In this document: positions 1 through 64,000 of the stretch, piece after piece | How the letters are laid out: each line of letters starts with the position of its first letter | Numbering within the stretch: position 1 is the stretch's first letter | DNA from: Adineta ricciae | Lineage: Eukaryota > Rotifera > Eurotatoria > Adinetida > Adinetidae | DNA: 64,000 bases | Direction: 5' to 3' | Assembly (NCBI GenBank): GCA_905250025.1 | Contig: CAJNOJ010000023.1 | Span: 124,001 to 188,000 of the forward strand | Made by a program: the position numbers and the translations under genes | The notes under the pieces: model-generated | What the model saw: the letters and a program-made list of their open reading frames with translations, nothing else | Told to the model about the DNA's origin: nothing | Database searches by the model: none

Positions 1-193
1 ATAGTTCAAACAATTGTTGCTCATTTGAAGATTGAAATCGAAATAAATCAGTACAGAGCACAATCGTCAACATTGAACTCTCGATCGATGAAGTCAAAGG
101 AAATGTATTCAGGATAGAACCGTGACATAATTGTATCAATGACGCTAGTTCAACTTTCGACTAAAACAAAAAATTGAAATTTTAATTGAAAAG

Positions 194-1234
194 CTATTCA
201 CTTTGAATTACCATTTTATCTTGACAACCATCGCATAGAAGAAAGAATTGACAATTGTGGAATAATTTCATTTGTTTTGCTAAGCGACTCTTTCGCATAC
301 CATCGTGATATTCTCCGAAAGGAATGTCACCGCGAATTTCATACTTCATTTCATTCAGAATCTGATTGTGTTGCAAACATTCGTTAATCCATTGATAACT
401 CATGATGAATAAATGACGAGCAATTGCTTGAAATAGTTTCATCGTTAGTGGACACAAAAGTGGTTGTTCTTCATTTCCGATGATTAAATGTGTTGTACAA
501 TTGTCAACTTGTTCGCATAATGCCACTTGATCCGAATGATTCATAGCAAAACGTTGAAGATTTGTCTGAAATGCATCGGAATTTCTGTTAGAGTACTATC
601 TTTCTAAGTTGTTTTCACTTACAATTTGTTCGCTATTGAGACAAGAATATGCAATACAGATACGTTTATCGTTCGAATGTGTTGAATCACTTGTTTCATC
701 TTCAGATGAGAACGATAAATCAAGAATCTTCTTCAATTCGTGTAGATCGTCTTTTTCGTTCTTCTTTTGTCGCTTTCCATTTATTTTCACTGGTAATTTG
801 TGTTCTTTACGCATTTTCACACGAGCATTTGTAAACCAGATGGTGATTTGCGCCGAAGTCATTTTCGTTTTGGTCATCAGCATTTGTTTTTCACTCTCTG
901 TCGGATCTGAAAATACTCATATGAGCGAGAAACGATAGGAAACAGAATACTTACATGGATGATCCTGATGTTCGTACAACCATTGTTTCAATGGACCAGT
1001 AGAATTTCGTTCGCGACCGGTTGTACTGAACAATGTTGATAATTTGCTATTTTCCGTATCCATCATTGACTCGATCGACACTACAGGACTGTTGAGATAC
1101 TGTACTGCTGTTACCGTATTCAGCTGATCAGTCGTTTCGCAGGATTGTTGACTGAGTATGTCCATTAATGAAGACCCAGCTGACGCTATTGCGATACTGA
1201 TCAATGAATTATTCGACGCAACTTCCGATGGCAT
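194..1234 (-). CDS. TALE-class homeobox protein, Mohawk/Iroquois-like
   Basis: Three exons (1234-955, 906-623, 565-194) join in frame to 311 residues. The homeodomain is split by the first intron: exon 1 ends in GPLKQWLYEHQDHP and exon 2 continues YPTESEKQ, then the recognition helix ITIWFTNARVKMRKEHK. The PYP between helices 1 and 2 is the three-residue loop extension of TALE homeodomains. PLKQWLY resembles Mohawk (MKX), and WFxNARxxxRKE fits the Irx/Mkx group. Known role of the family: sequence-specific nuclear transcription factor in development. The recognition helix carries IWFTNARVKMRKE where Irx/Mkx usually have WFANARRRLKKE, so it is divergent. No further domain is seen in the C-terminal 180 residues, which are Ser/Asp/Glu-rich and then Cys/His-containing. 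The start is the first ATG of the open exon. Mohawk versus Iroquois is not resolved. Confidence 0.85.
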
Positions 1235-1732
1235 TTTATCAATAGAATACTTGTGCTTTGAATTTCTCAGGCAAGATGCGTATATAAAATTAGCAAATGC
1301 ATTTGCATCAGATATATACTCTTCAGGTGAACAATGAAATGCCGACCGCAGCGAAAAAGTCGGTCATCGACAGATATGCTCGACGGCTATGATCACAGAT
1401 TCGCATTGTTTCCTATGAAGACGCATATGGACGATTGATGACCGTTGGAAATGCTACTAGCAACGATTATGCATATCAATTTTTCATTCGAAGCAGCAAT
1501 CCTGTACGTTCAGATCCGAGTTCACTTCTCTTACACTATTCACTGAATGAGATAAGATGAAAGGGAGAGCTAATTGGTTCATCTACTTCACTTATTCACA
1601 ATAGAACAGAACACGACTCTGATTACTGTTTCATAAACATAACAAGATGATCTATTCTAATTTAAATTGGCTTTTCCTTATCAGAATAATAAAAGTATGC
1701 CAAAATAATTCGTTTTCATTCACAAAATCAAC
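1235..1732. other. Intergenic region between divergent genes
   Basis: About 500 bp between the homeobox gene (leaving leftward) and a small gene (leaving rightward), so it probably holds both promoters. An AT-rich tatataaaa-like stretch lies near 1280. No ORF with coding character is seen. Confidence 0.5.
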
Positions 1733-2278
1733 ATGCCTCGCTCACACCATTCTCGCAAACGTCATCATTCTTCGTCTTTCATCAAATTCGTTGCCCGCAT
1801 TCAGCACACATTTTCTTCGAAAAATCTCAAATCATCAACTCCAGTTGTTTCACAAATGCCACCAATGCATCCTGTGAATTCAACTCCTGTAAGTTTCATC
1901 CACTGAAAACAAGTTCGCATTTCGTCAATCCATTCTCTTCTGCAGGTACCGATATTTCCATCGTTTCCAAATCATCCACGTTGTCGATTGTCACAAATTC
2001 TCTACGATCCATTGCATCAAGTGGAATACTTAAGCGAAATAGAAGAAAAGACCAATTCTGATATTTCCGATCAATCACTCGCTGTTGACGACAACGACTC
2101 GTGTTATGATTCCATGAGTGAACATCGCAACGATCGATTTAATCTATCGCAAATGAACGTGAGCATGGATCAAGTCGACAATCATTCTACTGAAATAATC
2201 AAACTGCCCAAATTACCTTGCTCATTGGAGAATGCTCGCTTTCATTCGACTGCAATCAATGATACTGGAAATTTTTGA
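1733..2278 (+). CDS. Small protein of unknown function
   Basis: Two exons (1733-1888 and 1946-2278) separated by a 57-bp GT-AG intron give 162 residues. The N-terminus is basic and His/Ser-rich (RSHHSRKRHHSSS). The middle is Pro-rich, and the C-terminal half is acidic and Ser/Asp-rich. No membrane segment, signal peptide or known domain is recognised. The reading frame stays open across the intron and ends in a TGA just before an AT-rich 3' region with an AATAAA-like signal near 2335. An upstream exon cannot be excluded. I do not recognise the family. Confidence 0.6.
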
Positions 2279-2724
2279 ATTGTATACTTCACTGTTTTTT
2301 TTTGTCTAATTTCTTGTGATATGTATTAATTTATAATAAATTATTCTTTGATCCTCAGGGTCGATTAATTAGAAGAGAGAAAAATTTTGTTTGGAGAAAG
2401 AAATATTGCTACGCGTGCACACTATTCTACTCTCATAGACAGGACTGTTGTTCAAAGTGAACTGTCTTCGAGAAATGAACATGGGAAGAATTAGGTCTTA
2501 GTACTGCTCTTTGTTGATATCAATTTCATTTTCTGTATCGTTGATGTGGTGCATCATCTTTGCTAACGAGCAGTGCACTAGTCCTTGCATTGAATTACAA
2601 TCATTCCGATTTTGTGCCATATAGTGGATGCATGTGTCTGACAACTAGTGACATACGATACTGATTGGTTCTAATCATAGAAACCAATGACTCATTGCTA
2701 TTAGTACAGAGTTGTTCTGTCAGT
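2279..2724. other. Short intergenic region
   Basis: 3' end of the small gene (polyadenylation-like ataataaatta near 2335) followed by the 5' region of the F-box gene. Splice-acceptor-like ctaatcatag lies near 2680. No separate gene is seen. Confidence 0.4.
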
Positions 2725-4067
2725 ATGGTATACAACTCAATTCCTGTCAGATCAATGGACGAGTATGTTGCTGATGAAGAGGACAAGGTCGATTGTTCCA
2801 CATCAACGCAATCGCTAAATTTTCTCACTTCAGTATACGATGTGACTCGTGGAATATTTCGTCATCTACCTATTCGGTCAGTGGATTCTTGTTCATTAGT
2901 TTGTCAGTCGTGGGCAGAGATATCACGTTTTACCAAAGCACATCGTCACGCAATTCATGCGTTGACTTACCCGTCAGATCCACTCTCATCAACAACGATA
3001 TGTTCAAATCTCCTACACGATTTCGATCAATTCATAACCTCTTATATAAACAATAGTCTATGGTCCATTCCCACATTAGCTTTAGTTGTATCAACGAATA
3101 TTTTAGCAAGTAAAGGTTTTTATTCGTCTCCTCACTCTCCACCACCGTCAAAGTATACCGAAACAAACAATTTAACACGAATCACTGAACGATTCGATAT
3201 TTCTCAGGCTTTGCTGAGACATTTGAACAAATCATGTAAAATGTTAACGATCGCTGCTGATGGAATCATTGCTTCCACGGAGAATCACCAATCGAATGAA
3301 ATTGAATCAGGTAATTTTTATTTATAGATTATGCTCGTTTGATTCAACTCTTTTTTCTCTGTCAAGATGATGCAATTGGTATTTTATTTCTGCCACATTT
3401 TCCTCCTGATGTTCTCGGCGTCTATCCATTTGAAATACCATCCAATGCGCAAATAGCATCGGATATGTCTCGTACTGACTTACATCGTTTTCTCGGCTCC
3501 GTACCCAACGATGTCTCAATTCGATGTGTTATATTCTTCTTCGTTCAGCGCCAATCCTATGCAGTTGGTTGTATAAAAAAATTACTCGAATATTATCCAT
3601 CCGAAATTGCCATTATCGGTGGTTTTGTCGATAAAATTAGTTACGACGATCGACAAATTCATCCCACACGAACATCATACGACGCATGTGGAATTGTCAT
3701 CACAGGCGATAAAAAACGCTTGCATATTGGAGAGATACTTTTGGAAAATCACATACGTACACGTGAACAAATACGTGATAAATTAATGAAATTGAAAGAT
3801 CTTGAATGCGATCATTCGATCTCATTTGCGATCCAAATTAGTTGTATTGCTCGTGGTTCAAATTACTATAATGATGAACAGAATGTTGAATGTTCAGAAT
3901 TTCGAAAACTCTTTCCGAACACGCCGCTCATCGGTGTGTTTGGCAATGGTGAACTTGGACATGACTATTTACCGAATGAAAAACAGATAATTACCAAGCA
4001 ACAAGCTGGCAAGAATTTATTTCGCGGCTATTCATCCGTGTTTACACTGATCTCTCTACATCTTTGA
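2725..4067 (+). CDS. FBXO22: F-box protein with FIST domain, FBXO22-like
   Basis: Two exons (2725-3310, 3367-4067) with a 56-bp intron give 428 residues; human FBXO22 is 403. An F-box sits near residues 40-70 (IFRHLPIRSVDSCSLVCQSW). The rest matches the FIST-N/FIST-C layout of FBXO22: MLTIAADGII, AIGILFLPHFPPDV, IAIIGGFVD, and a C-terminus with TPLIGVFGNGELG followed by SSVFTLISL. Known role of the family: substrate receptor of an SCF ubiquitin ligase; the FIST region is shared with bacterial sensory proteins. The start is uncertain: ATG at 2725 or 2755, or an upstream exon. BLZF1 follows in the same direction after 118 bp. Confidence 0.8.
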
Positions 4068-4170
4068 ACAGTATTTTTATAGCAGATTATATATATATAT
4101 AATTTACATGATTGAATTTTGTTTGCTTTCTTCAATTATATAGTAGCAATATAATCAAAATAATCTTTTG

Positions 4171-4182
4171 TTCTCTTTTAGA
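4171..4182 (+). promoter_or_regulatory. Candidate trans-splice acceptor of a downstream operon gene
   Basis: A strong polypyrimidine tract plus AG (ttctctttta g) ends three bases before the BLZF1 start codon and about 115 bp after the FBXO22-like stop. No open exon precedes it, so a spliced leader could be added here. Bdelloid rotifers are known to trans-splice a leader; its use at this site is inferred. Confidence 0.5.
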
Positions 4183-4185
4183 TAC

Positions 4186-5803
4186 ATGAATTCCGGTACT
4201 CCGGTGAGGAACAACAAGCGTACACATAAACATCTGAATTACATTCCATGGGAACCCAATCGAGCAGCAGTATCGAGAGTAGAGCAGACTAAGCTTATGC
4301 ACTCGGTGCCTGAACAAGCAATTTCCACGCAATTGTATCGATATCAGAATACCAGTAAATCACCATCACCGATAACCGTGATGGGAAAAGACACAATCAA
4401 TGCAGGAAATAAAGTCAAGCCGACGGCGACTGTCGAACCATTTCAAGCATCAATTAACGTCGATGAGATTCTTTATGGCGCTAGGTGAGAGACAAGTACT
4501 TTTCCTGTTTTCAACATTTGTTGCATATTTTCGTCTCTGAAATATTACGCAGTTGTAGTTGTAATAAGAATGACTATAAAAGAACAGTTGTTACCAGAGA
4601 TAATCGATTCGATTTGATCTATAATTAGATCGTCGACTCCACCTAATTACTTATCTACGGATCTGAATTTGTCCAGCGATCAACAGGAACTGAAAAACGA
4701 ACTGGAAAAGACTCAAGAAGAAAACGCCGCACTCAAACAACAACTCGAAATTCAAACTCAGGTATTGAAGTCAGTTCATTCAGTAGCGCACGTCTTTTAT
4801 GCTCGATCTAGGTTAATGCGGAATTGAAAAAACTATTAGTTGCATCAGTTGGCACAGATTTTCAATATCGACTGGAACGACTTCTTCGGTAAATTTCTTG
4901 ATATTCTTTTTTATTACAATGATGGAAATCATTCATTTAGTGATAAGTATCGTTATGAACTGGAAATTCAAGTTTTGACAACAAAAATCAATGATCTACT
5001 CGAAGATATCGAAAAACTGACCATTCAATGTGACATTCATCAAAGTAAAGCAGCAGCAAGCAGGTAGATTTACATAAAAAATCTCCACCGCATACAATCT
5101 TCCTTATTGCTCTGTTTTGTAGAGTTCTGATTGATGAACTTGGCATGCATAAGAATTTACTCAGTGTTCAATACAATGATTGTTCAAACGTTATCCAACG
5201 TTTGCTTGCTGAGCGCTCGAAAATAGCGAAAGAATTGATTCAAACTCATAGGTAAACACACATGTTTACGCATAAAAGAAAATTATCGGTATACCCATTG
5301 AACTCTAGCTATTTATCATTACTCAATGAAGTGTCTTTGAAAAATACTCACAAACATCTCTCTCTGACTCCTAAGTTCGATCTAATTCAACTCTCGTCCT
5401 ACTTACAAAACTTAGCATCGTCATTGTATACTTATTTGAAACAAACGGTCTTTCACGGGCAAATAAATCAACGGCAAATGAGTATACAACTCGAACTAAC
5501 CGAAACAGAAACTTGTGCACTTGAAGTGAGTATTTCTGTTGCTTTTCGTGACAAAAGTAAAACTTCTGGCTTGATCGATATATTTAGATTTTACAAAGTC
5601 ATACATTGGTATCGTCATTGCAAACATCGGACAATTCCATTGAGAAGAGTTTTAACAACATCGAGCAATTAGAGTCGATGATCAATCGTTTGAAGTTAGT
5701 GAACCAGAAAAAATCTCATGAACGCTTTCATCCAACCACACGTTATGAAAATTTAACCTTAAATTGTTGTCGTGATTGTTCAGGAGAAATCCATATCGTT
5801 TAG
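4186..5803 (+). CDS. BLZF1: Golgin-45 (basic leucine zipper nuclear factor 1)
   Basis: Seven exons (4186-4484, 4629-4761, 4812-4888, 4941-5063, 5123-5251, 5309-5525, 5588-5803) join without a stop to 397 residues; human BLZF1 is 400. Diagnostic blocks are the coiled-coil stretch ELKKLLVASVGTDFQYRLER, then KLTIQCDIHQSKAAASR, and the C-terminal block ERFHPTTRYENLTLNCC with CSGEI, almost residue for residue the end of vertebrate Golgin-45. Known role: Golgi matrix protein that binds GRASP55 and Rab2 and is needed for Golgi structure. The start ATG follows a splice acceptor by three bases, and the gene may be the second member of an operon with the FBXO22-like gene. AATAAA-like signals follow the stop near 5845. 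Confidence 0.93.
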
Positions 5804-6253
5804 TCGACTTTGTCTTTGTCTTATGGTGAATTATTTAACTTAAAATAAATGTGTCTTTCCTATGTTCACTTTCTTTTAATCAGAAAATCATTGCACAGAA
5901 ATCATTCGTTTAGCTTTTCATATATTGCGTAGTCAATCCGCATCAGCTACTTTAAGTTGACAAATACATTTATTTTCATAGCTAACACTGTTTTTACAAT
6001 CGAATATATCATAAAATCATACATAAACTCTTTCATATCTAAATGCACACTAGACGAAAACACAGACTAAAAAAAACACATGAACTGTGTTCCTTTTTTC
6101 GATCATTATTCAATGTCTCTTTAGAATTCTCGATATCGAAGATGATGATTTGGGTGCATAAACAGACGATGTCGAGTTGTTCTCTGCGAGAAATTTTCGA
6201 TTTTCAAGTTCTATTACATACCAATCATAGATTTTCGATAGGAGAGAATTAGT
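5804..6253. other. Intergenic region between convergent genes
   Basis: Holds the 3' end of BLZF1 (taaaataaa near 5840) and, in the other direction, the 3' untranslated region of the bZIP gene. Short open frames here have no recognisable coding character. Confidence 0.5.
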
Positions 6254-6838
6254 TCACGAATTCGAGGTCATGTTGAATAATTTAAAACGCCATTTGATTG
6301 GCATCGGTGCTGGTACTGTTGTTGTTTTATCCAGCAGTGATTCTTCTTCTGGGAGATTCGCTTGTGATGACTGCTCGAGAAGACTTTGTACTTGTGCAGG
6401 ACTTGATCTTTGTTCAGGAAGTTTCTCTTCATCGTCCGTATTGGATAAGTGGCCAAATTTTCTTGCTAACATATCAATTTTGGCTTTCAGGATCTGATTT
6501 TCAGTGCTTAATTGTGTTAGTTTTGTTTCCAGAACTAAGTCATTCATTCGCCGTTTAACGCGTGAGCGTTTCGCTGACAGATTGTTCTTCGATCGTTGAC
6601 ACCAATAGACTGGATCTTTTTTCTCATCTGGGATGAAAGCCCGTTTTTTCCGACGTGATTTATTGTTCAGTAAGACATATTCTTTTTGCTGTAGATCAGG
6701 ACTAGAACATGATGATGACGTTGATACTGATGAGAGAGACGATGGTGATGTTGCAAGAATATCTGAATACGAAGGTGTTTTATTCGAAGTATTCCATGTT
6801 GAAGATGGTGGTGGGGGTGGTGAAGAAGACGCCGACAT
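6254..6838 (-). CDS. bZIP transcription factor, NFIL3/E4BP4-like
   Basis: Single exon, 194 residues. The N-terminal 70 residues are Ser/Pro-rich. The bZIP domain (about 77-140) starts [18 protein letters not shown] and runs through the basic region [16 protein letters not shown] into a heptad zipper ([19 protein letters not shown]). [10 protein letters not shown] directly before the basic region is typical of the NFIL3/PAR/CES-2 group. The first Ala of the usual N-x-x-A-A-x-x-S-R DNA-contact signature is Ser here. Known role of the family: DNA-binding repressor or activator in circadian and stress programmes. It lies head-to-head with CCDC93 across about 485 bp. No introns. Confidence 0.85.
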
Positions 6839-7323
6839 ATATCGAAGTTATTCGAACAATTTTAATTGATGATATACTAGTCATAAAAACGAGCAAGAGA
6901 TCTCAAGACGAGAACGACGACAAGCTGCCCGTCCGACCGTTCAATAGTTCGTCGTCTGTCTGGACATTGAGTATTGCTCTTTCTTTTTTTTCTTCTATTC
7001 TTTTACAATGACCAGACAGTGATGGAGAATGTCTACCTTGAGTGAGTGAACGCGGGCCAAACAGAGCGCAAGAGAGGGAGGGCAGCAGACACATACATAG
7101 ACAGAATGAATTGATGGCGAGACGATCGTGTCATAACAAACACATACACACATAGTTTGCACTCGATAGAGCGAAAGCAAGAGAGAGAGAGAAAAAGGTC
7201 AAGTATAGATTTGTCTCTTGTTGTTTCTTTCTTTCAATCAATCAATGGTTAATGAATTGTTCATAATTTCAGATCTGAAAAAGGAAACAAAATCTCAATA
7301 AAAAAGAAAAAAAGAAAGAAAGA
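6839..7323. other. Bidirectional upstream region, purine/pyrimidine-biased
   Basis: Region between the divergent bZIP and CCDC93 genes. It contains CT/GA-rich and CA-rich tracts (agagagagag near 7180, cacatacacacat near 7140) and probably carries both promoters and 5' leaders. No gene is seen. Confidence 0.5.
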
Positions 7324-9776
7324 ATGTTATCAACAATAGAACAAAAAATGCAAACACTACTAGTACAACAAAAAATGAGCACTCTGGACGAAGAAGGAAG
7401 ATTGAGACAGGTATCAATCATTGATATCACTTAATTACTATTTATAACGTGAAAAAAAGATCTTGATTCGTATATATATATATATATTTCGAATAAAAAG
7501 AAAACCTGAAATGATTGATTTGTATCTTCTTTTCTTTCTATAATTAGTTTGATATACGTGAAGATCCTGAACAGAAAGCTAAATGCGATCAGACAATGGA
7601 ATTGCTGTTAGCCGCTGGCTATTTTCGTGTGCGGATCAAAGGCTTGTCTGAATTTGATAAAGTAGTCTTTCGATTTCTTATGTCTATATACACATACACA
7701 TACTCATCCTTTTCATATAGGTGGTCGGCGGTCTTGCCTGGAGCATTCAAGCTTGTAATTTCACTGTTGATATAGATGTTCTTTATCAAGAGAATGCGAG
7801 TCTTGGACAAAAAATGTATAAACATGTACATATTTGAGATTCACAATGTCTTTGTTTTTGTTTGTTATTAGAGCATTGACAGAACGTATCGTTCTAGTTT
7901 TATCTCGCATGAAATGTCCACATGCAATCGAACCTCATCAGATACAAGGCGGAGATTTTATTCATATATTTCCAGTTGTCCAATGGCTCGTTAAACGAGT
8001 CTTTGATCGACGTGCAGAAATCGGTGATTTCAATCGAGCTTACGCGTTAAGTCAATATGAAAAGCAATTCGGTGAAGTAAAAGTTCAACAGCAACAGCCA
8101 TCATCATTTACACACAATATTGAATCAATCCGAGTAAGACAATTGCCAATTTGGACAGTTTATCTAAGAGTTCTTGTGTAGATTCGTCATCGACCGAAAC
8201 GTCGTTATCGATGTTTGGATAAGAAGCCAAAACGTTTAACGAGCCTTGATGAACGCCATAAGTGTATTCATTCTACGCTTGTCGAATTCGGTCAGATACA
8301 TCAATTACTTCCATCTTCGGACGAAAAGGATAAACCTCAGCAAGACATGGCTGCACTTATCAAAAACATGGTCGATGAAAAAGTATTATTGATTTCTTTT
8401 CCTTCTCAAAATGTAAATTTCTTTTGCAAATTTTAGTCGAAAATTCCCACTCAAATTGTACACACATTAGTCAATCAACAACAAGATACTTTGCGTGAAA
8501 TTATCGAAGATTTTGAAGAAAAAGTAGATAATCTATTTTGAAAATCGAACTAGCTGTTTTTACTCTTGAAAGGAGAAACAACGTCTGCAAGAAGCACTTC
8601 TATCTGAAAGTGGTCAACAGCAATTAGCTATTCGTACATATAAAATACAGCTAAGTAAACAAAGTGAAAGAATGCACACATTGCAAATTGAAATTGAACG
8701 AGCAAAAAAAGAGAAAGAAGAAAAAAAATATCAAGCTTTGGAAGTAAATACTAAATTTCCATCAATCTCATATCGTATTTTTCTCTTTCTTAGATTAAAC
8801 AGCAACATGAACAATTAAATGAAGAACTTGAACAAATTGCAGTTCAGACAACAGAAATCGATCCTGAGTAAGTTTGATTGAAATGTTCAAATCGAATCTT
8901 AACAATTATTTACTTCAGATCGTTGAAACGCGTAGAAGTCTTAGTAGATGAATACGAAACAGTTAAAAAACAAGAAAGTGAACGACGCGCAATGTATAAA
9001 AATGAGAAGAATCAATTGGAACAAGAAATTGAACAACTAGAAACGCGTTTACAAACACCAGAAGACACAGACACAGCCGAAACTGAAAAATTCGCACAAA
9101 TCGAAGAGCAACATAAATTAATATCTGATCGATTGCAAAAGCAACGAATTGTTCTAGTAAATAGGGTCAAATGTGATCTCAGGATTTGCAATAAAGTCAC
9201 TTTTTAGGCCAAAAAGAATCGTGAGATATCCGCCATTAGTCGTCAAATCGATGATATTCCAACTCCAATCGAGTTAGCACAATACCGTCAAGCATTTTTT
9301 CACTTATACAATCAAAGTGCCGTTCTCTATCGGCAAACCAAACAAAATTATACATTATACAACACATTTACCGATATGATCGATTACATGACAAAGGAAA
9401 TTACGCTGATTGAGTCGATTTACCAAGGTTATCCATTGTAAGTAAAAGGCAAAACATCCTGGAAATCATCTATTAACTGAATCTAGAGCGATCCAATCTC
9501 AGACAGGCAAAGAACATTTTCTTAAACAATTAGAAGGTATTGTCGAAAGTGTTCGTCATAATCGTATCAAAATCGATCGACGTCAGCAAGAAGAAAAGTT
9601 CAAACGTGATGGTTTAAATGTTCAATTAGCTCAACTAGTTGACAAAGCGCGGCAATATGCGAAGGTGTACAAAGATTTTCAAGAAGTAATTCAATTGTAC
9701 TTTTCCCAATCTTTTATTGCTTTTATTTCTACTCTAGGCAATCCAAGAACATGAGTATCTTCTTACAAATGTCTGA
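7324..9776 (+). CDS. CCDC93: Coiled-coil domain-containing protein 93 (CCC complex)
   Basis: Twelve exons (7324-7410, 7548-7661, 7721-7815, 7872-8133, 8182-8382, 8437-8523, 8573-8743, 8794-8867, 8919-9156, 9208-9437, 9487-9685, 9738-9776) join to 598 residues; human CCDC93 is 631. Diagnostic blocks: [21 protein letters not shown], then [25 protein letters not shown] and [16 protein letters not shown] in the N-terminal NN-CH-like domain, then [11 protein letters not shown], a long coiled coil, and the C-terminal [15 protein letters not shown]. Known role: with CCDC22 and COMMD proteins it forms the CCC complex that works with Retriever and WASH in endosomal recycling of receptors. The stop lies 26 bp from the stop of the convergent membrane protein gene. 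Confidence 0.95.
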
Positions 9777-9802
9777 TTAGCATATATTTTAAGCAAATAA
9801 AT

Positions 9803-10234
9803 CTATAAATTAACTATTTCTTCAACCACTGTTTGCTTCTTTTTCATATCTTGAGCAAGTGCAAATGTGATGGTAATCGCCGGTATTAAAATAACCACGT
9901 GTATAATGTCGAAAAGAATAATAATCAGGCGATAATGTAAGAGTATGCGGACAATTACATCGAACATTGTATAGAGCAGTTTTCCAATCAGAACATGGCC
10001 AGATACTTGAATAACTTGCCAGACAACTCGTTTCTTACATAGGATAATGCAAGACCAAAGTAAAACACCAAGAATCAGAAGACAATAGCCACACCAATAG
10101 ATTGTGAAAGCAATTTGCGATCGTCGTGGAAATGCATTGAATGAAAGATTTGCGATATGGATGACTAGATGAGGAATATAACTTAATGAACTGCATATAT
10201 GTAAGAAAATCAAACTGATACGATGAAGATCCAT
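9803..10234 (-). CDS. Four-helix membrane protein, tandem paralogue A
   Basis: Single exon, 143 residues, with about four hydrophobic segments (near 5-28, 42-65, 75-97, 102-125) and a charged C-terminal tail (QDMKKKQTVVEE). It aligns with the neighbouring gene at 10692-11180: VIQVSGHVLIGKLLY here matches IIRVTGILLIGEVFQ there, and FDIIHVVILIPAITITFALA matches LDVVHVWTFAAALYLTFRLA. It is therefore a tandem duplicate. No known family is recognised. The ATG start is followed at once by the first membrane segment. Confidence 0.7.
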   Translation of the reverse strand: MDLHRISLIFLHICSSLSYIPHLVIHIANLSFNAFPRRSQIAFTIYWCGYCLLILGVLLWSCIILCKKRVVWQVIQVSGHVLIGKLLYTMFDVIVRILLHYRLIIILFDIIHVVILIPAITITFALAQDMKKKQTVVEEIVNL

Positions 10235-10691
10235 GATGAAAAGCTTGGATTACGTGTTGTTGGGTTCTTCGAGGAAATAACTAAATAAATGTCAAGAAAA
10301 ATAATGGTTATATATTATCCCGCATATCCTTCATGTTTCTAATTAGCGAACGTCAATTAGGAGAAGAACATTGGAGGAAATGGAGCTTTCTTTCGTATAC
10401 ACATATCATTAGTATGGAACTACTCTTGTAAAACCATGTCCGAGATATACCAATGACCTTTTGAATGAAGTTCTTTTCATGGTAATTGCAACTGGAGATG
10501 AATTCATCTAGTCAGTTTGTCACTACTTTTATAGTAGGCGAGTCGATATTTATGGAAATAGTGATTAAAGCAGACCTTTGACGTGTTTCTCCGCGATTTA
10601 AATAAACCTTTTTTGTTCTTCCCACACATTGACATCATTCCCTCTAATATAACCAACAGTTTATTACTGGAAGACAAAAAAAGAAACAATT
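10235..10691. other. Spacer between the tandem membrane-protein genes
   Basis: About 460 bp with no convincing coding frame. It should contain the promoter of paralogue A and the 3' end of paralogue B. Confidence 0.5.
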
Positions 10692-11180
10692 TCAAACAAG
10701 TGCAAGTTCTCTGCCGTCGAGTATGTCGTCACTGACTGATGTGGAGAGCAATTGTAAATGCAGTAGATCTTTCTCTTGTTTGGAAATCTTCCTCGCTAAT
10801 CGAAATGTAAGATAAAGTGCGGCCGCAAATGTCCACACATGAACCACATCCAGAAAAACTTCTTCGGCTGAGACCGAATGTGTTCGAATGCCGTGTTGGA
10901 TAGTCACAGTGACAACTTGAAATACTTCTCCAATTAATAATATACCCGTGACACGAATGATACGAGCACCATATTGTTGACTATACCAAAGAACAAATAT
11001 ACATGTTGAATGATAAAGAGCGATCGAAAACGAATGATTTATGTATGCAATCGTGACCGAATCATGCTGTTCAGTTTTACAAGATTCTGTGTTTGATGAT
11101 GGATGAGGATGAAGATTATAGATAAGTAAAATTGTGATGAAAATATGTATGATGATAAGTACAAAACGTTCCTTTTCCAT
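10692..11180 (-). CDS. Four-helix membrane protein, tandem paralogue B
   Basis: Single exon, 162 residues. Hydrophobic segments lie near 6-22, 48-65, 74-93 and 105-125, with a longer loop between the first two than in paralogue A and a charged C-terminal tail (RKISKQEKDL). Homology to the gene at 9803-10234 is visible through the last two segments. Function unknown. The shared strand, lack of introns and neighbouring position point to local duplication followed by strong divergence. Confidence 0.7.
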   Translation of the reverse strand: MEKERFVLIIIHIFITILLIYNLHPHPSSNTESCKTEQHDSVTIAYINHSFSIALYHSTCIFVLWYSQQYGARIIRVTGILLIGEVFQVVTVTIQHGIRTHSVSAEEVFLDVVHVWTFAAALYLTFRLARKISKQEKDLLHLQLLSTSVSDDILDGRELALV

Positions 11181-11789
11181 TGAAGTAATTTCTGATCTGT
11201 TTCGTTTCTCTTCTCACATATTTATAATGTGAAGACGAAGTATCTTATCTTCGAACGAAAGAAGAATAGAAGTCAAACATAAATTACATTCCACTGGAAG
11301 TTTAGAAGTAAAATCCAGCCCAAAAGTATCCATCATTCGTCTGGTCGAAGACGTGCAAACGATAAGATGATTCACGAGAAATTGTATCTAAGAAAAAAAA
11401 TCATACACGATTTACTAATGATATTTTGATATTAAATCAAACGAACTGAATCTATTTGCATCTTATTTTTGTGTTCATATTAAAAATTGATTGTTACAAT
11501 TCTTCTTTTACATCATCCATCGATTGATACCAACACACACACGAATATTAAGGTGCGATATCGACTAATGCGTGATGAAATACATATGCATTTCATTCCT
11601 TTCAATTTGTTAAGAAGCGTTCGTATTGATTGTATGTAATAAAAACATCAAGATACATATCTTTAACGTGACAATCGATAGATTTGACGAAAACGTCCGA
11701 TGTTTTAATTGGACACTAGACATCTCACGCTGATAATGATAGAGAGATGTGTGCATTTTCATTAATATCATTATTGAGTATAAAGCGAT
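11181..11789. other. Intergenic region
   Basis: About 600 bp, AT-rich, between a leftward and a rightward gene. It probably holds the promoters of both. No coding frame stands out. Confidence 0.5.
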
Positions 11790-14700
11790 ATGAAATTCTT
11801 GGTCAATGAATCAGCATATCCTTTATACGAACAAGAACAAATGGAATTTCTTCATCGAACTCCTTCCACTGATGACAAAGGTAAGCAAGAGCATCGTAGA
11901 TTATTGTCACCGTCCTTTTTTTCTTTTTCATTTAGAACATTCCTCGTCAATTGAAACTCTTGAAAATGTTCTTGCTAATCGCTTTTTTTCTCCGAAGAAA
12001 TCCAGTAACATTCTAAGCAATTATCTTAATACTTCTCTTAATGAAAAACAATTCAATCAGTTTTGTTCGTCATTATCAAAGAGAATACGAACATGTTCTC
12101 TTTCCAAGCACACAACCATGGCTATAACAGCAATAGCAAGTTTTTCAGAAGAACAAACCAATAGTGTCGAATGCGACAATACTTATTTGTCTTCTGACGA
12201 AACCAGTCGATTAGATGATTTGTCCTCATTGACGACAATCACATCTAATCTACCTAAAGAAAGAAGTAGTTTAGAACAAAATACCAGTATTTATGCTGAT
12301 ACGACCTTCTTCAACTCAGATATCGATGATATCTCCGACGAGATGATCTCCTATGAAAAGTTAGATAATGCCATGGAAATAAATTTTGGTTTACGGTAAG
12401 TCAAATATGTAACACATTCGAGATTTAGATCGAAGAATTCAATATCAATTTTTTTGCCTCTTGCTTTCGAAATATTTCTCACTGTGACATTTTCTGTCAA
12501 TCTCATTTACATAGTGAATAACGAGGGATATTGTATTATGCAATCTGTGTCAATAATGTGAATACTGAGAAGGTTTCGTCATATTTCGCTATCAAAGACA
12601 GAAAACATAGAATTAATTGGCATCAATCACTAGAGTGCAACTGAACGATAAACTTCTTCTTTTCAGGGTCATCTGAGCAAGAAATACCTTCGTAAGACAC
12701 ATCTAAGCCGTTATTAGGAGCTTTATTCGCATCTACATACAAAGACATGTTTTGCATTTGTGTTTCTTCTTAGAAATTCCAATGATCAACCCAACAACGA
12801 AGAGATTACTCCAATACCAGATGATTTCCATTTCGCAAATTCGAACTTTGACGGTTTAGTTCATGCGATAAAATATACTGTCATCTCAGAGAAAGAAGAA
12901 GAAGAACAACAAGCTGATGATGATGATAATCAACAAACACTCTCCGACTATGACAACGTTAGTCACTCTTCTGATGCTAATAAAAAGATAAGATCAAATG
13001 TAGACATTGTCTCGGCCAATCTATCGATGACATCGACTATGCAACACAATTATTGTTCAACGATATGTTTCGGTGAACAACTAAACAAACAAGTGAAAAC
13101 GATTATAAGTGAACATAATGACAGCGATGATGATGATTATATTATCGTCGATCAACGAAAACCAGTTGTTCAAATGACGACAATGACTTATGAAAGTGAA
13201 TTTGGAACAGATGATGAATTCGATCAAAACTTTCAATCGGCGAACTTATTTGATAATGAGCCATTGTCAGCAAGTCTGTCTGATATTTCTCAAGATTTCG
13301 ATAATCTCGGGTGAGTGCGATTTTGATTAGAAAACTACAATGAAACTGCTCTTTCTCATCACTCGTTCTTAAAAAATCAAGGTTAAAGAAACAATCAGAC
13401 TTTTTTTCAAAGTATCTATCTCTCTTCTAACGCCATTAGAAGAAATCCTTGACCAGCAATTAAAGTCTTTCTATTCAATCTCAACAGTCTTATGACCGGA
13501 GCAAAAATGCACGGACTTGAATCGTTTTCTTCTTTAAAAATTAAAGAGTTGCTTTTTGATATACATACGTTCAGTTGAACCATATATATCGATGATTCTC
13601 TACTTACTTACGCAAACGACAGCATCAGTCTTCGTTCTTCTCTCTTTTATCTTGGTACACATCTATAGAAAGTAAGCGACATAATACGAGCGTCTTCGTT
13701 TCTTTTTCTTCTTTCATACTGGTAGAACCACAGTTGAGAATGATGTAAGAAGTCGAATAGAACTGTTTCTTTCTTTTTTTTTCTTTACACCTCTTCTCTT
13801 GACATGTTATTACAGGTGTTAACAAGCGAAGCAGAGACATCGATGTTTTATTCTTAATACATTAACATAGGAAGATGACCATCTGCGTTCGAGTAGAAAT
13901 CTGACCGCTTTATCTTTTCCAGAAAAAAAAAAGAAAAGACGCACAATAGGTCAGTAGTAACAAAAAATAGAGAAGATGATGATGGTGAAAGTGAGAAGGA
14001 ATAGATCAGGTCATCGTTTTCTTCTTTGTTTGAACTCTTCGGTGTACCCCAACAGTGTACTTTTGCTTGTCAATACATCGAGCATCAAGATTTGATTGCG
14101 TCTCGAGAAGATATCCGTGTATTATAAAAATCAGTCAGTTCATTTTACAATTCTCTATTGGAATTTAAGTGAAGCTTGGCGAGTCGGATCGAGCGTCTCT
14201 CTTTTGATCTGAAATGAATCGTATCTGTAAGCAATATTTATCTTTTTAATCGATTGTATCAAAAGTCAACACTAGTCGGATATCTTTTTTTTTCAATTTC
14301 TCGCCATAAAAGTTCATTTGTTTGTACAGATATTCGTCAGATGCAATACAAAGTGATCACGCCAACGACGATCTCAATGACACAAATGCGCACCTACGCG
14401 AAGAAGCTCTTTCATTGACGAAAGTTCGTTGTAAACCACGGCAATCTTGGATTCAATCGTCGACATCCTTGGAAGATAATTCATTAAATCTTAGCAAATC
14501 ATTTGTACCAAAACCTTCAGGTGAGAAGTAAAGAAAATAAATGTCCATTTCTACAAATGGTTATTATAAGACATCCATTAGTTTCTAATAGAACACACTT
14601 AAATGTATACGTGCACGTTCGTTTCTCTTTCTCTCTTTCTCTTAACTATTTGATTCAATTTTGAACTGTACTTTACGAAAGAAGAAGAAGAGAAGAACGA

Positions 14701-17700
14701 ATTTTCAATTTATCGATTACTATCATTTCAGTTGGTGGAAGCGGCGACGGTTCAAATGTAATTGTGAACACAACTATATGTACAAAAACACCAGCTGCAA
14801 TGCCATTACAAAAGAATTCGATCGAGTACGTATCAACTTTTTTTGCCTATCTCATCCTATGAGACTCATAATATGACTCGTCTGTCAGAATGACTCATAC
14901 TCGTTGTGTTTTACGACTTATACATAAATTAACTAACTTCTTTTTTTTATTACAGTTGTAATAAATCTGAGAAAAGACATGCCGAAACACCTCCCTACGG
15001 TTTCCTTCAACTGAATCATGATCTTCGGTCGATCAAAACGGATGACTCAACATTGTCACCAATTTCAAAGACAAATAACATTCCTGATAAAGGTATAATA
15101 GTATAAAAAAGAATCTTTTGTGTGTCGCAGCAGTAATAGTAGCAGCAGCAGCACTTTCTTTTCTTCCTTCTATTTGACGGGCAAAATGCAAAAGACCATG
15201 ACGACGGCCGTCCTCTTACATCGTTAGTCGACAGTCGTGATCTCACTCACTCTCTCTCTCCCCGTTTTTTTTTTCAACAAAAAAAAAATACGAAGAAAAA
15301 GAATGAATACCATAAGAATAAGAAAAAAAAACAATCAATCTATATAGTTGGTGTTGTTGTCCGCACATATATATATTATTTTTTTAAGGTAAAAAAAATC
15401 CAAGGTGTATTTAATTTCCCTTCTTTTATGTTTATGTAAATAGACATCTATACTTCTCTATATTTATGGCAAAATCTAATCTACGTATATTGATTGAGAA
15501 GAAAACACGCGCTGAATGTAAAAAAAACACAGACGGATTTCTTTTTTTTCTTTTCCTTTTCATTGCCATTCTTTGTGAGTAATCGCAATCGATATTTATT
15601 CAGTTTCAAAACACCTGTCTATTCTTTTTTTTTTTATCCTTCGTATTAATATGTCTGTCGATGAGTCGCCTCAAACAAATTGACACGTCTTTGAAATGTT
15701 TAGCCAATTAATAAGCAACTTATCGAACTCTCTGACACGGATAATATCATTTCGATACAGTCGTATTTGATATACAAATAATGAATTGCCTCGTCGCTTT
15801 TTCTCTCTTTCGCGTTCGCTGTATTTGAATTAAGTAGATGCACGTCTTTTTCCCTTCTTCTTGTAGACATCTATTGACCTGTACTTGAATATTAATCATT
15901 TGATTTTAGATGTGCTATCAGCAAGCAAAAAGACCGACAATTTCTACCTAATCCATCATCAATCATCGTTAATTCCAATAAAAGATTTATTAAATCAAAA
16001 AAATCTCAATACAAATATCGAAATCATTCAAATGGATGAGCAAGAATGCATTTTAGAAATCGTCGATGGTGTTATCAAGTTAGTCCCAAAGGACAAATCG
16101 CATTTATCATCGCCGAACACCGATGATGATAAATCTGATGCCAAACAAAAAAGTTCGATTGAATATGAAACAAGTAATAATTACGGTAAGGAAGTAGAGA
16201 AAAAAAATTGAGGACATCTGTTCAACAAGAAGATGTATGTGAACAGATGTAGACGAAAATTCAAATAAAACTATTAAAAGATAAGAAGGATTATATTACC
16301 TATTTTCTCGTATTTAATTCAATACGAACGAAATTCGAATCGAAGGTTTGTTTTTTCTTCTCGGACTTAGATTCACCGGAACGCACCGAACGATCATCGT
16401 CAGTGGCATCATCGATTTCGACACCACCACTGTCCGAACATGAGCACGAATCAGAAGATAAACTATCGGTAGCGTCCGTATCAAACAAAGACGATGATCA
16501 TGAAGAAAATCAAGAACCATTTATTCTCTGCCGTGATATTCCATCAAAAACCCCTCCACTTCAGTCTCAATTCGATCAATCTGTTGACTTATTGGATTTA
16601 TTTTCTACTCCGCCTGTCCCGCAATCGCATTCGAACACCGATAACAATAAATATGTGAAAAATTTACTTGACGATTCCTTATCATCTGCTTCATCCTATG
16701 AACAGAATGGCGCCGATAAAGATTCCATTTCGCATTCGTCTGAACAACAAAAAGAACGTTCACCATCGCCAGTGGGTCAACCACTATCCAAATCTTCATC
16801 ATCGACATCAATATCTATGAAAGGTAAAATGTCAAAATCATCGAAACTTTACTGATTTTGTTTTGTCACAATAAGAAAAAGCATAATATTTTTCTAAGTA
16901 CGCAATGAATTCGAACTAGGCATGTCTAGAGATTCGTCAATATTTGACTAAAAACTCGTTATTTCTCATGAAAAATAACCTTCATTGGTGTTGTGATCAG
17001 CCACAAGTGAGCTACACGACAGTTTCACTGACGAGATTTCGTGAGACGTACTTCTATGTCTAACCGGATTTCCAATCACTCTGGTGAATATTCCGAGTTT
17101 TTTTTTCATTAATAAGAATATTGTTTCATTGGATCGATACTTTCTCTTCTTGTAGGAAAAGATCTTGAAACGCTTAGAGCTACAAGGAAGTTTCTTTTGT
17201 TTCATAAAGGTTGTTCCTTCTTTCATTGTTTTCTCTTTTGTTTTATCCGATGTAACACTTTTAATTGTCGTTCGCTGTTTATTTAATCTTTCGGCCTCGC
17301 ATTGACATTCTTTCTTTTCTCCTAAGTATCAAGAATATAAATGAAGAGGAAGTTCGATTGCGTTAATAGTACAATTCGTTTCGGAAGGCAAACTACTCTA
17401 GCAAATCTTTTGTTTATTAAACAATTTCTTTTCGTTATTTTGTTGTTCTTGCTGGTATTTTAATCTCTTATGTATGTGTGTCGAGAGAACGCAAGAGATT
17501 GTTCATTGGGCTATTTTCTGTCTATTACAAAGACTGCTGACCTAACTAGTGGACAATTTGGTAGGTGTTAACTTAATTGTGTCATTGTCCTATTCAGCTT
17601 TTCTTTCTCTCGATCGAGTACAGACATTCAATAGAATATTATACACAGCTTGAGACATTATATTTGATGGTATTGAGCTAAGCTTTTTGTGTTTTGATTT

Positions 17701-20126
17701 GTTTAGACGATAACTCTTCTGTATCGCCGACAAATCAAGTTTCGGAACTTGTTAAATCAATTCCCGTGATCGAAAAACCTTCGTTAATTGACGAACCTGA
17801 ACTTGAGTATCCACTGCCGAAAAGTGAACCTCCACCGACTGCTAAGCCGATCAATAAAGCTCGTATAAACGAATTCGCATCTCTTCTCTCTTCATCTGTT
17901 CATTTGACTCAACTGCAAGCAATTAAGAAGCCAGACGTTTCCAAAGAAACTCCCGTTAACAACCGTCCGCCGCCATCTCCATTACGTTCTGACGAGCAGA
18001 GCTATTCTTCGATACGTTCTGTGGTAGCAAGTGATCGCGACCAACGCGAATCTTATCAAACAGTGAAATCAAATAACACTTCTCAAGAAGAACAAACGAA
18101 AAAGCCAATCGATGCACGTTATAATGAAAAAATCGATGATCGATCATCGATACAAATAAACACATCAAATATCAAAGCATTATTCGAACAAAAAATCTCA
18201 GATACGAATAAACTCTTATCCCAATCGAACGAACATTTGCTACATTCGAACGAAGCCAAACAACAGCATAAGAAAGTACCAATTAGTTACGGAAGTTTAA
18301 AGCGAAACTTGCCAATTAATCCAGTCCAAACAAATCAAGTTTCTACTCGACGACAATCCTATCAAGACATGTCGAGTACGAATAAATATGCCGAGCACAT
18401 TGCCGGCGCTAAGGATGTGGTTATTGAAGACAAACAGGTAATAAAATACACGAGTACACAAGTAACGATTTCTTGATTAGACGTCAATAAGATTTCTTCA
18501 GAAATCCAAAAACTTATTTGTTTTCTATATTTTTAATAAAAAGAAAGCAGAAGTGTTTAAATAGTCAGAGAGACAAAACAACATCTATCGCGAGGAGTTA
18601 ATCAGTTCTTGAGAGTATAGATGAGGGAAGAACAGAATAGTAAGGGAATTCTCTGGTGGTGGGGTTGTAAATATATCCAGGTGGGTATAGGAAGAACAAT
18701 AGTAGACAATTATGACTTGTTTCTTTGCTTTTTCTAGCCTGAACATGGTCATCAAACTGCACAATATGGCAACGGTATACGTCGACACAATACAGAAGAA
18801 ATCATTCGTCCAGGAATAGTGTCTTCGAGAGCATCGCCTGATTCGACATCTAGTAACAATCGATCAGAATCTTTAATAGCTCGTGAAATTCGTGAAACAC
18901 AAGAGAAAGAAGAAGAATTAAGACGGCAACGCCGCAGCTGTGGCCTACCAGAAGATCTATCCAGTTTATCAATATTAGCAAATAGCGATCCAATCAAACC
19001 CGATGCTTCATCGTCAACATCTACTAAGGCGCCAGTTAAAAGCAGTTCATTTCTATCTAATCTAGATTTTTTTACCTCGAAAGAAAACACTGGCACAAAT
19101 AGCACTTTTCCATCTCGTCGTTCAACAACAACAATCCCAAATATTGCCTATGATTCTCAAGGGTCATCAACAAATAACGAGTCCAAACCAATAACAAATA
19201 TTGTCGCGCAAGAACTGAGCCGATTCAATGGAAACGGTATCCCAATCATCCGTACAAGTTCGTCAAACAATTATATTCAACGTTCATCGTCAAACCAGAA
19301 CATTTTCACCGCACAAAATACGAACAATGTCATCCAACGCGAAATAGAAGCAATTCGTACCAAGGAAGCCGAGCTACGTGAATTAGGTCGAATACAGCAT
19401 ACAAGCGATGAACATTCAGATCCAAGAAAATATCAAGAATATATATCAACATTGCCGAAAAGTCAATCCAATACGACATTATCGATGGGAAAAGCTAAAC
19501 GAGATACAGAACGTATGCATCGGCCAATAATTGCAACATCCAATGGATTTCTTCAATCTAAACCAATCAGTAACACGTCATGTAAGATTTGATTTTCATT
19601 CTTTTAATCAAGAACTCGGGCTTTCCTTTAGCATTGTCATCATTACGTGGTCGATTTCCAAGTCCCAATCCAACGGCGCCGATAATTAGTTCATCCAATA
19701 AATCAACTGATTATTCGAAATTGTCATCAACAGATCGACTCGAGCTAGAAAAACGGGAATGTCAAGAGCGAGAACAAGAATTACGGTAAATATTTTTCGA
19801 ATAGAAAACTTCGACAACGATTCTTTCTATAGAAAACAACGTCATTCAGTCAACGGTGATTCAGGCAATGGATCGCAAGATGAACATGACGACGATCAAG
19901 AGCGTTATTCCGACAAAATTGAACGATTGAAACGAAAAGAAAATGAAGTACGATACTTTCTTTTGACTTGAGCAAACAAAATTAATCTGTCCTGTATTTT
20001 TAGAAAGCTCAAGCACCATTGGTTCGACCAACAAAAAAACTGGATATGTGCCAAAGATGGGAACAGATGTTAACGAATAAAAATGCTCAACAAACAGTTG
20101 GTGATGAACATAATGATGATGATTAA
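11790..20126 (+). CDS. Large disordered protein with AKAP2/MISP-like C-terminal repeats
   Basis: Thirteen exons (11790-11880, 11936-12395, 12774-13310, 14330-14520, 14732-14825, 14956-15092, 15910-16185, 16371-16823, 17707-18437, 18738-19581, 19632-19785, 19833-19947, 20004-20126) keep one open frame for 1,401 residues. Most of it is low-complexity Ser/Asp/Glu/Asn. The last quarter carries repeats of one helical motif: IAREIRETQEKEEELRRQRR, IQREIEAIRTKEAELREL, LELEKRECQEREQELRKQR. These resemble the IxREI...REEELRRxRG repeats of the MISP/PALM2-AKAP2 C-terminal family, which links PKA or mitotic signalling to the actin cortex; that assignment is inference. Introns of 378, 1,019, 817 and 883 bp contrast with about 55 bp elsewhere and may hold alternative promoters. 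The first ATG follows a tataaa by only a few bases, so a further 5' exon is possible. Confidence 0.72.
13311..14329 (+). other. Long intron with promoter-like segment
   Basis: A 1,019-bp intron in a gene whose other introns are mostly near 55 bp. Near 14115-14160 there is a tattataaaaa box followed by a tcagtc initiator-like site, and then an ATG-bearing segment ending in a good donor (tgtaagc) near 14228. This looks like an internal promoter with its own leader exon. The small ATG frame does not join the downstream frame in phase, so translation would start elsewhere. Confidence 0.3.
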
Positions 20127-20944
20127 ACAACATGCTAAAACGTTTTTTTCCTGCTACATATATATATATATATATTTAAATATACGGGTGCTCTTGTTGA
20201 AGACAAACGTTCTTATAGTCATTCCATTGATTGCTTTTGTTTGTTGGTTTGTTTTTTCTCTTCTTCTCTTAGTTTGAAATTCGTTTTTTTCCTTTCACTG
20301 TATATTCCTATTCGCTATTAAACTTGTAATCAACATAATAACTTATAGTTATATATCTGCAGCAGGAAAATTACTCTGACGCTCAGAAGAATTTGTTGTT
20401 GTTGTTGTATGGTATCAAGTGTTTTTCTTTATGACTCGATAATATATTTTTTCGCTTTAATAAGGCTTTGTTTTGCAAAACACTTATTTGTGGAATAGAC
20501 AGATTGAAACGCACGTCTGTCCTATGTGAGAATTGCTACGTCGAGTAGGAGAACAAACGAAAACATGTATGATATCACGAGAGACATACAAACTGTTACT
20601 CACTCGAGAATTTCTGTGAGTCGAGAGTTGATTAAACAAGTCAGATCATGATATTCATACTAAAAGATAACATTCACCTTTGTTTCATTACAATGGAATC
20701 AAGAGGTATTGAATGAAGACAAACTATTTGAACTGAAGCGGACATTACATTGTTATGAATATTCATTTTTGTTGTCTTTGATAAAACTACCAATGACTGA
20801 CCGTACATAGATTGAATAATAGATCAATATCGATCTACGACATTGTTTGTCGAAGACAGTAAATAGACATCTATTGATCTTTTTGAAAGACACAAAAACA
20901 CATTTTCGACATTCATTTCTTATTATTTTAGTTGATAGGAAAGA
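20127..20944. other. Intergenic region with AT microsatellite
   Basis: Starts with a TA dinucleotide run near 20158-20176 in the 3' region of the large gene. The rest has no coding signal. A splice acceptor (attattttag) at about 20922-20931 precedes the next ATG by 13 bp and may receive a 5' leader exon or a trans-spliced leader. Confidence 0.45.
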
Positions 20945-21757
20945 ATGTTCAAGATAAAAGAATTTTTGATGGTCTTGATATCTGTTTCCGCTATTCTTGC
21001 TGATCGAACCATTCGTCGCTTAACGTATAAGCTCGATAGTGATATAACTGGATTTGTCGGCGATAATATCGTTAATTATGATCTGACGCGTATTGATTCC
21101 AGTAGTCCAATGTCAACACTGGAAATTGAAACTGAACAATGGGTGCATGATTGTTGCTTTCTGATCACTTCTCAACCTGTTCTTCGTATTCGTTTGAAAC
21201 AAGACAATAATTATCCGAAGATTACTGCTTATTTGCGTCTTCGTACACCATTATCATCCCTTGTAATGACAGGTACAGGCACACTGACAACTACCAATAC
21301 GATACAATCTGATTCATTGATGATCGAGATCTCGGGTACTTGTAAAGCACAGATGCAAGTAGAAATAGCATCCAAGCTTGATCTGATCATTTCTGGTACA
21401 GGCCAAGTTACAATGACTGGCAATGTGAAAGGTAATGGATACATTCGGCTGACCGGTATCGGTGAGTTCGATGGTCGAGCATGTCCGATGGATACCGTCA
21501 CTGTCGATGTTGCCAGCATCGGGACAGCATACGTCGTGGGCAATGAAGCTGTAGACGTTGCTGTCGGTGGAGTGGGTCTTGTATACTATCATGGGCCATT
21601 AAGAAATCAACGTGTGAATGGTTACGGATCGATCAACACATTGACGAATATCGATGGTAAATTATCACGATCATCGACTATTACAATCTATACACCGGTA
21701 AACTATTTCTTAATACTATTCTATTATTTGGGCTTGACACATTTTCTACTATAGTGA
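20945..21757 (+). CDS. Secreted GIN-domain (DUF2807) beta-helix protein
   Basis: Signal peptide (FLMVLISVSAILA, cleavage near residue 20) followed by repeated short strands with GTGTLTT, ISGTCKAQM, ISGTGQVTMTGNV, LTGIGEFDG, VGGVGLVYYHG and VNGYGSINTL. This is the [ILV]SGxGx repeat and YxG...GxGSI ending of the putative auto-transporter adhesin head GIN domain (DUF2807), a family mainly of Bacteroidetes and other bacteria. Splicing out 21698-21754 (57 bp, GT-AG) gives 251 residues ending ...TIYTP at a TGA in 21755-21757. If that intron is kept, the frame runs on for 18 mostly hydrophobic residues and stops at the acceptor TAG. The role is not known; secretion and an extracellular binding function are inferred. 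Candidate horizontal acquisition. Confidence 0.78.
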
Positions 21758-21893
21758 CTTGTTTTTCCTTTTGTAAATATGACTTGTAACATAGAAATCT
21801 TGCTTTCGATCATATATTTGTTTCATATACAGTACACAAAACTCGATCATGTTTTAATATACATATTATTCGAGAAATAAAACGAAAATATTT

Positions 21894-23421
21894 TCAAGCT
21901 TTTTTTCGTAAACGACTACGCCAATTCTTCGATGCACTGCTATCTTGATTTTCATCCTTCACCTCAATAATTGATGATGATAAGTTCTCCAATCGATGAA
22001 AACCTAAACAAGAATATATGTAAAATTCCTAAAGAACTGTTGTGATAGTTACGTTTAGAAAAACGAGTGCTATATTGCTTGGATGCAGCGACGTCGGGTA
22101 GCAATGGTGATCTCTTAATTGATGCGTGTTTTTCTAAAGGATAAAAACAGTTTAATTTGCTGTCATCATGCACGAAAACGTGAACTTACTCTTTGTACTC
22201 TTAGTTTTCCGTGTTTTGTTCTCATTCTCAATAATGACTACGGATTTTTGCTTGCGCAAAATAGCTGTTGTTTGAACACTCGTTGATGCTGATCGATTTT
22301 TCGTTCGATCGATAGACTGAGAATCTCTTGTAACAGTAGAGCGCGTTCGGAGTCTGGGTGTTGGTTCCAGATTTGCATCAGGATTTCTACGATAAACAAA
22401 AAGATAACGATATGGTCTTATTCAATACGATCATACCGTGAATAGAACTTCGATTGAATATCGAAACGTTCAATATCATCCTCATTCAAATGTTGAAGAA
22501 GTAATGTACGATTGATTCGATCCAGTGGTATCATTGGATCGCACGACTCGAATGACTCCTCTTTTTCATCGAATGGCGCATGAATGGCACCAGTTAGTTC
22601 GGATGGTTCATTCTGGAGGATTGATGGTGAGAAATAAAGTTGTTCTGGAAATTTCGGCTGGGTAAACACGGGTGATACTGCTTGGTGTTCATTCGGCAAT
22701 GGTAGAGAAGACAAATCAATTGATTCTTCCATTTTAACATCACAAGTATCAATGGATGGATATCCATAATCAGATTTTTCCGGAGAAAACACTACTTCTG
22801 GCCACTCTTGTTTTATCGTTGGTAATAAGGCGTCATTCTAAAAGAAAACAAAAGATTTTTTTCTATTATAAATATTGAGTAGGTATTATTTACCGGTATT
22901 CCACAGTAATGATTCTCTTTCGACGTTATTACAGAGTAGATGTCTTTCCAATATTCGTTTTCTTCATTCAACGTATTCTCAATGATGTTGCATTGCTCTT
23001 TGACAACCGTATGTATTTTCTCCATACGCTAAAAAGAAATGGCATCGATTCGAAACTTCTAGCAAATATACGAATAAGATTTTTACTTGACTGAAATGAT
23101 TCGATAAAGATTCCGAACCAATTCCAATCAGATTATCCAACGTCTGAAGTTTTCGCTCGTGCTTTGCTATGTTTCCATTTAGATAAGACATTGCGGATTT
23201 GATCTGGCTATTTTGAGCACTAAGATCTTTTACTCGCTTTTCCAATTGTGCTAAAAGCAGACATTCAACACTGAATCAACCTCATATGTAACAACAATAC
23301 CGTTAATACTAATTTCGATTAGTTTTCGAGCACGACGATACTTCGTACGAATGGCATTAAAACGAGCTCGATTCCACCTTATTGGTACATCAAACACTGT
23401 TCGACTAGTACAAGGAAGCAT
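21894..23421 (-). CDS. Coiled-coil protein with basic C-terminus, unknown (shugoshin-like layout)
   Basis: Seven exons (23421-23301, 23250-23087, 23028-22894, 22837-22437, 22386-22190, 22133-22053, 22003-21894) join without a stop to about 402 residues. The N-terminus is basic (RWNRARFNAIRTKYRRARK). A coiled coil follows (AQLEKRVKDLSAQNSQIKSA onwards, about 41-130), then an acidic Ser/Pro/Glu middle, then basic segments (PRLRTRSTVTRD, SKNWRSRLRKK). An N-terminal coiled coil with basic, Arg/Ser-rich C-terminal motifs is the layout of shugoshins, but I cannot show the defining SGO motif, so this stays a weak idea. Every exon junction is GT-AG and in phase. Confidence 0.65.
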
Positions 23422-24251
23422 TGAAACTGCAGAATCTCGTAGTTGGCGATTGTGATGATGAGAACGTTCTTAATGAAACAAAGACATCTCTGGAAAAAAT
23501 TCCCATTCCCGTCAATCAATGGGCTGATGACCAATAAAGTGTTACTGAAAGATAGATGTCAGGCATGGTTTTCGAGAGGATAGATAGAACAGCAAAAAAT
23601 TTTCTATTAAAAGCTCATTCTCTTTTGATGTGAGCATCAAAGGGCAAAAAGACACCATCACCCTCATTATATATTTCTGGCTGGTATCATGAAACAGTTG
23701 GCAGTATCATAAAAGTATAACTGTGTGGATACGTTAAGAGCCATAAGCTATAAGTCTGAGCTACGGTTTACAGCAGGGATGACGTTAATTTGAACATTTA
23801 AAGTTAAGTTAAATTGCCACCCCTAAGATACATATCTGTTTTTCGTGTTTGAAGAGTGAGTTAGAACATTCACCATCTTTTACATAAATAGAATAATAGC
23901 TTCCTCATCGAGGTGCTCTAACAATTTATTGTAAATTCACTTTGATGAATTAATTAACTCCATGGTATTTTAATAAACAAAAAACCGTGAAAATCCTTCG
24001 AACAAGCAATCATTATCGATTCTCCTAGGAAACTTGACGTTTAGCTTATTGGAAAAGTTCCCAGGTCAACAAATCTGATGCTGGATCCGACTGAAACGAT
24101 TCAATCGGTTATTGCAAATTTTATGAGCTATCTTTTTAGCTATATTCTATGATGACCCTTATAAAACCCGTGTTTCGAATCCGAGTATGGGACTCATCGA
24201 CCTGGGTATGGCATCAGTGTATATAATCTCACTATATTGCTATTTGGATAA
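23422..24251. other. Gene-poor stretch before the MFS fragment
   Basis: About 830 bp with no frame of coding character. It contains the 5' region of the coiled-coil gene and a run-up to the permease fragment; short in-frame similarity may extend upstream to about 24220. Confidence 0.4.
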
Positions 24252-24494
24252 TTGTTACTCGAAATATTTCAATGTGGATTTTTACCTGATTTAGTCTATT
24301 ATATATCATTATGGTATCATCAAAAAGAGCAAGCTATTCGACTGAACTACTTTTGGCCATTGTCAGTACTTGCTGGCGCATTTGGTAGTCTGACTGCTTA
24401 TGCTATCGCTCAAATTCATCATTCCACTGTAGATACACGTACATCTCATGAACATTCATTTTTAAGTTTACAAGTTTTTCATTATACTTCATAG
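24252..24494 (+). pseudogene. Fragment of a fungal-type MFS permease (allantoate/nicotinate family)
   Basis: An isolated 80-codon frame reads EIFQCGFLPDLVYYISLWYH, QKEQAIRLNYFWPLSVLAGA, FGSLTAYAIAQIH. This matches one short part of fungal anion:cation symporters (Dal5/Tna1-like): EAGFxPGxxYYLSxWYxRxEQxxRxAxFFSxxxLAGAFGGLLAYxI, from helix 4 into helix 5. Only about 70 of some 500 residues are present, the upstream part is closed by stops, and the tail after QIH is unrelated. It is a broken remnant, not a working transporter. The match to fungi more than to animal MFS proteins suggests it came by horizontal transfer and decayed. Confidence 0.65.
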
Positions 24495-25285
24495 AAGCGA
24501 TTCAACAGCAATAATGGAAGCCGCTTCTATACTGAGGACGTTCTCTGGATATTGTCCAAGCAAGTGATGAAATAATTACATGCTTACGTAGAATGGAGTC
24601 AAGAATGAGTACGTCGCTGATAAAAATAAACTGCAAGGATAAAGTGTCTCATTATCTTATTCACGACTCTACCTACTAATACTGAGAATTGATAATTATG
24701 TTTCCAGTAATGCAATGTACAACAATATCGACGATAGTTGTTTCTGTTAGAATAACTGACGTAATATATTAAAAGAGATTTGGCAAGTATTACTCGTCAA
24801 TTCTGATAATTTAATTTTTTTTACTAAGGACATCTAGACTTATGAGTACGAATTTGTTATTGACATCAGCCAATTATTCATGTGAAATACGAAAAAAAAC
24901 CTTACCGAAAAAAGGTGTTTACACATGTAAAGCATCGTTAACTCAGCAGTCACTTTCAGTCACCAATTTTTGATACTACCATCGTCTCATTCGCTTTTTC
25001 TGTACCTCTGAAACTTCCGTTTTGCTTGTCTTTTTATATTTTACTCCTGAATGTGACTGAGTATGAAATGATCGGATCATCAAAACGTGCTTTAATCTTC
25101 CTATTCACGATGCATATTCGTGATGAATATTTTCATTTCATGCTTATTTAGTTATTTCCTCCTTCGTGTGATATGATAATTATTGATGCATAACATCATC
25201 ACCCTGTGTTAAACTGTATCCAAAACAAAATCGATAGAATATACAACCGTTGATGAACTGTTTGATCTAAGATTCGTTTTAGATT
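24495..25285. other. Non-coding stretch upstream of SMC6
   Basis: About 790 bp, AT-rich, no convincing frame; perhaps further decayed permease sequence at its left end. It ends in a splice acceptor (gattcgtttt ag) four bases before the SMC6 start codon. Confidence 0.4.
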
Positions 25286-28200
25286 ATGGATAGTTTATCG
25301 ACTTCCGACATGAATAATAATACAGTATCGCACTCAAAGAAAGTCAAGTCAAACCCGGTGAACGAAACGAAGAAATTATTTGGTGTTGGCCAGATTAAAC
25401 AACTTCATTTGCTCAACTTTTTGTGTCATCAAAACTTTTCCATTGAATTTCATCCAAATCATTTACAATTGATCAACGGTGCTAATGGGTCAGGGAAGTC
25501 CACTATAGCAAACGCCATTGGATTATGTCTAGGAGCGCAAGCAAGAAGTACCGGACGAACAGCGAATATTCAGTCATTTATTCGACAAGGAGAAACGTAA
25601 GTACTCCATAAGACGCTCATCAGTTAAATATACATAGTAGTCTATTTTATTTTCCTCTAATCTTGTCTTTCAATAGATCAGCTCAAATAGCGATTACTTT
25701 AGCGAATGAGGGACCTGAAGCATACAAACCCCACCTATACGGTGAAGAGATTCAAATTGTTCGAAAAATTGGCTTGCGACAATCTAGTTATGCAATCCTG
25801 AGTAAATTCCACCAACTATCTTCTATTCTATTAAATTTCCAATGAAACATTTAGATGTCAATGGGGACATAATCAGTAGACATAAAAGCGACATAGAGGA
25901 GATCCTACAAGCTTTGTCTATATCACCAGCAAACCCATTGTGCATTCTACATCAAGATATAGCCAAAAAATTTCTCGTACATAGTGATTCGAAGAAAAGG
26001 TTTCAAGTAAATTCATTATCTTGCTCTATTCTCTGACCCACAGTCGTCGTTTTAGTTCTTTATGAATGTATCACAATTAGATCAGATGAAGCAAGCATAT
26101 GAACAAAGTATTTACACTGTGGATTTGTTAGTCCAATGTGTTGATGCTATGAAAGAGGTTGAAACATTATTCGTTATTTTTCGTTTCTAGAAAATCCTTT
26201 TTTATTAGAAACATCGGAATATGTTGAGAGCTCTAGAGCCATTAGAACAACAAGTGAAAAGAATCGAACTTCGGCGCGATTATGAAGCAAAACGATGTGC
26301 ATTAAGTAAAGAACTGAAATCAGTGCGTAATGACAAGATTCGACAGGTTTGGATTACAAAAATCTAATACCAACAAAGTAGCTGATTTGATTTCTCTTTT
26401 GCAGAAAATCTTCGAACTCCAACAGAAATTAGACGAGACAGAAACTCGAAAAAATGAGATCGATGTCGAAATCAATAAAAAGACGGTAAACAGGTTTATC
26501 ACAATAGAATCTGCATGTCTGATCATTTTAGAAAGAAATGAATGCGATCAAGCAAAAATTAAAACTCTACTCAACGGAAAAAAGCGATTTAGAACAGGAT
26601 ATGCACGGTCTTGAACAACTGATAGCCCATCTATCTAAGCAAAAGCATCATATTCAATGTTTAGTCCATTCGTTCAGCTTAGACTGTGAAAATTACCGTC
26701 GGATTCTGACAGAAATCGAACTTAAACAAATTTATTTACAGAGGCAAATTGTACGTTCTCCTGCCCTTCGATATAGAAGCGATTGAAATATTATTTTTGA
26801 CAGGATCAATGTGAAGATCAACGACATGTGCAAATCGAGGAGGAACTATCAGTGAAGCAGAAAAACCAGTTCCAATACGAACAATCAATTCGCAAACTGA
26901 TCGAGGATCGAGATCAAAGCGATAATGAAATTCATAGCCAACAGTCAACACTTCACTTTCTACGAAATGAACTACAGGAAAAGCAACGAGATTTGAAGTT
27001 ATTAACACAGATTACTCAAGATAAAATGAATGCGTATGGTCTATGGATGCCAGATTGCCTAAAAGAGATCGAAAATGATCAGCGATTTTGTACGAAACCT
27101 ATCGGACCCATAGGTTATTACATTCAATGCCTCGATCCGTATTGGATCTATCCAGTGGAAAAGCATCTCACATCGATTATGTCCGCATTTATTTGCTCCA
27201 GTAGTACAGACGAACAGATTTTACTTGAAATCTTCTCATCATATACTTCCGAAAATCGCCCACCCATCTATGTTCGAACATTTTCCATTCGAACTCCTGA
27301 CATCTCAAGCACCTTAGGACATGTTCGGAGAGCAAATCTACTCTCTGTCTACGATGTTTTGAAGATCGATCATCCAATAGTTGAATCTGTCTTGATCGAT
27401 TTCCGACAAATTGAAAGCACGATCCTAGTTGAGAATATCGATGAAGTTCGACGGATCAGACAAGATGGGTCACTGAATTGGCACGAAGTTGATCAAAGGG
27501 TGAAACGAGTGGTTGAAGCTTGGACTCATGACGGCACAAATATCAAACTGAATGAGACGTTTCGAATATATGCAAACGAAAAACAGTCTGTTAAATATTT
27601 ATCAACAGATAATGAACAATCAGTATCGATTGCGGAATTGCAAAAGGACATCGACTATTTTCATGAACATATTCAAGAAATTAGTGAATCTCTGGATCGA
27701 ATGAAACTTAACCGAGAAACAACTGTAGATCAATTGAATAAAATGACAAAAACGAGTGCAGATAATGGAAATAAAATCAGCGAATTAAAACAGGTAGGCA
27801 GCGGACTTCATCTAGGAAACAGTTACCAGAAATTCTTTGTACAGTGAGATGTTGAGTGAATTTGTCGTCTTCTAGAAGCTGGATTACCTCAATTCTGTAC
27901 TTCTGCTAGCTCCTGACTGTTCACTTGAGGAACTACGAGAAGAATCTCAACAACATGATGCGCTTTATACAGATAACATTGAGAAATATGACCGAATCAA
28001 AGAACAGTATGATGAACATCGTCAGCATCTGCTACACATTACAGAGAGTTATGCAAATGTAACAAAAAAGCTCGAAATGAAAACTTATCAATATAATCTG
28101 ATCATTGAACATCATCAGATTGAACAGACCAATAGTGACGACTTGCAAAGACGACTGGAGAATCTAAAGAAAACATCTGTTCGATTGAATGAAAGCATTC

Positions 28201-29169
28201 TTCAATACGAAGCAAAATTGAAGCAATTGACTCAACAACGATCGAAAGTAAACACACGTTTTTTGTTTGTCTGCAACCTTCTTTCATGTCCGATTAGAAA
28301 GTGCAAAAAACCAATTGCGTTCTTCGATCGATTCACGAGATTGAACATGAGATTAACGCCATTACGACATTTCTCACAGCAAATGAAGACACGTTCGTTG
28401 TAGAAGCAGAGTGAACCGTAGCCTATTCGAACGCACTCTGTATTTTAGTAAAGAAGAACGTCAAAGTATCATTAATCAATATCGCACTCGGCGAGATGCT
28501 GCAAGACAGTACAAGCAAACCTACGAACGATGTTACCGACAAATCGATGTAAGTCGAAAAAACCATTCCTTCATGCAAAATGTTTCGTTTTCTCCAAGCA
28601 TTTGAAGCAATTTGTTACTAAACGTCAAGATAACTTTCTGGCTATTGCCAATCGTTATGAATATTATCTCCAGAGTCAGTTTCAAAGGCTGATGGAAAAA
28701 TACGGCTTTGATGATTGTGACATCAAAATCGACCACAAGAAAGAAGAATTAGAAATTCTAGTACGAAACAGCGAATCTGTACAGTGCTTAAATGAAAGCT
28801 TCTCATTTAGGTCAAGAAAAGTCAGCCAGATTTAACGACCTTATCCGGTGGTGAACGATCTATATCAACATTTTGCTTTCTACTAGCACTTTGCCAGTCG
28901 GTCTATCTGCCATTCCAGATATTCGATGAAATTGATATTTATATGGTAAATAGTTAATGGATTTTTCCTTATTTTGAGAATGGAGCCTTTCTTTTCAGGA
29001 CAATGAAAACCTGAGTTCATCGCTGAAAATTCTCTATGAAAATACTCGACATTATTCCACATCTCAACATATTGTTTTCACATCACAAGCGATCGATTCG
29101 CAACTGTGGACTCATTTAGGTGTACCCATGACTCACATGCCGACGCCGAAGCGCGCCTACGAATCATAG
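25286..29169 (+). CDS. SMC6: Structural maintenance of chromosomes protein 6
   Basis: Fourteen exons (25286-25596, 25677-25801, 25855-26006, 26056-26157, 26209-26346, 26405-26485, 26532-26750, 26804-27793, 27876-28247, 28298-28410, 28449-28548, 28599-28760, 28811-28945, 28999-29169) join to 1,056 residues; human SMC6 is 1,091. Walker A GANGSGKST is at 65-73 after the Smc5/6-type lead LHLLNFLCHQNFSIEF. LHQDIAKKFL follows, then coiled coil, a hinge-like middle (YGLWMPDCLKEIE, IGPIGYYIQ), coiled coil, the ABC signature LSGGERS and Walker B FQIFDEIDIYMDNEN, whose DE(F/I)D(V/I)YMD form is specific to SMC6. Known role: SMC5/6 complex in DNA repair and chromosome topology. The ATG follows a splice acceptor by four bases. 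Confidence 0.9.
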
Positions 29170-29424
29170 GCGACATCCGTTTTATTTTTCAAAATGAAAT
29201 CGTTATTTAATTTTCTATTTGAATAAATTTCTTGTCATATATAAATCGATAATACCTAAGGACATCTTTCTTCTCTGTTAAATCACTCCTCGTTATTGGT
29301 CGTGCGTTTTACGAATGTGATGCTATTCTCATATCTATATTAATCTATCTGTTTTCGATCCGATTCCACGCCCACTATTTTATTTTAACTCTTTCCCGAA
29401 ATCAAAAACTTCAAAACCATTCCA

Positions 29425-29913
29425 ATGTCGACTCTACCCCGAGCGTTATTGCGTCATGCAACTAAATTGTCTTCCATTCGTCAATTTCATATAACACCAC
29501 GCGTATTCCAAGAACGTTATTACACGAAAAAGCATGAATGGGTACAAATACTCGATAATAAGAAAGAGGTTCGAATCGGTATTAGTGACTTCGCTCAAAA
29601 TGCACTGGGTGATGTGGTCTATTGCGAGCTACCTGCTATTGGTGCAAAATTCAAACGTGAAGAAACATTCGCAACATTGGAGTCGGTCAAAGCTGTTGCC
29701 GATTGCTTCATGCCGGTGGATGGTGAAATTTCCAGTGTCAATGAGCAGTTGAAAACTCAGGCTGATTTAATCAATAAAAGTCCATATGATAATGGTTGGC
29801 TCGTTCAAGCTAAGGTGGATGAGAAAGATCAGAAAAATATTGGCAATAGTTTGATGAATGAGAAAAAATATAAAGAATACGTAGATAAACAGAAGGAAGG
29901 TGGTGATCATTAG
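29425..29913 (+). CDS. GCSH: Glycine cleavage system H protein, mitochondrial
   Basis: Single exon, 162 residues. A mitochondrial targeting sequence (about 1-27, Arg/Ser-rich, no acids) is followed by the H-protein domain: YYTKKHEWV, IGISDFAQNALGDVVYCELP, and the lipoyl-lysine site ETFATLESVKAVAD with Lys89, then PVDGEI and SPYDNGWL. Known role: it shuttles the methylamine intermediate between P, T and L proteins of mitochondrial glycine cleavage and takes part in lipoate transfer. It lies 256 bp after SMC6 and 130 bp before USP40 on the same strand; its AATAAA at 30015-30020 sits just upstream of the USP40 splice acceptor. Confidence 0.95.
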   Translation: MSTLPRALLRHATKLSSIRQFHITPRVFQERYYTKKHEWVQILDNKKEVRIGISDFAQNALGDVVYCELPAIGAKFKREETFATLESVKAVADCFMPVDGEISSVNEQLKTQADLINKSPYDNGWLVQAKVDEKDQKNIGNSLMNEKKYKEYVDKQKEGGDH

Positions 29914-30031
29914 AAGAATGAATGCCGTTTTTTTTAGTAATGATTTTGATTCAGTGATTTTTTTTGTTCCTCTTTCTGATTACGGTGGGGTTTTCCTCTT
30001 AAAGATTTAGCTAGAATAAATCATCTCGGTT

Positions 30032-30043
30032 GATTAATTTTAG
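30032..30043 (+). promoter_or_regulatory. Candidate trans-splice acceptor at the USP40 start
   Basis: The acceptor ttaattttag abuts the USP40 ATG directly. It lies 23 bp after the AATAAA of GCSH (30015-30020), the close polyadenylation/acceptor spacing seen in operons of trans-splicing animals. No upstream coding exon fits, so leader trans-splicing is the simplest reading; it is inferred. Confidence 0.55.
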
Positions 30044-33000
30044 ATGAATAAAACTACACAGGAACATCTCTTGGATGAAGGCGATAGTGGAGGAGCAGGA
30101 GAGTGTAAGAGAAATGTTTTTTTGGGGAAAAAAACCGAAGAAACATTGGCGGTATTTTTAGCTTCTCAGCAAGTGACCACGATGAAGTATGCTGAGAAAC
30201 CACCACCACCAAGGAATGAAACTAACCTATCTGGATTAAAAAACCAAGGAGCTACTTGGTAAGTTGCCATTTTGATTTTCTTTCAAATGATTCCCATACT
30301 GATTTTTAGTTATTTAAATGTACTGATCCAAACATTACTTTATACACCAGAATTTCGTGGTATGGATTTTCGTATTGAAATATACGATGGGATCGTGGGA
30401 TTTTGACTGAGTTTTGCTATCTTAGAACCTCTCTTTCGACTAACTCCTAAAGATCTTAACCTTCCTGCGAATTACAATGATCAAAATGCATCAACAACAA
30501 ATGGAAACAATAATCCGAAGGTAAATCGTCTTCCACCACATCTACTCGCAGTTTTAATCCTTACAAAAAATAATTTAGATTCGCAAAATCATTGTCGAAT
30601 TGCAACGTCTTTTTGCTGAAATGCTATTATTGAATCAGCAATCATGTTCATCTATACCATTGACCAATAGTTTCGGTTGGCAGTCCAACGAAGTAAATAC
30701 ATCAATGACAATAGAGAAGAATATCATTGTATTGGTTTTTTTTGTAGGCTATTGATCATCAAGATGTTCATGAATTGAACCGTTTACTGTTTGATGCAAT
30801 TCACAAATCGCTACAAGGAACGAAACAAGCCAATTTGATCCGGTTGTGTTATGAAGGATCAACGATAAACTATACCCAATGTAAACAATGTCAAAATACA
30901 TTTAAACGATCTGTAAAAGAAATCGTCTAGTTGACTTTCTAAGAAAAGCATTTGTTTTCTAGGAAGATTACCAAGATTTGCCACTAGTTGTCCAAGACAG
31001 TCCTGGTTTGCAAACATCTCTAGCAAATATATTTACCATTTCCGAACAGTTGATCGGCGATAACCAGTATCGATGTTCAACATGTGCAAATAATCTATGC
31101 GATGCGGAAAAAGTATGTGGATCGAACAATATTTTCCAGTGAGGACATTTATATTTTTAATTTAGTGGGCGAAGATTAGTAAATTACCACCAATATTGAC
31201 TTTGCCGCTTCAACGCTTTGTTTATGACATTAAAACTGGCAATCGACAAAAGAAGACCACTCGCTATGAATTTCCATTCGAAATTGATCTACGAGAATAT
31301 TGTGAAGTAAACAGATTCAACGAACAACCGAACCATTTGATAATCTTTCTTTTCGCGATAGGAATCAGTTGCCAAGACAAACTACGAGCTGTTCGCCGTT
31401 GTTATTCATCGAGGAACATGCTATTCAGGACATTACTATGGATACATCAAAGATATTGATCAAATCGGAACATGGGTACGTCCACCACCGAAATCACCGT
31501 TGGTAAGTATAATAGAGTATATAACTGATCGTCGAAGTCTTGCCAATTGTCTTCTGTGGAATATTTTTATTTATTTTTTTAAGATGAAGACATCACAGAA
31601 AGCGAAATCTTCGAATGCGGCTAATACTTCATCAAATTCGAATGAATCTCATGAAAGTTCGGAGGAAAAGATGAGAAAACTGGATTTAGTTAAAACATTA
31701 CTATTATCATGTGATGATTGGATAACAATCGAAGATCTTTTGAAAGTTTGTTTCTCCAAGATTTCCTTTCAAGGAATCGTCTTTTGTTCTATCTCATAGG
31801 GTTATCGTGAAAATACAACAACATCATGGAGTCGCACTCGTGGTGCGCATGGAACATTCAGCAAAGTAACTTTTGATTGTTTGAGAAAGTTTTTCTGATA
31901 GATGTTTTTCGTTGTTGGCTAGTTTCTTCGAAGCCATCCCGAAGTGTTCGAAGTAGACAACAATCGTGTGCGATTAGTTGAACAAAATTATTCGATGGAG
32001 ATCGATAACAATGACACTGACGAGATGGAATATGAATCATCACAAAATGAAGCTCTTGATGAAAATGCCGAACACTGGTTCTGTTTTGATGATTCGATTG
32101 TCACTTGTGTAACCCGAGAAAATATCAAAAAGCATTATGAACAAAATGAATGTGCTTATATGCTGTTCTATCGACAGAAAGATCGAAGTAAATCAAAAGA
32201 TGATTCGGCAAACAGTACGCCCTTTTCAATACCACAATGGTTATTTGATGAAGTTGTCGAAAAGAATCGACTTTTACAAGAAGCGCGGTAAATTTCTTTG
32301 AGTTTATCGGGCAGAATAAGGAAATCGTTTTTTTTTCTTTTAGAGAAAATTACGATAAATATCAAAACCAATTCTCAGTGACAATTTATCCAAGTGATTG
32401 GTTCGAAATCGTCGATGATTGCCGCTTGAATTTAAATAACAAAAATCAAGTATTATTTCCAGATGGTTACGGTGAACATGTCTTTGATAAACGGATGAAA
32501 ATCAATGAATTCCTTTCGAAGCTCGAGGTGAGACGACTAGCTAATCCTTCGCAGAATGTTTTAACCGTTCTCAACCTATTTAGAGTAAATACGGCAATGA
32601 AAATCACTTCTATGTTGCGAAAAAACTTCGTTCCGGTCAGCTGCATGTGATAAGCGAATTGACCTATTCGACGAATGACAAAACCTTAGATCGCAACGAT
32701 CTTGCCACGTATCGAAATGTCATTATTTACAAATACCCATCTTCGTTGCCAGATACAGTTCTACAAGGTGAAGAATTCGAGCCAGTCATGCTTAATATTG
32801 TGTATGGCTTCCCTGACGCTCGTATTCGTGCGCCGAATTTACAGTCAACGAGATATGTAGCTAAAAATACGACCCTGGCAGAATTGAAAGAACGGCTTAC
32901 GCATGACTATTATCGAAATGCTAATCCTCAACAATTGAGACAAATTCGAATGGGTAAATTAAATCTCGAAGAAAAAAACAATCGTAAATCACGTCGAGAA

Positions 33001-34965
33001 TACAAATCCGAGGATGAAAAGCAAACTTTGGCACAATTGCATTTACAGGATGGTGATACTCTAGGAATTGATGATAAAAACTCATTGTAAGACATTTTCA
33101 CTGCGCCATTCATGTCGAAGACTAATCTTTTTCTCCTTAGCGTATCGAATTGGAGAGATGTATCGTCAAACAATACGAATCTTGGCAAGACTCAATTGTC
33201 TCTAACAGTTAAAAACACTATCGATCCAAATTATACCAAACCGATGACTTATAGTTGTGAAAGCACAACCGTGAGTTTCTGCTGCCGGTAGAGGGCAAAA
33301 CCCTATTTCCTTTCATTTAGTCAATCGGAGAAGTGAAATTAATGGCGATTGAAGCATTCGGTTTATCATTAGAGCCAGATATGTGTCGTCTATTCATTGA
33401 CAATCATCCCGACGTTGCACATATCCCTCGTATGTTAACTTTTGTTTCCCAAGGAATATCTCAGTTGACAATTAACTTTTCTTCTGCGTAGTCTACGATC
33501 ATGACAATGTTGGTGAAATCAATTTCAAAGATAATAATACCCAACTGTGTTTGAAATTTGGTCAGGCATTACACGAGAATGATCTCCTATTGTACATTTT
33601 ATCAGATCGTGAACCGAGTTCATTGGAATTAGTTGTTGATCAAAATATGACGTTAACGGATTTATGGCTTTTAATCAAACAAGAGTTGAAAATGGATTGT
33701 AAGTACGATAGGCTTTTGTTCAAAGTCCTTTCGTTCTCAACAAGTCATTCTGTTTTCGTTCGTAGTGGATGACAATGAGTATCATTTACGTGAAGTTGTA
33801 TCATCATCCGAAGATGACGGAGCACCATTGAATGATTTTCATCAAACGCTAACTAACAATGGGCTTAGTAATGGAGCACAACTGACAATGAGACCTGGAA
33901 GTGTACCAACAAAGAATCATGTCCGACTAAAAGTCTTTCAAATACTCGGCAAGACCTATAAACAACCTGAAGCCAGTAGGACTACATTAATTTATTTATG
34001 ACACGCAAAAATTTTGATTCTTTTGTTTCAGTCCATACAGCACCGCTTTATGAAATGGTTCCATTTGATAACGTTTTCGAGTTACCAGTGATATCTCCAT
34101 TCAATGTTCTACGTGAACGAATTGCTCAAACCATTGAATTCAAAGTTCCACCTAACTATGCACGCGACACTAAACCATTCGAATTTATTCGTCTTTATGA
34201 AATGGACGATGATCAACCAGTCTCCATTATTCATGAACCAGTTTTAACTACACTCAAGTAAATATTCGTTTGAATATACACATACAGCAACCCTCTTTGA
34301 CTCTTTTCAGACAAGCTAAAGTTCAAGATCTCAGTTGTTTTGCATTTGAATTATTATCTCATCCGGAGTCCTTAGGAAAAAAAGATTTACTTCTCAATAT
34401 CGTCTATGATAAGAACGAATATGGAAGTGATTTTCAGCATCAATTTGAAGTCCATTGGCCGTTGAAAGAAAATATTATAGCTAAATACGAATATTTGGAA
34501 CAACATGTTTTAACGCGCTTGACATCATTTATAACCGATCATTTACATTTTAAAAATGTTTCGAAACGAGCGCTTAAAGTCACTCTAGCACGTTATTTTC
34601 CTGATCGTGCTCAGTGGTTAATCATTGATCCGCGTTCGGCAACGAGTTCAAGTCAACCAACGAGTAAAAAGAACAAGACATCCAACAATACACCGACGAA
34701 ATCTAATCTCAAGCTTGAACCGTACAAATTAGATGATCTAACTGTTATCGGCGTACTTGAAGGTGAACAATTAACAGTAGAAGATTTCGATACTCCATAT
34801 GATCAGAAAATGAGACGACAGCTCGAACGGGAAACGGAACAACAACGGCTTACTCGCGAAAAAACTCGAACAGAAAATGACCAGAATAAAACAAATGGAT
34901 CTAGTGGACGGCGAAGATCACCGCAGAATACGATGAGAATTGATGTTGACGACTTTGATGCTTGA
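30044..34965 (+). CDS. USP40: Ubiquitin carboxyl-terminal hydrolase 40
   Basis: Nineteen exons (30044-30258, 30310-30359, 30426-30520, 30579-30692, 30748-30912, 30963-31112, 31166-31306, 31362-31502, 31584-31745, 31800-31865, 31923-32287, 32344-32527, 32584-33086, 33141-33270, 33321-33429, 33492-33698, 33766-33975, 34032-34257, 34311-34965) join to 1,295 residues; human USP40 is 1,235. The Cys box is LSGLKNQGATCYLN with catalytic Cys72; the His box is HRGTCYSGHYYGYIKD. Zinc-ribbon pairs CKQC and CSTC are present. Beyond the catalytic domain, HWFCFDD...NECAYMLFYRQ and the C-terminal ALKVTLARYFPDRAQWL match USP40, with ubiquitin-like folds expected between. Known role: cysteine deubiquitinase. 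The first intron splits the catalytic Cys codon (TG|T). Probably the second gene of an operon with GCSH. Confidence 0.92.
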
Positions 34966-35123
34966 TCGTATTGGCGCTTATAAATATACTTATACATATT
35001 TTTATATATACATAAACTAGATTCATTCCAGAATATGTATTGGCCTTTTCATGTGTTTTTTTAATACAACAGCTAATGTGATAAAGTTTCTCGAAGTGTT
35101 TGTAATTTTGTTCTGTTTGTCTT

Positions 35124-35690
35124 CTATTGAAATGGTTCTACTTCGCTTAGAACAGCATTACAATTCGAACAATAGTGAGTTGTTTTTTTACATGATGGAA
35201 AACAAAACGGAATAATAGATAGACAACAGCAGAGTGCGAAGAGAATAACGGCAATCACATAGGTAAGGAGAGTGCTCTCTGTCTCGGCGCGTGTGTGACC
35301 AGTTGCACCACATACTGGACAGACAGCATTTGTTGAAAATCGTGGCCACCGATAATCAGGATGGAAAGAGACGGGTGGCCGACCTAGGGAAGCGTCTTAA
35401 TGGAAAAATAATAGTTTACAACTATATGGATTGAAAGAAAAGCATCTACTTTGCAGAATATCGTCATCTATTGGTTTTGGTTGTTCGAGTTGAACCGAAT
35501 TCGATGATGATTTATAAACATCTGTTTCATAGGGTGGGGGTAATATTTCTGAAATTTGTTGAAACGGTGTTGAATATTGTTGATCAAGAGATGTGTGATG
35601 TGCATGCTCAGATGTATCTTGAATTGTTGCGCGACTATCCTGCTGAGATAGTATTCCATTTTGAGCAGTTTCCTCTGATCCTTTGTGCAT
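35124..35690 (-). CDS. LITAF-domain protein with PPPY motif
   Basis: Two exons (35690-35450, 35395-35124) give 170 residues. The N-terminal half is Gln/Ser-rich with a PPPY motif (ILPPPYETD) of the kind that binds NEDD4-type WW domains. The C-terminal LITAF domain has the CPVCG knuckle, a hydrophobic, Cys-rich insertion (YVIAVILFALCCCLSIIPFC), and the second knuckle HYCSNC. Known role of the family: zinc-stabilised monotopic membrane protein at late endosomes and lysosomes (LITAF/SIMPLE, CDIP1). The second exon has no ATG, so it is easy to miss; both junctions are GT-AG and in phase. Convergent with USP40. Confidence 0.85.
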
Positions 35691-35952
35691 TTCGGTACGA
35701 TAACTGTTATGAATGATAGTACAAAACGACAATCAGATGGAAAGATACACAAAGTCCCATTTATCTCCCCTCCTATTTATGTTTATCAATTGCATAAATT
35801 AATCAACCGAAACGAACAGTGATTTACGTCATTCGAAAAGAAAAAATGACGTGCGATATGACATTTGATAAAGAATCAGGGATTATCTTTGGATTACTCA
35901 TTTGATGAGTGCTAAGCACATTTTCATTAGAACACCAACGAAAAAAAGATAA

Positions 35953-36024
35953 TTCCGACGCCGGGAATCGAACCCGGGCCTCCTGCGTGAAAGGCAGAAA
36001 TCCTAACCACTAGACCACGTCGGA
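35953..36024 (-). tRNA. tRNA-Glu (UUC), copy 1
   Basis: On the minus strand the sequence opens TCCGACGTGGTCTAGTGGTT and carries anticodon TTC in the loop CTTTCAC, A box TGGTCTAGTGG, B box GGTTCGAATCC, and a perfect 7-bp acceptor stem TCCGACG/CGTCGGA, with A as discriminator. A T7 run downstream (aaaaaaa on the plus strand at 35941-35948) is a good RNA polymerase III terminator. No intron. Confidence 0.97.
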
Positions 36025-36118
36025 TGGTGATAGTTACGGCAGTATACAAAACTGCCTCAATGTTTATAGAGCACGCATAGAGAAAAAAAAGAGTTATTGT
36101 GCGTACAAAAAAAGAAAG

Positions 36119-36190
36119 TTCCGACGCCGGGAATCGAACCCGGGCCTCCTGCGTGAAAGGCAGAAATCCTAACCACTAGACCACGTCGGA
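36119..36190 (-). tRNA. tRNA-Glu (UUC), copy 2
   Basis: Identical in sequence to copy 1, with anticodon TTC and intact A and B boxes. It sits on the second unit of a 166-bp tandem duplication together with its flank. A T7 terminator run lies just downstream on the minus strand. Confidence 0.97.
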
Positions 36191-36284
36191 TGGTGATAGT
36201 TACGGCAGTATACAAAACTGTCTCAATGTTTATAGAGCACGCATAGAGAGAAAAAAGAGTTATTGTGCGTACAAAAAAGGAGAG

Positions 36285-36356
36285 TTCCGACGCCGGGAAT
36301 CGAACCCGGGCCTCCTGCGTGAAAGGCAGAAATCCTAACCACTAGACCACGTCGGA
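36285..36356 (-). tRNA. tRNA-Glu (UUC), copy 3
   Basis: Identical to copies 1 and 2 over the tRNA. Its downstream flank is the end of the second 166-bp unit, but its upstream flank differs, so the duplication boundary lies at this gene. A T6 terminator run lies downstream. Confidence 0.97.
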
Positions 36357-36447
36357 CTGTTATAAATAGAAGTCACTAGTATGCTTTTATGCCTTACGCA
36401 ACAGAAAGTGCGCAAAGGCAGACAAATGAAGAGGATCCAAAAAGAGA

Positions 36448-36519
36448 TTCCGACGCCGGGAATCGAACCCGGGCCTCCTGCGTGAAAGGCAGAAATCCTA
36501 ACCACTAGACCACGTCGGA
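36448..36519 (-). tRNA. tRNA-Glu (UUC), copy 4
   Basis: Identical tRNA sequence with unrelated flanks on both sides. A T5 run downstream is a minimal terminator. The outermost copy of the cluster. Confidence 0.97.
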
Positions 36520-36649
36520 TCGATCTTTGAAGTAAGCTTATCGTTTCAGAACAATCTTCCCATCCTTTTAACTATTCCTCAAAACTACATAGCTGATACG
36601 CAACTTGAATATAATTTATTCACGAAAGAAAAAAAAAACATCAGTCTAT

Positions 36650-38395
36650 TTAATAAGTTAACGGCTCCACGACATAATCCAAACGTACGTAAGCCAGTTC
36701 AACTTCAGGTAGGTTTTCCAATTTGCATTTTAAAGAATCTCCAATGTCATGTGCCTCCTTCAATGACATAGATTCCGGTAGAATAAGTTCGACTTCAACT
36801 AGAAATGATATGCCAAAATGAAATGCTCGCACTGTATCAATCTTTTGGATTAATGGCGAATGGTTTAATGTTATCCATGTGATTTTCTGTAGAAATTCAG
36901 GCTCGGCAGCATAACCTGTCAAATTTCTAACTTGTTCGCGAAGTTGTTTAAGCCAACAGAATATAATATAAAGTGATATGAGTAGAGCACCAATTGGATC
37001 GACTACCACTGCTTCTTTCGCTTTTATCGTACCATCAAGCGCTTTGGAAGCTAGAAATATTTTATCGTACAAAGAATCGAAGTCTTTTCTCGCACATTTG
37101 CTTACCAACGATACCACAAGCAAGTGCAATAATATTTGAGAAGACATCGTTGAGATGATCTTGACCAACTGCTCTCATTGTTGGATTAGATACTTGGAAG
37201 CAAAGAAATGATAGAATAGCTTTGCAAACTATAATTATCAATAGAACATGTGCAAAAATCAAGTAGAAAAACAAACATATTAACAGAGTAGTACATACCA
37301 ATAGTTACACACATGACAGTAATAGGTAATGGGCCCATATCGATTTTACGCAAATTAGTTGAATTACTATGAAATTCGTTTACATCGCTCATCAATGATT
37401 CGACTGATTCATAGATAACTTGAACAGATGCCGATACCATTATCACTGATAGTATGACGATAATTATAGGTTCTAATCGAGTACGACCTATAATAAACAA
37501 GAGGTATTCCAAAATTGTCGTCGATTCAAATTTTCATTTTGTGCGTTTCGCTTACCTCCAGGATACGTGTATGGATCTCGTTTTTTGATTGCGCGCACTG
37601 CCCAAAACAGTAGACACGCTGACGCTGAATCTACAGCCGAATCGACTACCGACGAAATGATCGACAGAGATTTGGAAAAAACGGCAGCTACAATTTTGGC
37701 AACTAATAACGTCTGAAAGTAGATTTTTGCACAAGTCGTATCCTGCTCTTTTCAAAAGCAATAGATGTACATACACAATTAACAACCAATGTCGCCTTAA
37801 TAAGTAAATCCATGCGTCGTTTTTGTTTCTCTAAGGTACCATTTACAGATGATGCAGATGGATCCAAATATTGTTTATGAACCTCTTCAAATGAATCGAT
37901 AATTTCATCTTGCTGTTTATAGAATTTTCGAACACGTCCACTTAATTTATCGTCTTCATCAGGACTTCCTGAATTACAATAATTTACAGATTAGCGCTCA
38001 CAATATTCAATAACCTACCACGTCGTTTGCTTAATATTGAGATCAAAGAATAAGGTTCTGGCTCTTTTCAAAATAAAACGAACTAATGACAGACAGCAGC
38101 ATATCTGCAGCTTACCTTCGTCAAGTTGTTTATAACCTTTTTGTGGTTTATAAGTGACCGAGGGAAGCGTTGAATCACTAATACTTCGTTCGAAGGTTGC
38201 TGCGACTGGTCTTTGTTGTTCATCGATCGTTGTTGTCACTCGACGCGAAAGGGGCTCCGTAGCTGCTGCATGTAATTGTCGTGTTTCGAGTGAATTATTC
38301 TGTGATTCACGACGTCGAGGGTTTCCAAAAAAGCCTTCATGTTGTTTCAGTGATTTAACGGTCAAATATTGATGACCAAGGGCAGCTGCTCTCAT
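36650..38395 (-). CDS. Cation diffusion facilitator transporter, DxxxD (Mn-CDF) type
   Basis: Several exons (first 38395-38116, second 38063-38019, last ending 36650) give roughly 450 residues. An Arg/Ser-rich cytosolic N-terminus leads to KFYKQQDEIIDSFEEVHKQY, a block shared with plant and fungal manganese CDFs, then six membrane segments. The metal site is SSVVDSAVDS (DxxxD) in the second helix and QDHLNDVFSN (DxxxD) in the fifth; zinc CDFs such as animal SLC30 have HxxxD. YTYPGGRTRLEP follows helix 3. The C-terminal ferredoxin-like domain has VRAFHFGISFLVEVELILPE. Known role: proton-coupled metal efflux into organelles or out of the cell; Mn specificity is inferred from the motif. Animal CDFs rarely show DxxxD in both helices, so a non-animal origin is possible. 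Confidence 0.88.
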
Positions 38396-38897
38396 TTAGT
38401 ATTGAACTGGATTCGAAGTGTACGACTATATTTATAGTCGTTTTCTTTCTTTTCTTTGCAATGCATGCGCTTCTACTCACCTTAAATAGGGCTAAAGTAT
38501 GTGACAATATGCGTGTAACGCATGATTGCTTCGGAAACGAGATTCGGTAGAACACCAAATCATTAAATGACGTTATTGCTTATATTTGCACTTCACAAAC
38601 GCATTAATTTGGCTCGCGTATCGATTTAACGAATCGAATCATACTTGCTCAACCCATTATCTACTCAAAATATAGTTTTTTTTAATCAAGAGATAATTAA
38701 TGCAATATCTATTTTTGGTTTTCGAAAATACGATTAGCATTGCGAGTAAATTTATTTTGATATTCATTTTGAAAAAGAAGAAATTTTAAGATAAATTATT
38801 CGTCTTCGCACACATACAAACATATAGAAATGACTTTGATCAATCACTTGACATTATAACGACACAAAAAGAAGGTAGTCTATCAAAACGAGTTTGC
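38396..38897. other. Intergenic region
   Basis: About 500 bp: 5' region of the CDF gene and 3' region of the next leftward gene. No coding frame is seen. Confidence 0.5.
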
Positions 38898-40850
38898 TTA
38901 ACTACGAAGAATTTTGAGGGTGATTTCTCGAATAATTTCGATAACCTTTTGGCGATAGTCACATCGTGACAGTTGAAGCTTGTCGCCATTTTGAGCCGTT
39001 TTAGTAAGCCATTTAGGATGTACAAGTACATTGAATTTAAAGCAGTTCTCTTCTTCGTTATCTTTTCCACAATAGCCAAAGCCGCTGGAAAATATATACA
39101 TGCCATAATCCTCCAATAAACATCGACAAATCTTTGTATAGAGACGAAACAGTTCTAAGTTTGTCAGCTTTTTATTGAGGTCAAAGTCTTCCAAGGGTAG
39201 GATGACTTTTGTTTCATAATTCGGCATGCCAAATATAATCATCGATTCAGGCGATGAGCGTCCACCACGACGAATGTTCCAATCACGTTGTTTTAAACAG
39301 CCATCCTTCGTCACAAATAGATCTCCGGCATAAATTCCGTTTGCATAGCCAAGCTCCAACGATTCATGCTTAACCATCAGCGAATAAAGATGAAACATAC
39401 GTTGCCAATACAGTGGCGAATCTTGCAAATCAGTAGAAGATGATGAGGTCCACTAGAAAAATACGAGAAGAACAATTTTTACTCTTTCATCTTGTTAGTT
39501 TACCTGTTCAACATAACTTCCATCAACTGTTCCGCATAGATTAATCGAGGTAGGAAAAAATATTCCTCCCAGAACAAAACCACAAACAGTATAATCTGCA
39601 TCGATATCTCCCGCGCGTTTTTGTGGTTGAATAAATTCTTCGACAACAGCTAAGAGTGGGAGATAGTCGCCGACAACTCGTGCTTTCATATATTCACACA
39701 GATATTGAATACGTTCTTCTTGATTTCCTCTCCAATTGTAGATTAATGAATGTTTCTCGGGACTCATACACGACCAGCCAGCTGCCCCACTGGCATCTAA
39801 TTTAACGAAAGCTGAAACATGATACTGGTTGTATAATCGATCAATGGCTTGAATGACTCCTCGCGAAAACTTTTCGATGTTTTCCCATGTGTTTTCCGTT
39901 GAAACCAAATTGATATTCTCAATCGCTTGTACATAATCTTGATAATTATCGATTAATTTTCCATCAGTTGAAACAGCGATGAGAATGGGTAAAGAATTAA
40001 AGCCTTTCGATTTTAAAAGTAAACTGTGTTTAGCTTTATCATTAATTGGTAAATCAGGTAAGCTTAAACGATCAGAATAGACCTGCAATTGACTTTGATG
40101 GTATTCAGTCATTTCGTAAGGAAAGACAAATGAATGACGAGAATTTTTGGTTATTTCATTCAGATGCGTTTGCAACATATCAATATGATACTCAGGATAG
40201 AATCCATCGGAGGGTTGTTGAGCAAATTGTTCACAGAGCTCAGCGTATTTCATGCTATTTGTCTCGAAAATATTGATCAGTTCGTGTAAATGACCAGTTG
40301 AGTCTTGATAGAGAATACGAATTTGTATCGTACGTTGAAGACGATCTTCGATGATCTTTTTCAATTTCAAGTACGTTTCGATTTCTACTGGATTCGGTGG
40401 CGAATAGACAAGTATACATCCTCCTTGACGAAATCCGGTTGATAGCCATAGAGCAGGCAATAATGATCGATCGCAGCCACGTAAATCATGAAAACCTGCA
40501 CGTTCAGATTCGGGAACAACAAGTCCAACGTCATCCATAAGAATGATTTGATCAGCATTGTTAAACGTCAATGCTATTCGACGAGCTAATTCGACACGAT
40601 AACTCAAATCAGCTGGGTGATCAGTACCCCAAGCAGCTAAGGCTTCCGAACAAAGGCCGGGCAGATTCAATTCGCGCGACGACGGTTGACTACCATGATG
40701 ACGAAGATTTGGAATGCATTTAAGAACTGTATTGACGAGTATTGGTGTCATAGATAGATCTAAAGAGTAAACTAGATATGAATTTCACAGGGAAAACTAA
40801 CGAATTCGATCACAATGACTAGGGATGTCTATGCATACACGATATATCAT
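38898..40850 (-). CDS. Possible ATP-grasp family protein, unknown substrate
   Basis: Three exons (40850-40802, 40759-39504, 39452-38898) give 619 residues. If the first junction is wrong, translation starts at ATG 40751 and yields 600 amino acids. The first exon starts after an acceptor (cttcttgtgc ag). Visible blocks: CIPNLRHHGSQPSSRELN, ADLSYRVELARRIA, NADQIILMDDVGLVVPESE, AFVKLDASGAAGWS, AVVEEFI and, near the end, GDLFVTKDG...RDWNIRRGGRSSPES. KLDASGAAGxS (a Gly-rich ATP-binding loop) and D-x-N-x-R-x-G (a metal-binding tail) are in the order expected of ATP-grasp ligases, but the rest is not recognised. Likely reaction, if so, is ATP-dependent carboxylate-amine ligation. Bacterial origin is possible; not shown. 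Confidence 0.55.
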
Positions 40851-41662
40851 TGTCTGCACAAGAAGAAAAGAATGATTCGATCTATTTAGACATACATAGC
40901 ATGACGTGAATGTCTGATATAGTTTACGAATGATGTAGAACTGTATCAATGGAAGTAAACTTTTCCTCGATGAAAAACTGTTGACACATTCCACCTGTTA
41001 CTAATGCTATTTTCAGCTATACAAGGGTACAAAACACATAACTAGGGTTGTGTTCACTGGTTAACGATCGACTGATAATGAACAACGCTTACTCGGTCAA
41101 TTATCCGGATGTGTATTATATGCACTAGATAACATCGCGTTATATATATATACAATTGTATGAGACGACACAAAGAATGGTTTGTGTCCTTCACACATAA
41201 GAAAAAATGCATCGTCTCTATTGGCTTTGTTAACAGAACAGCTGGATAGGAAAGGCGAATGAACGGAAAGAAGAAGAACTATATCTATTGCCCCATCTTC
41301 TCGACATAGAAAGATGAGACTGTGACAAGGTTAAAGTCAAGAGCAGATAGAATCTATATGCAAGATCCTTGAACGGCCAAAGGGTTGATGAAGTCGTATA
41401 TATACTGTCGTTGACACTGCTGGGAGCGAATGATTTACACACGATGACTATTAACGAGAGTAAAGCAGAAAAATGCCTACAGATTAACATGTACTTATGT
41501 CTTTCTTTTGAGCCAGATACCAGGTCTTAAACATTTGTATCGAAACAATATTATTATAGGAAACACAATTTCGTGACAATTAAATATTATATTAAAAAAT
41601 AAAAGTGATAAATATGTGTATTTATATTTTTACGTTAACATACAAAAAAAAATATGTTGACA
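40851..41662. other. Intergenic region
   Basis: About 800 bp with a TA run near 41140. Any remaining 5' leader of the ATP-grasp-like gene lies here. Frames in this stretch lack coding character. Confidence 0.45.
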
Positions 41663-44600
41663 CTATTTCTTCTTGTCTTCATCGAACGCTCGTGATACAT
41701 TCGAAGTTGACGACGTTTTTATTGGTGGTAATGGTGGAGTTGCTTGTCGAGTATCACCACCAGCTGCATCGTTCAACGTTATAGGATTAGTTCCTATAAT
41801 ATATGAGCAAATATACTTTTAACAAAAAAGTATCAATTCGAAGAACAATTACCTGATAGAGCTGATATTTCCGTGCTTAAAACAGGATTTTTCAAATCAA
41901 CTGATTTTCTACTTCCACTAATACTTGATCGTGACAGCGGCACATACGTACGTAAACTGCCTGATGTATCATTGGTATTTGTTGTTAACAATGGGACACT
42001 ATTTTGAGATACAGACATTATTGGACGTTGAATATCGAATTCTTGTAGGCGAGATAGTTCAGTTATTGGTTTATATCCGTCGGCGGTTTCCGTCATCTGA
42101 TTAGATTGTAAATCTGCTGATGTTCGGTTTGCAGTAGTGAAACTTTGATCAGTCTTTGAATAATACATACATATTTATACTACAATGTCAAAAACTCAAA
42201 ACAGTGTTTACATGAAATAGTTGTTGTTCTTTGTCGGTTGGCGTGGTGGAACTATGATCAGTTCTTGAAATTGTCTCGGAACTTTTTCTCTTCGGTTGCA
42301 GCTCTTTGAATTGAGGATTTTCATTCTCCATGAACGCTTGAACCCCACTTCTACATATTTCAAAACTAGATGGTTGTCATCGATAACTGAAGTCTTTACC
42401 GTCCTTGAGAGGAATATACAGGTCGAATCAAAAATATGTTACTATCATGTTCGAGATGTCCGAATGTGTCGGTTAATTTTCTTGCCAATGTTGATCGATG
42501 TTGACGAATACTAGCGATGTGTTCACTGATTTGCCCCGAACGTCGTTCGTAATAAGTGCTCATCTTTTGCATGCCGTTCTTTGTTTCGTTATCGAGTGTT
42601 TCATTTTGAGCACGACCTTTTTTAAACAAAGAACTAAGATACTTCAAAAAGAGCGCACCTCTCCAATGTACTTTTCAAATTATTGGCTTTTCGATGTTGA
42701 ATATATCGTTTGACAATGTTACTAAACTGTTGACGCGGTAAACTGACGTAATCTTGCATTGTATCTTTGATATTCTAGAAAGAAAGGGTAAAGTTCGATA
42801 TTGTTGTCGTCGAAGCGATCGAAATTTACATCGAGCGTTGATTCGGACATTTTGCCGTTGTCGACAGTTTGTTTCAGGATTTGTTCGTTTCTTTCCGCAT
42901 CTAGACGAGTGAACACGATACGCGGCTGAGCAATTTCTTCATTTTCAATCGTCGATAAACGCCCTTGGAGACGCATCAATTCCCGCTGATAGTTCTGAAT
43001 GAGTTTCTGTTGATTATCAATCGTCTTTTCATTTTCTCTAGAAATGTAAGAAAGAAATCGTTTTCGAAAACACCTTGCAATGTTATACACTAGATCCTCT
43101 TGAAATTTTCTTTGATTTTCTGTCAAAACTTCGGTTGCTTGTTGATATTTCTGACTTAGATCATTGATGATTGATTCTTTTTGTTGAATAATTGCCAAAG
43201 ATTGATTTTCATCAGTTTTCGTTTCAACCTCTTTGCGTGCGAGTTGACTATGTTTTTCCTCGTTTTGATCGATGGTTGTTGTCAATGTTGTCAAACACGT
43301 TTGTAAGATCTTCACCGTATCTTGAAGTGCACGTTCGGAATTATCGACAAAGTCCGTAGCTGGGTTTTGATCGCCCGTGGAAGATAATTGTCTGATCAGA
43401 TCAGCTCGGTCAGCGAGTGGTAGAAACTTGTTTTGTTCGAGTAAATTCATGATCGAATGGCGGAAGTTATAGATAGTTTCATATAAATGAAAGAATGGAA
43501 TTTTGTACTGATCAGTTTGAATCATTCGGGGAGAAGCCGGCGATCTGCAACAATTAACAAGATCACTTTTAGTTTATGTAGAGAGAATAATTAGCATCTT
43601 ACTTCTTTCGTCCTGTTGTAGGGCGGGAATTTGCCAGTGAAGTTTGTTGTTGATGATCATGTTTTAAAGCTATGAAATTAAATTATGGTGAAATATGAGA
43701 ATTTAAGAGATTTTACTTGAAAAATTGTCTTTAATAGTATTCGCCAGACCAGCACCACTGCTACTCAATGGAGAAGACGATGAATGTTGTTTGTGAAAGC
43801 CTTAAAAATCAATATAATGAAAAATCTCTTCTTCGGATGAATAAATCGATGACTGTACTATGTTCTAATGATTCTGTTGCTTTTCTTTCTCTTGTTGATG
43901 TTGTTGGTCTTGATAGAGTCACATCGGCTTGTTGTTTGAGATCGTCAAGTTCGTGTTTTTTCTCTTCTAATAATGACATATATTTCTCTCGTAGCGAAGT
44001 ACGACTTTTCACAGATGTTCGTCGGTAATTTTCTAATGCTTCAATTTCTTCGCTGACAAGCTAGAAAAACATCCAATACATATGCCAGAAAACGAACGAA
44101 GATAGTGCATACCGTTGTTAGAACCCGTTCCAAGTCTTCAGCACGGACAGGCGATCGATTCAAAGCTATGGACACGCGACGCGATTGTGCGGCAGATGCG
44201 TGATACGATCGTTCTCCACTCGAAGACTTGTCTTGTTCTTTTTGAGCAGGATTGATCGAATTGGATCGTGTTAATGATCGCGATTGCATTGACGATGTAC
44301 GCTCATATGCTTGTGGCGTAGCTACTTTAGCTGCTGAAGTCGCATCATCGTTTATGGCCATGCTGATGCGACGTGACAAAGAAGGAGATCGATCATTGTT
44401 TTGTGGAGTAGGCTGCTCGATAGATGACTTTTTACGCAATAATTCTTGCGTGGTTTTACGTAGCAACGGTGTCCCAGGCTTTTGTTGCTGTTGTTGTTCA
44501 ATAGAATTCGACCGTTGAGATTTTGTTTGTAACGGTGGTGTTTTTCGCGTCGTCGATGACATTCGTTTCAAAGTTTGAGCAGTTTCAAACATAGTTGGTT

Positions 44601-47600
44601 TTGGTTCATCCATGGAAGCTTGCTTCGACGATGCGTTACTCATAGCTGTTAGTTTTTTCCATGAATTTTGCGACAGTGTAGAACGCTAAAGTAGATGAAA
44701 TCTGCTACAAGTCACCACTACAAAGATTTCATATAGAATACCTTAGGATTTGGCGATAAACGATCATTGATCAGTTCTTCGACTGGCTCCACATGTTCAG
44801 GTGGAGCTATATTAGAACCAGTCATATTGTTAACTACAACCGAGTGACGATGTACGAGTTCAGTTTGACGAACAACATCTTGTTGATCCTAGAAATGTGA
44901 AAAATAGAATATCACCGCTTGCAAATGTTTGAATAGGAGGATTACTAATTTTTCCTGTTCGACCATGAATAATTCCAAGTGATTCAATGCTTCTTCCGCT
45001 GTTTTCTGTGCTTTCATTTGTAACTTATGCGCATTATCCGCCTTTTCCGCTAATGCATTTTGTTCCTAGAAGATTATATTCGAGAGAAATCGGAAGAACA
45101 AGTATGGTCTTACTTCTTGCAAAGTATTTTCATCTGGATTAAGAGTAAGAAAGTACAGCAAACGTTCCTAAACACGAAGAAAATAAAATTGTTGTTTCTT
45201 GTTCATGATTAGATTTTCCTACTTACTTTCTCATATGTTGTTTTATGCTCAACAAATTCTTGTTTTAAAACTTGTACTGTCTCCTTGTTTGCTGATTCTT
45301 TAGTTTCGAGATCTTTTAACAATTCTCGCACACGAGCAATGGCCTAATAAGCAAAGACACAAACCATTCTCTGTTTTGCTATTAATGAATGAGAACATAC
45401 GAATTTCCGTAGATTTGTGAATGCCGTTGGTAGATTATCAATTGTAACATTATTCAGATCGACTCCTCGTGTTGGTTTGAATAAAGTGTTGAGATCGGGA
45501 GCGTTTTCACTCTTGTCAGCTAATAACGATTCGAGCAATTGTTGACTACGGCGATAGATTTCACCAGGATCTTCAGCATTATTTTGATTTGCAGCTTCTT
45601 TCTTCGAACGAAATGATGATCGCCGTTTATCCTACATGAATGACAACGATTCAGTGAATATACAGAAGAATGAACAGTTCGCATACTCGGGTTTTAGATT
45701 TCTTCGTCTAAAAATAGAAGAGGAAATTTCGTTACTCATTCCCAAGATAAAATGTGTTCCTTACAGATTTGGACGCGGCTGGTGGTGGAGGGGGAGCGGG
45801 CGCTGCTGGTGTTGGTTTTGCTGCATTCTAAAAACTGACTTCGGAAATGTACAAGTTTAAAAAACGATTACTAACATTAGCTGTTCCATCCGTAGTAGCT
45901 GCTGGAGCATTTGTTGCTTGACCTGTTTCTTTGCCTGTTCGACTCGAAATACTTTCCCTTTCGTATCGACTTTCAGTCTCATCAATCGTTTCCACTACAA
46001 TTAAATATAAAAGAATTTGTACATATGATTACAGCGCGCATTACGATTCATTCTTGATGCATCATCAGCGTCCTAAAAAAATAAAACGCATAGATAATAA
46101 CAGAGAGCTTTGCCAGCATCATGTTTTCTTTGTGAACACGCGGAGGTAAGAAGAGATTTTTTATGTTGTTGTTAATGAACTTTAGGTCGAACTAAGAAAT
46201 GCAAACGATCTGTTCTGTGCATCTCACTTACATCTGCCTCTGATTGACTTGTTGCGGATGCATATCCAGATACATCTCCTATTTGATTTCGATATCGACT
46301 AACAACATCTTCTAATTCATTTGTTCTTCGTTTGTAAAATTTGATTTCTGTTTCGCGTTTTTTAAGTTCATCTTGTATTTTTTTCTAAAATCCGACATCA
46401 ATTCGTTATTTGACATATTCATGTTTCTTTTTCCTACTTGATTCTCTTCAGTTGTTTTAACTTCGGCGCGCGCTGTTTCAATATCTTTGCCAAGTGCTTG
46501 AATAGCTGCATCTTTCGCCATCATTCCTTGGAAAACAATTTCCGTAATTAAGCAAAAGATTTCCGCTTTCAAACCAAGAGAACTTTATTTACCTGCATTA
46601 GCGATTTCTAACTTTGATTGTAGTTCTGCTAGCTGTTCTTTGGCTTCTTTTGTTACTTGTGCCAATTTCCGTTTTCCTCTACAATTAAATGTAAGTTGGA
46701 TCATAAGAAATAACATATCAAGTACCTTTCAACCATGACTCTGAAACAGACAAATAAAACAAAAGATTAAGGATGCAAAAGGTCCAATGGAATCTGTGTA
46801 CTTCGTTTGTTTAGTGCCGGTATTTTGTATAAGAAATTGAATAATCTCTTCGTTTAATTCATTGATTCGACTACCTAAAGATTTCACATGTCCATAACAA
46901 TCTTTCACGTCGAATGATTGCAGCGTTGTTTCGATCTCGTCGACTGTTTCACCGGTATCATCGTAGTCGTTGAATTCTGCTGCATTGAAGTTTTGTTTTT
47001 GATCGACAAAAAACTATAAACACACAAGAATAGATTGAGTGATATACCCAAGCCTTTTTTTGGACACAACCTGTCCAACTTGTTGAAGTAGTTTAGCTTT
47101 CTCACTGGCATGTTCGGTTTGTCCAACAATAAAAACCATCAAGCGTTGTTTATACTAAAAACACACACACAACAGTTATAATTTTAGAGAAACAACAAGG
47201 AGTTTTCCGTTTACCCGTTGTTTTGCCAAGCTATCATTTAGTAAGTATTCTAATTCACGAATATCGGCAACGTGTTCCACACTGTTAACTTCTTCGCGTG
47301 TCATACCATGTTGAATTAATGTTGATTGAACTGCATAGTCATAATTATACAGTGTCTAAAATAACAAATCATCGTCTCTATGATGAATACTCTCCTATTT
47401 CGTTAGTACGTTATCAACACGTTTTAAGACTCGATCAAGTTCTTCTTTTGTATTCTCTGCTTGTCGTTTCGCGCGCTCACGTTCGTAGCGTTCGATAGTC
47501 AAACTGCCGGGATCCAGATCGATGCGCTCAGTTTCATGGCTACGATCATCCTTCGTCGAACTTCTATCGGTATCGTTTGGAATGTATCGAACCACGCCAA

Positions 47601-47769
47601 TCTAAATGGAAAAAAACCGTTGATTTTCTTGATAAATTAGGGGAATTGAAATTCATACTCCATAGGGTTGTTGGGTCACATCCTGCAGAAGTTTTAATCG
47701 CCGAGGTTTGGCTATTGGAGGGAAGCGTTGTTGCTGCTGCTGCTGCTGTTGTTGTCGGGGCTGAAGCAT
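41663..47769 (-). CDS. Very long coiled-coil protein, unknown
   Basis: More than twenty short exons on one strand, each bounded by GT-AG, run from ATG 47769 to the stop at 41663-41665; roughly 1,500 residues. The start is MLQPRQQQQQQQQRFPPIAK, then LKLLQDVTQQPYGIGVVRYI. Long heptad-type segments alternate with Ser/Gln/Pro-rich linkers (for example SSTTRKTPPLQTKSQRSNS near 44560, and a Pro/Ala run PTPAAPAPPPPAA near 45800). A conserved-looking middle block is FHLYETIYNFRHSIMNLLEQ near 43480. The tail reads PPLPPIKTSSTSNVSRAFDE. The exon chain was followed through most junctions, but some small exons may be missed or mis-joined. A cytoskeletal or ciliary scaffold would fit; I do not recognise the family. 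Confidence 0.6.
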
Positions 47770-48678
47770 GTTGCTGAGCAATATTGATTGTGTTGACTAT
47801 CTAACAATTGTTATTGTCAACTAACGTCACTTTCTTTTTTCCTATTTTCTCTCCTCTCTTGTTTTACCGTCTTTTCAATAGTAGCGATCGAGTCTTCCGT
47901 TCATAATTTAATTCTTTATAAGAGGACGACCAAGAGAGAGAATGTGAACGGTATGCGTGTGTGTATTTTCTCTTGAATTTCTTTAAAGATTTAGCGCACC
48001 CACTCAATTACATGTGCACGAACTATCGTCAAATAATAATTTATTTCTTAACAAAAAGAAAAAAAACGATGAATAACCATACGATCGCTCATTTCTATCT
48101 CTAGGAAAGAAAGTTAGAAAAATATGCCAATAAACTTTGTTCTAATTATGAATCTTAGTTTTTGTCTATCCAATTTTTATATGTAGTAGCTGAAAAAAGG
48201 AGAGGAATCTAAAATCACTTATTTTCTCATAAAAAATACATGTTAATTTTACTCGTTCATCATGAAACGAAGAAGACGATTCTCGCAGAACATATTGGCA
48301 CGTATTTTATTATAGTGATTGTCAATATACTTCACTTTTTATTGAAAAGAAAAAAAGTAGAAGACATTTCGATAGAAATTCAATGGATATCATGTTTCGA
48401 AGAAAGCAAATCAATAAGATGTTCTCCTTCGCTTGAAACTCATAACAACACTTCGAATCTCACAATCCCAATACTCTGCGCTACTTGATATCGTACATAT
48501 TTCTGCTTATTATATGATTAATTTATTATGAAAATTCAAAAAATAGCACAGCTAGTGAAAGCAATAATGGTATTTGAACCTTAGAAGAATAAATGAAACG
48601 TTCAAGCATAGTTTCCTGTTTAATTGAGATGAGTAATGTACTCCATGTATGAATATATAAAGCGAGCAGAAATGTTTT
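47770..48678. other. Intergenic region
   Basis: About 900 bp between the 5' end of the coiled-coil gene and the 3' end of the Ly6-like gene. The open frame at 48240-48488 has no match to a known pattern and no flanking splice signals, so I do not call it. The left part probably holds the coiled-coil gene's promoter. Confidence 0.45.
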
Positions 48679-49636
48679 TTAATAATTGAACAAAATGATA
48701 GCAATCACTATTGAGAGATATTTGATGATGATTGAAATTTGGCTCAGAGCAGACGCTGCAGAGCTGCACAGAACATACGAAGTGCCTGTTTGTGTGAGCA
48801 ATGAGGCGTCTTTCAATAAACGACGAAGTTTATTGGCAGTAAATTTATTATTACACATTGGTTTGTCACACGTGTAAGAAAAAGTTGCTTCACTGTCGTC
48901 ACCCGGACATATCGCTTGAGCCCTTATAGCAACTTTTACGGTTCTATTACAAGAAGTTCGTTCACACGAATGAATAAATCCAGATTTGCCATCACTTTGC
49001 ACTGAGCAACAACCGAGCGAGCAAAAAATTTCTTGATCGTTGTTATTAGAACAAGTCAGATGACTATTATCATCAGAAGCACTTAACAATTCATTTCCAA
49101 GCTCTTGTAAAAGTTTTGTCCGATTTAACTTCATGCCTAGAAGAAAAATGAATATTGCATATCAAATTAATAACAGCCTCCATGATTTGCATTGTTCAGT
49201 GTTGTTCGATAGACTCGGCAGGAGCTTCCATGAAAAGCTTTTGTCTCATCAACTTACTTGCTTCATAGATGTTTTTGGCATCTTCTGAACACGAATCATT
49301 TCTAGGACAGTACAGTGTGATATTACGTTTGATTTCAGTGGAAGCCGGATAAATCCGAATGTCTACCATGTGGTGAATCGTAATCTTATCTTTCGATTTG
49401 TTTGCATAATCACTCCGCTCGTCACCAAACTGAACTTTTACACAATCTGGATTGTAGTCGAAGATTAATTCAGTAGTACATACACCACTTGAATTTAAAT
49501 TCGATTCGTAGTGCGTTGTATTAAGTGACTCCAAAGAGAAACAAGACTGGTTTAGTATAGGCGAACGACAAACCAAAGACGAATTCGTCATAAGCAATCG
49601 ACCAAAGATGACGGAAAGAATTGCAAGCCAAAACAT
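48679..49636 (-). CDS. Secreted Cys-rich protein, Ly6/uPAR-like, probable GPI anchor
   Basis: Two exons: 49636-49258 and 49136-48679. The join at a consensus donor (gcaagtaagt) restores one frame. A signal peptide (MFWLAILSVIFGRLLM) starts at ATG 49636. The body has about fifteen cysteines and many N-glycosylation sequons (NSS, NTT, NRT, NDS). The pattern C-SLGCC...C-ERTSCN...C-DKPMCN, ending in CxxxxCN, recalls three-finger Ly6/uPAR domains. The C-terminal hydrophobic tail (IIIKYLSIVIAIILFNY) would suit a GPI signal or membrane anchor. Without splicing the first exon runs on and stops near 49196. Function unknown. Confidence 0.65.
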
Positions 49637-50863
49637 TGTTTCACCAAAAATTTGTAAAACTCCCAAAACTGTTTTATTTTAATTATGTACCTGCCTATAT
49701 ATATACGTACGACATACTAAGATTAAGAAACAGATCAGATGGCATTATTTTTCCCTTGAATGTATACAGATTTGCATCGGAAATATGAGATGCAGTATTT
49801 TTGCCATGATATTTTTATTGATTGGAATGAATTCACAGATTTATACAGTATTAGACTCAGCCAGGTATTTAATGGCAAGAAGAGAACGATTACTCATCTC
49901 CACTCTTACTAATATTAATACAAGTGTGTTTCTGCTTTGAATAAAGTATTAGCGAGATTTCGGTTTCATTTTATGTATCTAAAGTCTGTCAATACTGTCT
50001 AAAATCAGAGACAAACTGGTACGTGATCGACTTTCATCGAAGACATGACAGACAATTAGGTGCACTTTACATACAAAGAAAGTTCTTGAAGGTTTCTTCG
50101 ATGATTTCGAGCTATAGTTAGTCTTTTATGCGATAGAAGTAGATATTGAAACACTACAGTTCCATTACATTAATATCGAAAAAACTTGCACTTTGCACCG
50201 ATTTCTTTCAGTGCACCTGTTTACTTATCAATTTCCCAGACAGAAACCGTTCTGCGTCGCAACACCTGATGCATCATATTACCTCGATCTGTTTATAAAT
50301 GACTTTATTGTTTTATTGCATACCGGTTCCACTATTTCATGTTTTCTTTTCTTGTTGCACTTGTAAATAAATCTTGGAATAACAGTGTTTTACCGATGAA
50401 AGAAAAGAGGAACTTATGCGAATAAAATGAGATTTTCCATAGAAAATGTTCAACTCATTCGTGACTCATTATGCACGTCATTGAAGAATACTTCCCTCTT
50501 ATTACATTCGATGTTACAAGAAATAAGTCGTTCTCAGTTGCTATGGATCACAAAGTATAGCGAAAAACACTCGCTTTTGTGAGGACTAATAAACGAAGAA
50601 AAAGTATAACAATGTCGATTCATTATTGAACAAAAACATTACGCACCTTATATGATTTAAACGTTAGAAGAAGAAGAGGAAAATTTTGTTTAGTGTGCTG
50701 TGTCTCAAGTTAGAAAAGACAAAGGTTTTGACTAGACCAGTTAGACAATTAGCTTTCTCATTCTCCTGATTGTTTTTTCTGCTTCACTACGTTACAGTTT
50801 ATGAACATATTTGCATAATCCACGCAATTATCTATTCGAAATCAACTTCTGTTTCAGATCAAA
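49637..50863. other. Intergenic region upstream of the MscL pair
   Basis: About 1.2 kb without a coding frame, between the leftward Ly6-like gene and the rightward MscL genes. A polypyrimidine acceptor (tctgtttcag, ending 50859) lies just before the first MscL ATG, so a 5' leader exon or trans-spliced leader probably joins there. Confidence 0.45.
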
Positions 50864-51383
50864 ATGCCACGTTGTTGCGGTCGTTGTTTCAATCTTTGCA
50901 AAGAATTTAAAGCGTACGTATCGAGAATATCCATGGAAATTGCAAACTAATGTTTTGTTTGATGATAGATTTGCCCTACGAGGCAATATGTTCGATTTAG
51001 CATTAGGTATTATTATTGGTACCGCATTCTCCGGTGTCGTTCAATCACTCGTCGATGATATCATCACTCCTCCACTTGGTCTCCTCATCGGCGGTGTTGA
51101 TTTAGTTAACTTAACTGCTTCGATTCCGAATTTTGTCTATCAAAATCAACCGCCAGTTCTCATTCGCTACGGAAGATTCATCCAAAAAGTCATCAACTTA
51201 TTACTTGTCGCTTTGGCATTGTTCGTCGTTGTAAAACTAATTAACAAATTGCATCGGCTGGCGATGAAAGCCAAAGCAGATGTGGAAAAGACAGCCGTTA
51301 AAGAGATCAGCGAAGAAGTCAAAATTCTCCAACAAATCCGCGATTTATTATCACTAAAAACAGTTCATATCCATCAACAATAG
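50864..51383 (+). CDS. mscL: Large-conductance mechanosensitive channel, copy 1 (bacterial type)
   Basis: Two exons (50864-50913, 50969-51383), 154 residues. After a Cys-rich head (MPRCCGRCFNLC) the protein follows bacterial MscL from end to end: KEFKAFALRGN amphipathic helix, TM1 FDLALGIIIGTAFSGVVQSL, DDIITPPLGLLIGGVDL, periplasmic-type loop, PPVLIRYGRFIQ, TM2 VINLLLVALALFVVVKLINK, and the C-terminal bundle EVKILQQIRDLLSLK. The gate Leu and Gly of E. coli L19 and G22 are kept; V23 is Ile. Known role: homopentameric, tension-gated pore that releases solutes on hypo-osmotic shock. MscL is found in bacteria, archaea and some fungi, not normally in animals. The 55-bp intron falls in codon KEFK-A, phase 2. 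Membrane location in the host is unknown. Confidence 0.95.
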
Positions 51384-51849
51384 GATCGAAGATTAAATAT
51401 TTGATTTTGTTGAAAGGAAAAAAAAGACAATAGTTTGCACAAGTTTGATGTCAGTGATCGAGGTGATAATTATGTTCTTTTTCGAAATTTTTTTAACATT
51501 GTATCTTTATCGTACCATGTTGAAGCTCACAATTCGTTTTCGATTTTGCCGATCGTTCTTCTCTCGGTTCACAAAATAAGGCATCAGATGCCGAAAGAAA
51601 ATCATTATTCAATTCATTTCTTTTTTGACCCAATAGAAATAAAATCACCGTTCTGGAATTTTGAACGAATGCGTTTTTTGTTAATGAGAAATAGAAACTG
51701 GATTGCAGATCAAATGACAACCCCCAATGTAAAATGAGTATTTACAAATACTACTTTTGCATTTCTATATTGAGAGTCTCATTCATTTTGTCAATCTTTG
51801 ATTCCCAGTAGTCAAATACGAATAAGAAGACTTCTATGCTATTCTTCAG
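51384..51849. other. Spacer between the two MscL genes
   Basis: About 465 bp holding the 3' end of copy 1 and the 5' region of copy 2. The open frame at 51435-51737 has no protein-like pattern; it lies where no coding is expected. Confidence 0.5.
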
Positions 51850-52379
51850 ATGAAGATTCAGAAACTGTGCTTTTTCGGTAGATCGTTTTGCCGAGAATTT
51901 AAATCGTATGTTGCATTTTTCTGTTGAGTAGTATATCTAGTGATCTGTTTTCGAATAGATTTGCTCTACAAGGTAACGTATTTGATTTGGCTATTGGCAT
52001 CATTATTGGTACTGCCTTTACTAATGTTGTCAAGTCGCTTGTCGAAGATATTATCACTCCCCCATTCGGGTTCCTCTTGGGCGGAGTTGATTTCGCTAAT
52101 CTAACAATTAAAATGCGCAATTTTATCTATACTGACCAACCACCCGTGGTAATACGCTATGGAAAATTTATTCAAGAGATTCTCTATTTATTAATCATGG
52201 CGTTGGTGCTGTTCTTTATTGTAAAAGGCATCAATAAGATTCATGATCTCACAAAGAAACGGTTAATGGAGGAGGGAAGTAAAAAAGCGAAAGAATTAAG
52301 TGACGAAGTGAAAGTTTTAACCGAAATACGGGATTTATTGGCAAAGCAAAATCCACAGATTGAAGAAATCATGTTATGA
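51850..52379 (+). CDS. mscL: Large-conductance mechanosensitive channel, copy 2 (bacterial type)
   Basis: Two exons (51850-51905, 51959-52379), 158 residues. The layout equals copy 1: Cys-bearing head (MKIQKLCFFGRSFC), REFKSFALQGN, TM1 FDLAIGIIIGTAFTNVVKSL, EDIITPPFGFLLGGVDF, PPVVIRYGKFIQ, TM2 ILYLLIMALVLFFIVKGINK, and helical tail EVKVLTEIRDLLAKQN, very like the E. coli end EVLLTEIRDLLKEQN. The 53-bp intron lies at the same codon and phase as in copy 1. The two proteins are clearly diverged along their length, so the duplication is not recent. Both frames look intact, which suggests both are under selection. Confidence 0.95.
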
Positions 52380-52493
52380 AGAAAAAAACAGTTATAATTT
52401 GTATTTATTCAATAAAAAAGCCTCAATGGCGCTCGTAGTGTGTAACTAGGATCAGTGAATTCATTCGCTTTTGATTTTTCTTGTAATACACAC

Positions 52494-53264
52494 ATGTCGA
52501 ATCGATCTATGGACGAAGAAATCGAACGAATTTTCAATGGGAAAATAGAAATTACAAAAGAAAAACTAAAACAAACTTTAGAAGAACTCCTTAACAAGTA
52601 CAATAGTCTCAGGCGGAGTCACAGTGCCATACATCGTGCTGCTCCGTTGCATAACGAAATGAAACAAGAACCAAATCAACTTTTAGAATCTGAGCTGGAC
52701 AAAATCACTTCGAATACAATCTCTAAGGAGCACGCAAAATCGATCTTATCAGCATTGAGAACCCAGATGAAAGATCAATGGCATGCCCACATCGACAGTT
52801 ACATTCAAACATCTATCAAGGATGAAATGAAGAAGCTCAATGTTCATGAAGTCAATGTCAGTCAAGCACATGATCTACTCCGAACCATTTGTCATCGAAT
52901 GAAGCCAAGTCATGATGGTACACCTGCAGTACTAGATGACAGTGTTAAAAATGATTTTTTGAATGAATTCAAGTCCAAACATGGCTCGAACAAGATCAGT
53001 GCTGAGGAAGTTTGGGAAATAGTGAAGGATTTCGATAAGAAGCAGCACGATAAGATGGGGTGCTGTGAAAAAAATTCCCAATGGGACAGCCAACGCGAGA
53101 AAAAATGGGATGAAATCTTTCATGAACAATATAAAGAATTATTCGGTGAGAAAAACAATTCAAAGGTTAATGAACAGCAATTGGAAGAATTAGCCAAGAG
53201 GTTAAAAGAGAAATTTCAACAAGAATGTCCACAACACCCCGGCAAACGTTTTTGTCAGCACTGA
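52494..53264 (+). CDS. Hydrophilic helical protein of unknown function
   Basis: Single exon, 256 residues from ATG 52494 (the frame is open upstream to about 52455 without ATG). Strongly charged and predicted mostly helical: MDEEIERIFNGKIEITKEKL, ISKEHAKSILSALRTQMKDQ, WDEIFHEQYKELFGEKNNSK. The C-terminus has CPQHPGKRFCQH and the middle GCCEKN, which could bind metal but match no named motif. No signal peptide or membrane segment. It follows the second MscL gene by 114 bp in the same direction. I do not recognise it. Confidence 0.65.
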   Translation: MSNRSMDEEIERIFNGKIEITKEKLKQTLEELLNKYNSLRRSHSAIHRAAPLHNEMKQEPNQLLESELDKITSNTISKEHAKSILSALRTQMKDQWHAHIDSYIQTSIKDEMKKLNVHEVNVSQAHDLLRTICHRMKPSHDGTPAVLDDSVKNDFLNEFKSKHGSNKISAEEVWEIVKDFDKKQHDKMGCCEKNSQWDSQREKKWDEIFHEQYKELFGEKNNSKVNEQQLEELAKRLKEKFQQECPQHPGKRFCQH

Positions 53265-53601
53265 ATAGAACTTGAAATCCTTTGAAAGGAAGACTTTTTT
53301 CTCTCACGATAATGATTACAATCAGTATCGCGCATATATTTTTTTTATCATAGAGAATAAAAGAACAAATAAAGAAGAAAAACGACAACGTGTCTACAAG
53401 ATATGTTACTCTTTCGAATCAAAAAAAATGTACAATGAACAATCTTTCTTTCAAAAAGTTGACTCATTTGAACAAGAATGTCTTTTGTTTTCTTAAGTTC
53501 TGAATTATATATAGGGAAAGAATTACATGACTAGGTTTTTTACGAGAGAAGTTATGAGAATGCAAGAAAATAAATATAAAATATCGTTGAAGATCATATA
53601 T
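53265..53601. other. Spacer between convergent genes
   Basis: About 340 bp, AT-rich, holding the 3' ends of the helical protein gene and of CNOT9. No coding signal. Confidence 0.5.
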
Positions 53602-54857
53602 TTATCCCATTCCAAGTGGTGATGCAGGTTGGGCTTGTTGAGAGACGATATTATTGCCTGATGTTCCTTGTTGAGAGTTGCTAGCATTTGCGGTAACCGG
53701 TGTTTCGAGATTGAGTAATAATTGCGATAACCATTTTTTTGTTGATTGATCTTCTTTGAGAATAGCATCCTAGAATGAGAAAAGCGTCTAGAAATGAATA
53801 GAAATAATGAACAGCTTCATTTACAAATGTATGATCTTTGAGACAATCTGGAAGACATGAACGGAGCGCTTCACGTGCACGAGCATTATCCGATAAACGT
53901 AAATAACAGCGGATGATATGCTTCAGTAATCTTCCACTTGCTTCTTTTTGCTAATCGAAAAAGCAAACAAAGTATGAAAAAAGAAAATCTGTCGCGAAGA
54001 TTTACTTGTTGTAAGACCATTCGTCCTAAGACCATGGCCACGTGCGAAAAGCGATCGAATGTTTGACAGATGTAATTCAGACCGCAATCATCGGCGAGAA
54101 TTTTTTGTAAGATGAATGTCGCCACTGTTTTGGATAATTCACTACCGGATTGCATAATACGTAATGAGAGAGGAATGATTTCCGTTGTTAATAAGAAATT
54201 GATCACTTCTGTTTCGTCAGTTTTAACCAGTGCACCGATGACACCTAAGGATGTTAAACGAAGATATTCGAATGGTCGTGTCGATGATTTGGTGTTTAAG
54301 AATGGATACAGAAAAAGTGGAATATTCGCTTGAATAAAAAGTGAACGAGTTTCAGGATGAGATGCTATACATTGAAGTAATGCTAGAGCATTGCACACGC
54401 GATTGGATTGTTGAGCTGTTAATGTTGGAGGTGTTATATATGGGTAGACCGAACTAAGAAGAATAGGATTATAAGCGATTGTTTAAATCGTCGAAATTGA
54501 TATTACTTACATCACTTCGTGTAAGAGAACAGCAACAGATCCAAATGAATGCCAAAGTAAAACAGCTAAGTCGACAACTTTTTCTCTCTTACGACTTAAT
54601 TCCATGAGAGCATTTTCACGTGTTGTTGATGACAACAATTCTGTTATCCAAGAAGCAATACGTTCAGAAGATACAGGCGTGTCATTTGCTGGATTATTTG
54701 CGCCTGATGTTTGTTGTTGACCTGCATTTGCACTCGAATTGTTTGATGTTTGACCACTGGCACCAGCGGATGGTGGACCACTGCCGCCTCCGCTACCATT
54801 CGATGTCACAATTGGATTCGGAGACGGCGTTGATGATGTCGACGATGCCATGTTCAT
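53602..54857 (-). CDS. CNOT9: CCR4-NOT transcription complex subunit 9 (RCD1/CAF40)
   Basis: Four exons (54857-54511, 54453-54006, 53950-53825, 53769-53602) give 362 residues; human CNOT9 is 299, the extra being a Ser/Gly/Asn-rich N-terminal head of about 65. The armadillo-repeat core is highly conserved: [95 protein letters not shown] and [20 protein letters not shown]. Known role: CCR4-NOT subunit that docks mRNA-binding proteins and TNRC6/GW182 for deadenylation. Start ATG 54857 or the next Met two codons on. The Gly/Gln-rich C-terminal tail is not conserved. Confidence 0.96.
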
Positions 54858-55225
54858 GTTTAAGAATATACAAAATGTTTCAATGGAACTATTGTTTACT
54901 TGTTGCTTTCTTCGTCTGAATCTTGATTTGTTAACTTGACTGATTGTTTTTCTAACTAATAACAACTACTGACCAACTCTGATGAACCAATGGAATACGC
55001 TGCCACGAGCGACATCTGTTTGGAAATTTTTATGATGCATTGATGAGTTCAATCTTATAGAAAGCAGTGACCAGCCGCTTACTCAGAAGTGGATCTCAAG
55101 ATCTATTCCGCATGAATTTTAATTCCTTATTGAATTATACAATCTGACACGAATAAATATTCACAAAAAACGATAAGATGAAAAGAATTAAATGGACAAG
55201 CGCATTGAAAGGTTATTAGTTTCGA
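54858..55225. other. Spacer between CNOT9 and the EF-hand gene
   Basis: About 370 bp on the 5' side of CNOT9. An open frame continues CNOT9 upstream to 54965 without an ATG of its own. No other coding signal. Confidence 0.5.
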
Positions 55226-55822
55226 TTAACTAGCAATTCCAATTTGATCCAAAACGCCGACATCTTTGAACCAAGCGATGAGTTCGTTGAAATTAATACT
55301 TCCATCATGTCCACGGTCGATTTCTTCGAATTGACAAGCTTGATGTTCACGTTCGTCAATGATGCGATGACGAATTAGATCCTTTTTCATTTTATCAAAT
55401 TCTTTCTTATTCAAAACACCATGATTATGTTTGTCATACGAACGAAAGATTTCCGCAATGTGGCAGATCAGTTGACTTTGATAATGATTAATGCGAAGAT
55501 GTTCGAAGCGAGATGATGTTCGCCACCACTCAGTGAATTCTTTATAATCAATTTTACCATTTCCATCCTTATCAATTAACGTCAAAGCCCATTGAAGTTC
55601 CTCATCAGATAAGTAATAGCCCATATCATAGCAAAGTGAACGAAGTTCATCTCGCGAAATCGAACCTGAACAAAAAACACAGGATTAGTTTTCGAACAAG
55701 GCGAAATATATGAACATACCATTTTTATCCGAATCATATTTGTTGAACATTAATTCAGATATAGGTTTTGTGCTTCCACCAAATGCGAACGGTGTATGTT
55801 GTCTTGAATCGATCATGTCCAT
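55226..55822 (-). CDS. Four-EF-hand calcium-binding protein
   Basis: Two exons (55822-55720, 55665-55226) give 180 residues. Four EF-hand loops are visible: DSDKNGSISRDE, DKDGNGKIDYKE, DKHNHGVLNKKE and DRGHDGSINFNE. The first two keep the canonical Ca2+ ligands. The third has His at a ligand position and the fourth Gly/His, so both may bind weakly. The intron splits the first loop after KN. Layout and length fit the calmodulin/troponin C/calcineurin B group without a closer match; sequence between the pairs (EWWRTSSRFEHLRINHYQSQ) is unlike calmodulin. Function: calcium sensor or buffer, unassigned. Confidence 0.85.
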
Positions 55823-56609
55823 TGTTTAATAGAAAGAAAAATAAGTCGAGTGAATGTGTATCTGTAGAGAGTGTGATGGGCAATTCTTTCCTTTCTTACC
55901 CATCGGATCGAGTACATGCACTTTATAGTGATTGGTCAACATGGAATAACACCCAAATCTAGACAAATAAAAGAAAGAACGAAAGAATACGTACGTTGTT
56001 CATTCGCCCCCGACGTGCTTGTACGTCGTGAGATAAACATGAGGACAAGTTGAGAAGATTCATGATAGTAATAGTAGAGAGTGATGAAAGAATATGAGAT
56101 GGATTTATTAAAAACATGATCGATTTCGAAAGACGGCGTAAATAGAGTATGAAAGCTGATTATAGATATGTACGATTTAATGATCGAGCAGTGATGGTAG
56201 TTTATTGATTTGTAAAATCATGTTTCACAGAAGGAAAATTTGACTAGTCACACTATACAATCCGTTACTCATTTCCGATGAGGATTCATCATGTTCGCAA
56301 ACATCGTGACAGAGAAGTTTGTCACTACATAATAAGAACAAATCGCCTTTATCGATCGGTGAATGGCACGTTTGAAAAAGAGATAGAATCGAATTGTTTG
56401 TTTGCTAAAAGGGCAGATGAGTGTCATACACTTAAACGAGCCTCAAATTTCGTATACTCAAACCTGTGTTTCTTGTTCATTATTCGAATAAGCAAAATTC
56501 ATGTTTGGTGTTTGATTATCACATGTCGTATGAAGGTAATTGTCTACATCATTGTCCTTGCTGTCTCCAGCTATGAAATGAACACATATCTAGATGTATA
56601 CACTCATTA
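55823..56609. other. Intergenic region
   Basis: About 790 bp upstream of the EF-hand gene and downstream of the next leftward gene. Open frames on the plus strand here show no recognisable protein pattern. Confidence 0.45.
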
Positions 56610-58339
56610 TCAAGAAATAAGTTCACCGTTTTGCTGAAGATCGTCAAATGATATGATAAGTCGACTTTTCCGAACACGAAAGGTTCGCTGTTTGATGGCC
56701 TTCGACATCCGTAGCTCATTTGAGTTAATAGAAAGATCGGACGAAGTATTGGCTGAAGTCGAGGGTAATTTTCGATTTTGAGGATCAAATGGTGTTTGTT
56801 TAAACGATGAATTTCGATCTTCGGATTGAAGTATTGGAAGGTTCGATCGAATAAGATCAGGAAAATAATTGGATTTCGATGAATAGTTCGGCCAATCTGT
56901 TTGTTCATTTTTATAAGCGAACGAATGTTGCTAATAAAGAGAAGAACTACCACTCTGGCAAAGTAAACTACAACTATACCTTCAAAATGAACATTCTATT
57001 GCTTTTCCGTTCATCTCTCGTGGGTATATTTTCGAATTGTTCAACCGTCGATATTGACACGTGATTATCAAATGAAGTTTCGTCATCATCGAGCTCCTCA
57101 TCGCCATTGATCGCCACCAATGAAGTTTTTGTTGGCACTCGTGGCATGCTAGAATTTAGAGTTAGAACGTTAACGCAATTTGGATGATGAATTTGTAATC
57201 CTGTTGAATCTTCAGCTTCATTTGGAATCGTTTCGGAACGGTTTTTCATCGCGTTTATGTCGATGTAACTCGAGCCCTGCAAATGTACGTTTTGCGTCGT
57301 GAATACCAGTGGAGAAACATCAATTGTTCCGTAAGTCTTGATTGGATGGAGATTATGTACTAGTTCTGAAAAGATCTTTTCTGTTGAAAGTATGTGGTGA
57401 TGGGCGAAAGTCTTTCTCCACCTGATCGGTGTTCGTTTCGGGCCGTCCTGATAACTTCTGTGAGATTTTGTGTAAGTATTTTAATAACATTGTGCTCTTC
57501 GATTGACAAATCTTCTGATTTTGGTGTAGAGTTTACTTTCAAAAGTAGAACATCTTCATGCAATACTTCGATCATATGACGAACGTCATTTGCTAGTTCA
57601 ATAATATCTACAAAACTCGTCAAGATTTGTACTTAGGCAATGAACGCCTCGATTCTACCATCGACTGTGTATTTAATAGGAACAGTGGATGCACTAGAAG
57701 GATCCATGAAGCATCGAGGATGGCAATCAATAGATTGGCCAGCATCTGATCTATTCTGTCTGTTAACAATCGTGTAAATCGGCCCATAATAACCTTGATG
57801 ATCAAAATCATTTTAATCATTTCAATTTGGCGAAACCTACCCGGCTGAGAAGCCGAATGAAGTAGCGAAAATACTGGCTGATCATCATTCGATTCTTTAT
57901 TCGATGGTTTTACCAGTTGATCATCGCAATCTATTGACATCGAAATAATCCAAACAAAAGTATTTTAAAAATGTAGAAGAGATACTATCAACGTCGAAGA
58001 ACTCATCGTCTAATGTTGCGCTAAACTCCAATTCTGTAAAGGACGCATGATCTACTTCGTGAGAACTCCAGATATTCAATTACCTCGTGTGAGTGGTTCT
58101 CGTTTCTCCAATCGAGATGTGAAAACATTTGTGTTATTATACATCCAATAGATGATAAAAAAGCTGGAAAGAATTATCATGCACAGCTTAATTGTACTAT
58201 ACAAAAGAACTGTGGTAAAACATAGAATAATCCAGATAAAGATTTCTTCGATTGGAAACAAATACGAGCAACAACAATGGCAATGATCTAACGAGAAGAT
58301 AGCATCGTATACGTAACATATTGAATTATGAATGTTCAT
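56610..58339 (-). CDS. Membrane-anchored protein with long disordered tail, unknown
   Basis: Seven exons (58339-58084, 58033-57986, 57930-57841, 57793-57659, 57607-57422, 57365-56980, 56930-56610) join in one frame to 473 residues. After a Cys/His-rich start (SLDHCHCCCSYLFP) there are one or two hydrophobic hairpins (FIWIILCFTTVLLYSTIKLC, then MIILSSFFIIYWMY). The rest is hydrophilic with acidic patches (LDDEFFDVDN, ELDDDETSFDN) and a helical stretch DIIELANDVRHMIEVLHEDV. DEFFDV is an acidic short motif of the kind that can bind LC3/GABARAP, which with a membrane hairpin would recall ER-phagy receptors; this is speculation. The exons are short and lack ATGs, so the gene is easily overlooked. 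Confidence 0.6.
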
Positions 58340-58791
58340 GTTTCTTAGCCATTTTTCATTTCGATTGGCTTGTGACAAGAAAAGGGGGATTGCTTTGAAA
58401 ACATCGATCGTAATAGATTGGTAAAATATTCATATGTACGAAACGCGCGTAATGTTCATTTCACGACCAAGATTATTTTAAAGTTCAAGTAGTTGAAATT
58501 TTGGTTTGTCTCAGGTTTTCTTTTCTTGTGAATTTATTCCAAGGATGGTAAAACAAAGTTTAGCATAAAAGAGAGCGAGAAAGAGAGACAGTGGTAGAGG
58601 AGACAAATGATTCTGTTGATGTTAATATATTTTTTTCTCGAGCGAAAAAAACATGTCTAGGACTAACAAGACCGATAGACTACTGGTGAAATATAACGGA
58701 ATCAAGGATGGGTAGAAAAAAAAAGAGAAGATCACCTAAATGTTCTTGTACGTATAGGAAGTAGATAGAAGAGAAAATCATCATCAGTGTT
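58340..58791. other. Intergenic region
   Basis: About 450 bp upstream of the membrane protein gene and downstream of ATP synthase c. A GA-rich purine tract lies near 58570-58600. No coding signal. Confidence 0.5.
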
Positions 58792-59236
58792 CTAAAAGGC
58801 AAATAATAACATAAAAGCCATCATCAGACAAAAGAGACCCATGGCCTCAGACAGGGCAAAACCCAAGATGGCGTAAGAGAAGAGTTGTTGTTTTAAACTT
58901 GGATTTCTTGCATAGGCTACAACAAGTGAACCGAATACTGTTCCAATACCTATGGAATGAAAATCATCGATTGGAATTCTTGTCATATATATGCAAATCG
59001 AAAGACAAACCTGCACCGGCACCAGCTACACCAACAGTGGCAGCTCCAGCTCCGATATATTTAGCTGCTGAATCAATATCTCGACGAACAGGTGTGGTCA
59101 TGATTGATCGTTGCTGGGTAGCGGACGGAATTATCATTGAAGGTAAGTGTTGGTGGATAAGACCTGCATTACGATTCACTAATAAACGACATAATGCCGA
59201 TGTTGATGCTAATGACAAACGAGTTATTGATGCCAT
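58792..59236 (-). CDS. ATP5MC: Mitochondrial ATP synthase subunit c (lipid-binding proteolipid)
   Basis: Two exons (59236-59011, 58949-58792) give 127 residues. A mitochondrial presequence (about 1-52) ends before the mature start [17 protein letters not shown]. The two hairpin helices follow: [18 protein letters not shown], the [10 protein letters not shown] loop, then [25 protein letters not shown] with the proton-binding Glu in ALSEAMGLF. Mature length 75 is standard. Known role: c-ring of the F1Fo ATP synthase, rotating with proton flow in the inner mitochondrial membrane. The 61-bp intron interrupts the Gly repeat of helix 1. Confidence 0.97.
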
Positions 59237-59750
59237 TGATTATTGTTTAGAAGAATTGGCTTGATTGCCTATGCAAATCTAGAAAAAAAACAATTTCCAA
59301 TTAAATACCAAGAACATCAGATCTTTGGCTTTTTTTTTATTGTTTTTTGTTGTTGTCGGTTTTTTTCTCTTCTCCTACCGTCTTATTATTCTGTAAACGA
59401 TATCCATCTTGAAAGATAGAATCGTTTACCACTACAATGAATTTCTTCATAACAACAAATAAAACCTTTAATGAATCCGATGCTTTTTCAGAATAAAGCA
59501 TTTACTTGTTCAATATCCTACGAAATTTTTCCTTTAATTTCCCTAATGATATGCGACAAATGTAGACATCCTAGAGGGCGCTCGTTACTTAGTAGAAATC
59601 TCTCACTTATTACGCATTACTGATTTGTGTACACTGGATTTCGAGCGACTGGCTGCGTGTCGATCTATCTATGCTTTGTTTTCTGAAATAAGAAAAGAAC
59701 GAGTCGAGTGAAACTCTTGTCGTGCATCATTTCTACTTTGCAGATTAAAT
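59237..59750. other. Bidirectional upstream region
   Basis: About 510 bp between ATP synthase c (leftward) and the dehydrogenase-like gene (rightward). An acceptor (tactttgcag, ending 59743) lies just before the latter's ATG, again suggesting a 5' leader exon or trans-splicing. No coding frame. Confidence 0.5.
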
Positions 59751-61197
59751 ATGTTCAGTTTTGGGATTTTACTCATTCTTTTGCCATGTATAGCGATGGG
59801 AAAACACTTACAGGTCTTTCCTACCAAACTCTTTATACCTAAACCAATTCGTATATTTGTCGCTGATCTTCCAGCTCCGTATCATACAGATTCCATCCAA
59901 AAGCCACCAATTGTCGTTTCGATACCTGAAAATGCCACATTCTATCTTCCGGATTCCAAATTTCGTGTATCTGTCTATTGCGACCATATGGAATCTCCAC
60001 GGAAAATGATCTATACACCAAAAGGTGATATACTCGTCACAGAGATGCGTGGTAATCAAATATTAATTCTTACTCACAATGGCACTCGAAAATCAGTCTT
60101 CGCTGATCAGTCAAATGGCATTTCACAAGCATTCGGCATGATTTTCGTGAAAGTATACGCACGGCGTTTGCTTACATGACACGAACTGATCTTTTGCTTC
60201 TTTGTCTTAAGGGTTGGTTTTATGTTGCTAATGCAGGTAGTCTTCGTCGATATCCATACAGATTCAACGATAAACGATTGTATGGAACTGGAGAGATTTT
60301 AATGACATATGAAAGTTCATACCATTGGACTCGCAATTTAATCGTTTCACCAAATCAAGATCATTTATATATTACAATTGGTTCGGGTAGTAATGTCGAT
60401 ATTGAATATCCGCCTCGAGCATCAATACAAATAACAAACTTAGATGGATCCGATAATCAAACACTTGCATGGGGTTTACGTAATCCTGTTGGTATTGATT
60501 TTCATCCAAAGACAGCCGATTTATATGTAACTGTTCAAGAACGTGACCATCTCGGTGATGATCTTGTCCCGGATTATTTTACTCGAGTACAAAAAGATGA
60601 TTTTTACGGATGGCCATTCGGTACAGTGCTGCGAGCTGTTTGCCAGCCGTTTGATGACTTTCTTTTCTTCTAGCGTATTTATCTTCAAAAAATATCGATC
60701 CACATCGCCGATTTTTAAACGGTTCAAGTGAACGGCCAGATTTAGTCGCTCGTACACGTACACCCGATGTTCTTTTTCAAGCTCACTCATCCGTACTTGA
60801 TATGAAATTCTACCGTGGGAAACAGTTCCCAAAATACTATCAAAATGGTGCATTTGCTGCTTTTCATGGCTCGTGGAATCGAGATATAGGTGTTGGATTC
60901 AACCTAGTTTTTATTCCATTCGGAAACGATAATCGTCCAAAAGGACACTATGAAGAATTTCTCCGAGGTTTTATGGTTGATTCCAAAGGTCCAAAAACAT
61001 TCGGCAGACCAGTTGGCTTGTTGGAAATGCAAGATGGAAGTTTGTTATTTAGCGAAGACGGACATGGTCGTCTATATCGGATTGAATATTTGAAAGACGA
61101 AACAAAGTTTTTGGCAATGACATCCAATGGAGCAACAAGCTTGTTTATCAATAAGATTTTATTATTAGTTTTACTTTTATGGAAATTGTTTTTCTAA
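59751..61197 (+). CDS. Secreted glucose/sorbosone dehydrogenase-like beta-propeller
   Basis: Three exons (59751-60152, 60212-60620, 60674-61197) give 444 residues. A signal peptide (FGILLILLPCIAMG) is followed by a six-bladed propeller of the PQQ-dependent glucose/L-sorbosone dehydrogenase family: SPRKMIYTPKGDILVTEMRG, RNLIVSPNQDHLYITIGSGS, TLAWGLRNPVGIDFHPKTAD, FAAFHGSWNR and GRPVGLLEMQDGSLLFSEDG with HGRLYRI. LRNPxGxxxHP and the final blade SLLFSEDGHGRLYRI are typical of the family. A C-terminal hydrophobic tail (FINKILLLVLLLWKLFF) would serve as a GPI signal or membrane anchor. Substrate and PQQ use are not shown; the closest relatives I recall are bacterial and fungal proteins, so horizontal origin is a fair guess. 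Confidence 0.85.
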
Positions 61198-61460
61198 GAT
61201 GAATGTGGGGTGACGACTACAACATAGCCTTGATGAATGAATAATGTTTTCTTCATTTACAAGTCAGAATCATGTCTGACCTTGAATTGTCACAACATAG
61301 ATGAGAATGAAAACGATCTCAATAATGTCAATTCATGGCATCAATTAGTTCGATGTGTGCATATATATATATACACATATCTCAATATTTGAATAGTACA
61401 GGGTGATGACGGAATCATCACATCTATCGATTGAGTAAGTCNCACCACGTATTATTACAG
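61198..61460. other. Short gap with an ambiguous base
   Basis: Contains a TA run (tatatatatata near 61362) and a single n at 61442. The n lies in what would be a 26-bp intron (donor gtaagtcn, acceptor attattacag), shorter than any other intron here, so the local sequence may be wrong or incomplete. Confidence 0.5.
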
Positions 61461-62508
61461 CAAAACTATCAAGTAATGATCTATCAAAAGATCAAGATGA
61501 AGGTTGGCTCAGTTGTGAAGAATTAGAAACAATTGAAAAACGTTTTAATGATTTGCTACAAGAGCCCAAACAGAAAAAGTCAATTCTTATCAATAAAATC
61601 CAACAGTGTCAAGATCAACGAGCCAAAAGTTGTGATCGATTGGCTATCAGTGATGAAAATTCCAATAGACCATTAATGTGCAGTAAGTTAAAACACTTTG
61701 TCTTGAGAAGAAAATTCGAGCATGCAACTTTTCAGCTCCTCGACAATCGTCTAGGAATAAAACAGAAGATGAGGCGTCACAGAAATGCTCACTAATCTAT
61801 GATAATAATACTACTCGTCCTCGTCCACAAACTCCACGCCAAATTCATTCTTCGTCATCAACACGAACAGTTCTAACGGCAAATGATATTTTAAAAGTCG
61901 AATCATCCTATCGTAGCATTGGCACTCAAGTATTCGCATGCCATTGTCTATGTGATCTTTTTATAACGACAGCCGATCGATTAGCAAAACTCGAAGATTG
62001 GATTCGTTTTCAACATGGTCTACCGGTATGGCTACTCAACTCAGGTACTGACCTCAAACGAACGTCACGCTTTTCATTAATCATTGCTGAACACGGTTCG
62101 GGTTTTCCGATTTGGGAAGATACTATCAATGGCTTTAGTGATGTTAAACAAGCTCGCGCCCAGCATATCACGTTTCGTTTATCGGATCAGAAGACACTTG
62201 CTGTACTTCGCTTTCATGACTTAACAGCATCCAAAGATTTCTATTCGTATTATAAATCAATTCGATGTGACACTCGTTATGAACATCTCTTTTCAACGGA
62301 AGCCTTGAATAAACATCATCGTAGTTCGTCATGTGGCTCTCTCCTACGCAAGCGTCGAAAGAATCACAAGTCAATTAACAAATCTTCCATTTCGAATCCA
62401 TGTCAATTTCAACACATAACCTGTTTACAAGTCAAAGATCGTGTTCGTTTAATAACACTTGATCAATGTTTGATACCATGTCACAATTATTCGAATGAAC
62501 AGATCTAA
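61461..62508 (+). CDS. Protein of unknown function, 5' end unresolved
   Basis: Two exons are clear (61461-61682 and 61736-62508), about 331 residues, joined by a 53-bp GT-AG intron. The second exon contains no start codon over most of its length and so is invisible to ORF finding. The frame opens KLSSNDLSKDQDEGWLSCEE, continues with Lys/Gln-rich coil, then a compact domain: SIGTQVFACHCLCDLFITTA, RLAKLEDWIRFQHGLPVWLL, FSLIIAEHGSGFPIWEDTIN, HITFRLSDQKTLAVLRFHDL and ASKDFYSYYKSI. The mix of short strands ending in a helix might be a PH/WH1-like fold; that is inference. The tail is basic (LLRKRRKNHKS). The first exon should lie left of 61461 beside the ambiguous base. Confidence 0.65.
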
Positions 62509-63903
62509 AGAGAGAACAATAAACATAAAGAAAGAACAGAAATCAAACGGACTCAAAAAGTAAAAGAGACAGATGATAAGAACATTTTATTGGTTAATTT
62601 TATTGTTGTTTTCTTTCTTTGATCATATAAATATGGACAGTATGAAGTGGAAAGATAAGTAGTTGATTGAACTTAGAACAATAATAAAAGCGAAACGAAA
62701 CGAAAGTTTAGAGATTAACTATGCACGATAGTTGTCTTAGTAGAGAGACCTTGTATGTACGATATTGATTGATTGGGAGTACGGATTCAGTGTGGAGGAA
62801 GGCGAAACCTGTTGTATCGTGTTCGACAAGTTTTAAACAAAAGATAAAATTAAAAAACGCTTTCTCCTTTTTCTTGTAATCATGGTCACAAGGATATTAT
62901 GTAATGATGTTTCCTTCAAAGTATTGATTATTATCGAGCATATCCTTTTGTATGCATATCTGCTGACAAAAGGATAGACAGCAGTTATCAAGGCATTTTC
63001 TTTCTGTTGAATAAGTACTACGTGAGATGTAAAGATGAACATCAACGATAGCGTCTGTTGATTAACTTGAAAGGTTTAGATTCTGATAATGATTTATTGC
63101 ATAAAATAAAACCGACTTATATTTGCTTGCCTGTATCTCTTGATCAATTCTTCGAGAGTATAATGTAAAGCTGATCTGAACTACCGACGGTTCAAGTTCT
63201 CATTTATAGAAAAAAGATTCATATTATTCGTAGTCACTTTGTCGAGAGAACGGCATTCGTATTTAGGACACATCAATGGAACAGAAACACATTTATTTTG
63301 ACTCATTGGTGTCATGCGCCAGATGTCCGACACATAAAATAAGATGTCTAACGCGATAATTAGAGGAGGAGATGATCTCAAAGAAGCGGCTAACACCTTT
63401 GCCTTCTTAGAGTAGCTACTGGAGTATGAACATAAACACTCGCACGTTATGAATTTCACGTGTCTACACATTTGATAAGTATAATATTGATGATCACTTA
63501 GCAAAATTCTTATGATATGATCGATTAGAAGTATTCGATTCTTTCCTTTCAACTCATTTTTGATAATGTATCAATATGCATGTGAGGGAAAATACCCAAT
63601 TTGTTTTCTCGCCTTCTTCACTTTTATTTTCTTCTTTGCCACGCTTAATGATAATTCATTCTTTCTTTTCTTCTACAACTATATATGTATATATCTAAGC
63701 TGGAATTTATACCCAAAAAGTCGTGAAGAATATTTTTCATTCGCTATTTCACGACGTGACTTTCACTTTTGTTTTTCTCTTCTCTTCAGAATAGATCATT
63801 TGCTTATTATACATCAGTCGGCGACACATTGATTATACGGACAGGAAAACACTAGTTTTTGAATTTACACAAGTAAAAATCTCATTTTATCATATTGAGC
63901 AAC
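62509..63903. other. Gene-poor intergenic region
   Basis: About 1.4 kb between two rightward genes. Frames at 63181-63552 (-) and 63560-63832 (+) are open but show no domain, no splice context and AT-driven composition (runs of Phe, Ile, Tyr, Leu). I see no RNA gene, transposon or repeat here. Confidence 0.4.
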
Positions 63904-64000
63904 ATGTCGGCGTGGGGAAAGAGACAAGGTAAACTAAACTTGTACCGTTGCCATTTCTAAATTTTCCATCGAATAGCTCGGGTTGACACTAAACCAATCG
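63904..64000 (+). CDS. First exons of a gene running off the window
   Basis: Exon 1 is 63904-63928 (ATG TCG GCG TGG GGA AAG: MSAWGKRQ), then a 48-bp GT-AG intron, then exon 2 from 63977 in phase (ARVDTKPI). Tiny first exons of this kind are common in this genome. The product cannot be named from 16 residues. Confidence 0.45.

Follow-up and report, generated by a model that had tools for sequence, protein, structure and literature searches.

The locus described here raises the question of how two genes for MscL, a channel of bacterial type, came to lie in what looks like animal DNA, and whether they could serve as osmotic channels there. MscL is a pentamer with a wide, unselective pore that opens when membrane tension rises, and to our knowledge animals do not have a tension-gated pore of this class. 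In the openly licensed literature, as represented by titles, the beginnings of abstracts and some passages, we came across no description of an animal MscL, which is not proof of absence, and in the openly licensed papers that mention both MscL and bdelloids, MscL does not occur in the available main text. MscS-like channels are described as absent from metazoans in the accessible parts of two sources (PMC9367656, PMC8282336). According to the same sources, MscS-like channels of fungi, plants and protists represent a bacterial-type form of osmotic release in eukaryotes, as the two genes described here would, but they belong to a family that is structurally distinct from MscL.

If functional, the locus would provide an uncomplicated, testable example of a bacterial solution to osmotic shock being borrowed by an animal, and through the tandem pair one could study the adaptation of a single-gene channel to a new cell type and its acquisition of an intron. 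The explanation that we consider probable, taken as a whole, is that a bacterial mscL was taken up, gained an intron, was duplicated in tandem and was kept in both copies for osmotic release. Positions refer to the window, that is, the whole stretch of 64,000 nucleotides that was analysed; the two genes are called mscL-A and mscL-B, or A and B for short.

Gene structure and splicing

The preliminary description of this DNA reported two full-length MscL genes lying head to tail, each cut at the same place by a short GT-AG intron, and both claims hold. The exons listed in Table 1 give spliced products of 154 (A) and 158 (B) amino acids, and the two introns were confirmed at matching positions, where they split the codon for Ala after KEFK in A and that for Ser after REFK in B. 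When GT-AG pairs leaving introns of at least 25 bp were enumerated over the ranges considered, a single solution kept the frame of mscL-A open; for mscL-B nine pairs did so, and of these, 51906-51958 alone brings REFK-S directly next to FALQGN. Read without splicing, the exon-1 frame runs into a TAA at 50948 after 28 codons in mscL-A and into a TGA at 51925 after 25 codons in mscL-B, and the exon-2 frame of either gene has no ATG between the upstream stop and FAL(R/Q)GN. Because of these stops and the lack of an upstream ATG, full-length MscL can be made from A or B only if the intron is removed, and we infer from the reading frames that both introns are spliced from the RNA.

The introns of A and B show no likeness in sequence beyond chance, with 363 of 1000 shuffles scoring as well; introns that differ in sequence and agree in position and phase are expected after a divergence of this extent. 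Searched by tblastn for a third mscL copy or a remnant, the window yielded nothing outside the two genes with an E value below 0.11.

Table 1. Positions in the window of the two mscL genes, their candidate signals and the neighbouring CNOT9 gene
Feature	Position	Strand	Remarks
Pyrimidine-rich sequence resembling a 3' splice acceptor, mscL-A	50846..50857	+	ends 6 nt before ATG
mscL-A exon 1	50864..50913	+	N-terminal extension containing 4 Cys (MPRCCGRCFNLC), followed by KEFK, where MscL conservation begins
mscL-A intron	50914..50968	+	55 bp, GT-AG, phase 2
mscL-A exon 2	50969..51383	+	predicted to cover TM1, the extracellular/luminal loop, TM2 and the C-terminal helix; ends in stop TAG
Possible poly(A) signal, mscL-A	51638..51643	+	AATAAA; consensus match only
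Pyrimidine-rich acceptor-like sequence, mscL-B	51838..51849	+	ends directly at ATG (0 nt)
mscL-B exon 1	51850..51905	+	N-terminal extension containing 2 Cys, followed by REFK
mscL-B intron	51906..51958	+	53 bp, GT-AG, phase 2, position as in mscL-A
mscL-B exon 2	51959..52379	+	open frame after removal of 51906-51958
Possible poly(A) signal, mscL-B	52411..52416	+	AATAAA; consensus match only
Part of host CNOT9/Rcd1	53889..54965	-	two ORFs; gene continues below 53889
CNOT9 introns	54454-54510, 53951-54005	-	57 bp and 55 bp; picked by eye, checked by translation

Family membership and predicted structure

Profile searches place both predicted proteins in the MscL family. The Pfam model PF01741 matches A with E 5.5e-38 (130.5 bits) and B with E 4.5e-39 (134 bits), against a cut-off of 27.4. 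Eight NCBIfam MscL equivalog models were matched, two of them above and six below their cut-offs for both copies: NF001843 gives 142.3 bits for A and 146.1 for B against a cut-off of 142, and TIGR00220 gives 119.9 and 120.8 bits against 71. All eight distinct sequences returned by a PDB search with a profile of the pair are named MscL, including two that are fused to riboflavin synthase.

For column counts, 157 bacterial loci were reduced to 123 by dropping the 34 that were at least 85% identical to a kept one or had fewer than 95 residues. Twenty-five columns are conserved in at least 90% of these 123 sequences; A retains 23 of them and B 24, and the TM1 Gly/Ala pattern within this conserved core is present in both. 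The one missed column that the copies have in common is Phe in all 123 bacterial rows. Bacterial MscL (PF01741, NF001843, TIGR00220; PDB 2oar, 3hzq, 4y7k and 28oa) has two transmembrane helices, a loop and a C-terminal helix, an arrangement that A and B probably have as well; it shares with them conserved residues of TM1 and TM2, and A and B pass curated cut-offs for the family. Unlike bacterial MscL, A and B stand in tandem in eukaryotic DNA, each with a spliceosomal intron; they carry a Cys-bearing N-terminal extension, and they have Leu in TM2 at the invariant Phe position just mentioned.

A structure model, made for exon 2 of mscL-A only from 24 sequences and of moderate confidence (mean pLDDT 73.9, pTM 0.41), predicts a beta hairpin between two long helices, with a further helix at the C-terminus. 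Foldseek gave six matches to this model, of which the first five were MscL chains (2oar, 4y7k), with E 0.0026-0.015 and TM 0.36-0.40; none of the six reaches E 0.001, so the model backs membership of the family only loosely.

N-terminal extensions and gene starts

Before the conserved Phe there are 17 residues in A, four of them Cys, and 19 in B, two of them Cys. The median length of this part among the 123 bacterial sequences is 9 residues, and 18 of them have at least 16, although some long bacterial N-termini may be artefacts, given that the start codons of these rows were set automatically. Any Cys before the conserved Phe occurs in 5 of the 123, and two or more occur in 2. N-terminal Cys can serve lipidation, and the Cys-bearing N-terminus of A and B could be lipidated, which might tune where or how easily the channel opens.

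Both ATGs are preceded by a pyrimidine-rich sequence resembling a splice acceptor (Table 1). Over the whole window, such a sequence is found within 8 nt of an ATG in 68 of 1346 cases on the forward strand and in 73 of 1317 on the reverse strand, and it was not seen at three other starts that we examined (the gene at 52494, CNOT9 and GCV_H). The sites before A and B, which were noticed after the fact, may be acceptors for trans-splicing or acceptors in the 5′ UTR. The first of these readings draws on bdelloid biology, since more than half of bdelloid transcripts receive a 23-nt leader by trans-splicing, according to the accessible part of one source (PMC1925144).

Possible function

Homology makes an osmotic safety valve the most likely role of A and B. 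A, B or a mixture of both would form a tension-gated pentamer that lets solutes out and prevents lysis when water flows in, and in an animal that rehydrates fast, such a pentamer could work as a valve for osmotic release, located either in the plasma membrane or in an internal compartment. A role of the pair in desiccation is a further guess, as the preliminary description acknowledged. More specifically, one may picture an animal that has long had a working MscL, with two specialised copies forming a pressure valve for rehydration and the Cys extension serving as a new membrane anchor that adapts the channel to animal cells, a picture that we offer tentatively and believe somewhat less than we doubt.

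It is unlikely, in our view, that the genes are real and have been put to a use other than osmotic release, for instance in organelles or sensory cells. The Cys residues in the exon-1 extension (four and two before the conserved Phe, where any Cys is found in 5 of 123 bacterial sequences) and the Leu that both copies have at the TM2 column that is Phe in all bacterial rows would suit such a change of use, but both copies keep the conserved core residues to the extent given above, among them the Gly/Ala pattern of TM1.

Phylogeny and possible donors

A tree was built from A, B and the 110 best-scoring of the 123 bacterial rows (112 rows, 137 columns). The sampling behind it is biased, as the scan of genome contigs was seeded by two peptide patterns and 80 of 281 relatives were kept, and the loci from genome searches are best matches only. 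In agreement with the bacterial ancestry put forward in the preliminary description, A and B form one clade (100/99) nested among the bacterial rows, the only ones compared. This clade, the common intron position and the common Leu in TM2 argue for one origin of the two copies. The stem of the clade measures 0.51, and it joins the pair L081 and L134 at a weakly supported fork (99/43) in a tree whose bootstrap had not settled. A is 45-49% identical to the 12 bacterial rows listed as scoring best against it, and B is 44-51% identical to its own 12.

Three alternative placements, chosen after the tree was inspected, were compared by AU tests, and none was rejected: with L081 (p 0.80), with L106/L108/L110 (p 0.69) and with five Omnitrophota rows (p 0.61). 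The likelihoods of the corresponding constrained trees were higher than that of the free tree by 28, 13 and 13, respectively, which means that the free search missed the best tree. In the four phyla to which G001, G007, G003 and G002 belong, 252 of 345, 168 of 349, 39 of 198 and 17 of 35 genomes, respectively, contain a match, and the top scores are 142, 133, 138 and 142 bits. Bit scores overlap between phyla, and similarity of this kind does not single out a donor phylum; with three placements unrejected and the phylum scores overlapping, the donor is not pinned to one lineage.

Candidate vehicles were also considered and set aside. Twenty-three stretches of viral contigs matched a seed pattern, and none of them encoded a relative. 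Thirteen phage records had a match, the best 10 of the 13 being 39-46% identical, and 116 plasmid records had one, the best among the matches listed being those of E. coli and Klebsiella (46-49%). A single plasmid record falls in the 60-80% identity band; it is not among the matches listed and, given that the ranking is by coverage times identity, it covers less than about three quarters of the query.

A transfer would not in itself be surprising in bdelloids, because foreign genes are common there: candidates amount to 11.7-14.5% of genes in four species, according to the accessible part of PMC5916493. Horizontally acquired bdelloid genes, as described in the available portions of three sources (PMC5916493, PMC3499245, PMC11258130), resemble A and B in being bacterial-type, linked to animal-type genes and host-like in composition, and in having short introns. 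Unlike those genes, A and B encode a membrane tension channel; in the text available for the same sources, the string "mechanosens" is absent from PMC5916493 and PMC11258130, and "channel" is absent from PMC3499245 and PMC11258130.

Order of events

The intron position lies within sequence shared with bacteria, the E of KEFK being present in 121 and the F in all of the 123 bacterial rows. Transfer, one intron gain and then duplication would be the simplest order of events. It had been proposed earlier as the order that must have been followed, and it stands as the simplest history; the "must" does not, because an intron-bearing donor would also fit, as would gene conversion between A and B. 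Under the simplest order, an ancestor of this eukaryote, which was most likely an animal, would have taken up a bacterial mscL, and the transferred gene would have gained one short spliceosomal intron in the conserved N-terminal helix, plus the N-terminal extension. It would then have been duplicated in tandem, and the copies would have diverged to 57% identity under purifying selection.

If the donor was instead another eukaryote, such as a fungus or protist that already carried the intron, there would have been no intron gain in the animal lineage. Fungi carry MscL homologues, which speaks for such a donor, but the fungal MscL has a different motif, and the profile scores of A and B both pass the cut-off of a bacterial MscL model, while in the tree, where all other rows are bacterial, the pair nests among them. 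We rate a eukaryotic donor as rather improbable, a little more so than a change of use, even though bdelloid foreign genes, mostly bacterial, also come from fungi and plants, as stated in the accessible part of PMC5916493.

Selection on both copies

The preliminary description also held that both copies work. Intact frames, the conserved core and signs of selection support this claim, while channel function itself is deduced from sequence only. A and B differ at 33%, 20% and 57% of codon positions 1, 2 and 3, respectively, and the NG86 estimates are dN 0.33 and dS 2.23, the latter saturated, so that the dN/dS ratio is indicative only. The differences fall at columns that are also variable in bacteria (mean entropy 2.27 versus 1.24, p 9e-10). 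This pattern shows purifying selection in the divergence of A and B, and both copies appear to have been retained.

That one or both copies are decaying pseudogenes is very improbable, given the open frames, the conserved residues and the bias of the A/B differences towards third positions; in a neutral simulation in which one copy drifted to 57% identity, just 12 of 1000 runs were free of stop codons.

Genomic context

The neighbourhood had been described as eukaryotic and animal-like, and this view was borne out: CNOT9 sits about 1.5 kb downstream of mscL-B, with one ORF between them, and has introns of similar size (Table 1). Against chains of CCR4-NOT subunit 9, which we take to be human, it reaches 270 bits, and against CAF40, presumably from yeast, 205. 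Elsewhere in the window there are matches to the ubiquitin hydrolase, bZIP, BRCT and EF-hand families, as well as a zinc-transporter domain match just under the cut-off. GC3 is 0.37 and 0.38 for A and B and runs from 0.25 to 0.39 in 11 further ORFs of the window. The codon usage of the mscL pair correlates with that of six host ORFs at 0.84, with 0.63, 0.88 and 0.91 for three other sets; drawn from these sets, the correlation says only that the pair is not foreign-looking.

The host is most likely an animal, and a bdelloid is plausible, since the GC content of the window (36.2%) and the introns of 53-57 bp fit published values. According to the accessible part of PMC5916493, the GC content is 35.6% in Adineta ricciae, 30.8% in A. 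vaga and 32-33% in two Rotaria, and most bdelloid introns measure 30-100 bp. Bacterial contamination or an assembly chimera, for which we found no support, has a negligible chance of being the explanation, as both mscL genes need splicing and resemble other ORFs of the window in composition, the best among the full-length bacterial matches found reach about 50% identity, and the eukaryotic gene with similar introns lies so close by.

Several other features of the window were observed. The ORF that follows mscL-B on the forward strand (52494-53264, +) encodes 256 aa from its ATG with a GC3 of 0.385, similar to that of the mscL pair; it is rich in charged residues by eye and has no Pfam match. 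On the other side, two Cys-containing ORFs with no Pfam match (48679-49678, -) are divergent from mscL-A, which may have its upstream region in common with them. Another foreign-gene candidate is the ORF at 20939-21751 (+), which matches DUF2807 (head GIN domain) with E 1.4e-19 and has a GC3 of 0.35, like the rest; the DUF2807 family is mainly bacterial. A gene at 59750-61200 (+), consisting of two ORFs with matches to TrAA12-like and glucose/sorbosone dehydrogenase families, both below the Pfam cut-offs, and with no NCBIfam match, was possibly acquired from bacteria or fungi. At 2665-4064 (+), two ORFs with marginal matches lie in succession, the first to the F-box and the second to the FIST C domain, and we take the two together to resemble a gene of the FBXO22 type. 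Finally, four tandem tRNA-Glu (TTC) genes with equal Rfam scores lie about 165 bp apart at 35953-36519 (-).
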